DNA from: Candidatus Raymondbacteria bacterium RIFOXYA2_FULL_49_16
Lineage (GTDB): Bacteria; Fibrobacterota; OXYB2-FULL-49-7; XYB2-FULL-49-35
Reading direction: 5' to 3'
Assembly (NCBI GenBank): GCA_001789205.1
Contig: MFYT01000059.1
Location: 1-44,439 of the forward strand
DNA length: 44,439 nucleotides
Position numbers and translations under genes: made by a program. The notes below the pieces were generated by a model. That model saw only the letters and a list, made by a program, of their open reading frames with translations, made no database searches and was not told the origin of the DNA. Positions 1 to 44,439 of this stretch are shown here, piece by piece; position 1 is the first letter of the stretch; every line of letters begins with the position of its first letter.

Positions 1-1111
1 TTCTGTCAATCGTAAAAAGCTCATTGCTGCTAAGGTTATTATTTGAGGTAATTTTAAACTTATAAGAATCAGAAACATCAATGCCCATCGTATTATAGTA
101 GGCATTTGAGCAAAGCATAATATCAGAATCAAGGCCTTGCGCATCAATACTCAGCATATTCTGCAGGGGAAAGGTAGTATTTCCCAGACTCAGGCACCCG
201 TTATCAAATGCCATCAACTTATAACCACTGCTTAGAGCATAACTGAGTCCGCTTGTTGTAGAGCCATATGCGCTATTCACCGTAGCGGACGTATCACTGG
301 AAATATTAGTAATTGTCCTTGCCGGCTGCCCGGATACGGTAATGGTATCACCTATTCTAAGGCTATTAAAAAATGTTGTCCCAGTACCCGTAATCACGTT
401 GCTTCCATTGGTAATTCCCACAGTGCCTGGACCATTAGAATCACGGCATATTGTCAAACTAGCCACGGGGGTATCAGTATGTATTCCGACATACCGGAGG
501 GTCGAGACAATTAGATTACCATTTTTTGCAGTCGCTCCATATCCTCCAAGAAGTATGCTCCCATCGAGCCCACCACTGGAACCTGCTCCAGGATCAAGCA
601 CTATCCAGCCCCCATTTTTTGCGCTGCCTGATCCAGCCTGAGACTTCAATGTGATATCTGTCCCATCATAACCTGATGCTGCCGTACCGCCATCAACATG
701 CAAGCGGCCTGTCGGCGACATGGTGCCCAGCCCTACGTAGCCGGTATCCTGTTTTATTGATATCACTTCATTTGCACCGATTGTCGCAATTTTTATTCCA
801 AAACCATACTCCCCCTGGATCCAATGGTTTTGGTCGCCCAACGCCAGCCTGCCGTAATGACCATTTGATGACCACGGCTGGGCGGTTATCTGAACTTTGC
901 CGCTGGTCGTGGATGTGCCGTTTCGCAATCCAACCTTCAGTTCGATATCACCGCCAGCCGCGTTGCTCCCAGCTGCGGCATTTGAACCCTCAATTGTCAA
1001 CTTTTTTCCTGCACCGGACGAAGCATTCGTCAGTTTGTATGTTCCGTCCGCAGGCGTTCCAGAATTTTGGGAAATGTTCCCATCGCCAGTTAGTGGTAAG
1101 GTTGCTGCCAT
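1..1111 (-). CDS. Phage-tail-fibre-like surface protein, C-terminus off the window
   Basis: The minus-strand frame is open from the ATG at 1111 to the left edge, about 370 residues, with no stop. The start has a strong ribosome site (GGAGG followed by a T run). The protein is rich in Gly, Ser, Thr and Asn and holds a GYVGLGTMSPTGRLHV stretch, a variant of the VGIGTTSP-x-LDV unit that recurs in phage tail fibres and in fibre-like proteins of many bacteria. No signal peptide is visible (it begins MAATLPLTGDG). A paralogue with the same ribosome-site context lies at 18414-19247. A small coiled-coil gene precedes it by 58 bases, probably in the same transcript. Function is inferred: a trimeric beta-structured fibre or adhesin. 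Export route and partner are unknown. Confidence 0.7.
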   Translation of the reverse strand, partial: MAATLPLTGDGNISQNSGTPADGTYKLTNASSGAGKKLTIEGSNAAAGSNAAGGDIELKVGLRNGTSTTSGKVQITAQPWSSNGHYGRLALGDQNHWIQGEYGFGIKIATIGANEVISIKQDTGYVGLGTMSPTGRLHVDGGTAASGYDGTDITLKSQAGSGSAKNGGWIVLDPGAGSSGGLDGSILLGGYGATAKNGNLIVSTLRYVGIHTDTPVASLTICRDSNGPGTVGITNGSNVITGTGTTFFNSLRIGDTITVSGQPARTITNISSDTSATVNSAYGSTTSGLSYALSSGYKLMAFDNGCLSLGNTTFPLQNMLSIDAQGLDSDIMLCSNAYYNTMGIDVSDSYKFKITSNNNLSSNELFTIDR

Positions 1112-1169
1112 AAAAAACCTCCGGGAAAAAGTTAAAGATCCGTCCGGCACTTTGCCGGATAGAAATAGT

Positions 1170-1403
1170 TTACGCCGCCTTTTTTTCTTTGTTGTCTTTC
1201 TCTTTCGCCTCTTTCACTTGGTTCTCAAGTTCCAGAATCCGGTTCTTCATCAGATTCACGGTCTGGACCGTCAGGTCCACAACGTCGCCATATTCCTTGA
1301 GTACGGCATCATACGCTTCCTTGGCCTTGTACGCCTTGAGTTGTACCTGCAGCGCCTGCTGGCAGATAATGTCAGGGTTAATGATACCATTCTGCTGTTC
1401 CAT
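1170..1403 (-). CDS. Small coiled-coil protein upstream of fibre gene
   Basis: 77 residues, start ATG with an AAAGGTG ribosome site. The C-terminal half (from about residue 38) has leucine/valine heptads followed by a charged Lys/Glu tail, so a coiled coil is likely. There is no signal peptide and no known domain that I recognise. It is followed 58 bases downstream by the fibre-like gene, which suggests a shared transcript and perhaps a chaperone, tether or scaffold role for the fibre. That role is a guess from position only. Confidence 0.55.
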   Translation of the reverse strand: MEQQNGIINPDIICQQALQVQLKAYKAKEAYDAVLKEYGDVVDLTVQTVNLMKNRILELENQVKEAKEKDNKEKKAA

Positions 1404-1772
1404 AATTCACCTTTCTTTGAAGTTTATAATTGGTTCAGACATCTTGGTATAATAATTTGCTAACAATAAAGTGCAACAACAAAATGAAGCTGAAGAAAGA
1501 TATCATTCACTGTTTGTGAATGTTAGTTTTCTTTTCGTTTTCATGGCACACGGCCGCCTGCTTCAGCAATTTTCTTAAGAAGTTCAATGAAGCGGGTTAC
1601 CCCCAAAGGGATGTCATTAATGCAACCATGTCTGGAATGTTAGAAATGGCATCCCTTTGGGCGGGGAGGCCTATCTTGCGCGATACTAACTAATTGTTTT
1701 TGATAAATAGTCAGTTTGTAATTATATTTACTGCCGAAATCTTGGGTGGATAATCGTACAAAGGAGGGTGGT
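1404..1772. other. Intergenic region between divergent genes, with two inverted repeats
   Basis: No convincing gene is seen. It contains the inverted repeat CATTCAC-5 nt-GTGAATG at 1504-1522, followed by a T-rich stretch, and a longer inverted repeat at 1602-1661. The promoters for the coiled-coil/fibre transcript (leftward) and the SGNH hydrolase (rightward) must lie here, but I see no clear consensus elements. Confidence 0.5.
1602..1661. repeat. Inverted repeat, 17-nt arms, 26-nt loop
   Basis: The arms at 1602-1618 (CCCAAAGGGATGTCATT) and 1645-1661 (AATGGCATCCCTTTGGG) are complementary at 16 of 17 positions. No T tract follows on either strand, so it does not look like a simple intrinsic terminator. 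It could be an operator or a small dispersed element. Confidence 0.7.
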
Positions 1773-2984
1773 ATGTTACGACGGGTATTTCTCGTTTGCG
1801 CGTTGGTTGTGCTGCCGGCAACAATGGTCCATTCCGCGGCCTGCGCGGATTTTGACCCCTATATTTTATATTTCGACAGCGCGGCAAAGGCCAATTATTA
1901 CCAGATGTACACGGCTTGGGAACAGGACAACATTGGATGGAACAAGTGGCGCGTTGCCCAGATTGGCAACTCTATCACCTATGCTGTCGCTTTCATGGGC
2001 ACTTTCCGCGAGGGCGTTGACCGCCGGAGTTGCACACCCTATGGCATGACCTATCTGACCATGGCGTGCCTCATGAATGGGGGCGATTCCATCAATTGCC
2101 CATATTCGGTCAGCTGGCTATACGACGACAAAGGCGGCTCGCATGGCAACGAATCCGGCCAGACCGCGCAGTGGGGCTGCGGCGTCACGGACGGCGTGCT
2201 GAAAAATGACAAAAATTTCTGGGCAATCATTGAATTTGGCACCAATGAGTCGTGGAGCGGGGTTGGGGGCGGCCCGGCCGCTTTTCCGGATAATATGCGT
2301 TGCGTCATAGACGCCTGCATAGCCAACAATGTCATGCCCGTGGTCACGGTGATTCCTCCCTGCCCTTCGTGCAACCAGGCCAGCCTTCAGTCTGTCAACG
2401 ATGCGATCAAACAGATAGCGCAGGAAAAACATATCATGGCGGTTGACGCGTACGCGGCCATGATGGCCTATGGCGGCGATTGCAATATCCAGGGCGACGG
2501 CGTGCACCCCAATCCTGGCGGCACGTCTACTGATGCTACCTGCACCACGTCAAAATATGTATTTACCGATCTCTGCATGCAGTGCGCGGGCAATTCACTC
2601 CGTTCGGGTCTTACGGCATGGGCCTTTATCCGCATCAAAAACGAGGTCATCAATGGCATGACCAGCGTGGACTACAATCCCTTCGAGCACCAAGCGCTTC
2701 CGGGCGACCTCACAGTCATGCCCAATCCCTGCAATCCCTCAGCCACCATTTATCTCATGGTGAAAAACCAGTATATTGACAAGTTCAACGGCACGGTCAG
2801 CATTTACAGCTACAACGGCCAGCTGGTGCGGTCCTTTGCCGTTACCCCGGTGCAGGGCCATTCTACCCGTATTGAGTGGGATGGAAAAGATATGAACGGC
2901 GCCCAGTGCGCAGCGGGCATATATGTTGTGTCCGCTCCTGCGGGCGGCAAGAGACTTCAGGTAAAGGTGAGTCTGATAAAGTAA
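1773..2984 (+). CDS. Secreted SGNH/GDSL-type esterase with FlgD-like C-terminal module
   Basis: 403 residues from the ATG at 1773, chosen because AAGGAGG sits six bases upstream; an in-frame GTG at 1746 would place that site inside the gene. Residues 1-24 form a signal peptide. Block I is IGNSIT (putative nucleophile Ser67), block III is GTNES (157-160) and block V is GDGVHPN (Asp242, His245), which together give the SGNH hydrolase signature, likely a carbohydrate or acyl esterase. From about residue 312, a PNPCNPSATI motif opens a FlgD-like Ig module ending in a short basic tail, as in T9SS-type or surface-anchored proteins of Bacteroidota and Fibrobacterota. The mature enzyme should act outside the cell. 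It converges with the sigma factor gene across a bidirectional terminator. Confidence 0.82.
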   Translation: MLRRVFLVCALVVLPATMVHSAACADFDPYILYFDSAAKANYYQMYTAWEQDNIGWNKWRVAQIGNSITYAVAFMGTFREGVDRRSCTPYGMTYLTMACLMNGGDSINCPYSVSWLYDDKGGSHGNESGQTAQWGCGVTDGVLKNDKNFWAIIEFGTNESWSGVGGGPAAFPDNMRCVIDACIANNVMPVVTVIPPCPSCNQASLQSVNDAIKQIAQEKHIMAVDAYAAMMAYGGDCNIQGDGVHPNPGGTSTDATCTTSKYVFTDLCMQCAGNSLRSGLTAWAFIRIKNEVINGMTSVDYNPFEHQALPGDLTVMPNPCNPSATIYLMVKNQYIDKFNGTVSIYSYNGQLVRSFAVTPVQGHSTRIEWDGKDMNGAQCAAGIYVVSAPAGGKRLQVKVSLIK

Positions 2985-2985
2985 T

Positions 2986-3010
2986 CCCCCTAGGCCCCCT
3001 TTTTAAGGGG
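2986..3010. repeat. C-rich hairpin repeat, copy 1
   Basis: A run of C's, CTAGG and more C's is followed by TTTTTAAGGGG, just after the esterase stop codon. It resembles the left half of the larger palindrome at 13872-13943. Confidence 0.45.
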
Positions 3011-3047
3011 ATAACGAATCCGAAACTGGAAGGGAAGAAAAAACAAG

Positions 3048-3075
3048 GGGCGCATAAGCGCCCTTTGCTATTTTT
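3048..3075. terminator. Bidirectional intrinsic terminator between convergent genes
   Basis: A GGGCGC-ATAA-GCGCCC hairpin (3048-3063) is followed by TTTGCTATTTTT on the plus strand. On the minus strand the stem is followed by a T-rich run (complement of the A tract before 3047). It serves the esterase from the left and the sigma factor from the right. Confidence 0.8.
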
Positions 3076-3088
3076 GTATGTCACATAG

Positions 3089-3122
3089 TCCCTTCCTTAG
3101 AAAGGGGAGGGGAAGGGGTGGG
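3089..3122. repeat. C/G-rich hairpin repeat, copy 2
   Basis: TCCCTTCC-TTAG-AAAGGGGAGGGGA followed by more G-rich sequence, immediately beside the sigma-factor stop codon. It resembles the palindrome at 13872-13943. Confidence 0.45.
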
Positions 3123-3123
3123 A

Positions 3124-3975
3124 TTATGCCTGGTGGAACTTGCGGAGCGATGCGTTGCGCGAGGGGTGCTTGAGCCGCTTGATGGCCCGTTCCTTGATCT
3201 GGCGTATGCGTTCGCGGGTAAGACCGTATTTCGCCGCTATTTCCTCAAGCGTGTGGCTGCGTTCGCAATCAATGCCGTAGTATAGCCTCAGAACATCGGC
3301 TTCGCGCCGCTTCAGCGTGTTTAAAAGGTCGCCTAGTTCGTTGCTCAGGAAATACCCGTCGATGTTTTCGTCAGGAGACGGGGTCTGGTCATTGGATATG
3401 AGGTCCATGAGCGTGCTGTCTTCGTTGTTGGAAAAGGGCGAGTCAAGAGAGTCGTGGCTATTGCCAATGGCAAAGGCCTCGCGCACCTCTTCCTCGTCTA
3501 TTTTGAGAAAACTGGCGATTTCGATATACGTGGGAAAGCGTTTGAGCTTCTGTTCGAGCTTGTTGACCACCTTGCCGATGTTGTGGATGGTGCTAACGCG
3601 GTTGAGCGGCAGCTTCATGATGCGCGACTGTTCGGACATGGCCTGCAGAATTGCCTGGCGGATCCACCAGACCGCGTACGAGATGAATTTGTACCCCTTG
3701 GTCTCGTCGAACCGTTTTGCCGCGCGGATGAGGCCGATGTTTCCTTCGTTTACAAGGTCGGACAGGGGCATGCCCTGGTTGCGGTAATTGGACGCCACCG
3801 AGACCACGAAGCGCAGGTTGGCTTCGATCAGCTTCTGCATGGCCTTGGCGTCGCCCTTTTTCGCCTTGATGATAAGGTCGTGCTCTTCTTTGCGTTTGAG
3901 GGGTTTGAATTTTGAAATTTCTTTGAGATACAGGTTCAAAGAATTTTCATTTTCCGCAAGAAAATTGTTTTGCAT
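3124..3975 (-). CDS. rpoD: Primary-type RNA polymerase sigma-70 factor, short form
   Basis: 283 residues. It lacks region 1.1 and begins near region 1.2 (LNLYLKEISKF). Region 2 is nearly canonical: the NLRFVVSVA and GNIGLIRAAKRFD segments, then YAVWWIRQAIL (region 2.4, -10 recognition, about residues 100-113). Region 3 follows, and region 4.2 is the helix-turn-helix YGLTRERIRQIKERA near 250-265, which reads the -35 element. The length and layout match the short primary sigma factors of Bacteroidota/Chlorobi-type bacteria. It could instead be a group 2 paralogue; a full-genome count would settle this. No good Shine-Dalgarno is seen before the ATG. Confidence 0.88.
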   Translation of the reverse strand: MQNNFLAENENSLNLYLKEISKFKPLKRKEEHDLIIKAKKGDAKAMQKLIEANLRFVVSVASNYRNQGMPLSDLVNEGNIGLIRAAKRFDETKGYKFISYAVWWIRQAILQAMSEQSRIMKLPLNRVSTIHNIGKVVNKLEQKLKRFPTYIEIASFLKIDEEEVREAFAIGNSHDSLDSPFSNNEDSTLMDLISNDQTPSPDENIDGYFLSNELGDLLNTLKRREADVLRLYYGIDCERSHTLEEIAAKYGLTRERIRQIKERAIKRLKHPSRNASLRKFHQA

Positions 3976-4068
3976 GTAGGCTTAAAAGGGTTAAGTGGCT
4001 ACTATTTTTACAATTACCCTGGGCACAGATATATAATATAATAAAAAAAAAGCAAAAGTGATATAAAA

Positions 4069-4974
4069 ATGTATATATTTCATCACTACACCAGTATGAA
4101 AGCGGTACTTCTACTTGGCCGTCTTGTGCGTGCCATGCCATGCTTCCTTGTCTCGGCCATGGCAGTGATGCTTGGCAATCTGATCTATTTTTGTGTTCCC
4201 TACAGGAAAAGCGTGATTCTTCAGCAGATGACGAAGTGTTTAGGCAATACATTGGATAACAATGAGATACGAAAGCTTGCCAGACTGAATTATGTGCACT
4301 ATGGCCATGTGCTTTTTGAGTCTCTTTTATTAGCGTCTTTTGGAAAGGGAGAAACGGATTATTTTGAAGAGCATTTCACCATTTCCGGAAAAGAGGAATT
4401 ACTGCAGGCGCTTGCCCAAGGCAAAGGTGTGGTGCTCATCGGCGGCCATATGGGTTTCTGGGAAGCTTTTGGCCATTGGCTGGTGCGGTACGCCTCGCCG
4501 GTCACGGTACCGGTAAAATTCATTCACAACCATTTTGTCCAAAAACTGCGCGAACAAATGCAGGCCCATCCCGCTATTACGCTTGTTGACAGCCGCATGG
4601 AACGGCAGCGGTCAGTCGTGGTCATCCGCGCACTTAAAAAAGGGGAGGTAGCGGGTCTCTTCATAGACCAGTACCGGCCTTCCGAGGAGTTTGCGCCTTT
4701 TTTCGGTCACGACGCCCGGACAAATTCAACGGCCGCAATCCTTGCCAGACGGACCAACGCGGCCATTATATATACATATATCGTGAGGAAGCGGTTTGGC
4801 AGCTACCAGATGCATTTTCAAAGGGTGCACCTTCCTGATGCGGATGGAAAAGGCGGGGCTGCGCAGGCCAATGCCCTGTTCAACCGGCTTCTTGAAGAGA
4901 CTATACGCACCTATCCCGACCAGTGGTTCTGGGCCCATCGAAGGTTCAAGGAAAATCCGGAGTTTACATACTAA
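4069..4974 (+). CDS. Lipid A biosynthesis (Kdo)2-lipid IVA acyltransferase family protein
   Basis: 301 residues of the LpxL/HtrB family, which transfers an acyl chain to lipid A at the inner membrane; its presence implies an outer membrane with LPS. A hydrophobic N-terminus (about 12-43) anchors the protein. The HX4E catalytic pair lies in GGHMGFWE (His127, Glu132), and DQWFWAHRRFK near the C-terminus is the usual family ending. An alternative start is the Met at 4096; neither start has a clear ribosome site. The AT-rich stretch upstream (about 4030-4055) holds TATAAT-like hexamers and probably also drives the divergent sigma factor. purM and dnaG follow in the same direction at short distances. 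Confidence 0.85.
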   Translation: MYIFHHYTSMKAVLLLGRLVRAMPCFLVSAMAVMLGNLIYFCVPYRKSVILQQMTKCLGNTLDNNEIRKLARLNYVHYGHVLFESLLLASFGKGETDYFEEHFTISGKEELLQALAQGKGVVLIGGHMGFWEAFGHWLVRYASPVTVPVKFIHNHFVQKLREQMQAHPAITLVDSRMERQRSVVVIRALKKGEVAGLFIDQYRPSEEFAPFFGHDARTNSTAAILARRTNAAIIYTYIVRKRFGSYQMHFQRVHLPDADGKGGAAQANALFNRLLEETIRTYPDQWFWAHRRFKENPEFTY

Positions 4975-5019
4975 TTTGTAAAAAATTATTTATTCTCTTC
5001 CACATAAAGAAGGAGTCGT

Positions 5020-6024
5020 ATGAAAAAGCACCTTACGTACAAAGCAGCGGGCGTTGATATTGAAAAGGCCGATACCTTTGTCGACCGGATTGCCAGCATG
5101 GTTCCGAAAACAAAACGGAGCGGCGCTCTCGGCGCCATTGGCGGGTTTGCCGCCTATTTCCAGAACCCGCACCGCGCCATGAAAGACCCTGTCATGGTTT
5201 CTTCAACCGACGGAGTAGGCACCAAGCTGCTGGTTGCCGTGGCCCAGGACAGGCATACTACTGTAGGGATCGACCTTGTGGCCATGAGCGTAAACGATGT
5301 GGTCTGCTGCGGGGCGGAACCGCTTTTCTTCCTCGACTATTTTGCCACAGGCGGCCTCCAGCTTAGGCAGTCCATTGACATAATGAAGGGCATCGTGGAC
5401 GGCTGCGCACAGGCCGGTTGCGCTCTTATCGGCGGTGAGACCGCGGAAATGCCCGGTCTTTATAAAAAGGGCGATTATGACCTTGCCGGTTTCTGCGTTG
5501 GCATCGTGGACCGGCCGCGGATCATTACCGGCGCCTCAGTCAAGCCAGGCGACCTGGTCGTGGGGCTCCGTTCCAGCGGCCTGCACTCAAACGGTTTTTC
5601 CCTTGCCCGCAGGGCCTTTTCGCGCAAGGAGCTCCAGGGCGACTGGGGCAGAAAGCTGCTCACGCCCACGCGCATTTACGTGCGGCCACTTCTGGAGCTG
5701 GTGAAACGCGGGCTGGTGAAAAGCATCGCCCATATCACTGGCGGCGGCCTGGTCGAGAACCTGCCCCGGGTTTTTCCCAAAGACATAAATGTGGTCATTG
5801 ACCGTTCCGCGTGGAAGGTCCCTTCAATGTTCGGCGAAATCCAGAAACGCGGCTGCGTTTCAGACACTGAAATGTTCCGCACTTTCAACATGGGCATTGG
5901 CATGACTGTCATCGTTGATCCGAAAAGAACAGCCATAGCGCAGCAGACTCTCAAACGCAATGGTGTTGAGAGCGTGGTCATTGGAAAGGCAGTGCGGGGC
6001 GCTAATAAGGTCATCATTAACTGA
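5020..6024 (+). CDS. purM: Phosphoribosylformylglycinamidine cyclo-ligase (AIR synthetase)
   Basis: 334 residues, close to the normal family length. It makes AIR from FGAM using ATP in the fifth step of purine synthesis. Visible family motifs: YKAAGVDI at the N-terminus, SSTDGVGTKLLVA, GGETAEMPGLY, LHSNGFSLARR and ITGGGLVENLPRVFP. A GGAG ribosome site lies just before the ATG. It is probably cotranscribed with the acyltransferase upstream (45-base gap) and dnaG downstream. Confidence 0.95.
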   Translation: MKKHLTYKAAGVDIEKADTFVDRIASMVPKTKRSGALGAIGGFAAYFQNPHRAMKDPVMVSSTDGVGTKLLVAVAQDRHTTVGIDLVAMSVNDVVCCGAEPLFFLDYFATGGLQLRQSIDIMKGIVDGCAQAGCALIGGETAEMPGLYKKGDYDLAGFCVGIVDRPRIITGASVKPGDLVVGLRSSGLHSNGFSLARRAFSRKELQGDWGRKLLTPTRIYVRPLLELVKRGLVKSIAHITGGGLVENLPRVFPKDINVVIDRSAWKVPSMFGEIQKRGCVSDTEMFRTFNMGIGMTVIVDPKRTAIAQQTLKRNGVESVVIGKAVRGANKVIIN

Positions 6025-6063
6025 TGTGCTCCCCGGCCTTTGCGGCGGGGGGACGGGATATTC

Positions 6064-7815
6064 ATGTTGTTTCCAGACCAGGTCTTAGAGGAGATCAAAG
6101 GGCGCATCGATCTGGCCGACTTTATCTCCCGGTATGTTGAATTGCGGCATGCGGGCGCCAACTATAAGGGCCTCTGCCCCTTTCACCAGGAAAAAACCCC
6201 CTCGTTCATGGTGAGCCCGGCAAAGGGTATCTTCAAATGTTTCGGCTGCGGCGCGGGCGGTAATCTGTTTACCTTTCTCAGGGACGTTGAAAACATCACT
6301 TTTGTCGAGGCGGTAAAGCTTCTTGCGCGCGACGCGGGTGTCGATCTTTCTCAATACCTTACCCCGGAAAGCGCACAAAAAGCCAGTGAAAACGAGCTGC
6401 TTTACCAGGTGAACGAGACGGCACGGCTCTTTTTTGCCGAGCAGCTTCTTGCAGCCCCAGGCGCTGCCGCACGCGCCTATCTGGCCAAACGAGAGTTGTC
6501 TCTGGACACTATACGGCAGTTTTCACTGGGCTTTGCGCCCAATGCGTGGGACACTCTGCTGCAGCACCTGTCCCACAAGGGATTTTCGGAACAGATATGT
6601 CTTGCGGCCGGCTTGCTGGTAAAGAATGACGCGGGCAAGATCTATGACAAATTCCGCAACCGGGTTATGTTTCCAATAGTCAACTTAAGCGGACTTGCCT
6701 GCGGATTTACCGGCAGAGTGCTCTCCGATGCCGACAACCCCAAGTATCTCAATTCACCCGAAACACCGGTGTATCACAAGGGAAATATCCTCTACGGTCT
6801 TGTCCATGCGCGGGACCATATAAAAAAAGAGGGGAGCACGGTGGTGGTCGAGGGCAACGTTGACCTTCTCACCCTTTTTCAGGGCGGCATTGCGAACATC
6901 GTGGCCGCTTCGGGCACGGCCTTTACCGAGACCCAGGCCATTACCCTGAAACGCTTCTGCGACTCAGTCACCCTGGTGTTCGACGGGGACAACGCGGGCC
7001 AGAACGCGGCGCGGCGCGGTATCAACATACTCATCAACGCGGGCCTTATCGTCAGGATCGTCACCCTGCCCGAGAACCAGGACCCTGATTCCTATTTCAA
7101 ACGGGCGGGCAAGCGGGTCTTTACGGAACTGCTCTCCCAGGGCAGGGACATCGCTGATTTCATCATTGACCGGTTCGCGCTCACCAGGGACATCACCATT
7201 CCCGAACACAAATCACGTATTGTCAAAGAACTCGCGCCTTTGCTAGCGGGCATCAGCGACCCCATCCTCAGGACTGAATTGATAAAAAAGGCCGCCTCAC
7301 GGCTTCATATCCAGGAGGCGCTCATTGTGCCTCAGCAGCAACGGTCGCGGCCGCAAAGCGCGGACCCTGAGACTGGCGCAGGGAAACGGACGGCCAGGGA
7401 AGAGCTGCTCGAACGCAGGATCCTTGAGCTGCTCATTATGAACGGCAAGAAGAACCTTCCCCTGGTGCGGCGTTTTCTTCAGCCCGGGGATTTTTCAAGC
7501 GGATCATATCAGGAGCTTTTAAACGCCATACTGGAACAAGACGGTTTTACCGAGTCGCTGCTGAATACACTCGGCGAGGAGATGCGCAATTTTACCAGCG
7601 CTGTCTATCTTTCAGGAGAATCGTCCGAAGGGCCTGAAGGCGAAAACGAGATGCTTATGCTCATTTTCAAGATGCGCGAGAGGAAACTTCTTAACGAACG
7701 GGCGCAGATCAAGAAGGAGCTGGCCCTGCCCGGCGCGGACAGCGACGCGTTAAACAGGAAATTCAGTGAATTAACAGCGCAGATTAATTCGCTCAAGGAA
7801 GAGTTGGAAGGTTAG
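6064..7815 (+). CDS. dnaG: DNA primase
   Basis: 583 residues from the ATG at 6064; an in-frame TTG at 6040 is less likely because the G-rich ribosome site (GGGGGGACGGGA) lies between the two. The N-terminal CHC2 zinc ribbon has Cys38, His41, Cys59 and Cys62. The catalytic core follows, with TOPRIM motifs VVVEGNVDLL (acidic Glu) and LVFDGDNAGQ (DxD). The C-terminal DnaB-binding region is diverged. It synthesises RNA primers at the replication fork. It lies 39 bases after purM, and its stop codon touches a heptamer tandem repeat. Confidence 0.95.
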   Translation: MLFPDQVLEEIKGRIDLADFISRYVELRHAGANYKGLCPFHQEKTPSFMVSPAKGIFKCFGCGAGGNLFTFLRDVENITFVEAVKLLARDAGVDLSQYLTPESAQKASENELLYQVNETARLFFAEQLLAAPGAAARAYLAKRELSLDTIRQFSLGFAPNAWDTLLQHLSHKGFSEQICLAAGLLVKNDAGKIYDKFRNRVMFPIVNLSGLACGFTGRVLSDADNPKYLNSPETPVYHKGNILYGLVHARDHIKKEGSTVVVEGNVDLLTLFQGGIANIVAASGTAFTETQAITLKRFCDSVTLVFDGDNAGQNAARRGINILINAGLIVRIVTLPENQDPDSYFKRAGKRVFTELLSQGRDIADFIIDRFALTRDITIPEHKSRIVKELAPLLAGISDPILRTELIKKAASRLHIQEALIVPQQQRSRPQSADPETGAGKRTAREELLERRILELLIMNGKKNLPLVRRFLQPGDFSSGSYQELLNAILEQDGFTESLLNTLGEEMRNFTSAVYLSGESSEGPEGENEMLMLIFKMRERKLLNERAQIKKELALPGADSDALNRKFSELTAQINSLKEELEG

Positions 7816-7856
7816 AGGCACGAGGCACGAGGCACGAGGTACGAGGTACGAGGTAC
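7815..7856. repeat. Heptanucleotide tandem repeat, 3x GAGGCAC then 3x GAGGTAC
   Basis: Six consecutive 7-mers start at the last base of the dnaG stop codon. The stretch just after (about 7873-7903) contains GCCTCG, GTGCCTC and CGCCTCG, complementary to the repeat units, then TTTTATTT. Transcripts from dnaG can therefore fold into a long imperfect hairpin that may act as the terminator between the convergent genes. Confidence 0.85.
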
Positions 7857-7905
7857 GAGAAGGCTGGGCTTTGCCTCGCATCTTGTGCCTCACGCCTCGA
7901 GCCTT

Positions 7906-10245
7906 TTATTTACAGCACCTGAACCCGCTGAAGAAGAATTTCTCCTCTTTTCCTTTGGTCATTTTTCCCGAGCAGTCGGCGAAATCTTTTTTGCTCCTGA
8001 AAAATCCGCCGTAGAGCGCCTGGCTGTTTCCGGCCGCCTGGGTCCATTCAGCCGCGTTGCCGCTCAAATCAAAGACGCCAAATCCCGATTCGCACAGTTC
8101 AAAGGAACCCGAAGCCGCGAGTTTTTTTCCGTTCGCCTCGGTGTTGCATTTTCCCGGGTCAAATTCATTGCCATAGGGATAGAGGAGCGCCTTTTTACCT
8201 TCGCAGGCAAAACGCCATTCCTGGACAGTGCAGAGCCGTTTACCAGTATTGCGGCATTTCTCCTGAGCGCTGGTCCAACTGACATCAATCGCAGGCGTTT
8301 CCTTTTTTGTGTTGGGCCATTCATACGTGTCCATGCAGTATTGGAGAAGCGCGCCTTTGTATGGGCCTTCAATAGGCCGCATGCCCTGGGGGCACATGAT
8401 CACTTTAAGTGAATCCATGGCTGTTGCGCCGTCAGAATCAATGGCCTTCACATAGACCATGGTATACGCCGCAAAGCGATGTTTCAATCTGAGTTCAGGT
8501 TTTTCAACCTCAATGGTGGTGTCCCAGATTCCATTGGCGTCAAAATCAAAGAAGAAGGCGCGAATGGTTCCGTCCGAGTCAGAAGCCGTGACTTCGAGGG
8601 TCACCTTGTCGTCCTCGTCAGCCATGATGTTCGGTCCTGCCTCAACCGTGGGCGGTTTGTTGATGCGTGGCACAGGCGCTGCTTCTGGTTTTGGCGCGGG
8701 CAATGGTTCGACCGGCGCAGGCGCAGGCTCGGGTTCCTTGGCCTTGGGTGCTGTATCGGGCGGCAACGGTGGCGGGGGAAGGACCACCGTCACTTTGGCT
8801 GAGGTGCGCGCAGTATGGCCATAGGCATCCTGAATTTCAACGATCACAGTGTAGGTGCCGGGTTTGCCATAGACGCGGGCCATACCCGGGTCGGGTCCGA
8901 ATCCGCCGTTTGCCGGATTGTCCCAGGCGCCATTGTTGTCAGTATCGAAGCGATAGAGCAGCCGGTCATTTTCCGGGTCTGTTGAACCCGAGGCGTTGAT
9001 CTCAAAGGAAGACCCCGTATCGCCCGATGCGGGCCGCACCACAAGGGTGGCTACGGGAGGATCGTTCACCACTATTTGTTCCGAAGCCACGTCAACCTGT
9101 CCTAGTTTGTCTTGCACCTCGAGCCGCACCGTATACGTTCCTGGCTGCTTGTAAGAGACCTTGGAAGTTTTTTCCGTGGAAAATTCAATGTCCCAGATAT
9201 CATCATTGTTGTAGTCCCATCGATAGCGGAGCGGACGGGTACCTCGACTTGCCGACGCGTCAAGAACAATGTTCTCTTGCGTCCTGGCCAGCGCCGGGGA
9301 ACAGGCAAAGGCCGCGAAAACGCCTCCCAACGGCTTGATGAAAAGGGTAAATTCCTGTACTGTCCTGTTACCAGCATTGTCCATGGCCGTAAGAGAGACC
9401 GCGAAAGCGCCGGTGTCCATGGGCATCCAGGCCACGGCGCCAGTACGCTTGTGTATGGTCATGCCTGAAGGCGCCTTATCAATAGCGTAGCGCACTGAAT
9501 CGCCGTCGGGGTCCCGGGCCGTGGCTGTGTAGGCGAATTTCCGGCCCACGGGCGCACTGGTGCGGGGTTTGGAGGTGAATACGGGCGCGTCGTTCAATTT
9601 CAGGTCTTTGAGCAGCCGGTTGATCCGTTCTTCGCCCACCCACACTTTCAGCGTTGCGATGTTTTCCCGCGTGAGTCTGCGGGCCGCGCCTGTCTGGTCC
9701 GCGGTGGCAAAGACTGAATAGCCCGGCTGGAGCGAGGCCGTTGTACCGCCTGCCGTGGCCAGGGAGACGTTTCCTGCAAGGCATTGGACCAGAAGTCCGT
9801 CAGGAGTCAGCTCAATTGAAAACGCGCCCGAATCGGAGGCGCAGGCGGCGAAGCGTGAATGCATGGTAAAGACGCGGCGCGTTTTTTCCCTGTTTTGCGC
9901 GAGCACGAAGATTCTGCCGCGCGCAAGCGCGACGCGTACAGGGACAAGGGTGTCCGATGGCTGGGAGGCGATGTTGAGGGCGCTGTTCTGGTCCGCGACA
10001 AGAGTATCGCGTACCAGGGCTATTTCAAGCGATCCGCCCGGTCCCACGGTTATAATCTCAGCGTTTTTGACCACCGTCCCTTTTACCAGGTTCCGGGCCG
10101 CCGCACCTTTTTTTACAAGCGAAGAGACCGGACCTTTTGCCAGTACCACCTTCTTGGTGTGGGGGCCAGGCCCCTCTTTGTGTGCGCATGTTGAAAAGAG
10201 AAAAGCGGTACCAACCAGCACGAGGGAGCGTAGGGAATGTTTCAT
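7906..10245 (-). CDS. Lipoprotein with FecR-like, Ig/PKD and SUMF1-like domains
   Basis: 779 residues. A signal sequence ends in FSTC (Cys20), a loose lipobox, so a lipoprotein is likely. Residues about 30-190 read like a FecR-type domain (VVKNAEIITVGPGGSLEIAL, RGRIFVLAQN). Then comes a cadherin/He_PIG-like repeat (DPDGDSVRYAID), two PKD-like domains (RYRWDYNNDDIWD, LYRFDTDNNGAWDN), a proline-rich linker, a further PKD-like repeat (DFDANGIWDT), and a C-terminal formylglycine-generating-enzyme/SUMF1-like domain (PAIDVSWTSAQEKC, FGVFDLSGNAAEWT, SGFRCCK) rich in cysteine. SUMF1-like folds in such lipoproteins are usually non-enzymatic. An in-frame TAA just upstream fixes the ATG; an AGGAGGTG sits too far away (25 nt) to serve it well. 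The protein is probably an envelope scaffold. Confidence 0.8.
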   Translation of the reverse strand: MKHSLRSLVLVGTAFLFSTCAHKEGPGPHTKKVVLAKGPVSSLVKKGAAARNLVKGTVVKNAEIITVGPGGSLEIALVRDTLVADQNSALNIASQPSDTLVPVRVALARGRIFVLAQNREKTRRVFTMHSRFAACASDSGAFSIELTPDGLLVQCLAGNVSLATAGGTTASLQPGYSVFATADQTGAARRLTRENIATLKVWVGEERINRLLKDLKLNDAPVFTSKPRTSAPVGRKFAYTATARDPDGDSVRYAIDKAPSGMTIHKRTGAVAWMPMDTGAFAVSLTAMDNAGNRTVQEFTLFIKPLGGVFAAFACSPALARTQENIVLDASASRGTRPLRYRWDYNNDDIWDIEFSTEKTSKVSYKQPGTYTVRLEVQDKLGQVDVASEQIVVNDPPVATLVVRPASGDTGSSFEINASGSTDPENDRLLYRFDTDNNGAWDNPANGGFGPDPGMARVYGKPGTYTVIVEIQDAYGHTARTSAKVTVVLPPPPLPPDTAPKAKEPEPAPAPVEPLPAPKPEAAPVPRINKPPTVEAGPNIMADEDDKVTLEVTASDSDGTIRAFFFDFDANGIWDTTIEVEKPELRLKHRFAAYTMVYVKAIDSDGATAMDSLKVIMCPQGMRPIEGPYKGALLQYCMDTYEWPNTKKETPAIDVSWTSAQEKCRNTGKRLCTVQEWRFACEGKKALLYPYGNEFDPGKCNTEANGKKLAASGSFELCESGFGVFDLSGNAAEWTQAAGNSQALYGGFFRSKKDFADCSGKMTKGKEEKFFFSGFRCCK

Positions 10246-10297
10246 AATAACTTAAATATGTATTTTATTCACCTCCTGAAAAAAGGTTGGCGTGAAA

Positions 10298-10316
10298 CAC
10301 CTGATGCTGCCAGGTG
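10298..10316. other. Small inverted repeat in divergent promoter region
   Basis: CACCTG-7 nt-CAGGTG, followed by an AT-rich stretch with TATAAT at 10327-10332. It lies between the leftward lipoprotein gene and rightward surE. It could be an operator or part of the surE promoter; the evidence is weak. Confidence 0.35.
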
Positions 10317-10427
10317 ATTTTATCATTATAATAAATTGATAATAAATAAAATACGGCAAACCGGCGCACACGCTTCCGCACGAGTAAAAGCTTTATTTTA
10401 TTGGCCTCAAAAATGTATTTTTGATAG

Positions 10428-11210
10428 GTGAATATTCTGCTGACAAACGACGATGGCATTCATGCAAAAGGTCTTCTGGCTCTTGCCGGCCATCTGTCAA
10501 AAAGCGACAATCTATTGGTTGTCGCACCCCTGCACGAAGCAAGCGGCGTTTCCCACTCCTTTACCATTTTCAATCCGCTCCAGGTCCGCGAGGCGCCCCT
10601 CAATGGTTTCGGGCGCGGATACACGGTAAACGGCAGCCCTTCTGATTGCGTCAAGATGGGAGTGCGGAAGCTTGCCGTGCATCCTCTTGACCTGATAGTA
10701 TCTGGCATCAATCATGGTGAAAACACCGGGATCAGCAGTTTTTATTCGGGCACGGTCGCGGGCGCGCGCGAGGGCGTCTTTTTCGGCGTCCGCAGCATCT
10801 CGGTTTCGCTCTCTTTATTTACGGACGAGCATATCGAACACGCGGCGGCATGGACAGCGCGTTTTGTCGCGGCCATCCGCGACAACCGGCTCGATTTTGA
10901 CCCGCGCCGGACATTTCTGAATATTAATTTTCCTTCGTGCAAACCGCAGGACATTCATGGGGTAAAAATAACCAGGCAGGGCATTACCCCGTTCAACGAC
11001 GATTACGAGGAGCGGACCAGCCCCGGCGGCCAGCGGTATTTCTGGCTTTTCGGCGACCGGCCGTCCCACGCTGGTCCTGATACCGATGAAAAGGCCATTG
11101 AGGAGCGCTGGATCACTGTCACGCCCCTGTCGGTCGACATGACCGATACCGAGGCCTTCGGCCGTTTGACCGGCCGCGAGCGCGAAATCAACGAACTCCT
11201 GAACACATAG
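10428..11210 (+). CDS. surE: 5'/3'-nucleotidase SurE
   Basis: 260 residues, starting with GTG at 10428. The N-terminus [10 protein letters not shown] carries the metal-binding Asp pair, ASGVSHSFT is the substrate/metal loop, and [11 protein letters not shown] and [11 protein letters not shown] are family hallmarks. It dephosphorylates nucleoside monophosphates in a divalent-metal-dependent way. No clear ribosome site is visible. It ends 10 bases before gyrA, so the two are probably cotranscribed. Confidence 0.93.
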
Positions 11211-11220
11211 GGGAAGAGCC

Positions 11221-13866
11221 ATGGACACTGAATCACGCATCATTCCAACCTACATCGAAGACGAACTCAAGACATCGTATCTCGACTATGCTATGAGCGT
11301 CATCATAGCGCGGGCGCTCCCGGATGTGCGCGACGGCCTGAAACCCGTGCATCGCAGGGTGCTCTACGGCATGAACCAGTTGGGCCTGCACTACAACCGG
11401 GCCTACAAGAAATCAGCGCGCATCGTTGGCGAAGTCATGGGAAAATACCATCCGCACGGCGATTCCGCCATCTACGACACACTGGTGCGTATGGCCCAGG
11501 AGTGGTCGCTTCGGTACATGCTGGTCGACGGCCAGGGTAATTTCGGCTCGGTCGACGGCGATGCGCCAGCAGCCATGCGCTATACCGAGGCGCGGCTTGC
11601 CCGCATCTCCGAGGAAATGCTCCGCGACCTCGACAAAGGCACCTGCGACTTCAGGCCTAACTTCGACGAGACCGAAACCGAACCCGTGGTACTCCCTTCG
11701 GCCATCCCCAACCTCCTGGTCAACGGCTCAACCGGCATTGCCGTGGGCATGGCGACCAACATTCCTCCGCACAATATTGTGGAGATCGTGAACGCCTTTA
11801 TAGCACTGGTCGATAATCCCGATATCACCATAGACGAACTCATGCAGCATGTCAAAGGCCCCGATTTTCCTACAGCAGGACTCATTATTGGCCGGGCAGG
11901 TATTGCCGAGGCCTATCGCACGGGCAGGGGCAAACTTGTCATGCGCGCCAAGTCCAACATTGAGAAGAAGCAGAACGGCAGGGAGGCCATTATTGTCACC
12001 GAGATCCCCTACATGGTGAACAAGGCCAACCTGCTCGAAAAAATAGCTGAACTTATCAAGGACAAAAAAGTCGAAGGCATTTCCGACCTGCGCGACGAAA
12101 GCGACCGCAACGGCATGCGCATGGTTATTGAACTTAAAAAAGACGCCTACGCCGAGGTCATTCTCAATCAGCTTTTCAAATACACCCAGTTGCAATCAAG
12201 TTTCGGTATCATTACACTCGCCCTGGTCGACAACAAGCCGCGCGTGCTCAATCTTAAGGAGTGTCTGGTTGAATATTTGAAGCACCGGCATGAAGTGCTT
12301 ATCCGGCGTACCCGGTTCGACCTTGATCTATCCGAGAAACGCGCCCATATCCTCGAAGGCCTCAAAATCGCCCTCGACAACATCGACGCGGTCATTGAGA
12401 CCATCAAGAAATCCAAGGACGCGGAAACCGCGCGCATCAACCTCATGGAGCGCTTCGGTCTTTCCATTGAACAGGCCAGCGCCATTCTCGAAATGCGCCT
12501 GCAGCGGCTTACGGGCCTCGAACGTGAGAAGATTGAAAACGAATACCTCGAGCTCATCAAGTTTATCGAAGAGCTCCGGTTTATTCTTGAGAACGAGCCT
12601 AAGCGAATGGAAATTATCAAGCAGGAGGCGCGCGATGTGGCCGAACGCTACGGAGACGAACGCCGCACCGCCATTCTCGACGCCGAAGGCGAGTTTTCGA
12701 TTGAAGATATGATCGCCGAAGAAGACATGGTCATAACCATTTCGCACCAGGGATACATCAAGCGTCTGCCCATCAATACCTACCGGAAACAGGGAAGGGG
12801 CGGCAAGGGTATCACCGCCATGGAGACCAAGGAAGAGGACTTTGTCGAAAAGCTGTTTGTGGCTTCCACACACAGCTATATCCTCTTCTTCAGCAACAAA
12901 GGCAGGTGTTACTGGCTCAAGGTTCACGAAATACCCCAGGCGGGCCGGACAGCGCGCGGCAAGGCCATTATCAACATGGTCGAGCTCAAACCCGATGAAA
13001 AAATTCGTTCTCTGGTGCCGGTGCGCTCGTTCGAAGACCAATACGCGCAAAAGTCCTTTATTATGTTTGCCACGAAAATGGGTACCATCAACAAACAGCC
13101 GCTCCCATCGTTCTCCAACCCGAGACGAGACGGCATCAATGCCATCAAGGTCGACGACAACGACGAAATCGTTGATGTGGCGCTTACCGACGGCACAGCC
13201 AATGTTGTACTGGGATCAAAATACGGTCTTGCCGTGCATTTCAACGAATCAAACATTCGCGAGTTGGGCCGCAATACGCGCGGCGTGCGCGGTATCAATT
13301 TGGGCAAGGACGATGAAGTCATCTCCATGGTCGTGGTGCGGCGCGATACCACGCTGCTCACGGTCACGGAAAAGGGCTATGGCAAGCGTACGCCCATCGG
13401 CGACTACCGTGTCACCAACCGCGGGGGCAAGGGTATCATCAATCTGAAGATCACGGAAAAAAACGGACCAGTGGTCTCCATGTGCGCGGTCGATGATCAG
13501 AACGAACTCATGATCATTTCCCGCAACGGCATCATCATCCGGATATCAGCGGCCGATATTTCAAATATTGGCCGGGCAACCCAGGGCGTGCGGCTCATTA
13601 ATCTGGGCATAGACGACAAGGTCATCGATGTGTCAAGAATCATTCCCGAGACCATGGCCGACCAGGCGGTCGAGGAAGTTGTCAGCGGCCTTGCGGAAAA
13701 CGGAACACCATTGTCCGTTGAAAAGGCGAGCCCCTTTAATGGTGAAGAGCTTCCTGCGGACAATGGGGAAGAGGCTGCGGAAGAGGAGCAGGAAGCCGCT
13801 GAAAGCGAGGAGACTGGAGACAACGAGGGCGAAACAGCCGAAGAAGAGCCGGAAGACGAGGCATGA
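11221..13866 (+). CDS. gyrA: DNA gyrase subunit A
   Basis: 881 residues. The breakage-reunion domain holds the catalytic tyrosine in [10 protein letters not shown] (Tyr121). The quinolone-binding helix reads [11 protein letters not shown] with Ser82 and Asp86, the sensitive-type residues. A GyrA box is visible as QGRGGKG near residue 525, the mark of gyrase rather than topoisomerase IV, followed by the six-bladed C-terminal DNA-wrapping domain. The last 40 or so residues form a very acidic Glu/Ala tail. A GGGGAAGAG ribosome site precedes the ATG. gyrB is not in the window. A 72-bp palindromic repeat follows the stop codon by five bases. Confidence 0.96.
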
Positions 13867-13871
13867 TTTTA

Positions 13872-13943
13872 GGGAACCCCTACCCCCTAGCCCCCTTCCC
13901 CTTTTTAGTAAAAGGGGAAGGGGGTCGGGGGGTTAGGGTTCCC
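13872..13943. repeat. 72-bp C/G-rich palindromic repeat element
   Basis: The left half (GGGAACCCC..., runs of C's, TTCCCCTTTT) is almost fully complementary to the right half (AAAAGGGGAA..., GGGTTCCC), with a TAGT loop. Partial copies lie at 2986-3010 and 3089-3122, all directly after coding regions. It probably belongs to a dispersed REP-like family, and as RNA would make a very stable hairpin between gyrA and the next gene. Confidence 0.8.
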
Positions 13944-13961
13944 AAAGAACAGCATATCTCC

Positions 13962-15287
13962 ATGACACCTTCCAATATCCCGGATTTTTTTGACCCTCAG
14001 CAGGTCTTTTCGCTTCTGAAGGGCAAGACCGAATCAGCTGAGCTTGTTCAGTCTGAGTCAGCAAACAGGCCTGTTGTCTTCAAATCCAATGCGCTTAAAT
14101 CAGTGGAAACCAACTACTCGTTTGGCGCTGGCTTGCGGATAATCGCCTCAGGCCGTCTGGGATTTGCCGTATCCACTGACCCTGCAAAGGTCCAGTCTCT
14201 GGTCGACCGCGCCCTTGAGAGCGCCCGCTTTGGCGAAAAAGCGGCTTTTGACCTTCCCGGTTCCTGCACGCCCGCGGCCGCACCCGCGCTTATTGACACC
14301 GCGGTTTCGGCCCTTACGCTTGAAGACAAAGACAAGCTGGGAAAAGAGGCCATTGCAGCGCTGCTTGCCGGCGATTCCGGGGTGCATATTGATTGTGAAA
14401 TTGGCACAGCCTCGGGCCGCATGGTATTGGATAATTCGCGCGGCCTGCACCTTGAGGCCCAAACCACCATGTTCGATTTCTCCTATTCGATTCTTCATGT
14501 TGACGCAAACGGTCTGCTCTGGCTCTACGACGGCAATATGTCCCACAGGCTCGACATCCGTATGCCCGCACAAGTGGCGCGGACGCTCCTCCTGCTGAAA
14601 AAGGCCAAACAAGTGGTCGCGACAGGCGCTCCGGAAACAGTGATTTGCGAACCTTCGGTTGTAGGGACGCTTGCTTCGTCATTTCTCGCTGGCCTTAATG
14701 GTAAAACCGTGCTCAAAGGCGCTTCGCCCCTTGGCGGAAGATTGGGCCACAAGATAATCGACGACCGGATCTCCCTTGCCGAGGAGCCTTTTCTCGATTA
14801 CCGGCCAGGCAGCGCCGGGTTTGACGGTGAAGGACTGGCCAAACAGCGCAATGTGCTCATTGACAAGGGCGTTGCGACCATGTATTTTTACGACCTTCAG
14901 ACAGCGGGCTTGGTAAAAGCGCAGCCAACGGCCAATGGCAGCCGGGGTGCAACCTCGCTTCCTTCGCCAGGCTGCGGCAACCTTGTTATTCCTCCGGGAA
15001 CAAAAAACACGGAACAGATTATCCGGGAGACGAAAAATGGCCTGTGGGTGCATTCAGTGCTGGGCAGCGGCCAGAGCAACATGCTGGCGGGCGACTTTTC
15101 GCTCAATACGCACCTTGCTTACAGGATAGAAAACGGTGAGATAACAGGCAGGGTCAAGGACACCATGATGTCGGGCAATGTGTACGATGTGTTCAATAAA
15201 ATAGGCGAGATATCGTCCACTGTCGATGATTCAGGATCGAGTATTTTTCCCGCTATCAGCTTTCAGGGCATCACCGTAAACGGGTGA
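13962..15287 (+). CDS. PmbA/TldE-like metallopeptidase-family protein
   Basis: 441 residues from the ATG at 13962. The frame is open back to an ATG that overlaps the gyrA stop (13863), but those 33 codons would translate the palindromic repeat and are probably not protein. The C-terminus is the clearest family mark: VIPPGTKNTEQIIRETKNGL, then a GSGQSNMLAGDFSL segment, YRIENGEI and a SGNVYDVFNKIGEIS segment, the usual end of TldD/PmbA proteins. TldD/TldE act together as a protease that processes unfolded peptides. Here only the PmbA/TldE-like partner is present, which usually lacks the catalytic metal site; a TldD partner must be elsewhere. The ribosome site is weak. Confidence 0.85.
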   Translation: MTPSNIPDFFDPQQVFSLLKGKTESAELVQSESANRPVVFKSNALKSVETNYSFGAGLRIIASGRLGFAVSTDPAKVQSLVDRALESARFGEKAAFDLPGSCTPAAAPALIDTAVSALTLEDKDKLGKEAIAALLAGDSGVHIDCEIGTASGRMVLDNSRGLHLEAQTTMFDFSYSILHVDANGLLWLYDGNMSHRLDIRMPAQVARTLLLLKKAKQVVATGAPETVICEPSVVGTLASSFLAGLNGKTVLKGASPLGGRLGHKIIDDRISLAEEPFLDYRPGSAGFDGEGLAKQRNVLIDKGVATMYFYDLQTAGLVKAQPTANGSRGATSLPSPGCGNLVIPPGTKNTEQIIRETKNGLWVHSVLGSGQSNMLAGDFSLNTHLAYRIENGEITGRVKDTMMSGNVYDVFNKIGEISSTVDDSGSSIFPAISFQGITVNG

Positions 15288-15307
15288 TGCTGATAAAGGG
15301 GGAGTGT

Positions 15308-15577
15308 ATGTACGATCTTTTGTCCGCACGCTATGTTTCAGGGCGTAAAATAAAACTTACCTTTGAGAATGGTAAATCCGGCATTGTGGATCTTGCTGGA
15401 TATGCAAAAAAGGGAGGGGTCTTTTCCAAGTTCAAAGAAACGGCATATTTTAAAAGTTTTTCAATACACCCGGAATTGAAAGTACTCACCTGGCCCGGTG
15501 ATGTTGATATTGCCCCGGAGACGCTTTATCATAATGCGACAGGGGAGCCTTTCCCTGTGTGGATGGAATCTGCGTAA
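15308..15577 (+). CDS. DUF2442 family protein
   Basis: 89 residues from the ATG at 15308, which has AAAGGGGGAG just upstream; GTG/ATG codons at 15284-15289 overlap the previous stop and are less likely. The sequence fits the DUF2442 pattern: KLTFENGKSGIVDL near the N-terminus and a WPGDVDIAPETLY segment near the C-terminus. Members are often paired with DUF4160 proteins in putative toxin-antitoxin-like modules, but no DUF4160 partner is visible here. It may be cotranscribed with the PmbA-like gene. Confidence 0.8.
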   Translation: MYDLLSARYVSGRKIKLTFENGKSGIVDLAGYAKKGGVFSKFKETAYFKSFSIHPELKVLTWPGDVDIAPETLYHNATGEPFPVWMESA

Positions 15578-15687
15578 TGCCTGTAGAATCGAATATGGCT
15601 TATAAAAAGCTTTTTTCCGCTGCTTAAACGTGTGTTCAAAAGTAGAAAAATAACTATAAACAATTCCCTGTCATTGCTCTATAAACT

Positions 15688-15757
15688 GTATTCAAATGAA
15701 TACGGTTTTTTACTTGTGCTATTGACTTAAGACGGTCGATAAGGTACTTTTACTGGT
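15688..15757 (+). promoter_or_regulatory. Promoter with palindromic activator-type site
   Basis: Palindrome GTATTCA-AA-TGAATAC (15688-15703), then 18 bp, then -35 TTGACT (15722-15727), a 17-bp spacer and -10 TACTTT (15745-15750). The expected start is near 15757, which puts the palindrome centre at about -61.5, the classic position for a class I activator. The same palindrome with the same 18-bp distance to TTGACTT occurs on the other strand at 20021-20060. The binding protein is unknown. Confidence 0.72.
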
Positions 15758-15759
15758 AT

Positions 15760-16644
15760 ATGAAAACCATATACCACTATTCTGACTATCGTAAGTATCT
15801 GCGGGACTATTACGAAGACCAGAAAAAGACCATTCCCGCGTTTTCACACCGCATGCTGGCGCGCAGGGCCGGGTTCTCGGCGCCAAATTTCATCCTCCTG
15901 GTTATTCAAGGCAAGCGAAGACTCAACAGAGATACCTGCTATAAAATATCCAAGGCAATTGGCCACACCAAGCGCCAGTCGGACTATTTTGAAGCGCTTG
16001 TGTATTTTCAGGAGTCAAAAACGGGCAGGGAAAAAGAGAAGTATTTCCAGCGTATGAAGGAATTGCGGCCTGCTGGCGCAGCGCATACCCTTGCCGTGTC
16101 GCAATACGACTATTTCAGCACCTGGTACAACCCTATAGTCCGTGAACTCATTGCCGATATACCCACGAATATTGATTATGCAAGCCTGGCAAAGCTGGTG
16201 AAGCCAGCCATTACGCCGGGACAAGCCCGGAAATCCGTTGAATTACTGCTCCAGTTAGGACTTATTGTAGAGAAAAAAGGGTGTTTTGTACGGGCAAATC
16301 CGGTCATTACAACAGGGCCTGATGTTGATTCAATGTCAGTCCAGGCCTTCCATAGGGCCATGCTGGAGCATGCCATTGAATCCCTTGATTATCCTAAATA
16401 TATCCGGAATGTCACGGCATGTACTTTGCATCTTTCTCCGGATGGATATGCCAAGGTTGTCGAGGAAATCGCTGAATGCAGAAAGAAAATACTGAGTATT
16501 GCCGAGGATGACGCGGCATCAGACCGGGTGTTTCAGGCGAATTTCCAGGTTTTCCCGGTCAGCTGCAGGGTGGTCCGGTCAAAATCCAAGGCAAATCCAG
16601 GTAATTACGCTGAAGAAAACAACCACGAAAGAAGGAAAATATGA
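15760..16644 (+). CDS. TIGR02147 family protein
   Basis: 294 residues. The N-terminus (YSDYRKYLRDYYEDQKK, then AFSHRMLARRAGFSAPNF and VIQGKRRLNRDT) is the signature of the TIGR02147 family, strongly expanded in Fibrobacter. This part resembles a lambda-repressor-like helix-turn-helix; the C-terminal part is all-helical and family specific. A transcription-related role is inferred. The ATG lies only about 10 bases after the predicted -10 hexamer, so the mRNA may be leaderless. The stop overlaps the start of the next gene (ATGA), which implies translational coupling with the lipoprotein, as is common for this family. Confidence 0.87.
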   Translation: MKTIYHYSDYRKYLRDYYEDQKKTIPAFSHRMLARRAGFSAPNFILLVIQGKRRLNRDTCYKISKAIGHTKRQSDYFEALVYFQESKTGREKEKYFQRMKELRPAGAAHTLAVSQYDYFSTWYNPIVRELIADIPTNIDYASLAKLVKPAITPGQARKSVELLLQLGLIVEKKGCFVRANPVITTGPDVDSMSVQAFHRAMLEHAIESLDYPKYIRNVTACTLHLSPDGYAKVVEEIAECRKKILSIAEDDAASDRVFQANFQVFPVSCRVVRSKSKANPGNYAEENNHERRKI

Positions 16645-18365
16645 AAAGTCTGTACATGCCCATTGGTCTGGCCCTAATTGTTGCAGGTTTTAGCGTGCTT
16701 TACAATTGCAGCCAGCCTACGGATGTGGCTGGTGGGGGGACTGAGGCGGGCAATGCCTTGGTTGCCGGATATATATATAATTCCAATGGTACGCCTGCGG
16801 CAGGCGCAGTGGTCCAGTTTGTTGCAGTGGACCAGAACCCCCGGACCGGTGTTTCCATTGCCGCTGTTGAAACAACTGACGCTAAGGGCAAGTATAGCAT
16901 TAAATCCATGGCTGCGAAGACATACAATTTGATCGGGCATGGTTCCGGTGGTGCTGTATATCACGATTCAATTGAGGTTGAGGACGATACGCTTGAATTA
17001 CGTGACACGCTCAAGGCGCCGGGTACGCTCCGCGGTGTTGTGAAACTGGAGCATGAGGTTGATTCAGGGTATATTTTTGTGATTTTGCTTGGGACAAATA
17101 TGTATGCAATGGCTGATTCAAATGGGAGCTTTGTGCTGGCGAACATAGCAGCAGGTACGTATCAGGCACTTGTGCTTACTACGGTTTCAGATTTCGCGCA
17201 GGTAGATACGGAATTGACTGTACGTGAAGGTCTGGATGAGGTAATGGTGGATACAATTGTTTTAAAATCAATAGGTATTCCAGTCCCCACAGGGCTTTCT
17301 ATCGCGTATGATACGCTCAAGCAGATAGTTTTTGTGACATGGAATCATATGGATCAAGCAAACGTAATAGGCTACAATATCTATAGACGAATTTCAAATC
17401 CCGACTCGTCTTTTGCGTTAAGGAAAGGAAATATTATAGATACCTTTTTTTACGATACAACATGTATCGAAGGCTTATCTTATGATTATGCAATAACATC
17501 GATTAACCAAGATGGTGTAGGGGGAGTACAATGTTCTTGGAATACTGTTATAATCGCAAGCGCGTTCAGGTATTTAGGTGTTTTTGGCAGTGCCGGAACA
17601 GGTGTGGGTCAATACAATAACCCAATGGCAATTGCTGTTTCGCACAACCGAATATTAGTAGCGGATCTTTTGTCAGATGGAAGAAGTGGAAAAATCATCG
17701 TCTATAATTCAGGAGGAGATTATGTTAAAGAAATGACCCCATTCTCGTATCCTGTTGGGTTGGCTACTCGTTCGGACGGTGCATTTTATGTTATGGATGG
17801 TTTGCATAGTACAATCACATATGTTACCTCTGGAGATTCGATTGCTGCTACCTTTGGAGGGAAAGGTTCTGCCCCCGGTTTTTTTAATCAATTAGGTCTT
17901 TGGCAAATGGCTATAGCGCCTAATGGTGGTCTTTATATTACAGACCCAAATAATAATAGAATTCAAGTCTTTGATTCATTGGGAAACTATCAACGAGAAT
18001 TTACTTGTGGCGAGCCAATGGGAATTACTTTTCAGGATAGCAATAAAGTTGTTATTGCGCTTGGCTCTCCTGTCAAAATAGTTCTTTCCGATACGAATGG
18101 AGTTTTTCATGCAGAATGGGTCGGATGGGGCAGTCTAGGTGTAACGCCTAGGATGAATATCTATAATTTTTATGATGGAAGCGGGTCTGCTCGTGTTTTG
18201 TTTTATTCATCTAATGGTGAATTAATAGCCCGGTTTGGCCATAATGGGCAAGACCAAAATGGATTTGAGTTGTTGCGATATGCTGCGGTCGATTTAACGA
18301 GGATATTTATCGCAGACAACACTCAAAGGAAGATAATTTATTTTCTACTACCGGGTGATCTATAA
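16641..18365 (+). CDS. Lipoprotein with carboxypeptidase-regulatory-like, FN3-like and NHL-type beta-propeller regions
   Basis: 574 residues. A hydrophobic N-terminus ends at Cys23 (LYNC, an imperfect lipobox), then a GGGTEAGNALVAG stretch typical of lipoproteins coupled to TIGR02147 genes. Residues about 40-110 look like a carboxypeptidase-D regulatory-like fold (GTPAAGAVVQF, DAKGKYSI), a second copy follows near 125-205, and a fibronectin-III-like segment spans about 215-305 (VTWNHMDQANVIGYNIYRR). The last 260 residues have NHL-like strands (FGSAGTGVGQYNNPMAIAV, GGLYITDPNNNRIQVFD), consistent with a beta-propeller. It is likely exposed at the cell surface. It shares the ATGA overlap with the gene upstream and ends six bases before a perfect hairpin. 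Confidence 0.8.
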   Translation: MKSLYMPIGLALIVAGFSVLYNCSQPTDVAGGGTEAGNALVAGYIYNSNGTPAAGAVVQFVAVDQNPRTGVSIAAVETTDAKGKYSIKSMAAKTYNLIGHGSGGAVYHDSIEVEDDTLELRDTLKAPGTLRGVVKLEHEVDSGYIFVILLGTNMYAMADSNGSFVLANIAAGTYQALVLTTVSDFAQVDTELTVREGLDEVMVDTIVLKSIGIPVPTGLSIAYDTLKQIVFVTWNHMDQANVIGYNIYRRISNPDSSFALRKGNIIDTFFYDTTCIEGLSYDYAITSINQDGVGGVQCSWNTVIIASAFRYLGVFGSAGTGVGQYNNPMAIAVSHNRILVADLLSDGRSGKIIVYNSGGDYVKEMTPFSYPVGLATRSDGAFYVMDGLHSTITYVTSGDSIAATFGGKGSAPGFFNQLGLWQMAIAPNGGLYITDPNNNRIQVFDSLGNYQREFTCGEPMGITFQDSNKVVIALGSPVKIVLSDTNGVFHAEWVGWGSLGVTPRMNIYNFYDGSGSARVLFYSSNGELIARFGHNGQDQNGFELLRYAAVDLTRIFIADNTQRKIIYFLLPGDL

Positions 18366-18370
18366 GGAGC

Positions 18371-18403
18371 GATGCCAGAGAAAATGTGGTTTTCTCTGGC
18401 ATC
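18371..18403. terminator. Perfect 14-bp hairpin between convergent genes
   Basis: GATGCCAGAGAAAA (18371-18384), a TGTGG loop, and its exact reverse complement (18390-18403). It sits between the lipoprotein (rightward) and the fibre-like gene (leftward). No long T tract follows, though the A/T end of each arm lies next to the loop. The most likely role is a shared terminator or transcript-end stabiliser. Confidence 0.6.
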
Positions 18404-18413
18404 AAGAGTAGCG

Positions 18414-19247
18414 TTAAGAGAATTGTATTTGTTTGTCTCCGTCACTTGTTCGCAACTTTAAAAAGTATGTATTTGGTGTTCCACTTGTTTTTTTTATCCA
18501 TACATCTCCAACAACAAGCGAACCTGGATCGCTAGTAGGAATAGGGAGATTGAAAGCGACACCAAGAGATTCTATTTTGACACATCCAGCAACTTCCAGT
18601 GCATTATCTGGATTGGTAATCCCGATGCCGACATTATTTCCTGAAATTACTACCCCACAGTTACTTGAATTGGTTACAAACAATAATTTGCCACTTTCGG
18701 CCCTGAGAACAAAGTCGCCAGCGGCGGAATAGTCATTCCATTCGCCTGCCGCAGCTGCAATCCCAAGGGTAGTATCAGCTGCTGAACGGCCTAATTGCAA
18801 GCTTGTTCTATTGGAGCTGTTGCCGCTTAGAAAATTAATGGAAGTTGTAGAACTGTTGCCGTTTATGTCAAGTAGTCCTGATGGATTTGTAGATCCAATA
18901 CCAACTCTTCCGCTATTTTTTATTCGAACCCTATCACTTCCAGAAAAAGCAAAAGAGACATCTCCTCCGACATTGTTAATTTTCATGTTCGAAGCTTCAG
19001 ACGCATGATTAGCGCCATATTTCGTGATTGTACTTACTGCATTGTATGCCAGCATGTTCATTGCGACCCCGGCTGCATTTCCGGTATTGATGTTTTTAAA
19101 ATTCGAAATCGTGCTTACGGAATTCCCATCCTTGAGAATGTCCAGAGGATAGCTCATTGAAGTGGTGCCGATTCCCACCCGCCCTCCGTCAGTCAGCACA
19201 ATGTCTGAGGTGAACGGAGTCGTTGTTGTGGTTGGATAATTTGCCAT
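18414..19247 (-). CDS. Phage-tail-fibre-like protein with VGIGT repeats
   Basis: 277 residues. Three spaced units occur: GRVGIGTTSMSYPLDIL (about 23-39), GRVGIGSTNPSGLLDINGN (about 113-131) and NNVGIGITNPDNALEVAG (about 203-220). Between them is Ser/Thr/Asn-rich sequence as in tail fibres. There is no signal peptide. The GGAGGTTTTTT ribosome-site context before the ATG is identical to that of the fibre gene at 1-1111, so the two are paralogues. A glycosyltransferase gene ends 60 bases upstream on the same strand and probably heads the operon. Role inferred: adhesin or fibre, perhaps glycosylated by that enzyme. Confidence 0.75.
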   Translation of the reverse strand: MANYPTTTTTPFTSDIVLTDGGRVGIGTTSMSYPLDILKDGNSVSTISNFKNINTGNAAGVAMNMLAYNAVSTITKYGANHASEASNMKINNVGGDVSFAFSGSDRVRIKNSGRVGIGSTNPSGLLDINGNSSTTSINFLSGNSSNRTSLQLGRSAADTTLGIAAAAGEWNDYSAAGDFVLRAESGKLLFVTNSSNCGVVISGNNVGIGITNPDNALEVAGCVKIESLGVAFNLPIPTSDPGSLVVGDVWIKKTSGTPNTYFLKLRTSDGDKQIQFS

Positions 19248-19307
19248 AAAAAACCTCCGATAAATTAATGGTTATTAAAGAGATCCGAAAGATTGTCTCC
19301 CGGACCG

Positions 19308-19967
19308 TTATAATACAACCCGTTTCTCATGTCCCACGCGAACCAATGGATCAACGAGAACGCTAAAACCTTTTTCTTTAGCCTTAAGACAAAAAGCCAC
19401 ATCTTCCATGGTAAAATCAACCATATTCCCGATACGTTTTTCAAATGGTCTGAACCATGGATATTCCATTGATTCAAATACACCATGCTTCACCAGCATG
19501 AACCCCATTCCAGTGTAAGAAACTTCAAACGGCTCTTTGGCATCTTTCATGTCCTCCGGAGAAAGAAACTTAAAATGGCCGTTTTGTTTGAAAAACTCCT
19601 CGTCCCAATCCTTGCATGTGGCAAAGAGTTTACCGCCCTCCATAAGGTATAGTCCGGAGATTATATCCGCTTGCCGTGAAAGAAGTTGTGTAAAATGTTG
19701 CGGCGAAAAGACCATGTCAGAATCGATCCATAGGATATAATCGTAGGGGATTTCGCTGTTGAAGGGCTTCTGGTTTTCCCCTCGCATAACATCGCCGCCA
19801 AGGCACAGATTGCGGACAAAATAGACGTTGTTTGAGGATTTGCGGCTGAGCAGTATCTGAATATTGCTCTTAAAACAGAAGAACATGAGATTTGAAATGC
19901 ATTCCAGGAAAATGCCGGAAAACAAGTTGCCCGGTAGACAGAGGACCACCCGAAGAGGGCTTTGCAT
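19308..19967 (-). CDS. GT-A type glycosyltransferase, phage-like
   Basis: 219 residues from the ATG at 19967, chosen for the AAAGGAG site seven bases upstream; the frame extends 18 codons further to 20021 without a ribosome site. WIDSDMVF (Asp82-Ser-Asp84) fits the DxD metal/nucleotide-sugar motif. A later MEDVAFCLKAKEKGFSVLV segment followed by RVGHE is typical of short glycosyltransferases seen in phage and prophage genomes. The donor and acceptor are unknown. It precedes the fibre-like gene by 60 bases in the same direction, so modification of the fibre is a reasonable guess. Its promoter carries the shared palindrome. Confidence 0.72.
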   Translation of the reverse strand: MQSPLRVVLCLPGNLFSGIFLECISNLMFFCFKSNIQILLSRKSSNNVYFVRNLCLGGDVMRGENQKPFNSEIPYDYILWIDSDMVFSPQHFTQLLSRQADIISGLYLMEGGKLFATCKDWDEEFFKQNGHFKFLSPEDMKDAKEPFEVSYTGMGFMLVKHGVFESMEYPWFRPFEKRIGNMVDFTMEDVAFCLKAKEKGFSVLVDPLVRVGHEKRVVL

Positions 19968-19991
19968 GTGAGACTCCTTTTTGTAATGTTT

Positions 19992-20060
19992 GAGATGTAA
20001 AATACAAAAAAACCAAGACAAGTCAAGAGTGGTGGTTAAAAAGCGTATTCAGATGAATGC
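19992..20060 (-). promoter_or_regulatory. Promoter of glycosyltransferase-fibre operon with shared palindrome
   Basis: Read on the minus strand: palindrome GCATTCA-TC-TGAATAC (20060-20045), 18 bp, then -35 TTGACT (20026-20021), a 16-bp spacer and -10 TATTTT (20004-19999). The expected start is near 19992, giving a 25-nt leader that contains the ribosome site. The palindrome is centred at about -60.5. The arrangement copies that at 15688-15757. Confidence 0.72.
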
Positions 20061-20176
20061 ACTTATTGACTAGGGGGGTTGACACGTAGTATTGAAGAAT
20101 GGTAAAGGCGGAAACGCAGATTGTCCTTATTGGCAAAAGGATAAGCAGGAGATGAAGATGGTTATCGATTAGCGCG

Positions 20177-21281
20177 CTAGCGTCTGTTCTGGTAAACGCC
20201 AAACACCGAGCATCTGGTATACGGGAAAAAACCCATCAATTGCAGAGATCCTTCGACTTTTTGATTGTCTCCCCATACAAAAATATAATCGTACAGCCCG
20301 ATCATTTCAGGGGTTATCATACGGGCGTTGGGAGAGTATTCAGGTTTCTTGGCGTATTGGACAATCATGTACGGCATCGAGAACAGGCTGGGGACATACC
20401 CATCCCTGTCTATCACATAATATGCGTCAATATGACTGCAATATGTTCGATTCGCCAACATGGGCATCACTTTTTTACCTTCTGGTACGACTTGCAGAAG
20501 TTTTCTGGCAGGTAAAAAAAAATTGGCTGTATCATTGGCGTTTTTTGCGAAATACCGGTATGAAACAAAGAAAATGACTGTGCATAATAAAACGACCAGC
20601 GTTTTTTCGATTTTCATGTATTTCCGGCTTGTGCAGCATATCGGCAATAGAAATACCAGAAGGAAGAACAATAATCAGCGCTAATGCCATGAACAGGACA
20701 AGCGCCACAATGTGAGCACAATAGAGCAACAGACAACAAAGGGTGAAATATGCCCATTGTTTCAATGGCGGTTTTTCAGTGCAGAGAATTTTCCATAACA
20801 TCGCGAGGCATATATAACTTAGCGATATACCCAGCAGATAATTGCAATTTCCTTTCCAAACCAGAATGTTCCAGGTAAAAGGCAGGGAAAAGAAACAAAG
20901 GTATGTTTTACGAGGGTTGAAAGTTTTTAACATGAACAATACGCTTAAGGGAATTGAGACCATGGCCAGGGCAAGCAACGCGTTTCCAGCAAAATCAGGA
21001 TTGCCAACCTTTATAAACAGCATAAGCAATAGATCTTGAAGAAGATAAGGGTAGGGCGCCCAATGCAATGTGAAAAATTCCTGAAACAGCGGTGAGGTTC
21101 CGTAATTGAGCAGGATTTTAGCGTTCGCTACATGGTTTGGCAGGTCCTGGATTGGTTGCACGCCGGTCCTGAATGACCAGGAAATGGGGAGGATGAGCAG
21201 CGCCAGGAATAGAATACGGGCAGGGTCCCGAGCGTTGAAAGCCGTTGTCTGCTTCACGGAAGAAGAAATAATAACTGGCAT
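20177..21281 (-). pseudogene. Frameshifted integral membrane protein
   Basis: Two overlapping minus-strand frames look like parts of one gene. The first (start 21281, ends 20532) has several membrane helices (LFLALLILPISW; YFTLCCLLLYCAHIVALVLF). The second (continuing to 20177) enters in another frame within 20532-20671, with a further helix (TLVVLLCTVIFFVSYRY) and a soluble end (YIFVWGDNQKVEGSL). The joined product, about 365 residues, is short for polytopic glycosyltransferase-like envelope proteins with this kind of ending, so a deletion may accompany the frameshift. It starts five bases after the AraC-type sensor stop, so the two are probably one operon. A sequencing error is possible. 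Confidence 0.6.
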
Positions 21282-21286
21282 GGCTA

Positions 21287-23272
21287 TTATGAATATTTTA
21301 CCCTGTATTCGCTCGGGGTCTGGCCGACTATCTTTTTGAAGTTCCGATGGAGGATATTTGGGTCTGAAAAACCTACTTCATAGGCAATCTCATTCACTGA
21401 TTTGGCGCTGGCGCGCAGAAGCTCTTTTGATCTATTGACCCGGAAGAGAATGAGCATTTGCATAGGCGTGGTGTTTGCAATAGCCCTGCAGATTTGCGCA
21501 GCCCTGTGCACGCCAAGCCCGGCGTGCGCGGCAATCTGCTCATTGGTCAGTTTTTCCGCGTGATTTTCCGCAATATAGGCCCGGATTTTTTCGTATGTCT
21601 CACGCATCGCAGAGGGGGTTTCCTTAGGCGCACGCGTGGCCAGTTTCACGGCCACGATGATAATGATGATCGCGAGGATTGCCGCAACGCAGGCAGCTGC
21701 GCGGGGAATATGTCCAGGCGCAGGAGGAACATGCCTGAAGAACCGCGGTGCCGCATACCACGTACGGCCGCCCTTTGCCGTCAATTGCGCATTGACATAC
21801 CAGATGCCTGGCGGCAGCCTTTTGTCCATAATAAAAGGCGCCGTGACAGTGCCATGGTCCTTGTTAACGAGCTTCCAGGGATACACGCTAGCGATCATGG
21901 AAGCCGCCGGCCCTTCTAGGGCGCTGTCCGCAAGTACATTGACTCCGTGCATTCTGATGAACGATGACGTGCTTTCAGGCAGCGAGATGTTGATGACCCA
22001 GTTGATTGGCAGTGTGTCGAAGTTCCATCGATCAGCCAAACTGCCGGAGACCTTTTCAGACGATACATTGATTTCAACATATCCAGAGACAGCGACTGAC
22101 TCGGGCATATCCAGCATAATCCACGCAGTATCGCCTGTGCCAAAGTAAGGGTAGCCTTTGGCTGGGATTTTTCCAATGCGGATCGAGAATGCGGTGTCGC
22201 GGTCCCCTTCAAACGGCTGGGCTGATGATGCAAATACCACAGGCTGGCTCCAGCTGCTCCACCTGCCAAACCTGTTTCGCGCACGCGCCATGGTACTGTA
22301 TACGCGGTCAGGCGTTAGCAGGTGCGGCCACACACATGTATTTTTTGCCAGGATCCTAGCCTGCGTGGCTGCTCCATTTTCGGGAACAACCGCGCACTCA
22401 ACAGAATCAATGTGCGGCTGGTCTGGAATGTCAAGACCTAAGCACGGAGCTGTACCGGTAAAGGCCTCGCCATCAGACGGATAGGTGATTCGCGGCCGCT
22501 CTGGCGCGGGCCCAATGCGCGATTCACTGATTTTAAAGTTGTCGTACACGATTTCGCGCATGCCTGTGCCCGGATGCCAGCTCCATGAACCGAGTTCCAC
22601 GCCTTTGAGAGTCTCAAACCCCTTTTTCAGGGCAATGGATTGTGAAAAGATGCAGTCATACCCGAGGAAGATTGAATCAGTGAGCGTGTCATTACGCATG
22701 CGTACGTATGATTCGAAGCTATACCATTTGAGCGCACTGACCGGCAGCACGCATGTATTCATCGGGAAAATCAAGGGGTTCATGCCAACCGTGTCACGAA
22801 ACCCGAGCGCAAGGCCAAAATTGCCGTCAGGTAATTGCCGAAGGCTGACCCATGGGTTGCCGATGCCCTTGTCATTTTGGTCTAACATACCATAAAAAAA
22901 GAACATGGCCCACTCGCGGGGCTGCTGCGGCAAGGGCCCTGTTTCAGGCACCAGCATGAAGCAGACATGCGTGTAAAAGCCTTTTTGCAGGATTTCAGAT
23001 GTCCGGTGAAGCATAAGGGACTGGATTGCAACGCAGTTTTGGGCAGTGTTCAACGCAAGCGCGCGCGAACCGGAAAAGACGTACTCTGATTGCAGCCGGG
23101 CACCCGGAGGATTGGTTATTTGCCAGCGGTAAAAGGAAGAGTCGTTCTCAAAATCATCAGTGAATTGAAGCGCAGCGCAGACACCTTGGGCTGGTAAGGT
23201 GCACAGCAGGAATAATAGTATGAGAGAAACAAAACTATAATTATGGCGCGCAATGTATGGTCGCTCAGACAT
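21287..23272 (-). CDS. Membrane-spanning AraC-family one-component regulator
   Basis: 661 residues. An N-terminal signal/anchor helix (about 12-34) is followed by a large periplasmic part. This starts with a concanavalin-like sugar-binding-type segment (FTDDFENDSSFYRWQ), then Ig-like segments, then a single transmembrane helix (about 524-545, with a run of five isoleucines), and a cytoplasmic AraC-type DNA-binding domain with two helix-turn-helices (LTNEQIAAHAGLGVHRAAQIC and VNEIAYEVGFSDPNILHRNF, ending TPSEYR). This is a ToxR-like layout in which an external, perhaps polysaccharide, cue is sensed directly by a membrane-bound transcription factor. A GGGGAG ribosome site precedes the ATG. The operon partner is the broken membrane gene downstream. 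Confidence 0.85.
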   Translation of the reverse strand: MSERPYIARHNYSFVSLILLFLLCTLPAQGVCAALQFTDDFENDSSFYRWQITNPPGARLQSEYVFSGSRALALNTAQNCVAIQSLMLHRTSEILQKGFYTHVCFMLVPETGPLPQQPREWAMFFFYGMLDQNDKGIGNPWVSLRQLPDGNFGLALGFRDTVGMNPLIFPMNTCVLPVSALKWYSFESYVRMRNDTLTDSIFLGYDCIFSQSIALKKGFETLKGVELGSWSWHPGTGMREIVYDNFKISESRIGPAPERPRITYPSDGEAFTGTAPCLGLDIPDQPHIDSVECAVVPENGAATQARILAKNTCVWPHLLTPDRVYSTMARARNRFGRWSSWSQPVVFASSAQPFEGDRDTAFSIRIGKIPAKGYPYFGTGDTAWIMLDMPESVAVSGYVEINVSSEKVSGSLADRWNFDTLPINWVINISLPESTSSFIRMHGVNVLADSALEGPAASMIASVYPWKLVNKDHGTVTAPFIMDKRLPPGIWYVNAQLTAKGGRTWYAAPRFFRHVPPAPGHIPRAAACVAAILAIIIIIVAVKLATRAPKETPSAMRETYEKIRAYIAENHAEKLTNEQIAAHAGLGVHRAAQICRAIANTTPMQMLILFRVNRSKELLRASAKSVNEIAYEVGFSDPNILHRNFKKIVGQTPSEYRVKYS

Positions 23273-23336
23273 GTAATTCTCCCCAGGATCACATTATCTA
23301 ATTAAATATTGTATTATTCCAGGGTCTTTAACCATC

Positions 23337-24671
23337 CTAGATTTGCCGCATATCCCGGGTACAATGGACGGGCGGCGTTGCCGCAATGGACCATAGCTCA
23401 ACTTGTTCGGAACGGCCTTTTACTGGCGCAGTGCCCACGCATTGGGCGGGAAATGCGCCATTGAGGCGGCTATGCGTCTCGCTGCTCAATAAAATCCTCG
23501 TGCCAAACTGCTTATTCAGTCCTTCGATGCGCGAGGCGAGATTGACTGTGTCGCCAATGGCCGTGTATTCACTGCGCTCTTCAGATCCAACAATACCCAC
23601 AATGGCTTCGCCCGAATGAATGCCGATACCAATGTTCAGTTTGGGCAAAGAAAGACTGATGCGCAATGCTTCGAGCTTTGCTTCAATATGGAGCGCGGCC
23701 TGTGCGGCCTGTTTGGCATGGTCGTTTTGCGGTTCGGGCGCGCCGAATATTGCCAAAAGCCCGTCGCCCAGGAATTTGTTGACCACACCGCCATTGTCGC
23801 CAATCGCTATGGAGCAGACCGAATAGTATTCGTTCAGCATGCGCACGACAGTCGCAGGGTCCTGGCGCTCGGCAAAAGAGGTGAAGTCACGTATATCGCA
23901 GAAGAGCACCGTGATTTCGCGGCGCTCGCCCGTGGCAGTCTTGCTCTCCTTTTGCAACAGTACGTCCGCCACCTGGCGTGTCACATGGCGGCCCAGAATG
24001 GCAATGGCCCGCATTTCACGCAGGGCTGTGTCGAACAGGTCGCTGATAAGCGAGTGGAGCGAGCGGCCCAGCCAGAAGGCGCATATGCCTGAAACAAGCA
24101 GATACACGGCACGCTGCACCAGGTTCGCGGTTGAAAGGGAGAGCAATTGTGCAACGGTTTCAACAGGCAGCGTGTGCTGCGTGAGCAGCGCAAGGGTCAG
24201 GAACTCGGCAGCGGCAATGGCACCGGCCACCAGGGAAAGTTTTGGACGCAAGCGCAGGGCCGAGATATAAATGGCGACATTGTAGAGGCCAATGGACGCG
24301 CCGCTGGTTAGGGCATAGGCAGGCCCAACGCGCGTCAGGTCAATGAACACAACAATGGTCGGCACGCTCGCTTCAATGCACGTGCACAACACGTCGAACC
24401 AGGGACGGTATCTGTTGGTACGGCAGAGGAAAAGAAGAGTGCTGGCATAGATAAGGACAGCAACTTCGAGCAGTAAAAACCAGATGCCCATGAGCGTGTC
24501 CACGGTGATCCAGTTGTAGACCGAGAAGGGTATACTCGTGAGCACCACGACCATGATGGCCCGGGCGATTTTCATTGTGCCCTGGGACCTGCGCGCGTCA
24601 AAGACGCGCTGCAGAAGCGGCGCAGTGCCGGCAAGTTCGGGGGATGGTATTGTCTGGTTTATTTCCGGCAT
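23337..24671 (-). CDS. Membrane class III adenylate cyclase
   Basis: 444 residues: about six transmembrane helices (36-205), then a cyclase domain. Metal-binding aspartates are in FCDIRDF (Asp259) and LGDG (Asp303). The adenine-specifying pair appears as Lys299 (VNKFLGDG) and Thr370 (EYTAIGDTVN), with the transition-state Asn376 and Arg381 in NLASRIEG. cAMP production is therefore predicted rather than cGMP. The start overlaps the upstream amidohydrolase by 13 bases and has no strong ribosome site of its own, so it is probably translationally coupled. Confidence 0.9.
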   Translation of the reverse strand: MPEINQTIPSPELAGTAPLLQRVFDARRSQGTMKIARAIMVVVLTSIPFSVYNWITVDTLMGIWFLLLEVAVLIYASTLLFLCRTNRYRPWFDVLCTCIEASVPTIVVFIDLTRVGPAYALTSGASIGLYNVAIYISALRLRPKLSLVAGAIAAAEFLTLALLTQHTLPVETVAQLLSLSTANLVQRAVYLLVSGICAFWLGRSLHSLISDLFDTALREMRAIAILGRHVTRQVADVLLQKESKTATGERREITVLFCDIRDFTSFAERQDPATVVRMLNEYYSVCSIAIGDNGGVVNKFLGDGLLAIFGAPEPQNDHAKQAAQAALHIEAKLEALRISLSLPKLNIGIGIHSGEAIVGIVGSEERSEYTAIGDTVNLASRIEGLNKQFGTRILLSSETHSRLNGAFPAQCVGTAPVKGRSEQVELWSIAATPPVHCTRDMRQI

Positions 24672-25927
24672 TGGTTTTCGTCGTTGAATAGGAAACGCGC
24701 GGGGTTTTTACTGCACAGGAGGTCTTTTTCATCCGGCGTCAGGTGTTGTGTGTCCCTGAAGATGTTCAGGTATTCGCAATACGATCCGGTCTTGAGCAGG
24801 TTCATCATATAGTCAGACCCATAAAGCAGCCGTTCAGCAAGTTTTTTCCCATGTGTATCGAGCAGGCCGCGTATGTGCAGGTAATAGCCGTCCGTGATCC
24901 CCCTATACGAGAGATCGGCGTAGACATTATCGTACTGCATAATAAGACTGATCACTGTTTTTTCCCACGCTGTTGAATCCGTGAGTTTGCCAAAATGGGC
25001 GAGATTGATCCTGAGCATGGGGTGCGCCGCAAGAACAGAGGCCCATTTTTCCGGTTTGGTAAGGGTGAACATTGCCTCGCGGCCCAGTGCGTCAAATCCT
25101 TCGTCACTGCAATGCACGGTCAGGGGGATTCCTTGTTCAATGCAGAAGGAATATATCAGGTCAATTTTTTCGCTTTCCTCTTTGGTAACGGGCCAGGGGT
25201 CAAAACCAAGGGGAGGGTACAGTTTTAGTCCGGAAAAGGTTTTATTACCAAAACCCTGTGCAAGCATGGACCGCACCTTGTCGAGGGGACAGAGCGCCGG
25301 GTTTATTCCCATAAAAGGGTGTATGGTGAAAAAATGGCGGGATGTTGTCCGCTCATACGCCTTGATCCCCGCAAGCAGGTCCGCAGTTTGTTCGGCAACT
25401 GGTTTGCTCACGGGTCTTTTATTGTAATGAATTGAGGAAAATTCCCGTGATCCGCAACCAAAGTCAATGATAAGCGGGGTCAGGACCATAGAGGCGTATT
25501 GATGCTCGCCAATAGACAGGGCGTTGTTTTTGCATGAGTGGCTGATGATGCATTCCTCGGTCAGCAGGAGGAAGTTGCTGATATCGTTTTCCATGAGGCA
25601 GAGCAGGTTGAAAATATTTTGTACAGTATCGTCTGTGCCGGTCTTTTTCAGCACCCACTGGAGTGTGGATGGTTTGATTTTTTTAAAGAACAGAAAACGG
25701 ACAAGGATGAAAAAGAGCGCTATCATGAGAAGCGGCAGGGCCACAATGGACCCTAAGAAAATAAGGAACCTGTTTTTTTGCAGGGACCGGTTTGTGGCAA
25801 TGAAGAGCGAGTCCCAGAAGCGTTTAATGAACGCAATGAAGTTGGGATGGCTCATGTTCATTGCATGGAAATGGACGTCGAAGAACCGCTGCTGGCTTTG
25901 GGGAAGAGTGCCGGGGCCCGTGGTCAT
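24659..25927 (-). CDS. Amidohydrolase-family (TIM-barrel) protein with an inserted membrane helix
   Basis: 422 residues. DVHFHAM (His19, His21), GLKLYPPLGFDP, IPLTVHCSDEG, NLAHFG and LLYGSDYMMN follow the metal-binding order of amidohydrolase family 2 proteins. Unusually, residues about 54-81 form a long hydrophobic helix (FLIFLGSIVALPLLMIALFF) inside the barrel sequence, so the enzyme may be membrane tethered. The substrate is unknown. It overlaps the preceding gene by 4 bases (ATGA) and the cyclase by 13, giving a tight three-gene operon. A GAGGAGA ribosome site supports the ATG. Confidence 0.75.
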   Translation of the reverse strand: MTTGPGTLPQSQQRFFDVHFHAMNMSHPNFIAFIKRFWDSLFIATNRSLQKNRFLIFLGSIVALPLLMIALFFILVRFLFFKKIKPSTLQWVLKKTGTDDTVQNIFNLLCLMENDISNFLLLTEECIISHSCKNNALSIGEHQYASMVLTPLIIDFGCGSREFSSIHYNKRPVSKPVAEQTADLLAGIKAYERTTSRHFFTIHPFMGINPALCPLDKVRSMLAQGFGNKTFSGLKLYPPLGFDPWPVTKEESEKIDLIYSFCIEQGIPLTVHCSDEGFDALGREAMFTLTKPEKWASVLAAHPMLRINLAHFGKLTDSTAWEKTVISLIMQYDNVYADLSYRGITDGYYLHIRGLLDTHGKKLAERLLYGSDYMMNLLKTGSYCEYLNIFRDTQHLTPDEKDLLCSKNPARFLFNDENQCRK

Positions 25928-26529
25928 TCGACAATCTCCTCAGCAATCTCGTTTGCCATGCTGCGCAAGCCGCTGTCCTGAAGTTCGCGATAAATGAGTT
26001 CCACGAACACGCCGGTAAAAAACCACAGGGGGAAAAGATAGATGGTGGTCATGCGTTTGAGATTCAGCGCGTCCTGGTAGTCCCAGATTCTGAACCCGGT
26101 TATTTTGAGCAGGGCAAAGCCAGAGACAAATTCAAACCCGAGAATGGCAATGGCATAGAGCGATCCCCGGATGAGTATGTTGAAGCCCTTTTTTTTGCAG
26201 AACCGGTAGATGCGTTCGATCAGCAGGAGCGCGCACAGCCCATAGACCGGGAACATCCAGAGCGAGCACTGGCCATAGAGCGACCACCACGCGCACTGGT
26301 CTGCCCAGATGGCGTTGAGTCCTAGCTTTTCATCGACCCGCCAGTCTGCCTGAAAGATCCAGCTGGTGAGAAAGAATTTTCTGCCGATTTTAACCAAAGA
26401 GTAGTTGGCCACCTCGGCTGCGACGCCAACAGTACCATAGACAATGAACCGCAGGAAAGCGTAGACAACACGCGCTGCCCTGATCTGGAACGAGCGGCTT
26501 TTGGCAATGTGTGATAGTTTGCGAAACAC
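25924..26529 (-). CDS. CmpB-like (putative ABC-transporter type) membrane protein
   Basis: 201 residues, GTG start with AGGAG seven bases upstream. About four transmembrane segments are visible. The order of features, GTVGVAAEVANY near the N-terminus, WMFPVYGLCALLL in the middle, then GFEFVSGFALLKITGFRIWDY near the C-terminus, fits the ABC_trans_CmpB (PF06541) family, whose function is not established. It is the first gene of the operon with the amidohydrolase and adenylate cyclase. Part of its upstream region (about 26560-26582) is a CCCTTG...CAAGGG inverted repeat. Confidence 0.65.
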   Translation of the reverse strand: MFRKLSHIAKSRSFQIRAARVVYAFLRFIVYGTVGVAAEVANYSLVKIGRKFFLTSWIFQADWRVDEKLGLNAIWADQCAWWSLYGQCSLWMFPVYGLCALLLIERIYRFCKKKGFNILIRGSLYAIAILGFEFVSGFALLKITGFRIWDYQDALNLKRMTTIYLFPLWFFTGVFVELIYRELQDSGLRSMANEIAEEIVE

Positions 26530-26771
26530 GATTTTCTCCTGTGAGGTAAAAAAAATAACCCTTGGTGTTGTTTAAAACAAGGGAAAAACAATAGTGGGGG
26601 GCAAGCAGCTAAACAGAATCAATAATAGCGACGTATGTTGCTGCTATTTAATATTTAATTGCGATTGAACGTTACCATCGGTTGAAATATAGTGAAAAGA
26701 ACAAAAACAGTAAGTATATTTTGAACAGACGATTGCTATCTTCCGATATAATTACTGGACTGGAGGGCATT

Positions 26772-27590
26772 ATGAAATGGGAATCTTTGACCGCGCCTGA
26801 TTTTGAGAAAGCCGTACAAGAAACCGGCGTGTGCTTGCTGCCGCTGGGTATACTGGAACGCCATGGAAACCACCTGCCTTTAGGTACAGACCTGATCAAT
26901 GTGATGGGCCATTGCGAGCGGGCCGCGGAAATTGAACCCGCGGTTGTATTCCCGCACTTCTATTTCGGCCAGATCTATGAGGCAAAATGTCATCCCGGAA
27001 CAGTTACCCTGCCGCCGGTGTTTCTCGTGGACCTTATTTTAAAAGTAATAGACGAAATCGGACGTAATGGCTTTAAAAAAATAATTCTGGTCAATGGTCA
27101 TGGCGGAAACAATTCCCTTGTGGAGTTTATCGCACAGACCATGTTGGACCAACAGAAGTCCTATGTCCTCTATTATTATATACCGGACAAGCAGGCTACA
27201 GACCGGATCAATACGCTCTTTACCGAAGTCTTTCATGCAAAGTGTTTTGACGATCATGGCGGAGAGGTTGAAACCGCTGATACCATGGCAAATACCCCTG
27301 ACTGGGTAAAGTTGAATAAAGAATCAGAAGTCACAAAAGAGCAAAAGCGTCTTATCAGGGGTCAAGAGAGTATTCCGGGCGAGGTCAGTTCGCCAATATG
27401 GTGGTATGCTTATGCGCCTGAACATATGGCAGGACAACACGCGGACAAGGCCACCATAGAGAAAGGGCGGAAATACCATTCGGTATATGCGCAGGAGCTT
27501 GCGCGGTTTATAAAAGCGGTAAAGGATGATATGGTGGGGCCTGCGCTGACAAAGGAATTTTATAAGCGGACAAAGAGCGTTGGCCAATAA
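26772..27590 (+). CDS. Creatininase / amide hydrolase family protein
   Basis: 272 residues from the ATG at 26772, preceded by GGAGGG; the frame extends to a TTG at 26682 without a ribosome site. LPLGILERHGNHLPLGTD carries the Glu/His/Asp metal ligands, VNGHGGN is the central motif, and DDHGGEVETA closes the active site. Relatives include creatininase and formamide hydrolases; the actual substrate is not clear from sequence. It stands alone and is divergent from the cyclase operon. A short GGCC-GCA-GGCC hairpin plus GGTTTT (27593-27609) could end the transcript. Confidence 0.85.
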   Translation: MKWESLTAPDFEKAVQETGVCLLPLGILERHGNHLPLGTDLINVMGHCERAAEIEPAVVFPHFYFGQIYEAKCHPGTVTLPPVFLVDLILKVIDEIGRNGFKKIILVNGHGGNNSLVEFIAQTMLDQQKSYVLYYYIPDKQATDRINTLFTEVFHAKCFDDHGGEVETADTMANTPDWVKLNKESEVTKEQKRLIRGQESIPGEVSSPIWWYAYAPEHMAGQHADKATIEKGRKYHSVYAQELARFIKAVKDDMVGPALTKEFYKRTKSVGQ

Positions 27591-27834
27591 AGGGCCGCAG
27601 GCCGGTTTTCATCGGGCATGTACTGGTGCGTCCTGTCTGCTGGAAACAAACGGCTTTCTACGCTTCGTCTGGTAATATAAAAGAAACAATTTTGCTTAAG
27701 GTTTTACCCGTTACCGTGAAAATTCTGTTCAGGGTTGCAATGATCTGTTCTATCCTGCCATAGGCAAAGATCGCTGCCACGTTTGAAGGTGGATTGGATG
27801 CGTTGTTTTATCGCTGGGCATGGGTTTTTGTCTT
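27591..27834. other. Intergenic region up to the IS21-type element
   Basis: Apart from the weak hairpin at 27593-27603 and a possible gene remnant on the minus strand (27658-27807), nothing is recognised. The mobile element starts at about 27835. Confidence 0.5.
27658..27807 (-). pseudogene. Possible C-terminal gene remnant
   Basis: A minus-strand frame of 49 sense codons runs from a stop at 27808 to TAG at 27658, containing VAAIFAYGRIEQIIATLNRI and ending IVSFILPDEA. The composition looks protein-like (amphipathic helix), and it ends abruptly near the IS21-type element, so it may be the tail of a gene destroyed by insertion. I do not recognise the family. Confidence 0.3.
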
Positions 27835-27880
27835 TAGCGCTCGGATAAATTCCCCCCTTTCTGCTCGGATAAATTCCCCC
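27835..27880. repeat. Left terminal repeats of the IS21-type element
   Basis: Two direct copies of a GCTCGGATAAATTCCCCC unit, about 22 bases apart, matching inverted copies at the right end. Repeated transposase-binding sites at each end are typical of IS21 relatives. Confidence 0.7.
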
Positions 27881-27977
27881 TTTCCCTCCGCCGCCTAATC
27901 CTGATTTTTGGATTGGGCTTTTTTGTTTCTGGTGGTATTACTGATTTTCCCTTTGGTTGAACAACCGGGGGAACTAT

Positions 27978-28553
27978 ATGGAACGGATATGCGCAGGGAG
28001 TCATTGTGGAAGGGTGTTTACGCTCAATCCAAGGGTTAAGGACCAGCGGTATTGTTCGCGTGCGGAATGCCAAAAGGAACGAAGGTCGCTTTGGCATAAA
28101 CGGAAGATTATGACCGATAGGGATTATAAGCGGAACCAGGATGCGGCGCAGCAGCTTTGGCGGAAGACCCGTCCTGATTACTGGCGGAACTACCGTAAAT
28201 TGCATCCGGCGTACACAGAGCGTAACCGCGTACTTCAACGGGAACGCAATCGCAAAGCACGGGGTGAAAAGAGTGGCGCTGCGCCACCCGTCGGAGTGAT
28301 TGCAAAAGAGGATTTGGTGATTGCAAAGATGGACTCGTTAACTAATGTAAGATCAGGAACTTACCGTTTGGTTCCGGTTGTTTCCGGGGTGATTGCAAAG
28401 ATGGACTCGTTAACTAATGTAAGATCAGGAACTTACCGTTTGGTTCCGGTTGTTTCCGGGGTGATTGCAAAGATGGACTCGTTGATTGTGCAACTATCCA
28501 TAATACCAGCAGGTTACGGAAATGCGGTTGATTGCAAAGATAGGACTCGATAG
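27978..28553 (+). CDS. Zinc-finger accessory protein of the IS21-type element
   Basis: 191 residues from the ATG at 27978 (GGGGGA just upstream; a TTG at 27957 is less likely). The N-terminus has four cysteines with CAGSHCGRVF and YCSRAEC, a probable zinc-binding site. A basic, aromatic, helical region (DYWRNYRKLHPAYTERNR) follows, and then an Ala-Lys-Met-Asp repeat region. Residues about 114-161 are two identical 24-residue copies starting VIAKMDSLTN, a recent in-frame duplication. I recall unnamed proteins with this cysteine/YWRxYR layout and AKMD tail in other bacteria, but no function. It probably binds nucleic acid. It overlaps the ParB-like gene by 32 bases. Confidence 0.7.
   Translation: MERICAGSHCGRVFTLNPRVKDQRYCSRAECQKERRSLWHKRKIMTDRDYKRNQDAAQQLWRKTRPDYWRNYRKLHPAYTERNRVLQRERNRKARGEKSGAAPPVGVIAKEDLVIAKMDSLTNVRSGTYRLVPVVSGVIAKMDSLTNVRSGTYRLVPVVSGVIAKMDSLIVQLSIIPAGYGNAVDCKDRTR
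28317..28483 (+). repeat. 72-bp tandem repeat inside the zinc-finger gene
   Basis: Two exact 72-bp units start at 28317 and 28389, with a partial third from 28461. Each unit begins GTGATTGCAAAGATGGACTC. A shortened version of the first half starts at 28296, and a further relative lies at the very start of the ParB-like gene (28528-28547). The unit length keeps the reading frame. Confidence 0.9.
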
Positions 28554-29580
28554 GTTTTCAGCTCATGATGTGTTAAATTTACTACCGGAACCCGGCCGAC
28601 TTTCTGTGCTTGGGCAAGGAGGATGCGTGACGGACACGGTGGAACTGGGCCATCTCGACACCCGGTATGAACATCTTCGCCTCAAGGATCAGGGGCGTGA
28701 ATATGCTATCCAGTCATCCATCCTGGAGCAAGGCATTCTGGAGCCGCTGTGTGTGATTGCCTTGAGCGATGCGGAGCGCGTTCTTTTGGACGGGTACAAA
28801 CGATACCGGTGCGCAGTACGTTTGCGCCTTTCAAGTATACCGGTGATGACCTGGGAGGATGATGTGGCGGTTGGCATACTGAAGCTGCTTCGGTTTTCTT
28901 CCGGCAACCGTCTTAGCGCTGTCGAGGAAGCCGGCCTCATTAACGAACTGTACGAGGTTCATCAGCTGAGTATGGTTGAGATAGCCCGTCGGCTTGAGCG
29001 TTCGGTCTCATGGGTCAGTTTACGGCTGGGGTTATTGCAAGATATGGGTGATGACGTTCGGGAGAGGATATTTTCGGGTGAGTTCCCTGTGCGGAGCTAT
29101 ATGTATTCCCTGCGCCATTTTACGCGCGTAAAGTCCGGTATACCCAAGGAGGCGGTATCGGCCTTTGTGGGCTGCGTGGCCGGTCATGGTTTGAGCGGTC
29201 GTGATATTGACCGGTTGGCCCAGGCCTATTTTAAAGGGGACGCTGTGATGAAGTCCCAGATTGAAAAAGGGCAACTGGATTGGACGCTGCGGCAATTGAG
29301 AGAGGGTGATGCCAGGCAGGAGAAGCAGTGTGATAATTTAAGCGAACTGGAATCGCGTGTTTTATCGCAACTGGACGCTGTTTGTGCGTGTTCAGTAAAG
29401 TTGAGTTATGGTCTGAAGGATACCCGACTGGCGAGCAATGACTTTTTCGCTTACGGGTCCGAGGTCGCCCGGAAGGTTTTAAAGGACTGGGATGGTTTTC
29501 ACCGTACGTTACGGGAGTTTTATGATAGCGCAAGAGCAAAGAGAGACGGTCATATCGCTGCATCGGTTGGGAAAGCATAA
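28522..29580 (+). CDS. ParB/Spo0J-like DNA-binding protein carried by the IS21-type element
   Basis: 352 residues. A ParB N-terminal-type domain (about 60-140: QSSILEQGILEPLCV, LLDGYKRYRCAV) is followed by a KorB/ParB helix-turn-helix (LSMVEIARRLERSVSWVSLR, about 150-170), and a helical C-terminus. In plasmids and chromosomes such proteins bind centromere-like sites. Here there is no ParA nearby, so partitioning is unlikely; target choice, regulation or bridging of element ends is a possible role. The start codon lies inside the end of the zinc-finger gene, and the end overlaps istA by 59 bases. Confidence 0.75.
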   Translation: MRLIAKIGLDRFSAHDVLNLLPEPGRLSVLGQGGCVTDTVELGHLDTRYEHLRLKDQGREYAIQSSILEQGILEPLCVIALSDAERVLLDGYKRYRCAVRLRLSSIPVMTWEDDVAVGILKLLRFSSGNRLSAVEEAGLINELYEVHQLSMVEIARRLERSVSWVSLRLGLLQDMGDDVRERIFSGEFPVRSYMYSLRHFTRVKSGIPKEAVSAFVGCVAGHGLSGRDIDRLAQAYFKGDAVMKSQIEKGQLDWTLRQLREGDARQEKQCDNLSELESRVLSQLDAVCACSVKLSYGLKDTRLASNDFFAYGSEVARKVLKDWDGFHRTLREFYDSARAKRDGHIAASVGKA

Positions 29581-31063
29581 GAAAAAGATTGCCCGGCTGT
29601 TGGGCATTGACGTCAAAACCGTCAAGAGCATCGTCAAGAACGGATGTGGCGTGCAACCCAAGCCCCGCAGTGACAAGATTGTTTTGGATGAACCGCTTTT
29701 GAGGAAAGTGTTTTCCCGCTGTGAAGGGTATATGCAGCGCGTGCATGAGGTTCTAAACGAAGAATACGGCATTCCAATAGGCTATTCCACGCTTACACGG
29801 AGAATCCGGGAAATGGGCCTGGGGGAGAACGCCTCTACCCGGAGTTATCACGTTGACGATGTCGCGGGTGAAGAGATGCAGCACGACACTTCGCCATACA
29901 AGGTCAAAATAGGCGGGAAAGAAACGTCCGTTATCGGCAGCGGGTTGTACCTTCGCTACTCTAAAATGCGCTATGTCTGGTTCTACCGGCGCTTCAACCG
30001 GTTTATTATGAAATGTTTTATGGACGAGGCATTACGGTTCTTCGGGTATGGCGCAAGGACATGTGTTATCGACAATACCAGCCTTGCCATCTGGTACGGT
30101 ACGGGTCAAAGGGCGGTGTTTGCGCCTGAGATGGTGAACTTCTCGAAGAATTACGGCTTTGAATGGAAGGCTCATGAGGTCGGCCATTCCGACAGAAAAG
30201 CAGGCGTTGAGAGAAGCTTCTGGACCGTGGAAACGAACTTCTTTCCCGGACGCACTTTTGCGGATATCGAAGACCTCAATGCCCAGGCGTTCGAATGGGC
30301 GACGCAAAGATACGCGAAAAGGCCCCAGGCCAAGACAGGACTTATTCCCCTACAAACCTTTGAAGCGGAGAAACCCTATCTTGTGAAACTGCCGGAATAT
30401 GTCTCGTTCCCTTGTCAGGAACACCACAGAAGCCTGGACGATTACGGATACGCGGCCTTTGACGGCAATTATTACTGGGCGCCCGAGTATACCAAGGATG
30501 CGCAGAAAATAAAGGAAGTTAAAATCATCGAGTATGCGAAAATCATTGTTCTCCACTATAAAAACACGGAACCGCTGCGTTATTGCCTGCCAAAGGACGG
30601 AGTCAGAAACGAGCGGTTCACCCCGGATGGCGTGAAGCCAGCCTATCAGCCCAGGAACAGAAAAAAATCCAGTGGTGAAGAAGAAAAGGCGCTTCGTGGC
30701 ATGGGCAAAACTGTCAGCGACTATGTGGACATGGTAAAGACAAAAAACAGCGGCATTCATTACCCGCATCACTTCTTAAGGGAGCTTTACCTCCTCTTGA
30801 GGAAAATGGCGCAGCCTCTCCTTGAACAAACAATTGAGCGGGCTTTGAAATACCGGGTCAATACCATCGAGGCCATTGCCAGGATCGCCGCCGCTTGCCT
30901 CAAACCGAATACCGGAACGTTACCCGAAATAGAAGTCTCACACGACTACATGGAACGGGAAGCCTATCAAAAAGGCAGATTCTGTGATGAGCCGGGACTG
31001 GATACGCTCGAATCCATCTTCAACCGTGATGGAAGCGACCCCCAAAATCCTGAAAAGGAATAA
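29522..31063 (+). CDS. istA: IS21-type transposase IstA
   Basis: 513 residues from the ATG at 29522 (GGGAG upstream); an in-frame start at 29492 is less likely. The N-terminus has a helix-turn-helix (KKKIARLLGIDVKTVKSIV). The catalytic triad of the rve/DDE core is visible as QHD (Asp122), VIDN (Asp184) and AGVERSFW (Glu230), in the right order and spacing. A basic C-terminal domain follows. The gene looks intact. istB follows after 5 bases. Confidence 0.88.
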   Translation: MIAQEQRETVISLHRLGKHKKKIARLLGIDVKTVKSIVKNGCGVQPKPRSDKIVLDEPLLRKVFSRCEGYMQRVHEVLNEEYGIPIGYSTLTRRIREMGLGENASTRSYHVDDVAGEEMQHDTSPYKVKIGGKETSVIGSGLYLRYSKMRYVWFYRRFNRFIMKCFMDEALRFFGYGARTCVIDNTSLAIWYGTGQRAVFAPEMVNFSKNYGFEWKAHEVGHSDRKAGVERSFWTVETNFFPGRTFADIEDLNAQAFEWATQRYAKRPQAKTGLIPLQTFEAEKPYLVKLPEYVSFPCQEHHRSLDDYGYAAFDGNYYWAPEYTKDAQKIKEVKIIEYAKIIVLHYKNTEPLRYCLPKDGVRNERFTPDGVKPAYQPRNRKKSSGEEEKALRGMGKTVSDYVDMVKTKNSGIHYPHHFLRELYLLLRKMAQPLLEQTIERALKYRVNTIEAIARIAAACLKPNTGTLPEIEVSHDYMEREAYQKGRFCDEPGLDTLESIFNRDGSDPQNPEKE

Positions 31064-31068
31064 ATACC

Positions 31069-31815
31069 ATGGACAATGAAATTAAAGAACAATTGGATTA
31101 TCTGAAACTGAAACAACTTGCGGACTCTTGGGACAAAACCTTGGCCCAAGCCAATAAAACCAAAATCTCTTATCATCGCTTTCTGGAGGATATTATCAGC
31201 CGGGAATACCAGACCCTCAAAGAAAACAGGCGACAGGCAAGACTTAAGGCCGCTAAAATACCGGAAATGCTCCCCATGGAAACATTCCCCTTTACTGAGC
31301 AGCCCAAGCTCAAGAAAAAGATGGTTATGGAGGTTTACGACTCCCTCAACTATATCCATCAGGCCCAGGTGCTCTGCCTCATCGGCCCCACCGGATGCGG
31401 AAAATCAGGCTTGGCAACCGCCTATCTCATCAACGCCATGAATAAGGGCTACCGGGGACGCTTTATCGACTTTAGAGAACTCGTGGACCTCCTGTACAGG
31501 TCCCAGGCGGACTATTCACGGAAGAAAGCCCTCAAACAACTGGCCGCCTATGACTGCCTGCTTATCGATGAACTCGGATACTGTTCGATTGACAAAGAAG
31601 AGGCGGGGCTGTTCTTCGACCTCATGAAACAAAGGCACAAAAGGAAGTGTACCATCATCACCACCCAGCTCGGCTTCGATGAATGGAACACTTTCCTGGC
31701 GAACAAACACCTCACCATGGCGCTAATCGACCGCATTACCGAGAACTGCACTGTCTTCGATATGCAGAAATGTATCAGCATAAGAATCAAGAATATCAAA
31801 TACGCCACGGAATAG
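31069..31815 (+). CDS. istB: IS21-type helper ATPase IstB
   Basis: 248 residues. Walker A is GPTGCGKS (106-113) and Walker B is LLIDELG (164-170), followed by a TIITTQLGFDEW sensor segment and an arginine-bearing ALIDRITENC segment typical of the DnaC/IstB AAA+ family. IstB forms ATP-dependent oligomers on target DNA and stimulates IstA. It looks intact, which suggests the element may still be active. Confidence 0.9.
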   Translation: MDNEIKEQLDYLKLKQLADSWDKTLAQANKTKISYHRFLEDIISREYQTLKENRRQARLKAAKIPEMLPMETFPFTEQPKLKKKMVMEVYDSLNYIHQAQVLCLIGPTGCGKSGLATAYLINAMNKGYRGRFIDFRELVDLLYRSQADYSRKKALKQLAAYDCLLIDELGYCSIDKEEAGLFFDLMKQRHKRKCTIITTQLGFDEWNTFLANKHLTMALIDRITENCTVFDMQKCISIRIKNIKYATE

Positions 31816-31920
31816 AATCCGTCGTCCAGCATTACCCAGCCTGCTTTCTGTTGGTATGTCCGATTCAAGATCGGAAGGGATCTCTGTAATTCCCGCTGTT
31901 CAAAATCCTGCGGAGGAAAG

Positions 31921-31965
31921 GCCCCTTTTACCTAAGCGCAGAGGGGGGAATTTAGGTAAGCGCCA
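31921..31965. repeat. Right terminal repeats of the IS21-type element
   Basis: Inverted relatives of the left-end units: TACCTAAGCGCAGAGGGG (31930-31947) and GGGAATTTAGGTAAGCGCCA (31946-31965). The inner copy is diverged. Confidence 0.6.
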
Positions 31966-32159
31966 AGGGGTTGTTGGCATCCTTTAAAAAAATGTGGGCA
32001 AAAGTGTCAAAACATACATTAATTACGTGATATTTTGTGTAATATTTTACATTTTTTATCACGTTTTACATGTTTATTAAACTGATATGTCATTGGTTTT
32101 ATCATAATTACGACTAAGCCGGCCTAGCCGGAACAAAGATTAATGAATTTATAAAAGAA
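31966..32159. other. AT-rich intergenic stretch after the IS21-type element
   Basis: No gene seen. The middle (about 32010-32100) is very AT rich. A short perfect palindrome CCGGC-CTA-GCCGG lies at 32119-32131 and may belong to the left end of the next mobile element; I find no matching copy on its right side. Confidence 0.4.
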
Positions 32160-32216
32160 TAGCGTTCGCTTTCCGATAATGGGGTTACAACAGACCCAAA
32201 CAGGAGGTGAACGCTA
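32160..32216 (+). promoter_or_regulatory. Leader hairpin that covers the ribosome site of the transposase-like gene
   Basis: Bases 32160-32173 can pair with 32203-32216 in an unbroken 14-bp stem (11 Watson-Crick pairs, 3 G-U). The right arm contains the whole GGAGG ribosome site and the A of the start codon at 32216. Transcripts that enter from outside would carry both arms and be poorly translated; a transcript that starts inside the loop would not. Similar control is known in some insertion sequences such as IS10. Confidence 0.72.
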
Positions 32217-33742
32217 TGAATGATTTTTTGAAGAAGCACGAGGCTTCGATTACAGGAACTATATCGGTAACGGACCGGCTGATCTTGAAGGGATATTTGC
32301 CGATGAGCTATCCAGAGGCTGCGGAGAGGTTCTTTGCGCTGCGGGGTATTCTCTTGAAAGAGTTCAAGGATTTTACAAAGGCGCAGACTGAGACATTGAA
32401 GGTGCATGCGCAAGCTATGGCTAAGAAAGAGAATCGGCCTTACGAATACCTGAATGGATATGTCCGTAAAGAAGAATATGTCAGGAAGATAGCAGAGCGG
32501 GACGGCATCACGGAAGGGCTGATTTGCGTTTTGGCGATGAATGAAGAAAATCACACTTTTACGCTTCGATATGGAGAAGGCCGTCCCCGCCTGAAGAAGA
32601 GTTCGCCGCGCTGTTTGACGCTGTACTTTTACTACCTGGACCGGCATTTTGGTTTCATGCATGTCAGAGTGAGCACCTGGCTGCCTTTTTCTATTCAAGT
32701 TTACGTGAACGGTCACGACTGGCTTGCCAGACAACTGACAACCAAAGGTGTCTCGTACCGGCAGGTGGAAAACGCCTTTGTTTCCATCGCGGATTGCGGA
32801 AAAGCGCAGGCCGTCGCCGACCGTTTTCCGACATTGCCATGGGAGAAGATTCTGCATGTCTTTGCTCGTCGTGTCAATCCTTTGTTCAAGACGATACTCA
32901 AGGGGATGGAATATTACTGGGTCATTGACCAAGCCGAATATGCTACGGATGTAATGTTTCGCAATCACGACATATTGGATGAGCTGTATTTGAATTGGCA
33001 GAAGCACGCCGCTGTCTGCACACAAGCCGAAGACGTCATGCGTTTCATGGGTCGGAAGCTTCACGGTTCGTTTAACAGCGTGATTCAAACGGATGCAAAG
33101 TATCGGCCGACAGTGACTCGAATCAAGCATGTCATGCGGGGTAACTGGATCAAAATGTACAACAAGCAAGGGATTGTACTGCGTGTCGAGACGGTCATCA
33201 ACCGTCCCCGGGAGTTCCGCATCAGTCGGACCGGTCGCGGCAAGAAGGCCGTAGATTGGTTTCCCATGCCCAAGCGGGTCAGCAGCATGAAACGTTACGG
33301 TGACATTTGCCTTCGGGCAAATCGGGCCTACCTGCAAGCGTTGGCGCAAGTCGATAACCCGGCGGAAGCGTACCGACAGTTGGACGGCTTGTGCGAACCT
33401 CAAAAATTGTCCAAGCAAAGAATCCGAGGCCTCAACCCATTGAGAGAAAGAGACCGGGTGCTCTTTGAGGCCGTTGTGCGGGGAGAGCATTTCATTAAAG
33501 GTTTCCAAGCATCGGATCTGGCTTGGCGTCTGGCAATCATACGCCCTGACGATCCAGTCGAACGGAAAAGATGTTCCGCCAAACTGAATCGAAAGCTGCG
33601 CTTGCTCAGGGGGCATGGCCTCATCGTACGAATCTCTCGTTCCAGACGGTACAAAATTACCGACATCGGAATAAAGCTGATGAATGCTGCACTCCACCTG
33701 CGCACAACCGGACTGCCTGAAATCCTTAACAAAGCAGCTTAA
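32216..33742 (+). CDS. Transposase-like protein of an unnamed dispersed family, C-terminal winged helix
   Basis: 508 residues from the ATG at 32216 with AGGAGG eight bases upstream. Visible landmarks: VTDRLILKGYLP near the N-terminus, FGFMHVRVSTWLPFSIQVYV and NGHDWLARQL in the middle, RIKHVMRGNWIKMYNKQG, and a C-terminal winged-helix-like segment (LRLLRGHGLIVRISRSRRY). I recall closely similar unnamed proteins in several phyla, often multicopy, which suggests a mobile element, but I cannot assign a known transposase family or catalytic triad. No terminal inverted repeats are found. It is flanked on one side by the IS21-type element and on the other by a decapitated gene. Confidence 0.6.
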   Translation: MNDFLKKHEASITGTISVTDRLILKGYLPMSYPEAAERFFALRGILLKEFKDFTKAQTETLKVHAQAMAKKENRPYEYLNGYVRKEEYVRKIAERDGITEGLICVLAMNEENHTFTLRYGEGRPRLKKSSPRCLTLYFYYLDRHFGFMHVRVSTWLPFSIQVYVNGHDWLARQLTTKGVSYRQVENAFVSIADCGKAQAVADRFPTLPWEKILHVFARRVNPLFKTILKGMEYYWVIDQAEYATDVMFRNHDILDELYLNWQKHAAVCTQAEDVMRFMGRKLHGSFNSVIQTDAKYRPTVTRIKHVMRGNWIKMYNKQGIVLRVETVINRPREFRISRTGRGKKAVDWFPMPKRVSSMKRYGDICLRANRAYLQALAQVDNPAEAYRQLDGLCEPQKLSKQRIRGLNPLRERDRVLFEAVVRGEHFIKGFQASDLAWRLAIIRPDDPVERKRCSAKLNRKLRLLRGHGLIVRISRSRRYKITDIGIKLMNAALHLRTTGLPEILNKAA

Positions 33743-33743
33743 C

Positions 33744-34337
33744 ATGATATTTTATCTACCCAAAAAACGTATATCTTTTAAACACAGAGTCTTCCCTGAT
33801 ACCTTTATGGTTGGAGCCCTTAGCACCATTCCGCTCTCGGCTTTCGATGAGGAAGGAGACGCATTGACCTGGACGGTTCTGGATCAACCCGCTTCCATGT
33901 CCATTATTGATACAACCCTTATATGGGCACCTTTGAAGGCTGAGGAGGGTTTGGATACACTTACGATAATTGTTTCCGATGGCTTGCTATCCGATACCCT
34001 CATTAAGCCTGTTGTGATCTATGATGAAAATTCCGTTGCGGAAAAAATGATGGAAATGCCAAAAGCATTAAGCCTTTCCGCATCTCCCAACCCCGCGAAT
34101 CCGACTGTTAATTTGACAGTGGGAATTCCCGCGTCAATGAAACAAGCGGCCACGGTTCAGATATTTGGAATCAACGGTAAAGTCGTCCGTTCCTGGCAGC
34201 TATCAGGAGCAGGCTACCACAAAATAGCCTGGAATGGCCGTGATAATAGCAATACGGCTATTTCAAGCGGATTGTATCTGGTTCGGGTATCTGGAACAGG
34301 GAAGGTTCTGCAACGAAAGGTATTGTTGCTGAAATAG
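33744..34337 (+). pseudogene. C-terminal fragment of a secreted protein
   Basis: About 197 residues. A cadherin/He_PIG-like domain (AFDEEGDALTWTVLDQPAS, LIIVSDGLLSDTL-like end) is followed by a FlgD-like C-terminal sorting module (SASPNPANPTVNLTV, NGRDNSNTAISSGLYLVRV). There is no signal peptide; the frame begins at the end of the transposase-like gene. It is therefore the tail of a larger surface protein cut off by the mobile DNA, and its 5' part is not visible in the window. Confidence 0.78.
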
Positions 34338-34353
34338 GTTTTGCTGTAAATAC

Positions 34354-34382
34354 AATCCCCTTGTTTTAAAAGCAGGGGGATT
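34354..34382 (+). terminator. Intrinsic-type terminator after the secreted-protein fragment
   Basis: AATCCCCTTG (34354-34363) pairs with CAGGGGGATT (34373-34382) over 10 bp with one G-U, and a 9-nt loop; a TCTTCTGT tail follows. Confidence 0.6.
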
Positions 34383-34471
34383 TCTTCTGTCCAAATCTGG
34401 TTCGATCTGATCACCCATCCTGATAATGGATGCATTGCGTTCCTGTTCCAGACAGGAGTATTTTTATTCCA

Positions 34472-34942
34472 ATGATTAACGTGTTCCTGACAAAGGCCCT
34501 TGCATCCAGATTAAATTTATCAACGGGTAACGCCCGACCCTTGGAAAATAATCCGATGTATTCCTGGATGGGTCATATAATCCCCCTTGAAGGTCAAGAG
34601 TACGCGTTATTCATAAACCAAGCGTCCTTATTCACGGTTATTGTAAAATTGGAACCATCGATTGATGTATGGCAGGCTTTTAAATCGCAGATAGCTTCAA
34701 ACCTGCATCATTTGCACCTGGAAGCCCCTATCATTGAACGGTATCTCGACAGCTTCGACGAGATAACCATCCTGAAGCTAAAAGACAAAAAGTTATTGGC
34801 CAGAGTGAACGTGGTAACAGCAAAGGCCAAAGGATCAATTCTCAAGATATTAAAGACTACCCTCCCAATGAGTTTTGCCGAGACACAGGTAAATTCGGCC
34901 AAATATAACCGCTCGAAAAAGGGATGCGACTGTCCCACTTGA
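34472..34942 (+). CDS. DUF6933-like protein
   Basis: 156 residues from the ATG at 34472; a GGAG lies 13 bases upstream, a little far, and within a small CCTGT-ACAGG hairpin. The MINVFLTKALASRLN start, SWMGHIIPLEGQEYALFINQ, and an ILKLKDKKLLARVNVV segment resemble the DUF6933 pattern, though the fit is loose. Function unknown. It may be accessory cargo between mobile elements and the toxin-antitoxin pair. Confidence 0.5.
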   Translation: MINVFLTKALASRLNLSTGNARPLENNPMYSWMGHIIPLEGQEYALFINQASLFTVIVKLEPSIDVWQAFKSQIASNLHHLHLEAPIIERYLDSFDEITILKLKDKKLLARVNVVTAKAKGSILKILKTTLPMSFAETQVNSAKYNRSKKGCDCPT

Positions 34943-34998
34943 AAGATGCAGGAATCGTTTGGTGATAGTACCCGAGGAAGTGGATAAGCTCTAATTTA

Positions 34999-35256
34999 TT
35001 AATCATCAGTTATTTGTAAAATCCGTTCCAGTTTCTGATAAAGGCTTTTAAAGGCTTTTTTGGTCTTTGCAGTTCCCGCGTGGTCTTTTTCCATTCCAAG
35101 GGTTTCCATTAACGCGTCAATTTCGTTCAAAGACAGAGTTACGATAAATTCATCCCCTGATACGCTAGTTTTGTCCTTACTCAGACTGAAATTGGTGCCG
35201 TACTGGATTAAGGTCATCTCGTCTTTTGTGAGAATGATGGAAAGCACATCTTTCAT
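34999..35256 (-). CDS. Small hypothetical protein
   Basis: 85 residues, charged, no membrane helix. Not recognised. The start context (GAATAAAAATG) is the same as that of the ImmA-type gene at 37012, although no good ribosome site is present. It is the last gene of a leftward run after the PIN-domain gene (gap about 130 bases), so it could belong to that module. Confidence 0.45.
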   Translation of the reverse strand: MKDVLSIILTKDEMTLIQYGTNFSLSKDKTSVSGDEFIVTLSLNEIDALMETLGMEKDHAGTAKTKKAFKSLYQKLERILQITDD

Positions 35257-35384
35257 TTTTATTCATCTTTGGCTTGGCATTTCATCCCAAACTTTGTTTT
35301 CACGCAACCTGCCATGTTCTTTTTTCCGAATACCGCCCCATCCTCGAATTTGCTTCCCGTGAAGTCATGATGCAGGCATCATCA

Positions 35385-35870
35385 TTATTGAAGAATAAAC
35401 CGGGCATGCTCAATACGCAACATCTCAAAAGGGTTTTTAAATTTAACTCTAAGTCCAACACAGACATTAGGTATCTTGATTCTCCGTTTCCCTTCACTGG
35501 CGACTTCTTGGGTTACGATTGTATGATTATGGGCAAGTGCGTAGGAAACCAGGTAAAAATCAGCACCTTCTAAAAAAGTATTGATCGCGGCCGCTTCATA
35601 CTGTTGCCGGTTGAGCCATGTACTGACTCGTTCCATAGCCTCAACCATTTTCGCATCCGGTTCAAGAAATAATTTTGAAGCCTGATCTTTTGCCCATTCG
35701 GCCAAGGGATCGTTTCCTGAAGACAACTCATCTCCGACTTTATCGATACTGAAGACTTTGCCTAAATTATTTTCCTTTAGAAGCCAGTCCCAGAAACCAG
35801 GACAAATTTCAAAACCGTAATACCTGTTCTTTGCTTCGATGAATACATTCGCATCAAGGAGGTACGCCAT
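35385..35870 (-). CDS. DUF4411 family PIN-like protein, putative toxin
   Basis: 161 residues from the ATG at 35870. AYLLDANVFIEAKNRYYGFE and CPGFWDWLL near the N-terminus are diagnostic of DUF4411, a PIN-like nuclease family; Asp6 is the first acidic metal ligand, and the GADFYLVSYALAHNHTIVT region carries later ones. Its start overlaps the stop of the upstream gene as TGATG, with GGGAG a few bases before it, so translation is coupled. It is the predicted ribonuclease toxin of the pair with the ImmA-type protein. Confidence 0.85.
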   Translation of the reverse strand: MAYLLDANVFIEAKNRYYGFEICPGFWDWLLKENNLGKVFSIDKVGDELSSGNDPLAEWAKDQASKLFLEPDAKMVEAMERVSTWLNRQQYEAAAINTFLEGADFYLVSYALAHNHTIVTQEVASEGKRRIKIPNVCVGLRVKFKNPFEMLRIEHARFILQ

Positions 35871-37012
35871 CAAACCACTCCCAACTTCTGACCCAGCTCT
35901 TGGAAGGTCTCCTGCTTTGAAAAACCAAGCATTTTAAATGCGTCCCGATACAGTGTATGGCCTTCAAGAGTACTAACTATCAAAGCTTTTGCAAACCTTT
36001 TGCCAAGCCGGGCCCCTTGGGTCAGATAAAAATCACCACCACTGCCCTTTTTCACCTCGGACAATATTTTTAATTCTTTGTTGTATGCGACTTGAAATTC
36101 ATCCCGTGAAAGGCCACTGGCGTCAAAAATCCTTCTGAGAATCACAAGCGTGCTTACCTTAAAAATATGAGAGAGTCGTTTAACCTGCCGGGTCAACTCG
36201 TCTTTTTTGTCGTATTCATGCTTGACCATTTCCAGGGGCGCCAAAAACTCCGCTGCAACCTGATTGCACCATCGTTCAATATCGTTTTTCGGAAGGCGAA
36301 CTGCCTGCGGATCGGATAACCCTGTCTCTCCCACCCATATATGTGCAAGTTCATGGGCAAGCGTGAACATCTGGGCAGCCTTGGTATCTGCGCCATTAAT
36401 AAAAATAAGGGGGGCAAATTTGTCTGCAAGGGCAAAGCCCCTGAATTCCGCGGGATTCAACTTTCGCTGGTTATTGTTCAGGACCACGCCGCTACACATT
36501 ACCATTATTCCATGCATGTCAGCTATGTCTATGAAGCGACGAAGCGCTTCAGTCCAGGTAGGCATTGCCCGACGTTCTTCAATACTGAAACCGATGGCCG
36601 TACGCATTGCAGCGGCAGTCTGTACTACACTGTCGGTAATTTTGGCCGCCCCAACAAAGGCCATCTCAATCTCATGATTAGACCTAAGGTAAGAACGATA
36701 CCAATCTTGCCGTTGCTGACAGAGATAAATAGTATCAAGCAGATCAGCGCTTGGCCGTTCAATAAATTCATTCTCAACCGTGCGATAGTCCGCGATTGGA
36801 ATCTTCTCTATAGGTGGCTCGGGGAGAAAGAAAAAACCAATTGGTGTACGGGTATATTTTGCAAAGGTTTCCAACTGTTTGAGGGTTGGGTTTACCTGAT
36901 TGTTCCGCCACTCTTCAAGGTGGGGAAATCGGCCTTCGAGCATGCCGGGTGTAACCCCAATCCGCCCACAAGCCCAATCAATGAATTTTGGTTTTAGTTC
37001 GACCCTTACCAT
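35870..37012 (-). CDS. Xre-type helix-turn-helix / ImmA-IrrE metallopeptidase protein, putative antitoxin
   Basis: 380 residues. An Xre-like N-terminal domain (WRNNQVNPTLKQLETFAKYT, about 35-55) is followed by an ImmA/IrrE (COG2856) domain with the zinc motif HELAH at 220-224 and a downstream Glu in NQVAAEFLAP. Such proteins pair with PIN-like toxins in predicted toxin-antitoxin modules and are thought to repress their own promoter; the HELAH motif suggests a regulated protease step. A perfect palindrome lies 71 bases upstream and may be the operator. Confidence 0.87.
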   Translation of the reverse strand: MVRVELKPKFIDWACGRIGVTPGMLEGRFPHLEEWRNNQVNPTLKQLETFAKYTRTPIGFFFLPEPPIEKIPIADYRTVENEFIERPSADLLDTIYLCQQRQDWYRSYLRSNHEIEMAFVGAAKITDSVVQTAAAMRTAIGFSIEERRAMPTWTEALRRFIDIADMHGIMVMCSGVVLNNNQRKLNPAEFRGFALADKFAPLIFINGADTKAAQMFTLAHELAHIWVGETGLSDPQAVRLPKNDIERWCNQVAAEFLAPLEMVKHEYDKKDELTRQVKRLSHIFKVSTLVILRRIFDASGLSRDEFQVAYNKELKILSEVKKGSGGDFYLTQGARLGKRFAKALIVSTLEGHTLYRDAFKMLGFSKQETFQELGQKLGVV

Positions 37013-37082
37013 TTTTATTCACCCATATCAAAAATAGTTTTACCCAGCCCCCAACTATCAACCAAAGTTCACAGATTTTCTC

Positions 37083-37109
37083 AATATGTGCGACGGTGTC
37101 GCACATATT
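37083..37109. promoter_or_regulatory. Perfect 27-bp palindrome, candidate operator of the toxin-antitoxin pair
   Basis: AATATGTGCGAC, GGT spacer, GTCGCACATATT. Both 12-nt arms match exactly. A further half-site-like TGTGCGA is near 37129. It lies upstream of the Xre-ImmA gene, where a dimeric autorepressor would be expected to bind. Confidence 0.7.
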
Positions 37110-37288
37110 AGTTGAATGGGGTAAAACTGTGCGATATCCGAATGCGCCATTAGCTAATTTATTACTACTACTTAATCCATGCAACGACAGCGATAGTAAA
37201 TCGTATCTTCTATTTATTCAGCGACTTGCGCCAACGTGCCGTTTAATTATTTACTAATTCAACCATTTTTTATTGCTAATTAATCATC

Positions 37289-37600
37289 TCATTTTGGACT
37301 ACGGCGTGAGCCTTCATTATGGATTTTTCTAGCTTTTGCCATCTTAAAAAGGTAATAGTTAATCCTTTTCTTTTTCTGTTCACTGCTTAAATAATCGGGG
37401 AGTTTATTCATCAAAGTTTCATCAATCTTTTTCCGTGTAACTGGCCCGTGCTTATTAATCAATTTCAGGATATAATCCATATCATATGTGCTACCAAGGC
37501 CAAGGTTACGCATGTGTATGGCTTCATCACCAACAGCTTTAGCAATCTTGGCGGAAATAAAAATATTCGGATACTGTGCAGGCAACTCATTTGTGAGCAT
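37289..37600 (-). pseudogene. C-terminal winged-helix fragment of an AlbA_2/RecG-like protein
   Basis: 103 residues; the sequence (FISAKIAKAVGDEAIH, INKHGPVTRKKIDETLMNKL, LSSEQKKKRINYYLFKMAK, EGSRRSPK) matches the C-terminal winged-helix tail of AlbA_2-type putative transcriptional regulators with an ATPase domain. Those proteins are 400-600 residues; the N-terminal parts are absent. The frame stays open a little upstream of the ATG and then runs into unrelated sequence, so a truncated remnant is likely. Confidence 0.6.
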
Positions 37601-37976
37601 TTTTCCATGTAAAATAGGGTAACACTTTCCCGTTTAACGATACCTTAACAAACTCATTCATCCAAAGCCAGATCATTGCTGCCTGCCTCCAGGCATTTGC
37701 TGCGGCCTTGTTAGAGACTGACCCATCAAGGGCCTTAACCTCCAATAATATATCATTCTGCTTGTCTAGCAGCCAATCATATATTGCCCTCCTTTCCCGT
37801 ATGTCGAAGAACGATTTGTATCCCCGGCAATGATATGCAACGCATGCATTCCTGCCCTTGAGCTTGTCCCTGTGCACATGATTCAGATGGTAAATTGCAC
37901 TGTCCGCCCATGGATTCAAGGCATTCTCAGGACAAGCTCCTGACGGCGCTAACTGTTCAGACATCCGCTGTCTCAC
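37587..37976 (-). CDS. Hypothetical protein, possibly a remnant
   Basis: 129 residues. Not recognised; a stretch reading YDWLLDKQNDILLEVKALDG and one reading WRQAAMIWLWMNEFVKVSL look like genuine protein. It overlaps the AlbA_2-type fragment by 14 bases and, on the other strand, the start of the nuclease fragment by 24. It may be part of a gene truncated at the same junction near 37950. Confidence 0.4.
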   Translation of the reverse strand: MRQRMSEQLAPSGACPENALNPWADSAIYHLNHVHRDKLKGRNACVAYHCRGYKSFFDIRERRAIYDWLLDKQNDILLEVKALDGSVSNKAAANAWRQAAMIWLWMNEFVKVSLNGKVLPYFTWKNAHK

Positions 37977-38387
37977 TTCGTTGGCAAAGTCCTAGGCGTG
38001 GAAGTGCCGATTACGATCCCCGTGGCAAAGGATTTCCAGATCATCGGCTATATCGATCTTCTGACCGAGGAAGACGGGAAAAGGGTCATTACCGACTGGA
38101 AGACCTGTAAGAAGCGACCTAATCCTGACGATGTTGCACAGAACATGCAGCTTTCAACCTATAATCTGGCCTATCCTGATGCTGAATTACGGATAGCTGC
38201 GGTCTTGAAGCAGAAGAAGCCAGCTGTGGAGTTCTATCCCACTACCAGAACCTATGATCAGAGAAAACGGACAGTGAAAACCTTCTGTGCCGTGAAGCAG
38301 AGCATCGAAGCAGGTGTGTTTTATCCAAGGGAAGGTTGGTGGTGCGAATGTTGCGGTTTTCGAGAACAATGCAAAAAAGACTTTTAA
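37953..38387 (+). pseudogene. RecB/Cas4-like PD-(D/E)XK nuclease, N-terminally truncated
   Basis: The frame is open from a stop at 37950 and already looks family-like before any start codon (HFVGKVLGVEVPITIPV). GYIDLL and VITDWKTCKK give the Asp and D-x-K of the PD-(D/E)XK fold, QLSTYNLAYP is the following Gln-x-x-x-Tyr motif, and the end (CECCGFREQCKKDF) has the cysteines of a Cas4/AddB-type iron-sulphur site. The usual N-terminal half is missing. Such nucleases often sit in phage recombination modules. It could be translated from a GTG at 37998, but a remnant is more likely. Confidence 0.72.
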
Positions 38388-38402
38388 CTGAAAGGAAATG
38401 TT

Positions 38403-38459
38403 ATGCCCGAAAAGGTTGAGGCAAGGGAGTTGAAGGAAGCTACAAAGATGTGCTCTTAA
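38403..38459 (+). pseudogene. Truncated 18-codon gene start after the nuclease fragment
   Basis: An ATG with AAAGGAAATG upstream opens a frame (MPEKVEARELKEATKMCS) that stops after 18 codons. The good start context directly after the nuclease suggests the beginning of the next gene of the old phage-like module, cut short by a deletion or frameshift. Confidence 0.35.
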
Positions 38460-38537
38460 AATGATTCCCTTGTTTCTCTTGGAACGATATGTTCCATTTA
38501 TTGAAATCTCACTTGCCACTGATTGATGTTTGAAAAG

Positions 38538-38574
38538 GCCCTTTGCATGAAGCAAGGGGCTTTGTATATATTTT
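38538..38574 (+). terminator. Intrinsic terminator
   Basis: GCCCTTTGC-ATGAA-GCAAGGGGC hairpin (9 bp, one G-U) followed by TTTGTATATATTTT. It ends the nuclease remnant transcript and insulates the following gene. Confidence 0.75.
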
Positions 38575-38613
38575 ATTGGAGCATTATGGTGAATAGGATT
38601 TGAGATAATTTAT

Positions 38614-39312
38614 ATGACCCAAATAAAACTAACAAGCAGAGAACTTCACGCCATAGCAACATTAAAATATCGGCTCTCTAAATCAAACAACACCTTGACT
38701 TCAAACTCTTGGATACCCGCTATTGAGGAATTGTTTCGCGAAAGCCGACACCTAATGTCAAAGATCGGAGACGCAAGCCATAACAATTCGCTATATGTTG
38801 GGCAGGTTACCTTTTTTGGAATAATTATCAGAGCCCATGAATTGTTTCTGGGTGGTATTGAGCAAATTTATCTTGACAATAGACACTTACTTCAAGCCTC
38901 TGCAAGAGGACTGATTGAGACAATTGGATTAGTTTGTTTTGTTTCTGAAAAACCAAGCAAAGTGCATAGTTTGCTGCTGGATTATGATATTCCAGCTGGA
39001 AAACTTATGCATAAGGCATCAAAAAGAATAAAAAATGCTGGTGATTTTTATAATAAGTTATCAAGCTGGGTTCATCCTGGTAAAAACTCTTTGCTGGCGG
39101 GGTTTAAACCTATTGGAAATGGCGACAATAAAACCTATATCTCACTACCCCCTCCATCACTGAGTGAAAATGAAATTTACCGTGTTCTTGAGACGCTGAT
39201 TGGTTTAGTGAAAATATTTTACGATAGCACGAATGCGTTTTTGGAGAAATACAGCAATTATCTAATTGATGGTATCCTTGCGGGTGAAAAAGCTAACCTT
39301 TTTGTTCCATGA
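38614..39312 (+). CDS. Hypothetical all-helical protein in the defence region
   Basis: 232 residues, mostly helical (SRELHAIATLKYRL, RHLLQASARGLIETIGLVCF), no signal peptide or membrane helix. The ARGLIETI... pattern recalls small helical proteins with a histidine/arginine-rich core found in accessory regions, but I cannot name a family with confidence. It converges with the TIR-domain gene 53 bases away and starts just after a terminator, so it has its own promoter. Confidence 0.6.
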   Translation: MTQIKLTSRELHAIATLKYRLSKSNNTLTSNSWIPAIEELFRESRHLMSKIGDASHNNSLYVGQVTFFGIIIRAHELFLGGIEQIYLDNRHLLQASARGLIETIGLVCFVSEKPSKVHSLLLDYDIPAGKLMHKASKRIKNAGDFYNKLSSWVHPGKNSLLAGFKPIGNGDNKTYISLPPPSLSENEIYRVLETLIGLVKIFYDSTNAFLEKYSNYLIDGILAGEKANLFVP

Positions 39313-39365
39313 TAAGCCGTTTCCTATTAAACGTTGTGCCATTTTATCTATTTTTATAAATTGAT

Positions 39366-40784
39366 CTACTTTTTCAACTTATTTCCAACTTCTATCGTAT
39401 TCATTTCTTGGGTTTGATGTTTATCACCAAAGCCGTCTAAAAAGAAACCACAAAAGGACTCAGGCACATCTCCACCGTATTTCGGAATAAAACTAATCAT
39501 TATCCTATGAATGGGGATGGGGATTCTAAAAGGCTTTGAATATTCAATTTCCGTCGGTAATTTAATTCCTAGTTCGTTAATATGGTTTTCGAAAATGTCC
39601 TTTAGAAATAATATGTAGCCGTTACAATCTATTATTCCAGCACTTTCGATATGTAATGGTGTAGTTGATTTATTTGTTATCTCCATCCAATAATAATCAT
39701 TCTTATTGAACGATGGTGATACGTGTGTTGGCCTGTCTCCGATCCAGGCCCTGACTAACACCTCATGATTTATTTTAGGCGGTAGTAATCGAATGTTACT
39801 TATGATCTGCTCAAATTCAGAGTCATTATAAGTAGGCTTTGGACATTCTAACAATTTTGCGAGTTTCTCTATGATGGCTTCCCTATCACTCTTATCGTAT
39901 AATTTACGATATTGAAGACCGCTAATTGGGAATTCGATCTTATCTACTGTCTCCTTGCAACAACAGATTGAGATCGGTGACGAAGTGTTCCGCAGGACAA
40001 ATCCGCCAACTTCAAAGTTTACCCATGGTCGACTAACCGAATTTGGAGTAAGTAAAACTATACCAATTTTAGAAAATTTATGAGCATCAACGATATAACT
40101 ATACCATTGTTCGCCTAATGGAATGCTTTTTGAATCACTTGCGGTAAAAATACGATCTGAAGGAATATTGAATATTTTTTGAATCTGTTTTCCAAAAGCT
40201 TCTGTAAAGTCTTTATCCTCGTCAGCATGCACAATAAATATATCATATCGATAGGGTGACTTGATGTCATTTTTTGAAGTATTGGTCATATCATCATAGT
40301 ATTCCCAAAATTTATAAGTGGCTTCAAGGATACCGCCCGTCGACTCGTTATTCAGCAAACCAGCACCTCTCATAAATGTCCAATGTGGAGAAAATCGTTC
40401 CTTGTCAGATTTATCCTCAAATTCAATTTCCTCTATAGTAACGGTTGAATAAAGATTATCTCTATTTAATTTATTAGCAATTTTCCGAATTACTTTCTCT
40501 CTAAATCTTAATGTTTCAACCACCTTTGCATTGAAATTATTAGAATGACTTTCAACCAGCAAAATCCCAACCGTGGTGATTTGGCAACCAGATTGACTAA
40601 TGAAGGTGGTTAATCCTTTTTCGGTTAGAATACTCAGTCTCGTATAGAGAGTGTCTCCCTCTAAACTGACCACAGGAGCAATTTTAATAAAATCTGTTTG
40701 TATGTCTGACCCAGCAAAATAATCGTCATAAAGGTATGACAAAATGATTCGTTCTTTATCGTCCAAACGAATTTCAATATTCAT
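39366..40784 (-). CDS. Winged-helix / TIR-domain protein, putative defence effector
   Basis: 472 residues from the ATG at 40784; a TTG at 40802 is less likely. Residues about 8-90 resemble a winged helix (ILSYLYDDYFAG, LYTRLSILTEKGLTTFI). The middle is a TIR domain (about 180-275): YDIFIVHADEDKDF start, FTASDSKSIPLGEQW loop, and SRPWVNFEVGGF with the putative catalytic glutamate (Glu258) found in NAD-cleaving TIR proteins. The last 130 residues are predicted beta-rich (VLVRAWIGDRP, YYWMEITNKSTTPLHIESAG) and not recognised. TIR proteins in bacteria often kill the cell or make a signal when phage is sensed. It is last in a four-gene minus-strand cluster. Confidence 0.78.
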   Translation of the reverse strand: MNIEIRLDDKERIILSYLYDDYFAGSDIQTDFIKIAPVVSLEGDTLYTRLSILTEKGLTTFISQSGCQITTVGILLVESHSNNFNAKVVETLRFREKVIRKIANKLNRDNLYSTVTIEEIEFEDKSDKERFSPHWTFMRGAGLLNNESTGGILEATYKFWEYYDDMTNTSKNDIKSPYRYDIFIVHADEDKDFTEAFGKQIQKIFNIPSDRIFTASDSKSIPLGEQWYSYIVDAHKFSKIGIVLLTPNSVSRPWVNFEVGGFVLRNTSSPISICCCKETVDKIEFPISGLQYRKLYDKSDREAIIEKLAKLLECPKPTYNDSEFEQIISNIRLLPPKINHEVLVRAWIGDRPTHVSPSFNKNDYYWMEITNKSTTPLHIESAGIIDCNGYILFLKDIFENHINELGIKLPTEIEYSKPFRIPIPIHRIMISFIPKYGGDVPESFCGFFLDGFGDKHQTQEMNTIEVGNKLKK

Positions 40785-40818
40785 AAAAACATCAAGAATC
40801 AATTCATACCGAGTTTAT

Positions 40819-41097
40819 TTACTTCCGTTTCTTGCCCATCTTTTTAATTATCCGATATACCTGTGATACCGATAGGTCCGTCTTGGGAGCGATATCGAAA
40901 CCTGTTTTTCCAGATTTGTACATCGCAAGAACCTTCTCGTCGCGTTCCTTGTTCTTTTTACGGTTATAGTCGATCCCGTACTTCACGCGGAGTTGATGGA
41001 TTGCCTGACGGGTAATTCCGAATTTATGCCCGATTGCTGCATCAGTTTTGAGAGTTTTCTGAAGTTGAATGAGTTGTTCTTTTGATACTTTGGCCAT
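40819..41097 (-). CDS. Small helix-turn-helix DNA-binding protein
   Basis: 92 residues, basic. Two helix-turn-helix-like segments are visible: KTDAAIGHKFGITRQAIHQL (about 17-36) and GFDIAPKTDLSVSQVYRII (about 66-84). A strong GGAGGCGATCTT ribosome site precedes the ATG. Between the DUF6161 and TIR genes, it is a likely regulator of the cluster. It lies 34 bases before the TIR gene and 49 after the DUF6161 gene. Confidence 0.75.
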   Translation of the reverse strand: MAKVSKEQLIQLQKTLKTDAAIGHKFGITRQAIHQLRVKYGIDYNRKKNKERDEKVLAMYKSGKTGFDIAPKTDLSVSQVYRIIKKMGKKRK

Positions 41098-41146
41098 AAG
41101 ATCGCCTCCAACAGTTAAATTAGTAGAGATCTATAAACTAATCGTT

Positions 41147-42403
41147 TTACCGCACAACTCGTTCAAGAACAGGCATCGTTGGTCCACTATCCTCGCCTAA
41201 CAAACCAGTTTCAGCTCTGCTAAATAAAGATTGTAACACAAAATTACGATCATCCTTTTCAAGTTTTCCATCCTTAACTAGGGCGAGATAGATAAGCGTA
41301 AGCTGCTCTCTTTCTTCGGCGTCTCGTTTAAGATGAAAAGAGCTTAGTGTCATCTTGACTAGCAGTCGAATAAAGTATGCACTGAATGAAATGAACATCG
41401 CCAGTAATATAATTCCACGGATTGTTATTGGCTCCGCATCAAGAATAGATCCTTTGAAAGCCTCCGGAGGCAAATAAAGGCATGCTCCAATGATCGCTAA
41501 TACTATACAAGTAGCCCATATGGTCCGTTTTAACCAGACATTACCCTTTGTCTCATATGTTGTCGCACGATTACGCCAATATTCTACAGGGGCTTCTAGG
41601 GCTAGTTTTTCTTTGTACGCTTTCGTAAGGCCCTCTAATTCATCAGTATATTGCTTGAATATCTTATCGAAGGTGATCTTATGATCAGCAATTGAATCAT
41701 CAGCTGCTTTTTTTGTGCTTATTTGGGATGATTCCCATTGCTCTGATGCCTTACTAGCCCATTCTTTTTGGTTCTTTGTTAAAGCATCAAATTCTTTCCG
41801 CACTTGTTCTGACCTACCTTGCCATTCTTTTCGCAATTGCTCAAGTGCAGATGTTTCATGTGAGCTTCTAGATAGAATTAAGGAATCACCTTGATGTTCA
41901 AATTCGTAAGCATATAAAAAACCTATCAAATTATATTTTGAGCGATCAAAATTAACCTGCGTTATATTATTTGATTTCCCAGAATAGAAATAATAAATCG
42001 CCCCATTCATTATTTCTTGGGCAAATCCTGAATTGTCTATTTGAAGGCCAATTTTATTCAGACAAACAGCTATTGGTTGGTCTGAAAAAACATATGAAGG
42101 TTCTATTTTGTTTTGATTAATTTGGCGAAAACGTTCGCCCCAATAAGATTTCCACTGTTCTTCCCCATCATTCTTTTCAATAAATTGCTTTGTTTCACTC
42201 ACCAATCTCTTGATGGTTTCTAGTCTCGATATCCACCCACTAATAGGATGAGGCCGATGCTTCGGTTCAGTCCAAAAGGCCAACTCTTGGTCGCAAAAAG
42301 AAATAATTTCTTTGTATCCTTTCTTCTCGCGTGCCTCAGGAGGATAGCTTCCTTGTATTGATATAGAAAGAGTCTCAAGAAAGCTCTCTTTGGTTTGTCC
42401 CAT
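41147..42403 (-). CDS. DUF6161-like membrane protein
   Basis: 418 residues. A helical N-terminal domain is followed by a long charged coiled coil (about 185-270), an ALEAPVEYWRNRA motif (near 269-280), and two transmembrane helices (about 294-312 and 329-349) with a short C-terminal cytoplasmic tail. The EAPVEYW motif and layout resemble DUF6161 proteins found near defence genes. A role as a membrane-bound effector or sensor is inferred. It starts 12 bases after the restriction-modification gene on the same strand, suggesting an operon. Confidence 0.65.
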   Translation of the reverse strand: MGQTKESFLETLSISIQGSYPPEAREKKGYKEIISFCDQELAFWTEPKHRPHPISGWISRLETIKRLVSETKQFIEKNDGEEQWKSYWGERFRQINQNKIEPSYVFSDQPIAVCLNKIGLQIDNSGFAQEIMNGAIYYFYSGKSNNITQVNFDRSKYNLIGFLYAYEFEHQGDSLILSRSSHETSALEQLRKEWQGRSEQVRKEFDALTKNQKEWASKASEQWESSQISTKKAADDSIADHKITFDKIFKQYTDELEGLTKAYKEKLALEAPVEYWRNRATTYETKGNVWLKRTIWATCIVLAIIGACLYLPPEAFKGSILDAEPITIRGIILLAMFISFSAYFIRLLVKMTLSSFHLKRDAEEREQLTLIYLALVKDGKLEKDDRNFVLQSLFSRAETGLLGEDSGPTMPVLERVVR

Positions 42404-42414
42404 AAACCGTCCTT

Positions 42415-44439
42415 TTATTTACTGCTTTCTTCAACAATCTTAATTTCATCCTCAGTCAGCCCATACAATTCATAAACCAGCTTATCGATTTTTATGCTGA
42501 CTGCCAAGATTTGCCTGGTGATTACATTCTGTTCATGTTCAGTTTTTAAACGGCTCTCCTCTTTTTTTAATTTAAGAATTTCTTCGACAAATCTATTGAT
42601 TGAAGAAACTGTTTCACTTTTATCAAATTGAATTGGCAATGGAAATCGATTAACGTACTGAGCTCTAAATTCCAAATATTTATCTTTTACACCTTCTAAG
42701 GAAGCACAAACAGAATTAAAATAACAAAAAGCTAATCTGGAATTCAGAATTCCCAGGAGCGAAAGATTCGAACTTGGAATGACAAACGCCTTATCATTGA
42801 TAAATTGGCCCGTTTCATCAATACAAAACCTACACTCATTTGCAATAATTGGATAAACTATTTTCGCTTGTTTATTTATTCCTATAAGTGCTACGGCGGG
42901 CTGTTGGAGTTCAAACCACTCCTGTTTTGTAGCCCGCTTTAACAATGCAGACCTAAGAGGAAGCATATATTCTTTTATGACAGGATAACTATCAATGTCC
43001 TTTTCGGGATGAAGATATATAATCCACTGTTTTCCAAAATTAATTGAGTATCTCCTGATATCCTTCCCAAACAATATTGGTTTTAATACTTCTTTGCTTC
43101 TTGGATCTTTTCGAACAAATTTGCTGTACGTTTCTTGATCAATTATAAAGGCTTCGTTAAGTCCTGTTTTTGTACCAAAAATAACCGATCTTCCCAGCCA
43201 CGCTTCGAGTTCGACAGCCTTTGTTCTTATTTTAGATAATAGCCTTGTGGTATCTTCTGAAACAAGTTGCCATCCCGATTCGTTCAACGCATTTGATGAA
43301 ATAAATTTAACCGTATCCATCTGAATGGAAGCTAAATCTATCTGTCCTGCGGCTAAAGCCCTGATTTTATCTACTGATGGAACAGGTAAGTATTGAATCG
43401 TGTCCTTTTTGCCTTTTCCTAAAGTCGAAGCAATAATTATTACAGTCCTTACGGTTGCACCTTCAAACACGTCCGCTCCAGCAAAATCAGCGACCGTAAT
43501 AATTTGTGTTTTTTCCTCTAGCAATTTTCTTAACGGCTGACCGTATTTTGCTTTCATAAATTTGTTCGAAACAATCATACCAAAGCAACCATTTTGGTTT
43601 AAGAGAGAAACTCCTTTCTCGATAAAATAGGCGTATAAATCTGCACGTTCTTCATGAACGGCATAATTTTCTTTCAGAAATGATTTTACAGGTTTAAACG
43701 TTTCCATCCTGATATAGGGTGGGTTCCCTATAACCACATCGAATCCCCCCGATTTCATTATCTCTTGGAAGCCATCATTTCCATCCCAATCAAAAGCGTT
43801 TATTTTACTTTTATGCTTAACATCGCCAAATAAATCCATCGATTCACCAGAAAAGAAATCCGTTCCAATCAGAGAATTTCCACACTTTATATTCGCCTCA
43901 AGAGTAGGCAGTACCCGTTCATGGAACATACTCAACTGATTCTGAATTGAAGCCTGTGTTTCACCCTCCATACACTTCAGCAGGAGGCTCAATTTGGTCA
44001 CTTCGACAGCCTGAGCGTCCAGATCCACCCCATAGATGTTATTCAGCAGGATCTTCTTCTTCAGAGCCGTAGTTAGTCCGCCTTCAGGCGTAATACAACC
44101 AGCCTTATTCTTCTTACTGGCTCCGCTGTAATACAGAATATGCCAATCCAGCAGGAACTGATACGCACCCAGCAGAAATGAACCGCTACCGCAGGCAGGA
44201 TCAACAATCTTTATCTTCTCGACCTCATCAGGTGTCTTACCCTCGACCAGCTTACCAACCGTATTCTTTACAATGTATTCGACTATGTACTGAGGCGTAT
44301 AATAAACACCCCCTGCTTTCCTGACCTCTGGCTTCTCTTCAACCTTCGCGTTATGACCTGCCGTTAAACGGATGACCTTACCCAGAAACTGCTCGTACGC
44401 ACTACCCAATATTTCAACTGGCAGGACAGAGAACTCAAA
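42415..44439 (-). CDS. Type IIG-like restriction-modification enzyme, N-terminus off the window
   Basis: About 674 residues visible; the frame is still open at the right edge and reads FEFSVLPVEILGSAYEQFLG through a TTG that could otherwise be taken as a start, so the gene continues upstream. The N6-adenine methyltransferase core has SAM motif DPACGSGSFLLGAY and catalytic NPPY (in VVIGNPPYIRM), in the gamma-type order of Eco57I-like enzymes. The C-terminal part resembles TaqI-type specificity regions (GKDIRRY, then SLLGILNSRL). The nuclease domain would be in the missing N-terminal part. It methylates and probably cuts DNA, and leads the cluster with DUF6161, HTH and TIR genes. Confidence 0.88.
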   Translation of the reverse strand, partial: FEFSVLPVEILGSAYEQFLGKVIRLTAGHNAKVEEKPEVRKAGGVYYTPQYIVEYIVKNTVGKLVEGKTPDEVEKIKIVDPACGSGSFLLGAYQFLLDWHILYYSGASKKNKAGCITPEGGLTTALKKKILLNNIYGVDLDAQAVEVTKLSLLLKCMEGETQASIQNQLSMFHERVLPTLEANIKCGNSLIGTDFFSGESMDLFGDVKHKSKINAFDWDGNDGFQEIMKSGGFDVVIGNPPYIRMETFKPVKSFLKENYAVHEERADLYAYFIEKGVSLLNQNGCFGMIVSNKFMKAKYGQPLRKLLEEKTQIITVADFAGADVFEGATVRTVIIIASTLGKGKKDTIQYLPVPSVDKIRALAAGQIDLASIQMDTVKFISSNALNESGWQLVSEDTTRLLSKIRTKAVELEAWLGRSVIFGTKTGLNEAFIIDQETYSKFVRKDPRSKEVLKPILFGKDIRRYSINFGKQWIIYLHPEKDIDSYPVIKEYMLPLRSALLKRATKQEWFELQQPAVALIGINKQAKIVYPIIANECRFCIDETGQFINDKAFVIPSSNLSLLGILNSRLAFCYFNSVCASLEGVKDKYLEFRAQYVNRFPLPIQFDKSETVSSINRFVEEILKLKKEESRLKTEHEQNVITRQILAVSIKIDKLVYELYGLTEDEIKIVEESSK

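What the first reader, a model, noticed from the sequence alone, without database searches (positions are those of the whole stretch)
32160..32216. 14-bp leader hairpin sequestering ribosome site and start codon
The pairing covers the complete GGAGG and the A of the AUG without interruption. This is the logic used by some insertion sequences to block translation from read-through transcripts, and it supports a mobile, self-limiting nature for the unnamed 508-residue protein.
Basis: partly seen in the sequence, partly recalled or inferred. Interest (0 to 1): 0.65.

Follow-up and report, generated by a model that had tools for sequence, protein, structure and literature searches.

The report
Hairpin-gated transposase of unnamed mobile element
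The hairpin is real: it hides the translation start of a jumping gene's enzyme in an apparently undescribed, very widespread bacterial insertion-sequence family, and it probably keeps the element from being switched on by transcripts that run in from neighbouring genes.

Summary
The hairpin is confirmed (14 pairs, 3 of them G·U; -28 kcal/mol, z -6.4). Family members with different sequences keep the pairing: p<0.01 in 10 of 18 close relatives against 1 of 51 control genes, with both-sided changes at several pairs. In relatives with recognisable promoters the left arm lies between -35 and -10 or just behind -10, so only read-through transcripts would carry it, as in IS10/IS50. The window itself has no recognisable promoter.

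The 508-aa protein is the transposase of a 1,677-bp element, 32116-33792. Multi-copy relatives, three extra left ends and three extra right ends at contig breaks in the same genome, and an occupied/empty site pair define it. It has no terminal inverted repeats, a small covarying left-end hairpin, and inserts behind ..CT with at most 2 bp duplicated. Relatives occur in many phyla.

No Pfam, NCBIfam or PHROG family describes the protein. Its predicted fold resembles TATA-binding protein. A conserved D..QxExAxD..KxYDK..RxE set matches the Rep_trans (pT181 RepD) nicking site, but profile comparison with Rep_trans is negative. Best reading: an undescribed IS family with IS200/IS605-like anatomy, a different (Rep_trans-like) tyrosine nuclease, and a leader that damps transposase translation.

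The parts
32116..33792 (+). Whole insertion-sequence-like element, 1,677 bp, left end AAGCCGGC.., right end ..CAGAGTCT
   Evidence: Ends fixed by alignment with three further left ends and three further right ends of the same genome, all at contig ends, and by multi-copy relatives
32114..32115 (+). CT immediately 5' of the left end: target dinucleotide (..CT|AAG); CT also ends the right end
   Evidence: ACT|AAG here, TTCT|AAG in three other copies; CCT|AAC in multi-copy relatives; one CCTAA in an empty site
32119..32131 (+). Left-end hairpin CCGGC-CTA-GCCGG, followed by AAC
   Evidence: Same motif scored in 50 of 59 elements with covarying stem
32160..32173 (+). Left arm of the leader hairpin (the finding)
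32175..32180 (+). GATAAT, a possible -10 just behind the left arm; weak, no recognisable -35
   Evidence: Read from sequence; promoter search not significant
32203..32216 (+). Right arm: ribosome-binding site GGAGG to the A of the start codon
32216..33742 (+). 508-aa predicted transposase: TBP-like core with putative active site D20, E241, D245, K313, Y315, K317, R323, E325, and a C-terminal winged helix
   Evidence: no Pfam/NCBIfam/PHROG/PADLOC family
33743..33792 (+). Right end, noncoding, ending GAGTCT
   Evidence: 83-85% identical to three other right ends in the genome, which leave off exactly here

Best explanation
The hairpin is the translational gate of the transposase gene of a small autonomous insertion sequence (32116-33792). 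SHOWN by sequence: the hairpin exists; the pairing is kept across divergent family members; the protein's family is multi-copy and mobile with defined ends; the left end is a small hairpin and there are no terminal inverted repeats; insertion is behind ..CT. INFERRED: transcripts entering from outside (here possibly from the IS21-type genes just upstream on the same strand) carry both arms, fold, and bury the ribosome site and start codon, so little transposase is made. Transcripts from the element's own promoter start inside or behind the left arm and escape. The protein probably cuts and joins single DNA strands through Tyr315 with a metal held by D20/E241/E325, recognising hairpins at the ends, so transposition would resemble IS200/IS605 single-strand transposition but with a Rep_trans-like rather than an HUH nuclease.
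For: Hairpin z -6.4. Close-clade pairing significant in 10/18 against 1/51 controls, Fisher p 4e-13. Compensatory pair types. Left arm between -35 and -10 or directly behind -10 in relatives with significant or near-significant promoters: L120 TTGACA-17-GACTAT, L122, L071, L025, L061, L086, L041, L056, L024. Sharp ends in multi-copy genomes, empty site with one CCTAA, left-end hairpin in 50/59 elements with covariation, further copies in the own genome. Active-site residues K313, K317, R323, E325, E241, D245 invariant in 48 members, Y315 in 47, in the order and spacing of Rep_trans motifs RxD, YxK, RxE, on predicted strands; TBP as top structural match of the core; signature in 0 non-family ORFs of 257 ORFs scanned and 3 of 4,800 shuffles.
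Against: The window copy has no recognisable promoter, so read-through specificity is by analogy. Some members lack the hairpin (L008, L010, L119, L125). Profile-profile comparison with Rep_trans finds nothing, the Foldseek match to TBP is weak (E 0.008) and RepD itself is not among the 50 matches listed. Orientation against GC skew, expected to be biased for lagging-strand insertion, is one-sided in one genome (9/9) but mixed in another (3/3).
Confidence: 0.72

Rival explanations
1. The hairpin is a constitutive translation damper: the element's own transcript also carries the left arm, so all transposase mRNA is poorly translated, with no discrimination between native and read-through transcripts.
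For: No promoter is recognisable inside the window leader; an AT-rich TATAAA stretch lies just upstream of the left arm, which could be a -10 that puts the start at about the first arm base.
Against: In relatives with clear promoters the arm lies upstream of the predicted start.
Confidence: 0.25
2. The leader pairing is a by-product of a DNA-level signal: the inverted repeat is a transposase- or regulator-binding site (the protein has a C-terminal winged helix), so autoregulation of transcription rather than RNA folding maintains it.
For: An inverted repeat overlapping the promoter could be an operator; the protein ends in a MarR/ArsR-like winged helix.
Against: Arm sequences differ widely between members while pairing and overlap with the ribosome site are kept; loops of 29-59 nt are unusual for operators; three G·U pairs are paired in RNA but not as a DNA palindrome.
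Confidence: 0.1
3. The protein is an ordinary transcription regulator, as some relatives are annotated, and the copies moved passively.
For: A relative on a Paraburkholderia plasmid is named an ArsR family regulator.
Against: Copies have element-like ends that include only this gene, in unrelated flanks, with empty sites; the large conserved core is not a regulator fold.
Confidence: 0.03
4. The element transposes through double-stranded DNA with a 2-bp (CT) target duplication, not through single strands.
For: CT stands at both junctions, and an empty site has it once.
Against: No terminal inverted repeats; the two ends differ in sequence and structure.
Confidence: 0.2

Closest known systems
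IS10/IS50 (and IS200) leader hairpins that protect transposase translation from read-through (own knowledge; IS200 paper title cited within PMC8450116)
   Same: Upstream arm pairs with the ribosome site and start codon of the transposase gene; in relatives the arm lies before the predicted own transcription start
   Different: Unrelated transposase; promoter in the window copy not identified; no antisense RNA looked for
IS200/IS605 family (Y1 HUH, e.g. IS608, ISDra2; PMC6006769)
   Same: Small hairpin near the left end, no inverted terminal repeats, insertion 3' of a short fixed target, at most 2 bp repeated
   Different: Protein has no HUH/Y1 domain match, is about 500 aa against about 150 aa, and its predicted core is TBP-like
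Rep_trans (PF02486) initiators/relaxases such as pT181 RepC/RepD, ICEBs1 NicK (PMC4797284, PMC5714925)
   Same: Motif order D .. [RQ]x[DE]xAxD .. [RK]xYxK .. RxE, tyrosine on a strand, TBP-like sheet
   Different: No profile similarity; motif II and the E of YxKxxE absent; Q for R in motif I; in an insertion sequence rather than a plasmid, phage or ICE
IS91/ISCR (Y2 HUH rolling-circle)
   Same: No inverted repeats, no duplication, replication-initiator-like enzyme
   Different: No HUH or double-tyrosine motif match
IS110/IS1111 (bridge RNA/seekRNA)
   Same: No conventional inverted repeats, possible CT core, noncoding leader
   Different: No DEDD domain match; noncoding leader only about 100 nt; flanks share no long target

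Membership tests
IS10/IS50-type read-through protection | Hairpin sequestering SD and start codon in long transcripts | tested here: met
IS10/IS50-type read-through protection | Native transcript starts downstream of (or inside) the left arm | tested here: inconclusive
   Met by promoter prediction in several relatives; window copy has no significant promoter
IS10/IS50-type read-through protection | Measured drop of translation from external transcripts | not testable with these tools
   Needs reporter fusions
IS200/IS605 | Y1 HUH transposase (Pfam Y1_Tnp) | tested here: not met
   No such hit among 48 members
IS200/IS605 | Subterminal hairpins at the ends | tested here: met
   Left end 50/59 with covariation; right end hairpins seen by eye in several relatives only
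IS200/IS605 | Insertion 3' of a fixed short target, no duplication | tested here: inconclusive
   CCT(AA) target with one copy in the empty site; a 2-bp CT duplication cannot be excluded
IS200/IS605 | Lagging-strand orientation bias | tested here: inconclusive
   9/9 in one genome, 3/6 in another
Rep_trans (PF02486) | Match to the family profile | tested here: not met
   No Pfam hit; hhalign probability 0.1-0.9%
Rep_trans (PF02486) | Catalytic motifs N' (D), RxD, YxK, RxE in order, on strands | tested here: met
   motif II and the E of YxKxxE are absent
Rep_trans (PF02486) | TBP-like curved sheet | tested here: inconclusive
   TBP chains are the top PDB matches of the core but weak, E 0.008, prob up to 0.89
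IS110/IS1111 | DEDD (RuvC-like) transposase | tested here: not met
   No Pfam or NCBIfam IS110 hit
any family in ISfinder | Similarity to a listed element | not testable with these tools
   ISfinder not available; NCBIfam IS models give no hit

The most novel reading that the evidence does not exclude
A previously undescribed class of insertion sequences, spread over a dozen or so phyla, that transposes through single-stranded DNA using a TBP-fold tyrosine nuclease of the plasmid-replication (Rep_trans) type, a catalytic solution not known in transposases, with an evolved read-through lock on its own translation.
Probability: 0.4. Interest if true: 0.88.

Novelty: new variant of a known kind. 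Interest (0 to 1): 0.68.

Why it matters
A mobile-element family found in many bacterial phyla, including gut Lachnospiraceae with up to 15 matches in a genome, has no model in Pfam, NCBIfam or PHROGs, and a plasmid relative is named an ArsR regulator. Naming it as an insertion sequence would correct many annotations. If the catalytic reading is right, it adds a second, independent chemistry for hairpin-ended, probably single-strand, transposition. The leader hairpin shows that protection against read-through has also arisen in this unrelated element family, and its many covarying natural versions make the mechanism directly testable.

Tried and rejected
Protein relatives in viral contigs: none. 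Relatives within the window's own phylum: only fragments. Rfam: only a chance hit. Profile comparison with Rep_trans, whole and by sub-region: negative, so membership was dropped and only a motif and fold resemblance kept. My first guess of the right end at about 33759 (..TTATCTA) was rejected when three own-genome copies put it at 33792. The empty-site search between the two gammaproteobacterial genomes gave only repeated flanks, no clean empty site. Orientation against GC skew was inconclusive. A guide-like pairing between the target CCT and an AGG downstream of the left hairpin was considered; the Lachnospiraceae elements lack that AGG, so it was dropped. A bridge-RNA reading was considered and dropped: no shared long target, leader too short, no DEDD domain.

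Full report
OBSERVATION. The window has TAGCGTTCGCTTTC at 32160-32173 and GGAGGTGAACGCTA at 32203-32216, ending in the A of the ATG at 32216. They form 14 pairs, three of them G·U, over a 29-nt loop. The folded leader has -28 kcal/mol, z -6.4, with no shuffle as good.

WHAT THE GENE IS. The 508-aa product matches no family in Pfam, NCBIfam, PHROGs or PADLOC. A scan of one genome per species confirmed 219 relatives, 80 of them fetched, in Acidobacteria, Planctomycetes, Bacteroidota, Chlorobiota, Chloroflexi, Firmicutes, Proteobacteria, Nitrospirota, Dependentiae, Armatimonadetes and others. Some genomes carry many copies, partial and distant ones included: 18 matches in an Anaerolineales genome (seven scoring identically), 15 in Lachnospiraceae A4, 9 in Dorea sp. 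5-2 (six scoring identically). Aligned copies stop being alike at sharp points: on the left at CCT|AAC followed by a small hairpin, CCGG-n-CCGG-AACC; on the right, a short way past the stop codon, at ..GTAAGRGACT|A or ..GTGCCT|AA. The left hairpin is scored in 50 of 59 elements and covaries (CTGG/CCAG, GCGG/CCGC, GTAGC/GCTAC). Terminal inverted repeats are absent.

THE WINDOW COPY. A protein search sees one copy in the genome, but a left-end pattern search finds three more left ends, each running 82-93 bp into the element and then off the end of a contig. A search with the right end finds three right ends likewise at contig ends. That is how a multi-copy repeat looks in a collapsed assembly (inference). 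They place the window element at 32116-33792..ACGACT|AAGCC...CAGAGTCT|TCCC. The other copies read ..TTCT|AAGCC and ..GAGTCT|AA. In Lachnospiraceae, joined flanks of Dorea and A4 copies retrieve unoccupied sites. The clearest, 97% identical, reads GTCTTA-CCTAA-TGTTATAAG where the filled site has CCTAA on both sides. The target is thus ..CT(AA), with at most a 2-bp CT duplication once the window copy is taken into account.

THE HAIRPIN ACROSS THE FAMILY. With the partner strand shuffled, 10 of 18 close-clade leaders pair with the ribosome site at p<0.01, against 1 of 51 neighbouring genes; distant members show a weaker excess, 7 of 38 at p<0.05. Anchored on the start codon, the pairs differ between members while staying pairs: position -5 is T-A, G-C, A-T or C-G; -7 is C-G, G-C or T-A; +1 is T-A or C-G. 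In the own-genome copies the left arm differs by one base that would turn a G·U into an A-U pair if their right arm is as in the window; that arm lies beyond the contig ends. L008, L010, L119 and L125 lack a significant hairpin; L014 uses a different register that spans the start codon. The arm positions were chosen by search, but the same search was applied to the shuffles. Three of the start codons used (L118, L124, L126) were off by one base; they were corrected.

WHEN DOES IT FORM? In L120 the arm lies between TTGACA and GACTAT, 17 nt apart. In Dorea CCTCCAA lies between TTGCAT and TACAAT. L061, L071 and L122 are similar, L086 nearly so, and L041, L056 and L024 have the arm directly behind TATATT or TATACT. 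Native transcripts would then begin inside or after the left arm, and only transcripts arriving from outside would hold both arms. These are consensus matches, not mapped starts. The window copy has no significant promoter, so this is inference by homology there. Just upstream on the same strand lies an IstA/IstB pair of IS21 type (29492-31815), a plausible source of read-through.

THE ENZYME. AlphaFold2 gives confident models (pLDDT 88 whole, 91 core with pTM 0.89). The core's best PDB matches are TATA-binding proteins, weakly, and the C-terminus is a winged helix. Rep_trans initiators were described as TBP-like in sheet topology, with a tyrosine on a strand and a D/D/E metal site. The family here has D20, QxE241xAxD245, K313xY315DK317 and R323xE325 in the same order, on predicted strands. 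Of 257 ORFs scanned all 32 that match that signature look like members of the family itself, and 3 of 4,800 shuffles match. Profile comparison is negative, so this is convergence or very remote kinship, and catalysis is a prediction.

VERDICT. The more important result is the element: a widespread, apparently undescribed insertion-sequence family with IS200/IS605-like anatomy and a different predicted nuclease. Whether ISfinder already lists it could not be checked; full-text searches found no description.

Noticed in passing
window 27957-31815: IS21-type IstA and IstB genes directly preceded by a ParB/KorB-like gene (28522-29580) that overlaps istA, and by a 198-aa ORF; an unusual IS21 companion set.
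   Followed up: no
window 32114-33745, minus strand: A 543-aa open frame runs antisense across the whole element; probably a shadow of codon usage.
   Followed up: no
L003, L004: Left-end-like motifs CTAA[CG]CCGGCAAAGCCGGAAAG followed by a shared sequence lie beside decayed C-terminal fragments of the protein, perhaps non-autonomous derivatives.
   Followed up: no
L006, L007, L117; Rhodococcus, Mycobacterium and Caballeronia plasmids: A distant branch (about 21-25% identity) keeps D20, E241, KxYxK and RxE but not D245; its ends were not studied.
   Followed up: partly
Lachnospiraceae A4 genome (G177): All nine insertions examined lie with negative GC skew on the element's strand, while Dorea shows 3 and 3; possible replication-strand bias.
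   Followed up: partly
L073 about 4488-4620: The right end is followed by tandem repeats of AAGTACCT, which resembles its terminal sequence, as if the end had been copied repeatedly.
   Followed up: no
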